Origin: a virus
Strand: one strand, 5' to 3'
Length of the DNA stretch: 23,161 nt
IMG/VR virus record: IMGVR_UViG_3300036884_000192
Location: 1 to 23,161 of that record
Shown: in pieces, positions 1 through 23,161 of the stretch
Position numbering within the stretch: position 1 is the stretch's first letter
How the letters are laid out: each line of letters starts with the position of its first letter
Notes under the pieces: generated by a model
What the model was told of the DNA's origin: nothing
Seen by the model: the letters and a program-made list of their open reading frames with translations, nothing else
The model's database searches: none
Translations under genes and position numbers: made by a program

Positions 1-1
1 G

Positions 2-397
2 GCGGAATTCTTGAAGGCGCACGCCAGCGGAGATCAGGCGGCGCTTCAGGTCGCGACGAACTTCATGATGAAGGCCATCGACGGAAGCGTGGATGAGGAT
101 GATCGGTGGGAAAAGATTGATTGGGCGGTGGAAAGCGTGCGCAAGCTGATCGACTCGATCCAAAAGCATCAGGTGCAGACGGCGCAGATCATGACGCTGA
201 TGCAAGCCCAGGCGCTTTTCACGAATCTGGCTATGAGCGTGCGCAAGGGATTTGTGGGACTGGCGGCGCAGACGACGGATGAACGCATGAAGAAGTTGAT
301 TCAGGCGGCGTTGCATCTTGTGGCGGCCGAGTTCCAGCGAGCGGCCAACATGCCGGATCCCCTGGCGAGCATCAGTAAAGAGACGATGCTGCAATGA
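2..397 (+). CDS. Helical protein, 5'-truncated; possible small terminase subunit
   Basis: The frame is open to the left edge of the window, so the true start is probably upstream. The first possible start, TTG at 11, has no convincing ribosome binding site. About 130 residues are visible. They are strongly helical and acidic/basic mixed, with a central stretch (ESVRKLIDSIQKHQVQTAQI) that looks like a coiled coil or oligomerisation helix. No HTH, catalytic motif or membrane segment is visible. It lies two genes upstream of the large terminase and on the same strand, which is where a small terminase subunit normally sits, and small terminases oligomerise through helical segments like this. The function is inferred from position and helical character only; an unrelated phage protein is possible. 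Confidence 0.6.
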   Translation, partial: AEFLKAHASGDQAALQVATNFMMKAIDGSVDEDDRWEKIDWAVESVRKLIDSIQKHQVQTAQIMTLMQAQALFTNLAMSVRKGFVGLAAQTTDERMKKLIQAALHLVAAEFQRAANMPDPLASISKETMLQ

Positions 398-434
398 AGG
401 GGAGACGTATCGACGAAAGACGCAGGAGGGGGAC

Positions 435-683
435 ATGCAGAGCTATCCAAGTCAAGTTCGGTTCATGCTGGCGAGAGGGCCAGCGACGGCGAGCGAGATC
501 GCGACGGCGATGAAGATCGGGGCGAAGAGGGTCTTGCTCATCCTGGAAGACATGGAGCGGCACCAGTACGTGCGCACCACGGGAGAACCAATCCACTCGT
601 TCGGTGGCCGGGGAAAAGGGCAAAGTCTTTACGAGCTGACCCAGCAGGGGAAAGCAGCGTGGCTGAACGAACCAACACCCTGA
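435..683 (+). CDS. Small winged-helix DNA-binding protein (82 aa)
   Basis: I start this gene at ATG 435 because a strong ribosome binding site (AGGAGGGGG, 424-432) sits just before it; the frame is open further upstream but the coding quality there is poor. The product reads as a winged helix. A first helix is followed by the turn-and-recognition pattern ATASEIATAMKIGAKRVLLI (about residues 16-35), then a second helix (EDMERHQYVRTT), and a wing with a Gly-rich hairpin before YELTQQGKAAW. This is the arrangement of MarR/PadR-like or other small winged HTH proteins. In this position it could be a local regulator or the DNA-binding part of the packaging machinery. No cofactor or effector domain is present. 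Domain call moderately sure, role unknown. Confidence 0.7.
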   Translation: MQSYPSQVRFMLARGPATASEIATAMKIGAKRVLLILEDMERHQYVRTTGEPIHSFGGRGKGQSLYELTQQGKAAWLNEPTP

Positions 684-745
684 ATATCGAAGGCTGGGGG
701 TTAGAACAGGCAAAGCTCGCTTCTGCATGGAATCCTCCCAGGTAG
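659..745 (+). CDS. Possible 28-aa peptide after the winged-helix gene
   Basis: A GTG start at 659 lies inside the end of the winged-helix gene and is preceded by CAGGGGAAAGC, a plausible ribosome binding site. The peptide begins with Ala-Glu-Arg-Thr-Asn and reads as natural amphipathic sequence (IEGWGLEQAKLASAWNP), then stops at TAG 743. The following ORF (727-864) continues in another frame, so the two may be halves of one disrupted small gene. Weak evidence. Confidence 0.25.
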   Translation: MAERTNTLNIEGWGLEQAKLASAWNPPR

Positions 746-864
746 AGACATTTGCCTTGTCGGTTGCACGAGCGTGGAATGACTGTAGGACTGGTGCGGG
801 AGCGGTCCCCTGGATAAGACCATTACCGAGGCCAAAAAGAGACACTTTGGCCCATCAAACATGA
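727..864 (+). CDS. Possible 45-aa ORF coupled to the terminase start
   Basis: This ORF fills most of the gap between the winged-helix gene and the terminase. Its TGA (862-864) overlaps the terminase ATG (861-863) as ATGA, the arrangement seen repeatedly elsewhere in this operon, which supports both the ORF and the terminase start at 861. There is no good ribosome binding site before ATG 727. The product has no recognised motif; the first half (VETFALSVARAWNDC) looks protein-like, while the second half is Pro/Arg rich. It may be the frameshifted tail of the 659-745 peptide. Confidence 0.3.
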   Translation: MESSQVETFALSVARAWNDCRTGAGAVPWIRPLPRPKRDTLAHQT

Positions 865-2516
865 TAAAAAGTAAGTCCAAAACGAAGCCTCTCCCCCTCC
901 AAAAGCCTCGGGAAGTTAAGGCCCTCTCATACTCTCCCGCCACGCTCGTGCGCTCGCCCAGCATTGAAATCGGAATTCAGGTGGGGCGCATCCTGCAACC
1001 AGACGTGCTGGGCGGCGGGATTGCGATGAAGGAACCCCGCTTCGAGAAGCAGCGCTTGCTCGTGAAGGCGCCGAACAAGCGCATCATCGTCCGGGCCGGC
1101 AGACGGGGCGGAAAAACGGTGGGCGCTTCGATTCGTGCTCTGCAGGCATTCCTTTCCGGCCATCGCGTGCTCTATGCAGCGCCCGTGATCGAGCAGATCA
1201 ACCGTTTTTGGACCGAGGTAACTGAGGCGTTGGCCGAGCCCATCGACGCGGGAATTTTCTATAAGAATGAGGGCAAGCATTTGATCTCGTTGCGGGGGAC
1301 GGAACAGGCGATCACGGCAAAGACGGCCTGGAACGCTGACTCGCTGCGCGGTGACTATGGCGACCTGTTGATCATGGATGAGTGGCAACTGATGAACGAG
1401 GATGCCTGGGAGCGAGTCGGGGCCCCGATGCTTCTCGACAACGACGGCGATGCTGTTTTCATCTACACCCCGCCGTCTCTCCATTCCCGTTCCACGACGA
1501 AAGCCTCGGACCCGCGGCACGCTTCGAAGATGTTCAAGCGGGCCGAAGAGGACATGAAGAAAGCGGCGGAAGAGGGGCGTGAGAGCCGCTGGCTGGCCAT
1601 CTCCTGGCCGTCACACGACAACCCGATGATCTCGAAAGAGGCGCTGTCCGAGATCACAAAAGACATGACGGCGCTTTCGCATCGTCAAGAGATTCTGGCC
1701 GAGGACACCACGGAAGTCCCGGGCAGCCTCTGGAAGCAGGCGTTGATCGACGACACGCGAGTGGATAAGGCACCGGCGCTGGTCCGCATCGTGGTGGGAA
1801 TTGACCCTTCGGGAAGCTCGACGACCGAGGCGGGCATCATTGGCGCGGGCATTGATGTGCGCGGGCACGGCTACGTCGTGAAGGACGCCTCGCTGCTGGC
1901 GCCGACTCCTGATCGGTGGGCGGCGGCCGGAGTGGGCGCGTATGCTGACCTGGGTGCGGATCGCATCGTGGGAGAACGCAACTATGGCGGTGACATGGTG
2001 CAGTCCACGATCCGGACGGTGGACGAGAACGTGAGCTACAAGGATGTCACGGCCACGCGGGGCAAGCTGGTGCGCGCGGAGCCGGTCTGCGCGAAGTACG
2101 AGCAGGGGCTCGTGCATCACGTCGGGGAGTTCCCGGAGCTGGAAGACGAGATGTGTTCTTACGTGCCAGGAGCCAAGTCGCCGAACCGGATGGATGCGCT
2201 CGTGTGGGCGCTGACGGATCTTATGCTCGAGAGCCAGGCGCTCGGCCTGATAGATTTCCTGAAGGATGGCGCAGCGCAGAAAGTGTTAGACACCATGAAC
2301 AAGACGGTGCGAGCGACGACCCTGTTGAAACCGATGATTTCGGATGAGGCGCCGACCTGTCCGGAGTGCGGGGCCGTGACGGTAATCCGGGCGGCGGGCG
2401 GAGAACTGCATTGCAACCAGTGTGGCATCCAATGGAAGGACAGGCAGACGAAGCCCACGGACGGGCAGGGCATGACGCGAGCGCAATATCTGAAGACGGA
2501 GGGAAGGGAAAGATGA
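861..2516 (+). CDS. terL: Terminase large subunit with C-terminal zinc ribbon
   Basis: This is the ATP-driven DNA-packaging motor and headful/cos nuclease that docks on the portal. The ATPase domain shows a Walker A motif (GRRGGKT, residues 80-86) and a Walker B with catalytic Glu (LLIMDE, D173/E174). The RNase H-like nuclease domain shows acidic residues in IDPSGSS (D315), GERNYGGD (E372 region) and NRMDALVWAL (D445). Length (551 aa) is at the upper end for the family because of an N-terminal extension of about 55 residues and a C-terminal extension holding a four-Cys zinc ribbon (CPEC at 500-503, CNQC at 518-521). The start at 861 forms an ATGA overlap with a small upstream ORF but lacks a strong ribosome binding site; ATG 1026 (residue 56) is an alternative that keeps the whole ATPase. 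The zinc ribbon closely resembles that of the glycosyltransferase at 16408-17787. Confidence 0.95.
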   Translation: MIKSKSKTKPLPLQKPREVKALSYSPATLVRSPSIEIGIQVGRILQPDVLGGGIAMKEPRFEKQRLLVKAPNKRIIVRAGRRGGKTVGASIRALQAFLSGHRVLYAAPVIEQINRFWTEVTEALAEPIDAGIFYKNEGKHLISLRGTEQAITAKTAWNADSLRGDYGDLLIMDEWQLMNEDAWERVGAPMLLDNDGDAVFIYTPPSLHSRSTTKASDPRHASKMFKRAEEDMKKAAEEGRESRWLAISWPSHDNPMISKEALSEITKDMTALSHRQEILAEDTTEVPGSLWKQALIDDTRVDKAPALVRIVVGIDPSGSSTTEAGIIGAGIDVRGHGYVVKDASLLAPTPDRWAAAGVGAYADLGADRIVGERNYGGDMVQSTIRTVDENVSYKDVTATRGKLVRAEPVCAKYEQGLVHHVGEFPELEDEMCSYVPGAKSPNRMDALVWALTDLMLESQALGLIDFLKDGAAQKVLDTMNKTVRATTLLKPMISDEAPTCPECGAVTVIRAAGGELHCNQCGIQWKDRQTKPTDGQGMTRAQYLKTEGRER

Positions 2517-2743
2517 CGATCGCGGCAGAGATTGGGCGTGGGTTTTGGTGGTTCCGAATCAATGGGCGCGGCTGGCGGTGCGCGAATCGAAAGATTTACG
2601 CCCCACTTATCTTGGAGCGCCTGGGCCGCATTCGGGTTCTGCGCCTGGGGCGCTGGAGCATAGCGCGCCTGAAGCCAGATGATACGGCCGGGGTGAAGGT
2701 TCCCCGCGGCCTATCATTCATCGAAAGGGGCAGGCTGTTGTGA
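2513..2743 (+). CDS. Small basic hypothetical protein (76 aa)
   Basis: The ATG at 2513 overlaps the terminase stop as ATGA, and GGAGGGAAGG just upstream is a good ribosome binding site, so I choose this start over earlier in-frame codons inside terL. The product is basic and rich in Arg, Trp and Gly, with alternating short beta-like stretches (GFWWFRINGRGWRCANR, RIRVLRLGRW). I recognise no family. Translational coupling to terL suggests it is made with the packaging genes. It could be a small beta-rich nucleic-acid- or virion-associated protein, but nothing in the sequence proves a role. Confidence 0.65.
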   Translation: MTIAAEIGRGFWWFRINGRGWRCANRKIYAPLILERLGRIRVLRLGRWSIARLKPDDTAGVKVPRGLSFIERGRLL

Positions 2744-2777
2744 GAAATGGAGTCTGAAGAAAGGACAGGAGACGATC

Positions 2778-3107
2778 ATGGAAGAAATCTTATTCGAGAA
2801 CAGCACGCAGGTGGTGAAGGCAGTTTATACACCCGAGGTCCGCACGCTGGATGTATGGTTCAAGAGCGGCGTGCCGTATCGGTATCTCGACGTGCCGGCT
2901 GAAAGGTTCGAGGGGTTGAGGACGGCCGAGTCGCCCGGTTCATATCTGGCGCGCAACGTGCGACCGTTTCATATGTTCCCGGACCTGTGCCTGAAGCTTG
3001 AATGTATGGGTTGCCATAAAGTCATTCAGCCGGAAGATTTGGCGCTTGCGCGTGATTCCTTCGGCCATCCGCACGCTTGGCACACGGGCTGCATGGTGAA
3101 TCCATGA
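2778..3107 (+). CDS. KTSC-domain protein with a Cys/His zinc-binding tail
   Basis: A strong ribosome binding site (GGACAGGAGA) precedes ATG 2778. Residues 1-65 match the KTSC domain pattern: a strand leading to VKAVYTPEVRTLDVWFKSG, then VPYRYLDVP, then the AESPGSYLARNVR segment that ends the domain. KTSC domains are small phage- and plasmid-associated beta-rich domains, sometimes fused to lysyl-tRNA synthetases; their molecular function is unclear. After it, CMGCHKVI and HAWHTGC supply two Cys, a further Cys and several His, suggesting a single zinc site of the treble-clef or LIM-like kind. The gene ends in an ATGA overlap with the next small gene. Domain assignment is from pattern recognition; role unknown. 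Confidence 0.8.
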   Translation: MEEILFENSTQVVKAVYTPEVRTLDVWFKSGVPYRYLDVPAERFEGLRTAESPGSYLARNVRPFHMFPDLCLKLECMGCHKVIQPEDLALARDSFGHPHAWHTGCMVNP

Positions 3108-3237
3108 ACTGTCCCCAATGTAATGGATCGGACTTTGAGCGTGTCGTGATGCTGGGCCCCGGAGCCGTGGCTGGCCGACATCTGCAAAGGCTGCGGGTTT
3201 GTATGGGGAGAGCTTCCCAAAATCAAACTGCGAGGTA
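3104..3237 (+). CDS. Small zinc-ribbon ORF, apparently frameshifted
   Basis: ATG 3104 overlaps the KTSC gene stop as ATGA. The product begins with a zinc-ribbon half (MNCPQCNGSDFERV), but the matching second half (ADICKGCGFVWGELPKIK) lies in a different frame, from about 3171 onward. The switch falls near the GGCCCC run at 3153-3158. In the annotated frame the ORF ends at TAG 3235, 3 nt before the next start, giving 44 residues with only one Cys pair. Either the gene carries a frameshift mutation or assembly error, or the second half is fortuitous. Confidence 0.4.
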
Positions 3238-3240
3238 GCT

Positions 3241-3585
3241 ATGCTTTTCCACTGGCTGAAGCGATTCCTGCGCGTGCTGGCGCGGCTCATCATCCCGCCG
3301 CCGCCACTGGCGCTGGCGAGAATCGAAGTGAATGCGCGCTGCCCGGTCTGCGGGCATCATCGCCGTGGGCGGCTGCGCACGGTCGAGGTTGACGCCTCAA
3401 AAGGCGGGGTTCCGGTGCGTGCCATCCTCTGCCAACACGCATGCCTTATCTGTGGCGCTCGATGGTTCGAGAAACCGATTGTAAACGTTGACCCGGGTTT
3501 TGTTACTCCGTCAATCGCTCGAGATTCGGATGAAGAGAAAGAAGACGCGGCGCGGCGGTTCGGTTCAGCGCCTCCGTTATCGTGA
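3241..3585 (+). CDS. Hypothetical protein with two CxxC pairs (114 aa)
   Basis: I start this at ATG 3241, after a weak GAGGT ribosome binding site; an in-frame TTG at 3199 overlaps the preceding ORF. The first 25 residues are hydrophobic and basic (HWLKRFLRVLARLIIPPPP), which could be a membrane-associated helix, although the Pro run would end it. CPVCGHH at about residues 34-40 and CLICGARWF at about 71-79 form a probable zinc ribbon, with a further Cys and His (CQHAC) just before the second pair. The C-terminus is acidic then basic and looks disordered. I recognise no family. It is one of several small Cys-pair proteins between the terminase and portal genes, which suggests a phage-specific cluster of zinc-binding proteins. 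Confidence 0.65.
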   Translation: MLFHWLKRFLRVLARLIIPPPPLALARIEVNARCPVCGHHRRGRLRTVEVDASKGGVPVRAILCQHACLICGARWFEKPIVNVDPGFVTPSIARDSDEEKEDAARRFGSAPPLS

Positions 3586-3597
3586 GGACTCAGCATT

Positions 3598-3807
3598 ATG
3601 GCAAACGAATGGGCGCACAAGATGCTTGACGAAATTCGCCCGGATTTTTACGGCGAGATCACCTTCACGGTGCGGGCCGGGGAGATCCGAAAGGCGGCCA
3701 AGGTTGAGACGCACATCGCGCCCGACATCAAGGGGCAGTGCGGGGAGAGACTCATTCCTTGCCGCCATCCCGGCCCGAACTGTGCTGAGTCCAAAACAAA
3801 GAGTTGA
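3598..3807 (+). CDS. Small conserved-looking hypothetical protein (69 aa)
   Basis: ATG 3598 follows a GAGGA ribosome binding site and sits 12 nt after the previous stop. The core GEITFTVRAGEIRKAAKVET reads as two beta strands with a turn. It loosely resembles the DUF2292/YezD pattern, in which a strand-turn-strand unit recurs, but I would not assign it to that family without a profile search. The C-terminus contains two Cys and a His (CRHPGPNC). Its stop codon (3805-3807) lies inside a perfect TTGACA hexamer that may be the -35 box of the promoter for the portal block. Confidence 0.6.
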   Translation: MANEWAHKMLDEIRPDFYGEITFTVRAGEIRKAAKVETHIAPDIKGQCGERLIPCRHPGPNCAESKTKS

Positions 3808-3832
3808 CAATAGGTTGGTATCAGTGCATCTT
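3804..3832 (+). promoter_or_regulatory. Possible sigma-70-type promoter before the portal leader
   Basis: A perfect TTGACA (3804-3809) is followed after 17 nt by CATCTT (3827-3832), which keeps the A and final T most important in a -10 box but is otherwise weak. It lies at the start of the only sizeable gap in the first 8 kb, directly before a structured leader. Start of transcription would be near 3839. The host sigma factor preferences are unknown. Confidence 0.3.
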
Positions 3833-3857
3833 GAACTCTGACTGATTCCGTTCTCGG

Positions 3858-3939
3858 CCCTATCCTAGGGATGGAACGCTGGAGTGCTGAAGCGCAGGAC
3901 CAGTAGGCCCGCTCGGCTAAATGGCTGGGCGGGCCTTTT
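3858..3939 (+). ncRNA. Structured leader with three consecutive hairpins
   Basis: Three perfect or near-perfect stem-loops follow one another. The first is CCCTA-TCC-TAGGG (3858-3870). The second is CTGG-A-GTGC-TGAA-GCGC-AGGA-CCAG (3879-3903), an outer and an inner 4-bp stem closed by a UGAA tetraloop, with an A bulge on one side and AGGA on the other. The third is the GC-rich hairpin with T-run at 3905-3939. The packing, with only 1 to 8 nt between hairpins, and its place in a non-coding leader before the portal gene, look like an attenuator or other cis-acting RNA. I do not recognise a known riboswitch class. Confidence 0.4.
3905..3939 (+). terminator. Intrinsic terminator-like hairpin upstream of the portal gene
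   Basis: AGGCCCGC (3905-3912) pairs perfectly with GCGGGCCT (3929-3936), and the stem is extended by G-T and C-G pairs toward a short loop. TTTT (3936-3939) and a T-rich stretch follow. It ends only 7 nt before the portal ATG at 3947, so it would either separate the upstream small genes from the portal block or act as an attenuator in the portal leader. Confidence 0.65.
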
Positions 3940-3946
3940 GGTTTCA

Positions 3947-6316
3947 ATGGCCAACGGCACATCGATCACAATTCGCCCGCTCGGGCCGCTCATCGCGGCT
4001 CTTTCCCGCTACGGTCAACAACTCTATCAACCCCCGAAGGACACGATCCGCGGAGTCGAGCCTGACACGTGGTACTCGCCTCTGCAACCTGTAAAGCCGA
4101 TTGGCCCCCCAGGAGTCGAACCGCGCGCCTTCCAGTATTGGGCAGGGCAAAACCTGCTTTGGACACCACGCGCCGACGCGGAATACTCGGCGGCAGATCT
4201 AAAGCAACTGGCCACGTATCCGCTCGCGCGCATCGCGATCGAGAACGTCAAGGATGAACTCTGCAAGGCGTCCTGGCAGATTCAGCCGCGCCCGGAGCCG
4301 GGTGAGAGCCGCAAGGCCGCGACGAAGCGAGGCGTGAACGATGCGAATCTGTTCAAGCTGAACAAGTTCTTTGAAATGCCGGATCGTGAGCACCCGTGGC
4401 CGGAATGGCTGCGCCCGTTGATTGAGGACATGCTGGTGATCGACGCCTGGACGATCTTGATCCGCAAGAAGTTCTCAGGTGAGGTCGTCGAGCTTCCGGT
4501 CCTGCGAGGCGACAGCATCGTCCGCTACATCGACGAGAATGGCTTCACGCCTCTGCCTCCGGAGCCCGCTTATGCGCAACTCTGGTGGGGCATTCCTTTG
4601 GTCAATCTCTCGACTGACCAGCTTGTCTATAAGCCGCGCAACATCGTGCCTCGGAATACCATCGCCTCTCAACTCTATGGCATGAGCCCAACTGAACAAC
4701 TGGCGCCAGAGATCGCGATTGGCATGAAGCGCTTGGAATTCATCCAGGCGTATTATCAGGAAGGTTCTATCCCCGGGGTTGTGCAAGTCGTGCCGAAAGG
4801 CGTTACGACAGACAAGATTGCCGAGGCCATGCAGTGGATGAACTCCGAACTGGCGGGGAACTTGGCGGCACGACGGCAATGGCGCATGATCCAGGGCTTC
4901 AATGAGCCGGGCAAAGATGAGCAAATCATCTTCACGAAAGAACCTCTCCTGACCGATATATTTGACGAGCAGCACACGCGCCGGATCGCCTTCGGGTATG
5001 GGATTTCACCGCAGCGCTTGATGCGCCAAATGAACCGCGCCGCTGCTCAAGCGTCACAAGAGGCGGCCGACATCGAAGGGTTGCTGCCCTATTTCTCATC
5101 CCTCAAAGCCGTGATGGATTTCATCATCCGCCAGAAAATGGGCTTTGACGCTTATGAGATGGTTTTTGACCCGCTGACAGAGCCCGACCCATCGAAGCAA
5201 GCCGAGACGATCAAAATCTATGTGAGCGGAGGCGTGCTGACGCCGAACGAGGGGCGCGAACGGCTGGGTGAGGAGTCTCGGCCCGAGCCCGAGGCCGACA
5301 TGCTGGGCATCGTGACGGGTACCGGGTTTGTGCCCCTGGGCGGAGCAGGCGGCCTATCGACTCCGGCGCCGACGCCTGTAAAGCCGGCAGAGGGAGATGC
5401 AAGTGGAATTCCTGATAAGGGAAAAGGTAGAGCGGGAGCATCAGGCGGCGATGACGGCGACGACGAAGAGCTTGGCGCCGATGGAAAGCCCGTCACCGCT
5501 GACGGTCGCGGCGAGCCCGGCAAGCCCGCCAGCGCCAACAAGCCCAACGGTGGCGCCGCCGCGAAAGCGGAAACGCAGAACCGGCCTATCGGGTATGCTA
5601 CGGGGACGGTAATTGCGGAGCCTGCGCCTGCACAGCACGGGTTATTGGAAATCACAAAATACTCCGAAGACCAGCCGCGGGTTCCGGCCGGAGAGGCCAA
5701 CGGCGGAGAATTCACCAGTGGCGGCGAGGCAGGGAGCGGATCGAAGCTGGAACGATTCGCGAAGCCTGAAGTCAATAATCGCCTCGGCAAGAAGGGTGAA
5801 CTAATCGCCAAGAACATTTCAGAGCAAGTCGATGCCATGCCAGAAAACATGCGGCTTGCTGGAGGCTCGTCCGCGCGCATTTCAATTGTCGATCGGCCTG
5901 AAGATCGCGGCGCTGGTCCCGCGACCCATGGGATGTTCATTGAGAATCACGATGCGCCTTCAGGTTATATCCGCGTCTTTCCGATACGTGGCGGGGCAAG
6001 TACGCCGGATATGTACGGCGGTACAGCACTTCATGAATACGGCCACGCTGTAGATCACTGGGTTGGTGAGCGGACCGGCCTAGCTCATCTATCGGAGAGT
6101 GAGGGCTTCAAAGCAGCCGTCGCCAAGGATGGCGCCGCGATGCCTGAGATTATGCGTGAATGGGGGTATCGTTCAGTGCTCGCGGATCACCGGGAAGTTT
6201 TCGCCGAAAGCTTCGCACAGTTAGCAGGGGCAAAAGGGCGGCCGGATTCAAACGAAGGCTTCACCAAGCTTTTTCCGAATTCCACCGCCTGGGTGAAGAA
6301 GTCGCTGAGGCTTTAA
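3947..6316 (+). CDS. Portal protein fused to a C-terminal HExxH metallopeptidase-like domain
   Basis: The first roughly 480 residues are a phage portal protein, the dodecameric ring through which DNA enters and leaves the head. The signs are the pairing with a following MuF gene, the segment TRRIAFGYGISPQRL and the SGGVLTPNEGRERLGEE segment that usually closes the portal core. Residues 480-557 are a Gly/Pro/Asp-rich flexible region. A linker (EPAPAQ, then KYSEDQ at 571-576, ending in TSGG) follows. Residues about 595-789 form an extra domain with HEYGH (696-700), and EVFAESFA places E750 or E754 as third zinc ligand, resembling the anthrax-lethal-factor-like (ATLF) peptidase pattern. At 789 residues it is far longer than usual for a portal. 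I chose ATG 3947 over the upstream ATG-less frame from 3884 because a terminator hairpin occupies that stretch; no strong ribosome binding site is visible. Portal call firm, peptidase fold inferred. Confidence 0.93.
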   Translation: MANGTSITIRPLGPLIAALSRYGQQLYQPPKDTIRGVEPDTWYSPLQPVKPIGPPGVEPRAFQYWAGQNLLWTPRADAEYSAADLKQLATYPLARIAIENVKDELCKASWQIQPRPEPGESRKAATKRGVNDANLFKLNKFFEMPDREHPWPEWLRPLIEDMLVIDAWTILIRKKFSGEVVELPVLRGDSIVRYIDENGFTPLPPEPAYAQLWWGIPLVNLSTDQLVYKPRNIVPRNTIASQLYGMSPTEQLAPEIAIGMKRLEFIQAYYQEGSIPGVVQVVPKGVTTDKIAEAMQWMNSELAGNLAARRQWRMIQGFNEPGKDEQIIFTKEPLLTDIFDEQHTRRIAFGYGISPQRLMRQMNRAAAQASQEAADIEGLLPYFSSLKAVMDFIIRQKMGFDAYEMVFDPLTEPDPSKQAETIKIYVSGGVLTPNEGRERLGEESRPEPEADMLGIVTGTGFVPLGGAGGLSTPAPTPVKPAEGDASGIPDKGKGRAGASGGDDGDDEELGADGKPVTADGRGEPGKPASANKPNGGAAAKAETQNRPIGYATGTVIAEPAPAQHGLLEITKYSEDQPRVPAGEANGGEFTSGGEAGSGSKLERFAKPEVNNRLGKKGELIAKNISEQVDAMPENMRLAGGSSARISIVDRPEDRGAGPATHGMFIENHDAPSGYIRVFPIRGGASTPDMYGGTALHEYGHAVDHWVGERTGLAHLSESEGFKAAVAKDGAAMPEIMREWGYRSVLADHREVFAESFAQLAGAKGRPDSNEGFTKLFPNSTAWVKKSLRL
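5618..5725 (+). repeat. Cargo-linker copy 1 (portal)
   Basis: Encodes a 36-residue linker: EPAPAQHGLLEI, KYSEDQPR, then a Gly/Glu stretch ending FTSGG. It is homologous at protein and partly at DNA level to copies at 6445-6540 and 7810-7878. It marks the boundary between the portal core with its disordered tail and the metallopeptidase-like domain. Confidence 0.8.
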
Positions 6317-8316
6317 TGCTGATCTATCAAACACGGCGCGAAGTTCAGCCGAACGGCAACATCCATTACCTTGACTGGCTTGAGGAAGCTGAGCCTCCGG
6401 CCGAACTGCAAGAAGGCGCTGCGAAGCTTCGCAGAGCGATCACTGAGCCGGAGCCTGCGCAATACGGCATGCTGGAAATCAAAAAATACTCCGAAGATCA
6501 GGCGCGCGATGAATCTGGTAAGTGGACAAGTGATGGTGGCGCGGCGCAGAACTATCCGCGCGCTGGCAAGACCGTGGACGGGCTGCAAGTTATGGATGAA
6601 GTTCCGAATCGAGAATCAATCGCCGCGTCACTGGACGACTACGAGATATTGCCCGGCATCCGCGAAGTCCCGATGGCGCATTTCAAGACCGGCTTGTCGG
6701 ATTTGTTCTATGCCCATGACGACTATGAGCACGCTCGCGATCTGGCGAATCGAATCTCCACATCGGGCAGGATTGCCCCACTCATTGTGGTCGTTGACAA
6801 AGAGGGCCCATACGTTCTTGAGGGTGGGCACCGCCTGGGCGCGCTTGGGCTGCTTGATAAGAAATCCTTCCCGGCGCTGGTGGTCATCGACAAGACGGAT
6901 TATAGCGGGGATAAGGTTTGCAAGGTGCATGCGAGCTTCGGGAAACGTTCCGAGACGTCAACCATCCACGCAAACCTTGTCAAGGCCAAGCCGCACCGGA
7001 AAGAACCGCCCGTCATTCATCCGGGCCGCATGGCGCCGCCGTCGATCCTTGGAAAACACAAGCTGGAGCGCGACCTCACCAAAATCTTCCGCACTATGCA
7101 CCGGAAGACGACAAAGGTGGTGGCGGCTGCCCTGGGTCTTCCGCATGCGCATCTGGCTAAGGCTGGGCCGGACGCCGATATGACTCTGCGGCAAGCCATG
7201 GACAGTCTGGCTGCTGAGTGGGAAACGGTTGCCCGGTTGGCGAAGAAACCCCTCACGGATGCGGCCTTGGCGGGCGCTTCCAAGGGTGGGCTCGAACTGG
7301 AGATCACGGCCGAGGACATGCTGACCGGCATCAATGAGACGGCGCGCGATTGGGCATCGAACCGGGCCGCGGAACTTGTCGGCATGCGGCGGACGCCCGA
7401 AGGCGAGTTCATCGTCAACCCCAGCGCGAAGTGGGCCATCAGCGATGTGACACGCGACAAGCTGCGCTCCGTGATATCGGACGTGTTCAGCCAAGAGGGG
7501 AAGATCGCGCTGCGTGACGTGGAGAACCGAATCGAGCAGTCGGGCATCTTCTCGGATGTGCGGGCGTCGACGATCGCGCGCACTGAGATTTCGCGGGCTC
7601 AGACACAAGGCAACCGTGAGGCGTGGAAGCAGAGCGGGATCGTCGAGCAAGTGACCTGGCTGCTTTCGGCAGATCACGACAAGGATGATGTCTGCGATGA
7701 GCTAGCCGATGGCAGCCCTTACGATATCAACGATGTGCCGGACCTGCCGGCCCACCCGAACTGCTTGTGCGCCCTGGTCTTAATTGAGCCGGGCGATGCT
7801 GAAGCGGATAAGCTGATGAAGTATTCAGAGGATCAGCCACGGGATGATGCTGGAAAATGGACGGATACTGGCGGTGGTAAGGAAACCTTTCATGGAACCT
7901 CGATTGAGAGGGGTAAGAAAATATTGAAGGAAGGGCTCCTCCCGCAGACGGGCAAGTATCAAGTTGTGTATTCATCACCCAGCCGAGATGATGCCTTCGT
8001 ACATGCAGCGCAAACCAACTATAAGGATTCCCTTGGGGATTCCAGCTTTGATAATTCAGGGTTTGCGATAGTAGTTATCAAGGATGCTGAATCGGCTCCC
8101 GGCTTCACGAGGATTCCTACCTCAGCAGGAGCAGCCTCAGAATGGCACGTCAATGCTAAGGTTCCGCCGGAATTTATTGACCGAGTTGAGATTTACAGGT
8201 TCAAGGATTTTAGCTCCGGTGCGAAGCCAGCACCTTTCCGCATTCTCAAAGTCAGTGAGGCAGCGAATAAGAGCCCTGAGTTTATCTATTCAGTTGTGTT
8301 TTTCAAGGAGGAGTAA
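6316..8316 (+). CDS. MuF-type head protein with ParB-like and ADP-ribosyltransferase-like domains
   Basis: ATG 6316 overlaps the portal stop as TAATG, which fixes the start. This 666-aa protein has several parts. Residues 1-43 form a short N-terminus, followed by linker copy 2 (KYSEDQ 57-62). A ParB/sulfiredoxin-like domain follows at about 80-230, with LIVVVDKEGPYVLEGGHRLG (EGGHR 169-173) as the signature. A helical region leads to the Mu gpF-like head morphogenesis domain (about 350-490) with ARTEISRAQ (421 on), Cys460 and the closing HPNCLC (480-485). Then come linker copy 3 (KYSEDQ 502-507) and a C-terminal domain with FHGTS (H526), VVYSS (Y552) and SEWHV (E609). That order fits the H-Y-E triad of ADP-ribosyltransferase or RNA 2'-phosphotransferase-like folds. 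MuF proteins bind the portal inside the head and are known carriers of polymorphic toxins in temperate phages. No obvious immunity gene follows. The MuF core is firm; the two flanking enzymes are inferred. Confidence 0.9.
   Translation: MLIYQTRREVQPNGNIHYLDWLEEAEPPAELQEGAAKLRRAITEPEPAQYGMLEIKKYSEDQARDESGKWTSDGGAAQNYPRAGKTVDGLQVMDEVPNRESIAASLDDYEILPGIREVPMAHFKTGLSDLFYAHDDYEHARDLANRISTSGRIAPLIVVVDKEGPYVLEGGHRLGALGLLDKKSFPALVVIDKTDYSGDKVCKVHASFGKRSETSTIHANLVKAKPHRKEPPVIHPGRMAPPSILGKHKLERDLTKIFRTMHRKTTKVVAAALGLPHAHLAKAGPDADMTLRQAMDSLAAEWETVARLAKKPLTDAALAGASKGGLELEITAEDMLTGINETARDWASNRAAELVGMRRTPEGEFIVNPSAKWAISDVTRDKLRSVISDVFSQEGKIALRDVENRIEQSGIFSDVRASTIARTEISRAQTQGNREAWKQSGIVEQVTWLLSADHDKDDVCDELADGSPYDINDVPDLPAHPNCLCALVLIEPGDAEADKLMKYSEDQPRDDAGKWTDTGGGKETFHGTSIERGKKILKEGLLPQTGKYQVVYSSPSRDDAFVHAAQTNYKDSLGDSSFDNSGFAIVVIKDAESAPGFTRIPTSAGAASEWHVNAKVPPEFIDRVEIYRFKDFSSGAKPAPFRILKVSEAANKSPEFIYSVVFFKEE
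6445..6540 (+). repeat. Cargo-linker copy 2 (MuF N-terminal)
   Basis: Encodes EPEPAQYGMLEI, KYSEDQAR, then DESGKWTSDGG. It matches copy 1 across the EPxPAQ-G-LEI-KYSEDQ stretch and copy 3 across KYSEDQ and GKWT. It introduces the ParB-like domain. Confidence 0.8.
7810..7878 (+). repeat. Cargo-linker copy 3 (MuF C-terminal)
   Basis: Encodes KLMKYSEDQPRDDAGKWT followed by a Gly-rich end. It shares KYSEDQPR with copy 1 and the D-x2-GKWT ending with copy 2, and separates the MuF core from the ADP-ribosyltransferase-like domain. Confidence 0.8.
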
Positions 8317-8398
8317 TAGCGAAAGGTAATGGAACGGAACCGGAGGGCGTGAAAGCGGTCGGGGCCCCAGTGCTACCCGAGGCGCAAGAAAAAGAATG

Positions 8399-8416
8399 AA
8401 GCGGAGCAGTCCGCTT
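8399..8416 (+). other. Perfect 7-bp inverted repeat in the MuF-protease gap
   Basis: AAGCGGA (8399-8405) and TCCGCTT (8410-8416) form a hairpin with the loop GCAG. There is no T-run, so it is a poor intrinsic terminator; it could be an mRNA processing or stabilising hairpin before the protease gene. Confidence 0.35.
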
Positions 8417-8449
8417 TCGCCCAAGCCAAAGACCGACAAGGAGAAAACC

Positions 8450-9676
8450 ATGAAATCCTTCTCGAAGTTTATCCCGTTCGCCAAGGTTGATGCGGCGCGC
8501 CGCGAGGTATGGGGAATCGTTACGGCCGAGGTTCCGGACAAAGACGATGAGGTCTGCGATTATCTTCTCTCGAAGCCGTACTACCAGGCCGTGATCGACG
8601 AGATGGGCAAGGCGACGGCCGGGGAGAATTATTTCCCGCTGCGCTACATGCACCAGCTTGAGGCGGTGGGGAAGTGCATCGGCTTCGAGTTCCGCGATGC
8701 CGACAAAGAAATCTTCATGGGCTTCAAGGTTGTGGACGATCAAGTTTGGAATAAAGTTGAGGAGCGGGTGCTCACGGGCTTCTCGCATGGCGGAAAGATC
8801 GTGGGGATGCATTCCGACCCGACGTTTGAAGGCTGCAAGCGGTATATCGCCGATCCTTCGGAAATCTCTCTGGTCGATAACCCCTGTCTGGCGACCGCGC
8901 ACTTCACGCATGTTAAGGCAGATGGTGTGGTCGAGTTGTGCAAGTTCCTGCGGGTTGAGCCCCCTTCTGCATCGCCGGGCGCCTTTGCAGCCCTGAGCGA
9001 GCAAGTGGAATTGCTGAAGACCCAGCTTGTCAGTTTGAAAGCTGCTACGCCGGTGGTGGCCATAGCGGCCAAGGGAAAGACGAAGCGCGTGGCGGGCGAA
9101 GACCTGCCGGCATCAGCCTTCCTGATCGTGCTCGACCCCGATAAGGCGGAGACGTGGAACCTGCCGGTGAAATTCTCAACAGAGGCCAAGTGTAAGCGCC
9201 ACATCAAGAACGCGATTTCCCGATTTAATCAATTGAAGGAAGTCCCGCAGGCAGCCAAGGATGCGGCTTGGAAGAAACTGGTTGCCCTGGCCGGAAAGTA
9301 CGACATCGACGTGGCCGCAGAGAAGGCAAAGCTCGCGGCGGTACAGGGCTGGTTGCGGAAGGCTGTCCGGACGCACGTTAACCGGATCGAGCGCTCCGTC
9401 AAAGGTGGTAACATCGGCTATGCGCTCGCAACACTCGACAACGATCTTGGCCGTCTCACGAAGGGGTTCAGTCAAGTTTCGCAGCTTTCTCAAATCGTTG
9501 AGGCGCTTGGCTATCTGGTTTATAGCACGGCGGGAGAGTCTGAGATGGAAGGCGACGATTCGCCTCTGCCCGGCCTGCTCGCTGACAATGTGGACGCGAT
9601 CCTCGACACGCTCTTGAGAATGGTCGAGGAAGAGTCCGAAGAGGTACGGGCCGATCTTCACGCTCGTCTCTCCTAA
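8450..9676 (+). CDS. XkdF-like prohead protease with helical C-terminal extension
   Basis: The start at ATG 8450 is set by a strong AAGGAGA ribosome binding site; the frame extends upstream but lacks one. The N-terminal 170 residues follow the pattern of XkdF-type putative phage serine proteases: EVWGIVTAEVPDKDDEV, then RYMHQLEAVG, then a GFSHGGKIVGMH strand and the typical ending EISLVDNPCL. Such proteases mature the prohead by cutting scaffold and capsid proteins. A middle domain (LPASAFLIV to KYDID, about residues 220-285) matches a helical segment often found appended to phage proteases and scaffolds, with HIKNAISRFNQL and AAWKKLVALA as landmarks. The last 120 residues are helical and acidic, perhaps a scaffold-like part. 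Position between the MuF and scaffold/capsid genes fits. I cannot fix the catalytic triad by eye (His and Ser of SHGG are candidates). Confidence 0.8.
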   Translation: MKSFSKFIPFAKVDAARREVWGIVTAEVPDKDDEVCDYLLSKPYYQAVIDEMGKATAGENYFPLRYMHQLEAVGKCIGFEFRDADKEIFMGFKVVDDQVWNKVEERVLTGFSHGGKIVGMHSDPTFEGCKRYIADPSEISLVDNPCLATAHFTHVKADGVVELCKFLRVEPPSASPGAFAALSEQVELLKTQLVSLKAATPVVAIAAKGKTKRVAGEDLPASAFLIVLDPDKAETWNLPVKFSTEAKCKRHIKNAISRFNQLKEVPQAAKDAAWKKLVALAGKYDIDVAAEKAKLAAVQGWLRKAVRTHVNRIERSVKGGNIGYALATLDNDLGRLTKGFSQVSQLSQIVEALGYLVYSTAGESEMEGDDSPLPGLLADNVDAILDTLLRMVEEESEEVRADLHARLS

Positions 9677-9735
9677 CCCGAGTTTTCCCGGTCGCTCATT
9701 TCAACGGCCGCCGTAAGCGGCAGGAGGAACAAACA

Positions 9736-10383
9736 ATGTTTAAAACGATCGACGAACTGGCGAAGGCTTGTTCCGGCTTCGCCTCTCATTTCAAGAAGGC
9801 CGCCGTCCATCACAAAGCTCTTTCGGAAGCGCATGCTGGCCTGGCGGAGGCTCACAAGGCACACCATGAATTCGTGAAAGCGAAGCACGAAGGCATGGAC
9901 GACGGCGACGCGCACAAGGCTTATTTCGGCAAAGTCGCCGAGCTGCACAAGGCCAAGGCGGCTCATCACGCCGCTGTGGCGGAGCTGCATAAGGCGCACT
10001 CCGCGCATCTCGACACGCTGGGGGACAATGTGGGCGAGGAGAAGACCGCTGCCGTGAAGGTTACGGCTTCTGCTCCGGCTCCCGTTGTGACCGGCGAATC
10101 TGCCGTTGGTCCTGGCAGCGTCGAAGACATGGTGAAGTCAACCACCACGGGACTCGTCCACTCGGCGCTTGAAATGCTCAAGACCGATCCGGCCGTGCAG
10201 GATGAGATCCGCAAGATGGTCCTGTCGGGAGTACGCTCGGCGCTGGGAGACAAGATTGTGCCCGACGCAGTGCGCGGCATCATTCCGGCGCGGCCCGGTC
10301 TGGAACTCGTGCCTCGCCCGGGTGGGGCTGAGATTCCGACCACGGGAATCGATCCCAAGCTTCAGAAGTTCATCCAGATGTAA
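9736..10383 (+). CDS. His-rich helical protein, putative scaffold
   Basis: A strong AGGAGGAAC ribosome binding site precedes ATG 9736. The first 95 residues are a long Ala/Lys/His helix with about 15 His, many in repeated HK, AH and HH steps (for example AELHKAKAAHHAAVAELHKA), suggesting a coiled coil. The middle is a Pro/Ala/Val linker (about 105-125). The second half has helices (VEDMVKSTTTGLVHSALEML, DEIRKMVLSGVRSALGD) and a Pro/Gly-rich C-terminus. Its place immediately before the major capsid gene and its coiled-coil nature fit a scaffolding protein, the internal assembly core removed by the protease. No known family is recognisable. The density of His is unusual for a scaffold and could make assembly sensitive to pH or to metal. 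Confidence 0.7.
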   Translation: MFKTIDELAKACSGFASHFKKAAVHHKALSEAHAGLAEAHKAHHEFVKAKHEGMDDGDAHKAYFGKVAELHKAKAAHHAAVAELHKAHSAHLDTLGDNVGEEKTAAVKVTASAPAPVVTGESAVGPGSVEDMVKSTTTGLVHSALEMLKTDPAVQDEIRKMVLSGVRSALGDKIVPDAVRGIIPARPGLELVPRPGGAEIPTTGIDPKLQKFIQM

Positions 10384-10479
10384 GAAGTTCTGTTTGAGAT
10401 TGCGCGAGTCGACTCCGGTCAGCGGCTCGAAACATGAAGACCCGGTTGCTTGTCAAATTCAGATCGGAGAGAGGCGCAC

Positions 10480-12159
10480 ATGAAACTGCAACAAGAGTTG
10501 TACGCTGCTGCGGCCTATGCAAGCCGCGTGCAGATGGCGAAGACGCTCGGTGTCGATGCGACGCTCGCCAAGTTGTGCCTTGAAGCTCAAGCCCTGCCAC
10601 CCAAGGAGTGGTCGCTCGAAAACGACCTCGTGAAGCGAGCCGGGCGCGAGTACATCAAGGCTTTGATGAAGGCTGGCGTCACCACCAGCCTTGGTTTCAA
10701 CTTCTATGACCTTCGTGGCCCCGCTTACATGATCTTCCCCTTGAACACTCCGTTCATCCAGATGATCCCCAAGGCGGGCAAGGTGAATGCTGGCGTCGGT
10801 ACGGTCGCGCACTGGAAGGCCACGCTGAATCCGAACTCGACGTTTGTCTATGCAGGCGTCAAGGAAGGACAGCGCAATGCCACGGCGACCCCCGACGAAC
10901 AGGATTACTTCGCGACTTACAAAGAGCTTGGCATGGAAGGCGGGGAAACCTTCACGGCGCAGTGGGCCGGCGAGGGCTACACCGACAACCTCGCGGATGA
11001 GCATTTCCGCAACCTGGCTCGCCTGCGCTTGCAGGAAGAGATGATCACGCTTTGGGGGAACGCCGGACCCTCGACCATCGCGGGACAGACTACCGGCAAT
11101 CTCGGCTTCGCTCTCGGGCAGCCCACCACGCCGAGCGTGGACGCAAGCGGTACTGCGGGCGGAATCGCGACGGGGAGCAACGTCTCCGTGGCGGTCATCG
11201 CCATCACCGCCATGGGTGTGAACCCGGGCGGGCAGGCTGGCTACAACATCCCCCCGACCGTGGCGCGCGGCCTCACCGCCTACACGGAGCGGACCAACGC
11301 GGATGGAACGAAGATTAACGTCGCGGGTGGAATCTCGGCGATTTCGAACGTCGCCGCGGGGACCACAAATAGCAGCGGGAGCGTCGTCGCTTCCCTGCCT
11401 GCACAGAAAGGCGCCGTCGCCTATGCCTGGTACTGGGGCATCAACGCAAACTCCACGGTTGACACCTTGGTCCTGGGCGCCATCACCGCATGGCCGAACT
11501 ACACGATCACCGCAAAGCCCACGGGTTTTCAGACCGGCAACGCGGTCGGATTCACGAACGACAACAGCTATCAGACAACCGATCTGGATGGCTTGGGCAC
11601 CTACACGTTCAATAACGGGATCTGCACCGACATGGGCGGTAGAACGTTCACTCCGGCTGGAAACGGCCAAGTGAAGGAAGTGGAATCTGATTTGGCGGCT
11701 CTTTACAATCTCTATCAAGCACAGCCCAGCGCCATTTGGGTTTCAGCCGATGTGCGCGCGGCCCTTGAGTCCGCGATCATCTACAGCTCGACGGGGACGA
11801 ACAGCTACATCTTCCAGTACACGAAGGATGCCCAAGGCGATTTGATGGGCGGATTCCTCGTCACGTCCTACAAGTCGAAATACTCCATCAACCCCGAGGG
11901 TGGGGCGGCCATCCCGATCCGGCTGCATCCGATGTTCCCTCCCGGCACGATGCTGTATGACATCAACACGAACCCGTATCCGCACTCGCGGGTTCCGGCC
12001 ATGCGGCAATTCTTGCTGCAACGTGACTACTACGCCATCGAATGGCCGACCGTGTCGCGTCAGTGGACTTTCGGTACTTACATCCACGAAGTCCTGGCGC
12101 ATTACATGCCGTGGATCAGCGCTATTCGCACCGGCATCGGCCCGTTTGTAAAGCCCTAA
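10480..12159 (+). CDS. Major capsid protein with an inserted beta-rich domain
   Basis: I begin at ATG 10480, preceded by GGAGAGAGG; the upstream TTG extension has no ribosome binding site. At 559 residues it is much longer than a minimal HK97-fold capsid protein. The N-terminal half (to about residue 210) contains the GVTTSLGFNFYDLRGPAY segment, an extended E-loop-like region and a helix rich in Arg/Leu/Glu (HFRNLARLRLQEEMITLWG, the spine-like helix). Residues about 210-375 are a Gly/Thr/Ala-rich insertion with an Ig- or fibronectin-like look (LTAYTERTNADGTKIN, AVAYAWYWG). The C-terminal part carries AIWVSADVRAALESAI, the surface-loop region and the final VPAMRQFLLQRDYYAIEWP. Position, length and the following fibre gene identify it as the coat protein; the fold is inferred. 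Confidence 0.85.
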   Translation: MKLQQELYAAAAYASRVQMAKTLGVDATLAKLCLEAQALPPKEWSLENDLVKRAGREYIKALMKAGVTTSLGFNFYDLRGPAYMIFPLNTPFIQMIPKAGKVNAGVGTVAHWKATLNPNSTFVYAGVKEGQRNATATPDEQDYFATYKELGMEGGETFTAQWAGEGYTDNLADEHFRNLARLRLQEEMITLWGNAGPSTIAGQTTGNLGFALGQPTTPSVDASGTAGGIATGSNVSVAVIAITAMGVNPGGQAGYNIPPTVARGLTAYTERTNADGTKINVAGGISAISNVAAGTTNSSGSVVASLPAQKGAVAYAWYWGINANSTVDTLVLGAITAWPNYTITAKPTGFQTGNAVGFTNDNSYQTTDLDGLGTYTFNNGICTDMGGRTFTPAGNGQVKEVESDLAALYNLYQAQPSAIWVSADVRAALESAIIYSSTGTNSYIFQYTKDAQGDLMGGFLVTSYKSKYSINPEGGAAIPIRLHPMFPPGTMLYDINTNPYPHSRVPAMRQFLLQRDYYAIEWPTVSRQWTFGTYIHEVLAHYMPWISAIRTGIGPFVKP

Positions 12160-12190
12160 TTGACCGGGCTTTGAATCGGGTTTCAGTTCG

Positions 12191-12230
12191 TCGGCGGGGT
12201 GCTCACCCGGGGTGCCCCGCCGAGTTCTTA
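12191..12230 (+). terminator. Terminator-like hairpin after the capsid gene
   Basis: TCGGCGGGG (12191-12199) pairs perfectly with CCCCGCCGA (12215-12223) around a loop that can itself pair (CACC with GGTG), followed by GTTCTTAAT. The T-run is imperfect. It would partly stop transcription after the highly expressed capsid gene. Confidence 0.55.
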
Positions 12231-12252
12231 ATATCCTGGCAGGAGGAGCAAG

Positions 12253-14604
<2,352 letters not shown>

Positions 14605-14625
14605 GCGGAGAAGGAATCCGGTCAA

Positions 14626-15669
14626 ATGAAACTCACAATCTTCTTCCCTCGAAACACCTTTGCGGGCTGGGCATCGCTTGGCGGCTATACCCAAACCTTG
14701 CGCCGCATGGGGCATGAAGTCATCGAATGCGTTCTTCCTGGAAATCAACCCCATGACATCGTGCCGCTGCGCGCCAAGCTGCCCACCATCGAGCAGCTTG
14801 CAGCCTGCGATGCGGTGATCAGTTTCTATCACGAGTACACCCAAGCCTGGCTCATGGCGCTGTACGGGCTGGAAGCGTGGGCCCCGCTGGTCAATAAGAC
14901 CATCGCCCGGTTCGATGAGTCGATGGACCGCTCGGACCTGAATCTTCCCGGACGACTCCCGGAGCTGCTTGCCTGGGCGAAGCATTGGTCATTTCCCGCC
15001 GCGCAAGACGCGAAGAAGTATGGCGGGAAGTGGCAACCCTTCGGCGCCGACACGGAGATGTTCAAATCGCGGGGCGCTGCCGGGTTTCCGGAGCAGAAAA
15101 AGTACGACGCCGCCTTCGTCGGGCAACTCTATGGTCCGCGGCTTGAGTACGCGCGCCGCCTCGCGCAGCAACCCGAGCAAATCACGCTTCAGTGTGGGCA
15201 GGTGGGCGTGCAGGAACTTGACGGGATGCGTGAGCCGGAATCGACGCAACTGCTCGCGCAGACCTACCGCCAGATCAAGGTGTTCTTCTGCCTTCCTCCG
15301 CTCTCGCGGCTGATCGTCGGGAAGGTCTGCGAGGTCATGGCCTGCGGCACATTCGTCATGTATCCCCGCCTTCCGGGCGATTCCGCCGCAAACCTGTCTG
15401 CGTTTGAAGACGGGAAGCACATCGTCTATTACGAGCACGGCTATATCCGGGAGAACGTCAAGCAGATCAAGCGCTGGCTCGAACATGACAAAGAGCGTGA
15501 ATCCATCGCACTGGCCGGCTGCTGCAAGGTACGCGAAGAGTTGAGCCTGGAGAACATGCTCGATAAACTTTTGACGCCGATAGCGCGGCAGATGGTAACG
15601 CTGGAGTCACAGCCGCATAAGCTGTTCACTCCTGCGGATGAAAAGCTCAAAGTGATGAGCGGGTTTTAG
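14626..15669 (+). CDS. CgeB-like family-4-type glycosyltransferase
   Basis: AGAAGGAA upstream of ATG 14626 is the ribosome binding site. The protein (347 aa) has an N-terminal Rossmann start (KLTIFFPRNTFAGW), an acceptor-binding half with VGQLYGPRLEYARRLAQQP (about 165-183), and the donor-binding C-terminal half IVGKVCEVMACGTFVMYP (230-247), then FEDGKHIVYYE and the helix VKQIKRWLEHDKERESIALAG. This is the pattern of GT-B glycosyltransferases of the CgeB/Glyco_trans_1_2 group, which transfer sugar from a nucleotide-sugar to a surface or protein acceptor. It directly follows the collagen-like fibre and begins a four-gene decoration cassette, so the fibre or another virion protein is the likely acceptor. 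The donor sugar cannot be read from sequence. Confidence 0.85.
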   Translation: MKLTIFFPRNTFAGWASLGGYTQTLRRMGHEVIECVLPGNQPHDIVPLRAKLPTIEQLAACDAVISFYHEYTQAWLMALYGLEAWAPLVNKTIARFDESMDRSDLNLPGRLPELLAWAKHWSFPAAQDAKKYGGKWQPFGADTEMFKSRGAAGFPEQKKYDAAFVGQLYGPRLEYARRLAQQPEQITLQCGQVGVQELDGMREPESTQLLAQTYRQIKVFFCLPPLSRLIVGKVCEVMACGTFVMYPRLPGDSAANLSAFEDGKHIVYYEHGYIRENVKQIKRWLEHDKERESIALAGCCKVREELSLENMLDKLLTPIARQMVTLESQPHKLFTPADEKLKVMSGF

Positions 15670-15670
15670 G

Positions 15671-16390
15671 ATGATCGTTGACACAAAATACGGGTTCAGC
15701 CTGAACGTGGGCGACGGAAGCTATATCGGGTCGCAGCTTGAGAAGCATGGCGTTTGGGAGCAGCCCGAGTCGGAGCGGGTGCGGTCGCTGATCCGGCCCG
15801 GGGACCTTACGGTGGATGCCGGAGCGCACGTCGGTTATTACTCCTGCCTCATGGCGAAGTGTGGTGCGCGCGTGCTGGCGTTCGAACCCAACCCAAAACT
15901 CTACACGCTGTTGAGGCAGAACGTGGCCAGCCTGCCGTCCATCACCCCACGTCTCTTTGCGCTTTCAGACGTTGACGGGGAGGCCGACTTCTTCCTTCCC
16001 TCCGGCTACGATGATGGCTTTGGGAGCCTGGGGGCAGCCGACCGGGATGATCGGAGTCATTCCATCCGGGTGCAGACGCGACGGCTTGACGGAATCCTTC
16101 CACCCGGGCGCGTCCGCGTGATGAAGATCGACGTGGAAGGTGCCGAGGCTCTGGTCATCAGCGGCCTGGGGATACGCTTCACGGATGTGGATTATTTCCT
16201 GATCGAGTGCATCGACCGCCAGCTTCGCATGGAACTCTTGGGCAGCTCGGTCGCGGTCATCAACGCATACCTCGCCCTGGCCGGGTTCCGGGTCTATGAA
16301 TACGACACGGCGGGGGGCTGGAAGCAGGTTCCGGCCGCACGGAGCACGGCGGGCCCGAGCGTGCTGTTCGAGAATCCCGTTGTGGCATAA
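15671..16390 (+). CDS. FkbM-family SAM-dependent methyltransferase
   Basis: Starts one nucleotide after the previous stop; there is no strong ribosome binding site, suggesting translational coupling. The SAM-binding loop is VDAGAHVGYYSCL (48-60), followed by VLAFEPNP (68-75), and the FkbM signature KIDVEGAE is at 152-159. Length (239 aa) is typical. FkbM enzymes O-methylate sugars or small molecules; in glycan clusters they usually cap a hydroxyl of the terminal sugar. Here, between glycosyltransferases, the likely job is methylating the sugar added to the virion, which could hide it from host enzymes or alter receptor binding. Family call is firm; the substrate is inferred from neighbours. 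Confidence 0.9.
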   Translation: MIVDTKYGFSLNVGDGSYIGSQLEKHGVWEQPESERVRSLIRPGDLTVDAGAHVGYYSCLMAKCGARVLAFEPNPKLYTLLRQNVASLPSITPRLFALSDVDGEADFFLPSGYDDGFGSLGAADRDDRSHSIRVQTRRLDGILPPGRVRVMKIDVEGAEALVISGLGIRFTDVDYFLIECIDRQLRMELLGSSVAVINAYLALAGFRVYEYDTAGGWKQVPAARSTAGPSVLFENPVVA

Positions 16391-16407
16391 CTGAAGGAGT
16401 GCTGATC

Positions 16408-17787
16408 GTGATCTCCATCCTGACCCCAACTCGAAACCGACCGAAAGAGCTGCTCCGGCTTGCTGATTCCGTGCGGGCCACGGCACAACGCTCGCAGGAA
16501 ATCGTGGCGCGCATCGACGATGACGAGCCGCAGCGGGCCGCCTATGAGGCCATCAAAGGGGTGCGGCTGATTTCCGGGCCACGGCTGGTGATGTCGGACC
16601 TGTGGAACGCGTGCTCACAAGAAGCGCAAGGTGACATTCAACTGCTTTGCGGGGACGACATCGTGTTCCGCACGCCGGGCTGGGATGCTCTGATCGAGGA
16701 TGCGTTCCTTGAGTCACCGGATAAAATCCTGCTCGTTCACGGCGATGACCTGAGCCCGAACGGGAAGAAGTTCGGCACGCATCCGGCCCTTCACCGCCGC
16801 TGGATCGAAATCACGGGCCGCTTCACCTGCCCGCTCTTTTCTTGTGATTGGGCGGACACCTGGCTCAACTACGTCGCGGACATGCTGGGACGCAGGCGCT
16901 ATCTGCCTTATGTCACCGAGCACATGCATTGGGTCTTTGGGAAAGGCATCGTCGACCAGACGATGCGTGAGAACATGGCGCGCCGGCAGAGGGACGATCC
17001 GGCAGCGCTGTTCGCCAAGCTTGAACCTGAGCGGCTCGCGGAAGTCGAGAAACTGAGGAACGCGATGGTTCCTTCCCGTTGGTCAATTCTGATCCTGACG
17101 ATGCCGGAGCGCAGGGACTCCATGGCCCGCCTGCGATCCTGCCTTATCCCGCAAGTCGCCCGACATCCAGACGTGCAGGTCTTGGTGCGGACATCCGATC
17201 CAAGCCTCTCGCTGGGCGCGAACCGCCAAGCTCTGCTCGATCAAGCCCAGGGTGAGTACGTGTCGTTCATCGACGACGACGATCTGGTCGCGCCTGATTT
17301 CGTGGACCGCGTGCGCCCGCTGCTGGATGGCGTTGACTATGTGCCCTTCCGCGTTCAGCAATACGCGGACGGCGTGCCCTTGAAGCCATCTCTCATCTCT
17401 CTGAGCTACGGCGGGTGGTCGGCTGATGAAAAGCACTACTACCGGGACATCGTTCATGTTTGCCCGATCCGGCGCGTGCTGGCGCTCATGAGCCCAATGG
17501 AAGGCGGTTACAGCGAAGACGCGCGATGGGGAAACAGGCTGAGAAAGCTTGGCGTGGTGCGCACGGAGCACGTCATTGAAGACGTGCTCTACTTCTATTA
17601 TTGGAAGTCGGGAAAGCCCGTGCCGCGGATAGTCCCGAAACCTGTGATGGCGGAATGGCCAAGTCAACGGGCAGAGAATCCCGATGTCACGGCTTGCCCG
17701 AACTGCCGGGTACGGGGAATGCTTGTTCCATCGAATGGCTGCCTGCACTGCAATCAGTGCGGGGCGAACGTGGGGGAGACTGCCTAA
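16408..17787 (+). CDS. Tandem GT2-like glycosyltransferase with C-terminal zinc ribbon
   Basis: I choose GTG 16408 because AAGGAG (16394-16399) sits 8 nt before it; GTG 16399 overlaps that site. The first half (residues 1-215) has the GT-A start ISILTPTRNRP and CGDDI (81-85). The second half starts again with SILILTMPERRDSMARL (225-241) and has the metal-binding acidic run FIDDDD (287-292). The C-terminus adds a four-Cys zinc ribbon (CPNC 430-433, CNQC 448-451). So this is a fusion of two GT-A/GT2-type domains, plausibly adding two sugars in turn, with the ribbon as a docking or targeting element. The first domain keeps an acidic GDD but has a divergent centre; it may be structural only. The same ribbon, with the same spacing, ends the terminase. 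Confidence 0.85.
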   Translation: MISILTPTRNRPKELLRLADSVRATAQRSQEIVARIDDDEPQRAAYEAIKGVRLISGPRLVMSDLWNACSQEAQGDIQLLCGDDIVFRTPGWDALIEDAFLESPDKILLVHGDDLSPNGKKFGTHPALHRRWIEITGRFTCPLFSCDWADTWLNYVADMLGRRRYLPYVTEHMHWVFGKGIVDQTMRENMARRQRDDPAALFAKLEPERLAEVEKLRNAMVPSRWSILILTMPERRDSMARLRSCLIPQVARHPDVQVLVRTSDPSLSLGANRQALLDQAQGEYVSFIDDDDLVAPDFVDRVRPLLDGVDYVPFRVQQYADGVPLKPSLISLSYGGWSADEKHYYRDIVHVCPIRRVLALMSPMEGGYSEDARWGNRLRKLGVVRTEHVIEDVLYFYYWKSGKPVPRIVPKPVMAEWPSQRAENPDVTACPNCRVRGMLVPSNGCLHCNQCGANVGETA

Positions 17788-18563
17788 TGTCGATCAAAGA
17801 CAAATCGCTCAACATCCTCGTGCCGATGTACGGCGGCATGGGCACGGTTAACTTCTTCGAGTCGTTCACTCGGCTCATTCTGATGTTGATGCACCATGGC
17901 GTGAAGTTCAGCTACACGTTCACCTACAACGAGTCGCTGATTACTCGGGGCCGGAACCGGCTGGTGGACGAGTACCTGAAGAACCACGAAGAGACGCATG
18001 CGCTGTTCGTGGACGCGGACATCGGATTCCAGGCTGAGGACGTGCTGGCGATGCTGGAGCTTGACCTTGACATCATTGCGGCGCCCTGCGCGAAGAAGTC
18101 GATCAATTGGGGGCGGATCGAGCGGACGATCCGCAAGAACGGGCGCGCCTTCACGCCGGATGAGATGTCTCGCATCTCCGCGGACTTCGTGTTCAATTAC
18201 GAGCCATTCGTGGGCCGCCGCGAGATCAAGCTTGACGAATTGCAGGAGATGCGATGCATGGGTACCGGGCTCATGATGATCCGCCGCAACGTGTTCGCGA
18301 AGTTCCGAGAGGCTTACCCGGACCGCTGGTACGAGTCGCGGTCGGACCCGAACGCGCTGCCCGGGCCGATTCATGATTTTTTCCGGGTCGGCGTCAATCC
18401 GGACACGCATGAATACGACTCGGAAGATTACTTCTTCTGCACCGACGCGAAAGCCATCGGGTTCAAAGTTTGGATGATCCCCTGGATGCGGACCTCGCAC
18501 ATGGGGACGTACAAGTTCATCGCGGACATGCCGGCCGTGGCGGCGCTGTCGGGAGACCTCTAA
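17787..18563 (+). CDS. GT-A glycosyltransferase (DAD motif)
   Basis: TAATG overlap with the previous gene and GGGGGAG before it set the start at 17787. The 258-residue protein has a Rossmann-like opening (LNILVPMYGGMG), a conserved-looking NESLITRGRNRLVDEYL stretch (48-64), and the metal-binding DxD motif in HALFVDADIGF (DAD 76-78). MRCMGTGLMMIRRNVF follows, then EDYFFCTDAKAIGFKVW, the usual end of a GT-A catalytic domain. The whole pattern is common in phage-encoded glycosyltransferases. It closes the decoration cassette and is followed without a gap by a small ORF and the connector gene. Donor and acceptor unknown. Confidence 0.85.
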   Translation: MSIKDKSLNILVPMYGGMGTVNFFESFTRLILMLMHHGVKFSYTFTYNESLITRGRNRLVDEYLKNHEETHALFVDADIGFQAEDVLAMLELDLDIIAAPCAKKSINWGRIERTIRKNGRAFTPDEMSRISADFVFNYEPFVGRREIKLDELQEMRCMGTGLMMIRRNVFAKFREAYPDRWYESRSDPNALPGPIHDFFRVGVNPDTHEYDSEDYFFCTDAKAIGFKVWMIPWMRTSHMGTYKFIADMPAVAALSGDL

Positions 18564-18679
18564 TGGAAAACACGGACTTGGTGCGGTGGATTTGTAAAAG
18601 CTTCGGGACGCGTCCCTTGACCGGGGGGGCGATCATCGAGGGCGGGGCGGCTGGCGGCGAGACGACTGCTGCCCCGTAA
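18563..18679 (+). CDS. Short peptide between glycosyltransferase and connector (38 aa)
   Basis: The ATG at 18563 overlaps the preceding stop as TAATG, as other genes in this operon do. The peptide starts MENTDLVRWICKSFGTRPLT and continues with a Gly/Ala-rich tail. No motif is visible. It may be a real coupled microprotein of the virion operon or merely an open stretch. Confidence 0.45.
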   Translation: MENTDLVRWICKSFGTRPLTGGAIIEGGAAGGETTAAP

Positions 18680-18701
18680 CCCTGAGAAAGGCAGAGACAG
18701 T

Positions 18702-19571
18702 ATGGGCCCCAACACGATTGATCTTACGAGCCTGGCAGCGGTCAAGAGCCGAGCGGAAGTCAAATCGACGACGGACGATGCGGAGATCCAAGCATCCATC
18801 ACGGCCTTCTCGCAATGGCTGTTGGACTTCACCGGGCAGGCATCGCTCAACTCCGTGGTGGCCCATGATGACGTGTACGACGGGAACGGCAACGCACGCC
18901 TCATGCTGAACAACTATCCGGTCCTGAACGTGTCGAGCGTGACGATGAATGGGGTGGGCGTGCCCGTGTCCTCAGGCGCGAACGTGTGGGGCTATTACGT
19001 CGAGCAGTCCAAGAAGTCTCTCGGGCTTCGCGGCGGCGTGGGCAACTTCACAACGTTCCCCTATCCGACGCCTCTGAGCTATCGCGAGCGCGGGCCGGTG
19101 TTCCGGCGCGGCCAGGGCAACATCGAGGTCGTTTACAGCGCAGGCTACTCCCCTAGTTTGGTGCAGAACGATGTTGATAACGTGACGGCTGGAACGATCA
19201 CCCTACAGGAAGCGCCCTGGGTTGCGGATGCGGGCGTGACGTACTATCCGTCCTTGAACGCGATGGCGCATGTATCGAGCGGACCCGGCCCGGGGGAGTA
19301 TGCCGTATCGAACGGGCTTTACGTGTTCAGCACCAGCGATGAAGGGCAACTCGTCGCGGCGAGTTACCAGATCAATCAGCCACCGTTCAATCTGGAATAC
19401 GCGGTGCGCTGCTGCGTAGCGCTCAATTACAAGCGTAAGGGGTGGCAAGACCAGAAATCGCGCGCCGTGACCACTCAAGGCGGGTCTGCCACCACGACGT
19501 ACCGGGATTGGGATGCACCGCCCGAATACATGAAGGTGTTCGAGTACTACCAGAGGAAGGCGATCCGGTGA
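18702..19571 (+). CDS. Head-tail connector (gp6/adaptor-like)
   Basis: GAGAAAGG upstream of ATG 18702 is the ribosome binding site. The first 50 residues (LAAVKSRAEVKSTTDDAEIQ, then ITAFSQWLLDFTG) match the helical N-terminus of phage gp6-like head-tail connectors, which form a ring under the portal. The beta-rich middle (residues 55-225) with VYDGNGNARLML and NNYPVLNVSSVTMNG is longer than in the minimal family, and AVRCCVALNYKRKG forms a C-terminal helix followed by PPEYMKVFEYYQRKA. Position first after the decoration cassette and before the tail-completion genes supports the adaptor role. The central insertion (about 150-215) may decorate the neck. Confidence 0.75.
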   Translation: MGPNTIDLTSLAAVKSRAEVKSTTDDAEIQASITAFSQWLLDFTGQASLNSVVAHDDVYDGNGNARLMLNNYPVLNVSSVTMNGVGVPVSSGANVWGYYVEQSKKSLGLRGGVGNFTTFPYPTPLSYRERGPVFRRGQGNIEVVYSAGYSPSLVQNDVDNVTAGTITLQEAPWVADAGVTYYPSLNAMAHVSSGPGPGEYAVSNGLYVFSTSDEGQLVAASYQINQPPFNLEYAVRCCVALNYKRKGWQDQKSRAVTTQGGSATTTYRDWDAPPEYMKVFEYYQRKAIR

Positions 19572-20179
19572 TTACGATTTCATTTAATAACTCTGATCGA
19601 CGTGTCACGTTGGCGCTCCGGGCGCGCGGTCCGAAGCTTATCGCCGCCGAGAAGCGAACGCTGGCCGAGTTGATGGTGGATCTTCAAGCGGTCATCCACC
19701 GCAAGCTGTCGGGTGAGGTTTTGAACTCGCGAGGTGGGGGCGGCAGCTTGATTGGCTCAGTGCGGCAAACTCCTATCACCGTGACTGGGAGTGCCATCTC
19801 GGGCAGCGTGCAGGCAGGGGGCGGGTTGCTGTGGTGGGCTACCGTGCACGAGGAGGGCGGGGAAAAAGAATATGAAATCCTGCCGGGCATCCTGACGGGG
19901 AAGTCGAATAAAAAAGCTCTGGCATTCTTCGGGCAGGGGGCGACTGGATTAAGTTTCGGAACCACGGCCATGACCAGTTTGTATCATAAAAGGGGTGTCT
20001 TGGGAGGGACGCTGCGGGCGAATAAGTTTGGAGCCTTCGCGACAGCAGGGGGGATCGTGGTGAGGAAGGTGATTCACCCTCCATTGCCCAAGCGGTCCTT
20101 CATGGCCACTTCGCTGGAAGAGCTGCGAGGCCGGATCATTCAGAGGGTTTTTGAGACGGCGGCGGGAGCGTTGCGATGA
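19568..20179 (+). CDS. Head-tail joining / gp10-like neck protein
   Basis: GTG 19568 overlaps the connector stop (GTGA) and follows AGGAAGG, so I choose it over upstream in-frame codons. The 203-residue product starts with a helix (PKLIAAEKRTLAELMVDLQA), then short strands with WWATVHEEGGE and the C-terminal HPPLPKRSFM, then a helix. That order, with HEEGG in the centre and a Pro-rich KRSF end, is familiar from HK97 gp10-like tail-completion or minor tail proteins. These sit between connector and tail terminator. Gene order agrees. A more precise class cannot be given from the sequence alone. Confidence 0.7.
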   Translation: MITISFNNSDRRVTLALRARGPKLIAAEKRTLAELMVDLQAVIHRKLSGEVLNSRGGGGSLIGSVRQTPITVTGSAISGSVQAGGGLLWWATVHEEGGEKEYEILPGILTGKSNKKALAFFGQGATGLSFGTTAMTSLYHKRGVLGGTLRANKFGAFATAGGIVVRKVIHPPLPKRSFMATSLEELRGRIIQRVFETAAGALR

Positions 20180-20661
20180 CGGTGACAGCCTTTGATGATC
20201 TAACCTATCTTGAAGAGGTATATGTGGCGCTGTTCGCGCTGCTGCAGGCGGCGACTTTTGCAGCCGGGGTCAAGCTTCAGACCTCGATGCGCGCCTTCAT
20301 GGTTCCGGATCAGGTGGCTCCGGCCGACATGCCAGCGCTCATTCTGATCGAGGGGCCGATGCACGTCGAGCAGAAAGTGGTCTTCGGACCCGCGAAGTGG
20401 ACGTTGACGGCGCTTGCGGCGCTCTATGTGCGCGCGGAAGGAACGGCTGCGCCAAACCAAAGCCCTCTCTCGGTCACGACCGCGAACTCGTTGATTTGGG
20501 GGATCCGGAAGGCTTTTGAGACGACACCTCCATACGAGAAACAGACGCTCGGGGGACTGGTGGTTCACGCTTGGATCGACGGAGAGGTTTTGCCGGAAGT
20601 CACAAGCGAACAGATTTTGATCACGGTGCCCATCTACATGATTGCGGGTCCCGTGGACTAG
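20176..20661 (+). CDS. Tail terminator-like protein
   Basis: ATG 20176 overlaps the preceding stop as ATGA. The protein (161 aa) has an N-terminal helix (TYLEEVYVALFALLQAA), two central strands (PADMPALILIEGP, KVVFGPAKWTLTALAALYV), a helix (SVTTANSLIWGIRKAFE) and a closing strand pair. This mixed fold and size match tail terminator or tail-completion proteins, which cap the tail tube and join it to the head. The neighbours (neck protein before, tail tube after) agree. No motif separates it from other small neck proteins. Confidence 0.65.
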   Translation: MTVTAFDDLTYLEEVYVALFALLQAATFAAGVKLQTSMRAFMVPDQVAPADMPALILIEGPMHVEQKVVFGPAKWTLTALAALYVRAEGTAAPNQSPLSVTTANSLIWGIRKAFETTPPYEKQTLGGLVVHAWIDGEVLPEVTSEQILITVPIYMIAGPVD

Positions 20662-20669
20662 GTGAGTTG

Positions 20670-20732
20670 ATGCGAAATGAATTGCAAAGCCCGGTCACAA
20701 TCTATCGGAAGCTGGAGGGTGAAAAATGGTAA
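20670..20732 (+). CDS. Possible 20-aa leader peptide before the tail tube gene
   Basis: An ATG at 20670 after AGGTGAG opens a 20-codon ORF that reads as ordinary protein (PVTIYRKLEGEKW) and ends at TAA 20730, 4 nt past the tail-tube start codon. The overlap could couple or tune tube translation. Too short to be sure. Confidence 0.25.
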   Translation: MRNELQSPVTIYRKLEGEKW

Positions 20733-21481
20733 TCAGTTTTGGATCAGGGGTGTTGTTTGGCAAGCCCGTGGCCGGGAATCTCCCCACGAACCCGACCCCG
20801 TTCAAATTCGGTGTGCTGCAAGAGGTCACGGTGGACTTCAAGGGCGACCTGAAAAAGCTCTATGGACAATATCAACTGCCCGTGGCGACGGCCCGCGGCA
20901 AGATTGACTGCACGATCAAGGGCAAGCTGGCCGTCTTCGATCCGGCGCTGCTCAATCAGTTGTATTTCGCGCAGGCCAGCACGGCTGGGTATTCGCTCAT
21001 CGTAGATGGCGAAGCCCACACGGTTTCCAATACCAACTCGGCAACGGTGACGAACGCTGGCGTCATCACGGATTGGGGCGTCACTGATGCCCTGACCGGC
21101 CAGGGTTTCACCTGCATGCCGAACGCGGCGGCGGTGACGGTGGCCGGAGAGTACTTTCCCAACGTCACGAGCGGCGTTTATGCCTTCTCGGGCACTGACG
21201 GGACGGCGGCTCGCGCCGTCAAGATCAGTTACGCTTACACCACCAACGTGGGCGTGACGATCACCATCGACAACCAACTCATGGGCTATGCGCCGGAACT
21301 CGCAATGCTTCTGTATAACAAGTTCCGGAACAAGTACCTGGCGATCCAGCTCAATGATGTGACCCTGGGCTCGATCAACATCCCGACGAAACTCGAAGAT
21401 TTTTGGGTTTCGGATTTCGACGGCAGCGCCAACGCCGATGCCTCGAACACGCTCGGCCTGCTCATGATGGACAGTTTCTAA
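20726..21481 (+). CDS. Major tail tube protein
   Basis: GGAGGG upstream of ATG 20726 is a strong ribosome binding site. The 251-residue product is almost wholly beta: GVLFGKP, FKFGVLQEVTVDFKGDLKKL, KIDCTIKGKLAVFD, then a middle insertion (about 80-160) with an Ig-like look and repeated Asn/Thr/Val turns, and a last part KISYAYTTNVGVTITIDNQL and LAIQLNDVTLGS. The EVTVDFKGDLKKLYGQY start is typical of tube proteins that stack as hexamer rings. It sits between the tail terminator-like gene and the tail chaperone, as in siphophages; no sheath gene is present beside it. Confidence 0.8.
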   Translation: MVISFGSGVLFGKPVAGNLPTNPTPFKFGVLQEVTVDFKGDLKKLYGQYQLPVATARGKIDCTIKGKLAVFDPALLNQLYFAQASTAGYSLIVDGEAHTVSNTNSATVTNAGVITDWGVTDALTGQGFTCMPNAAAVTVAGEYFPNVTSGVYAFSGTDGTAARAVKISYAYTTNVGVTITIDNQLMGYAPELAMLLYNKFRNKYLAIQLNDVTLGSINIPTKLEDFWVSDFDGSANADASNTLGLLMMDSF

Positions 21482-21551
21482 GATCAACCAGGTGCGGGGG
21501 CGGTGGCGAGCACGCCTGCTACCGCCCACAGCCAGAGAAGAGGAGAATCAA

Positions 21552-21755
21552 ATGGTCACGCTCATCGTATCGTTCATCGTCATCTTCGGGATCGGGGTGG
21601 GCATCGGATTCGCCGTGGGGCGCATCAAGAATGCCAAGAAGCTGGAAACAATCAGACTGGACTTGGACAGGATGGTGGGCGCAGGTTCAGATGAAGTCAA
21701 AAAGATTGCCGCTGCGCTCAGGGCAAAACTCAAGACAGGAAAGAAGGCACTGTGA
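21552..21755 (+). CDS. Small single-span membrane protein (67 aa)
   Basis: A strong AGAGGAG ribosome binding site precedes ATG 21552. Residues 3-24 (LIVSFIVIFGIGVGIGFAVG) form one clear transmembrane helix; the rest is a basic, charged cytoplasmic helix ending KTGKKAL. No charge or Cys motif of a holin pair or lipoprotein is visible. It overlaps the chaperone start as GTGA, so it is made with the tail genes. It could be a tail-associated membrane protein, an entry factor or a holin-like peptide; no function can be assigned. Confidence 0.7.
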   Translation: MVTLIVSFIVIFGIGVGIGFAVGRIKNAKKLETIRLDLDRMVGAGSDEVKKIAAALRAKLKTGKKAL

Positions 21756-22156
21756 CTGACATGAGCACTCCAAAGTTTGACGGTGAGAAGGTTCGCCTGG
21801 GCGGCCGGGAGTACATACTGCCGTCGCTCTCGGTAAAACAGACTCGCCAGTTATGGGAGAAGATCCGGGGGCTGAACAAAGGCATTACGGAAGACAGCCT
21901 GCCGGACAAACAGCATGACGCCGTGGAAGTGATCCATGCGGCGCTCTCGCGCAACTACCCGTCCATGACGTTTGATGAAGTGGATGAGCTGGTGGACATG
22001 AACAACATGGGTAATCTGTTGAGGGTCGTGTCCGGGCAATCGGGGCTCACAGGCCCGGGGCCTGTGCCGGCCGGGGAAGCGGCTCAGCCGTCGTCAACTG
22101 GGCCGACCTCTACGGAGCCATCATCACCCGCACCGGCTGGACCTACGAATACATAG
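21752..22156 (+). CDS. Tail assembly chaperone, short (G-like) product
   Basis: I start at GTG 21752, overlapping the previous stop, with AGAAGG just upstream; ATG 21761 is an in-frame alternative. The product is acidic and helical (REYILPSLSVKQTRQLWEKI, HDAVEVIHAALSRNYPSMTF, DEVDELVDMNN), the usual make-up of the G part of the lambda G/GT chaperone pair, which keeps the tape measure soluble while the tube polymerises. The last 35 residues after GLTGPG are Pro/Ser/Thr-rich and look non-functional, as expected for readthrough past an unused frameshift site. A -1 shift at 22054-22060 yields the longer GT-like protein. Confidence 0.75.
   Translation: MTDMSTPKFDGEKVRLGGREYILPSLSVKQTRQLWEKIRGLNKGITEDSLPDKQHDAVEVIHAALSRNYPSMTFDEVDELVDMNNMGNLLRVVSGQSGLTGPGPVPAGEAAQPSSTGPTSTEPSSPAPAGPTNT
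22054..22060 (+). other. Candidate -1 ribosomal frameshift (slippery) site
   Basis: CCCGGGG reads as C CCG GGG in the chaperone frame and fits the X XXY YYZ slippery pattern: after a -1 shift the codons become CCC GGG. The -1 frame is open from 22015 to 22398 and is well coding after this point. The following sequence is very GC-rich, but I cannot identify a clear stimulatory stem or pseudoknot by eye. Confidence 0.65.
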
Positions 22157-22398
22157 ACGATCTAAGCCTGTGCCGCGCGCTAGAGTTTATGGATTTCATG
22201 GGACGTACTCCGGCACTGCGCCTGGCTCCGGGAAAGGAAAGAGATCCGAACGCCTGGGAGCCGGTAAGCGAACAAGATGCGCTAGGAAAGTTCTCGGCTT
22301 TGCAGGCTGTGATGCCGGGAGTGACCGGAATAGCGGCGCCACTCCGAGACGCGATTGCCTGGGCAGAGGCAGAGAAAGCCAAGCGGGGCATGAACTGA
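22060..22398 (+). CDS. Tail assembly chaperone, T-like extension (frameshift product)
   Basis: This frame has no reliable start of its own: the first ATG (22189) falls inside an obvious domain. Reading from the slippery site gives a short Gly/Ala-rich joint, then VVNWADLYGAIITRTGWTYE, YIDDLSLCRALEFMDFMGR and a C-terminal helical part ending in DAIAWAEAEKAKRGMN. WADLYGxxxTxxGWxxEYxxDL is the kind of sequence seen in T-like chaperone extensions and binds the tape measure. With the G part the fusion would be about 215 residues (21752-22398). It ends one nucleotide before the tape measure ATG. Confidence 0.75.
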   Translation, partial: ACAGRGSGSAVVNWADLYGAIITRTGWTYEYIDDLSLCRALEFMDFMGRTPALRLAPGKERDPNAWEPVSEQDALGKFSALQAVMPGVTGIAAPLRDAIAWAEAEKAKRGMN

Positions 22399-22399
22399 A

Positions 22400-23161
22400 A
22401 TGGCAACAAACGACATCCTTGAAGTCGGCGCAGTCATCAACCTGGGGCAAATCCTTCCCGGCTTAGACACCCTTGCTGCAAAAACTGAAGGCGTCTGCGA
22501 GCAGATGACCATGTCGTTTGCCGGACCTGCTCAGGCGTCCATGGAGTTCGGCAGGAGCTTCGCAGCTTCCATTCCAGAAATCGTCCGGATTCCCCCAGCG
22601 GTTGATCTGATTCCACCGGCCATGGGGCGCGCCCACAGTTCAGCAAGGGGAGCCACCGAAGCGATGCGGGGCATGGGCGAGGAAATGGGCGTCCATCTGC
22701 CGCGCTTCGTGAGTTCCTTCCTGGCCCACGTCGGGCCGGTTGGCGGGATCATGGCGGCGGCCTTCGCACCGATCGCGATCATCGGGTTGATCGAGTTCTT
22801 GGGCAAGGTTCCAGACGCCATCAGTAAGATGACCGATTCGATCATGGGCTATGGGGAAGCACAAAAAGAAGCTTTCAAAGAGGCTGTCAAAGGTTCGGAT
22901 GAGGCGCTGACCCACGCCAAGAGTTTGTATCAAGCGCAGCAGAATCTTGCCGACATCAACAAGATTGCTGCCACGACCGGCGTTGATTCGATGAAGCTTT
23001 ACGAAAAGGCGGCCCTGGACGCGGACCGATCCTGGTGGAATCTCATCCCTGGCTTCGGCATTGCAATTAGCATGTACAAAGCCTATCAGAGCGATGTGAA
23101 GGGAGTGGCGAACGCCTCGGCAAAGGCAGCTAAGGATGGCATTGAACTGCGGGCGACAGAA
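22400..23161 (+). CDS. Tail tape measure protein, N-terminal part (runs off the window)
   Basis: ATG 22400 follows the chaperone stop by one nucleotide; the ribosome binding site is weak and coupling is likely. 254 residues are visible and the frame is open to the window end. The visible part shows GAVINLGQILPGLDTLAAK, a helical region, a hydrophobic segment (PVGGIMAAAFAPIAIIGLIE, near residues 113-132) and long helices rich in Ala, Lys and Gln (GEAQKEAFKEAVKGSDEALT). The chaperone pair before it, the helical composition and the membrane-like segment are those of a tape measure protein, which sets tail length and often helps DNA cross the inner membrane. The remainder lies beyond the window. 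Confidence 0.85.
   Translation, partial: MATNDILEVGAVINLGQILPGLDTLAAKTEGVCEQMTMSFAGPAQASMEFGRSFAASIPEIVRIPPAVDLIPPAMGRAHSSARGATEAMRGMGEEMGVHLPRFVSSFLAHVGPVGGIMAAAFAPIAIIGLIEFLGKVPDAISKMTDSIMGYGEAQKEAFKEAVKGSDEALTHAKSLYQAQQNLADINKIAATTGVDSMKLYEKAALDADRSWWNLIPGFGIAISMYKAYQSDVKGVANASAKAAKDGIELRATE

What the first reader, a model, noticed from the sequence alone, without database searches (positions are those of the whole stretch)
14626..18563. Four-gene glycosylation and methylation cassette inside the head operon, next to a GPT-rich collagen-like fibre
Seen: CgeB-like GT, FkbM methyltransferase, tandem GT2 and GT-A genes lie between the fibre and the connector, nearly without gaps. Known: bacterial collagen-like proteins such as the Bacillus exosporium protein BclA carry O-glycans on Thr of GPT triplets, and FkbM enzymes methylate sugars in glycan pathways. 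Inference: the phage decorates its own fibre (or capsid) with a methylated glycan.
Basis: partly seen in the sequence, partly recalled or inferred. Interest (0 to 1): 0.6.

Follow-up and report, generated by a model that had tools for sequence, protein, structure and literature searches.

The report
Phage head-operon sugar-coating gene island
Four genes between a phage's capsid gene and its head-tail connector most likely build a methylated sugar chain that coats the virus particle; related phages keep the sugar genes without any collagen-like fibre, so the fibre is probably not what they evolved for.

Summary
At 14626-18563 four near-contiguous genes encode a CgeB-type glycosyltransferase (PF13524), an FkbM methyltransferase (PF05050), a two-domain GT2 protein and a GT-A enzyme (phrog_1574, AlphaFold pLDDT 90). 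They lie between a collagen/discoidin fibre and the head-tail adaptor.

Relatives with 60-72% identical capsids carry the cassette in the same slot with no collagen-like protein in the whole record. Collagen appears only in the closest clade, nested inside the cassette clade. One cassette-bearing member of that clade (L034) has no GPT triplet.

The cassette is locked to the capsid gene. All 29 scorable CgeB loci lie just downstream of the major capsid gene. Capsid-to-connector distance is 2.9-9.3 kb in cassette carriers with the connector in range, against a median of 265 bp in 56 cassette-less relatives.

The GT2 domains are homologous to GTs of cultured actinophages: Che8 gp108 (near gp110, reported essential for capsid glycosylation), LittleE (four GTs between capsid and connector) and phiAsp2.

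Best reading: a virion-glycosylation island with conserved end genes and fast-changing middle genes. The acceptor is more likely the capsid or another constant head protein; the fibre is possible. No biochemistry was done.

The parts
10450..12159 (+). Major capsid protein (phrog_13692; HK97-type, weak SU10_MCP match); most likely acceptor or neighbour of the acceptor
   Evidence: 28-row alignment; 43 relatives
12191..12223 (+). GC-rich 14-bp hairpin just after the capsid gene, present at the same place with different sequence in L003, L005, L008, L034, L017, L020 and L039; inferred attenuator/terminator or mRNA 3' stabiliser separating high capsid expression from the cassette
   Evidence: (z -2.0)
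12253..14604 (+). Fibre: N-terminal jelly-roll anchor (aa 1-110), collagen repeats, F5/8C domain, collagen, F5/8C, collagen, C-terminal domain. Clade-specific collagen extension of an anchor that is a stand-alone 161-aa protein in relatives
14626..15669 (+). CgeB-type GT (GT-B, PF13524); conserved first gene of the island; family found only downstream of this capsid gene
15671..16390 (+). FkbM-family SAM methyltransferase (PF05050/TIGR01444), probable sugar O-methyltransferase
16399..17787 (+). Two-domain GT2 glycosyltransferase: N half resembles Streptomyces phage Francob gp77 and phiAsp2 Pas34 N-terminus, C half resembles Che8 gp108, LittleE gp15 and phiAsp2 Pas33
17787..18563 (+). GT-A glycosyltransferase (phrog_1574), invariant DAD metal motif, NESL..AR, SED; conserved last gene of the island
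18702..19571 (+). Head-tail adaptor/connector (phrog_442), right border of the island

Best explanation
A virion-glycosylation island built into the head operon. The phage makes its own glycosyltransferases late, together with head proteins. The two conserved end genes (CgeB-type GT and GT-A) probably start or anchor the glycan on a constant head protein, most simply the major capsid protein or a head decoration protein. The middle genes (tandem GT2, FkbM) extend and O-methylate it using host, or in larger relatives phage-encoded, sugar nucleotides. Shown: gene content, fixed position, conserved ends with fast-changing middle, independence from collagen, homology to actinophage GTs of capsid-linked clusters. 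Inferred: that the product is attached to protein, which protein, which sugars, the order of steps, and a role in shielding or adsorption.
For: (1) In viral contigs all 29 CgeB loci with upstream DNA lie 104-3614 bp after the capsid gene, and the family has no tblastn hit in 50,697 phage records. (2) Capsid-to-connector distance is 2.9-9.3 kb in cassette carriers with the connector in range, versus a median of 265 bp (max 884) in 56 cassette-less relatives. (3) GT2 domains match Che8 gp108 (37%, E=2e-14), LittleE gp15 and phiAsp2 Pas33/34. Che8 gp108-110 is a three-GT cluster, and gp110 is reported as essential for capsid glycosylation (PMC12363180, PMC11256854). (4) LittleE has four GTs between its major head protein and connector; phiAsp2 has GT + O-methyltransferase + a Che8 gp110 homologue shortly after its head gene. 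(5) The GT-A model matches STIV A197, protein GTs (LH3, GalNAc-T) and the PBCV-1 capsid GT A064R-D1. (6) Relatives add UDP-Glc dehydrogenase, sugar epimerase, C-methyltransferase, up to three FkbM enzymes and a polysaccharide deacetylase. (7) Between near relatives CgeB and GT-A are 84-91% identical and capsid 86-92%, but GT2 only 52-71% (L003 and L008, 97% alike, set aside), and a second GT2 gene is missing in the window.
Against: No biochemical data. The essential Che8 enzyme gp110 has no detectable homologue in the cassettes. GT-A homologues in T4-like phages sit in replication modules, not head operons. PDB matches of the GT-A model are fold-level (TM about 0.45). Position alone does not prove the acceptor. 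A four-member large-genome subclade (L023, L025, L027, L029) lacks CgeB, though L025, L027 and L029 keep a GT-A fusion upstream of the portal gene.
Confidence: 0.62

Rival explanations
1. One reading: the cassette mainly O-glycosylates Thr in the GPT/GxT triplets of the collagen-like fibre, like Bacillus BclA.
For: Fibre gene directly precedes CgeB; 49 of 86 triplets have Thr in the third position. All collagen-bearing relatives with a long enough downstream stretch also carry the cassette. The GT-A model resembles the collagen GT domain of LH3, and giant viruses glycosylate their own collagen (PMC9614988).
Against: The cassette is found far more widely than the fibre: collagen in 5 of 27 whole records only, all in one nested clade. 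L034 has the full cassette and 0 GPT triplets. No enzyme family is exclusive to collagen carriers. LH3-type chemistry needs Lys and the fibre has only one GPK triplet.
Confidence: 0.18
2. The GTs alter the host envelope (capsule or LPS) to block superinfection or receptor re-binding rather than the virion.
For: Islands carry polysaccharide-type enzymes (UDP-Glc dehydrogenase, epimerase, polysaccharide deacetylase). Similar GT clusters in jumbo phages were interpreted this way (PMC7824862).
Against: Strict placement in the late head operon between capsid and connector in every carrier. No membrane-anchored flippase/GtrA-type gene was seen among the Pfam-scanned island genes. The same slot is used by LittleE.
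Confidence: 0.11
3. The GTs hypermodify phage DNA, as T4-type glucosyltransferases do.
For: GT-A homologues (39% identity and below) in T4-like phages lie beside gp45/gp46 replication genes; phage GTs are known DNA modifiers.
Against: No thymidylate-synthase/dCMP-hydroxymethylase family gene in 16 of 18 relative records, though these may be incomplete. FkbM, polysaccharide deacetylase and sugar-nucleotide genes fit glycan building better. Head-operon timing would be late.
Confidence: 0.07

Closest known systems
Mycobacteriophage virion glycosylation (Che8, Corndog, Myrna; Freeman et al. 2023, read only through citing papers PMC11256854 and PMC12363180)
   Same: Phage-encoded GT cluster; GT2 C-domain homologous to Che8 gp108 in the gp108-110 cluster
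   Different: No homologue of the essential gp110; Che8 cluster is at the far genome end, not in the head operon; CgeB, GT-A and FkbM are not shared
Cluster J mycobacteriophage LittleE GT genes gp15, 17, 18, 21
   Same: Four GTs exactly between the major head protein and the head-tail connector; gp15 homologous to the GT2 C-domain
   Different: Different capsid family and other GTs; no FkbM annotated; Ser/Thr kinase-like gp16 in the cluster
Actinoplanes phage phiAsp2 Pas33-35
   Same: GT2C homologue, GT2N homologue in a protein annotated as O-methyltransferase, and a Che8 gp110 homologue, closely downstream of the putative major head protein
   Different: Domain fusions differ; no CgeB or phrog_1574
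Chlorovirus PBCV-1 A064R/A061L capsid glycan enzymes
   Same: Works alike: GT-A domain, second GT and sugar O-methyltransferase that finish a methylated capsid glycan; A064R-D1 is a fold match
   Different: Fold-level only, eukaryotic virus, N-glycan, three activities in one protein
BclA-type collagen glycosylation (Bacillus exosporium)
   Same: GPT-rich collagen next to GT genes in this clade
   Different: Cassette is not tied to collagen across relatives

Membership tests
Virion-glycosylating phage GT cassette | Phage-encoded GTs homologous to GTs of phages with shown virion glycosylation | tested here: met
   GT2C vs Che8 gp108 37% identity, HMM E=3e-30; LittleE gp15, phiAsp2 Pas33
Virion-glycosylating phage GT cassette | Homologue of the GT reported essential for capsid glycosylation (Che8 gp110) | tested here: not met
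   No phmmer hit of gp110 in island ORFs; profile comparison with GT-A negative
Virion-glycosylating phage GT cassette | Linkage to structural genes | tested here: met
   Always between capsid and connector
Virion-glycosylating phage GT cassette | Covalent glycans on virion proteins | not testable with these tools
   Needs glycostain or MS of virions
BclA-type collagen glycosylation | Cassette co-occurs with GPT-rich collagen | tested here: not met
   5 of 27 records have collagen; cassette common without it
FkbM methyltransferase | Match over curated PF05050/TIGR01444 cut-offs | tested here: met
   63.6 vs 22.7 bits and 87.5 vs 37.7 bits
GT-A fold glycosyltransferase (17787-18563) | GT-A fold and DXD-type motif | tested here: met
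   pLDDT 89.6; Foldseek E=7e-9 to STIV A197; invariant D76-A-D78
DNA-glycosylation system | Phage hydroxymethyl-pyrimidine synthase (PF00303 type) | tested here: inconclusive
   Absent in 16 of 18 relative records, which may be incomplete

The most novel reading that the evidence does not exclude
The island is a serotype-like locus of a phage: fixed end genes (CgeB, GT-A) flank a rapidly exchanged set of GTs, methyltransferases and sugar-nucleotide enzymes, so that phages with 90% identical capsids display different, partly methylated glycan coats. This would be an O-antigen-like system on a bacteriophage head.
Probability: 0.4. Interest if true: 0.65.

Novelty: new variant of a known kind. 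Interest (0 to 1): 0.42.

Why it matters
Virion glycosylation in bacteriophages is experimentally known from a few mycobacteriophages. This clade of uncultured phages carries a dedicated, variable glycan island in the head operon, including sugar-nucleotide synthesis in larger members. It gives a testable genomic marker (CgeB directly behind the capsid gene) for glycan-coated phages outside the cultured actinophages. It also shows that a suggestive neighbour such as a collagen fibre can mislead about the acceptor.

Tried and rejected
Megablast of the region and tblastn of CgeB and the fibre in annotated phages: no match. A cassette-specific capsid insertion as the acceptor: rejected, the Ser/Thr-rich insertion is also in cassette-less capsids. 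A C-terminal capsid extension as glycan acceptor: it exists only in part of the carriers and is a helical-looking CWIAA box, not Ser/Thr-rich. Import of the window's GT2 gene from another phage: no closer homologue than 52-53% in viral contigs. Host assignment: one relative's contig is also binned in an Acidobacteria MAG (L060), the rest is undecided. Foldseek of the fibre anchor gives only generic jelly rolls. The primary paper on mycobacteriophage glycosylation is not held and was used through citing papers.

Full report
What is there. The window is a 23.2 kb virus fragment from IMG/VR. It carries a head operon: terminase, portal, MuF-like protein, a probable head protease, a 215-aa protein, the major capsid protein, a fibre, the four-gene cassette, the head-tail adaptor and tail genes. 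The cassette genes are real and above curated cut-offs where such exist. The GT-A gene has no Pfam family but matches phrog_1574. Its AlphaFold model (pLDDT 90) matches viral and protein-modifying GT-A enzymes: STIV A197 E=7e-9, the human collagen GT domain of LH3, the PBCV-1 capsid GT A064R-D1 and GalNAc-Ts. These matches are at fold level and do not fix the substrate.

Relatives. A capsid search returned 43 related loci. ORF-by-ORF comparison, whole-record searches and a capsid tree give a clear picture. Phages with roughly 60-92% identical capsids carry CgeB first and GT-A last between capsid and connector, with a variable middle. The smallest island seen is CgeB + GT-A in L140, at GT-A identity 69%. 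L018 and L028 have CgeB-FkbM-GT-A. Others hold up to 9 kb with several GT2 and methyltransferase genes, UDP-glucose dehydrogenase or a polysaccharide deacetylase; in the CgeB-less relative L027 an epimerase and a sugar C-methyltransferase follow the capsid gene. More distant relatives (capsid identity 28-46%, mostly in proteobacterial genomes) have no cassette, and their connector lies a median of 265 bp behind the capsid gene.

Collagen test. A search for the Pfam collagen family over whole records found it in 5 of 27, all in the window's own clade. Records of 87-179 kb with cassettes have none. In the tree the collagen clade (support 100/100) is nested within the cassette-bearing group. L034 has all four enzyme families, but its fibre has 18 triplets and no GPT. 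The first 110 residues of the fibre are a jelly-roll domain that stands alone as a 161-aa protein behind the capsid gene in L010, L017, L020 and L039, and before the protease gene in L024. In L140 a similar stretch, recognised by eye only, is fused to a different repeat. I infer a head-anchored fibre whose distal part is exchangeable.

Link to known virion glycosylation. The GT2 halves match GTs of Mycobacterium, Gordonia, Streptomyces and Actinoplanes phages. Che8 gp108 is one; it sits in a cluster with gp110, reported as essential for capsid glycosylation (PMC12363180, PMC11256854). LittleE carries four GT genes between its major head protein and connector. phiAsp2 has GT2C, GT2N plus O-methyltransferase, and a gp110 homologue close behind its head gene. 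The same slot and related enzymes in other capsid lineages are the strongest support for a virion target. The cassette is not a simple copy: it lacks gp110, and CgeB, FkbM and GT-A are its own.

Dynamics. Between window, L003, L005, L008 and L034, the end enzymes CgeB and GT-A are 84-91% identical and capsids 86-92% (L003 and L008, which are near-identical, set aside), while the first GT2 protein is 52-71% identical. A second GT2 gene present in the four relatives is absent in the window. This resembles antigen-locus evolution, but with five phages it is a lead, not proof.

Expression. Terminator-like sites in the region are not more frequent than chance, and the four genes are nearly gapless. 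A strong GC hairpin follows the capsid stop at 12191-12223 and recurs at the same place with different sequence in relatives. I infer a stoichiometry switch that keeps cassette expression below capsid expression.

Remaining doubt. GT-A homologues in T4-like phages sit next to sliding clamp and recombination genes, which keeps DNA glycosylation alive as a minor rival. Host-envelope modification is another. The acceptor protein is inferred by elimination: the capsid, and proteins shared by all carriers, rather than the fibre, which most carriers lack.

Noticed in passing
L017:10010-11932, and L010, L016, L018-L020, L023-L025, L027-L029, L031-L033, L039 capsid ORFs: Capsid proteins of many relatives end in an extra ~85-aa C-terminal box (CWIAAVVFGEDFYTGPRVNLVRRWL...) absent in the window's clade and in L011, L021, L022, L035; no NCBIfam family hit for L017.
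   Followed up: partly
window 12191-12223: Strong GC-rich hairpin right after the capsid stop, recurring with different sequence at the same place in relatives.
   Followed up: partly
L021:11776-12030, L035:7058-7321, L024:7197-7421, L018:4756-5040: Small Ala-rich protein (...VPTAAQLTQLATLQA...YIYGGNKPGIIDEGG...) right behind the capsid gene in collagen-less relatives; a possible constant capsid partner.
   Followed up: no
L195:7974-8792 and Caulobacter phage Cr30, DLP6, OC, phiM12: phrog_1574 GT-A homologues sit beside sliding clamp, clamp loader and gp46-like genes in T4-like phages; function there unknown.
   Followed up: partly
L040:2470-3967: GT2N and GT2C homologues lie just upstream of terminase in a distant relative that has no cassette behind its capsid gene.
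   Followed up: no
L027:2611-4263, L029:2614-4272, L025:2-1597: GT-A domain fused to a ~280-aa N-terminal part (weak rhamnosyltransferase match in L027) upstream of portal in a subclade that lacks CgeB.
   Followed up: partly
L017:17806-18513: GIY-YIG/NUMOD3 homing endonuclease inside a glycan island.
   Followed up: no
L060 (JABCZL010000017.1): A 123.7-kb contig of the same length and matching coordinates as the phage contig of L017 is binned in an Acidobacteria MAG; weak hint at host.
   Followed up: no
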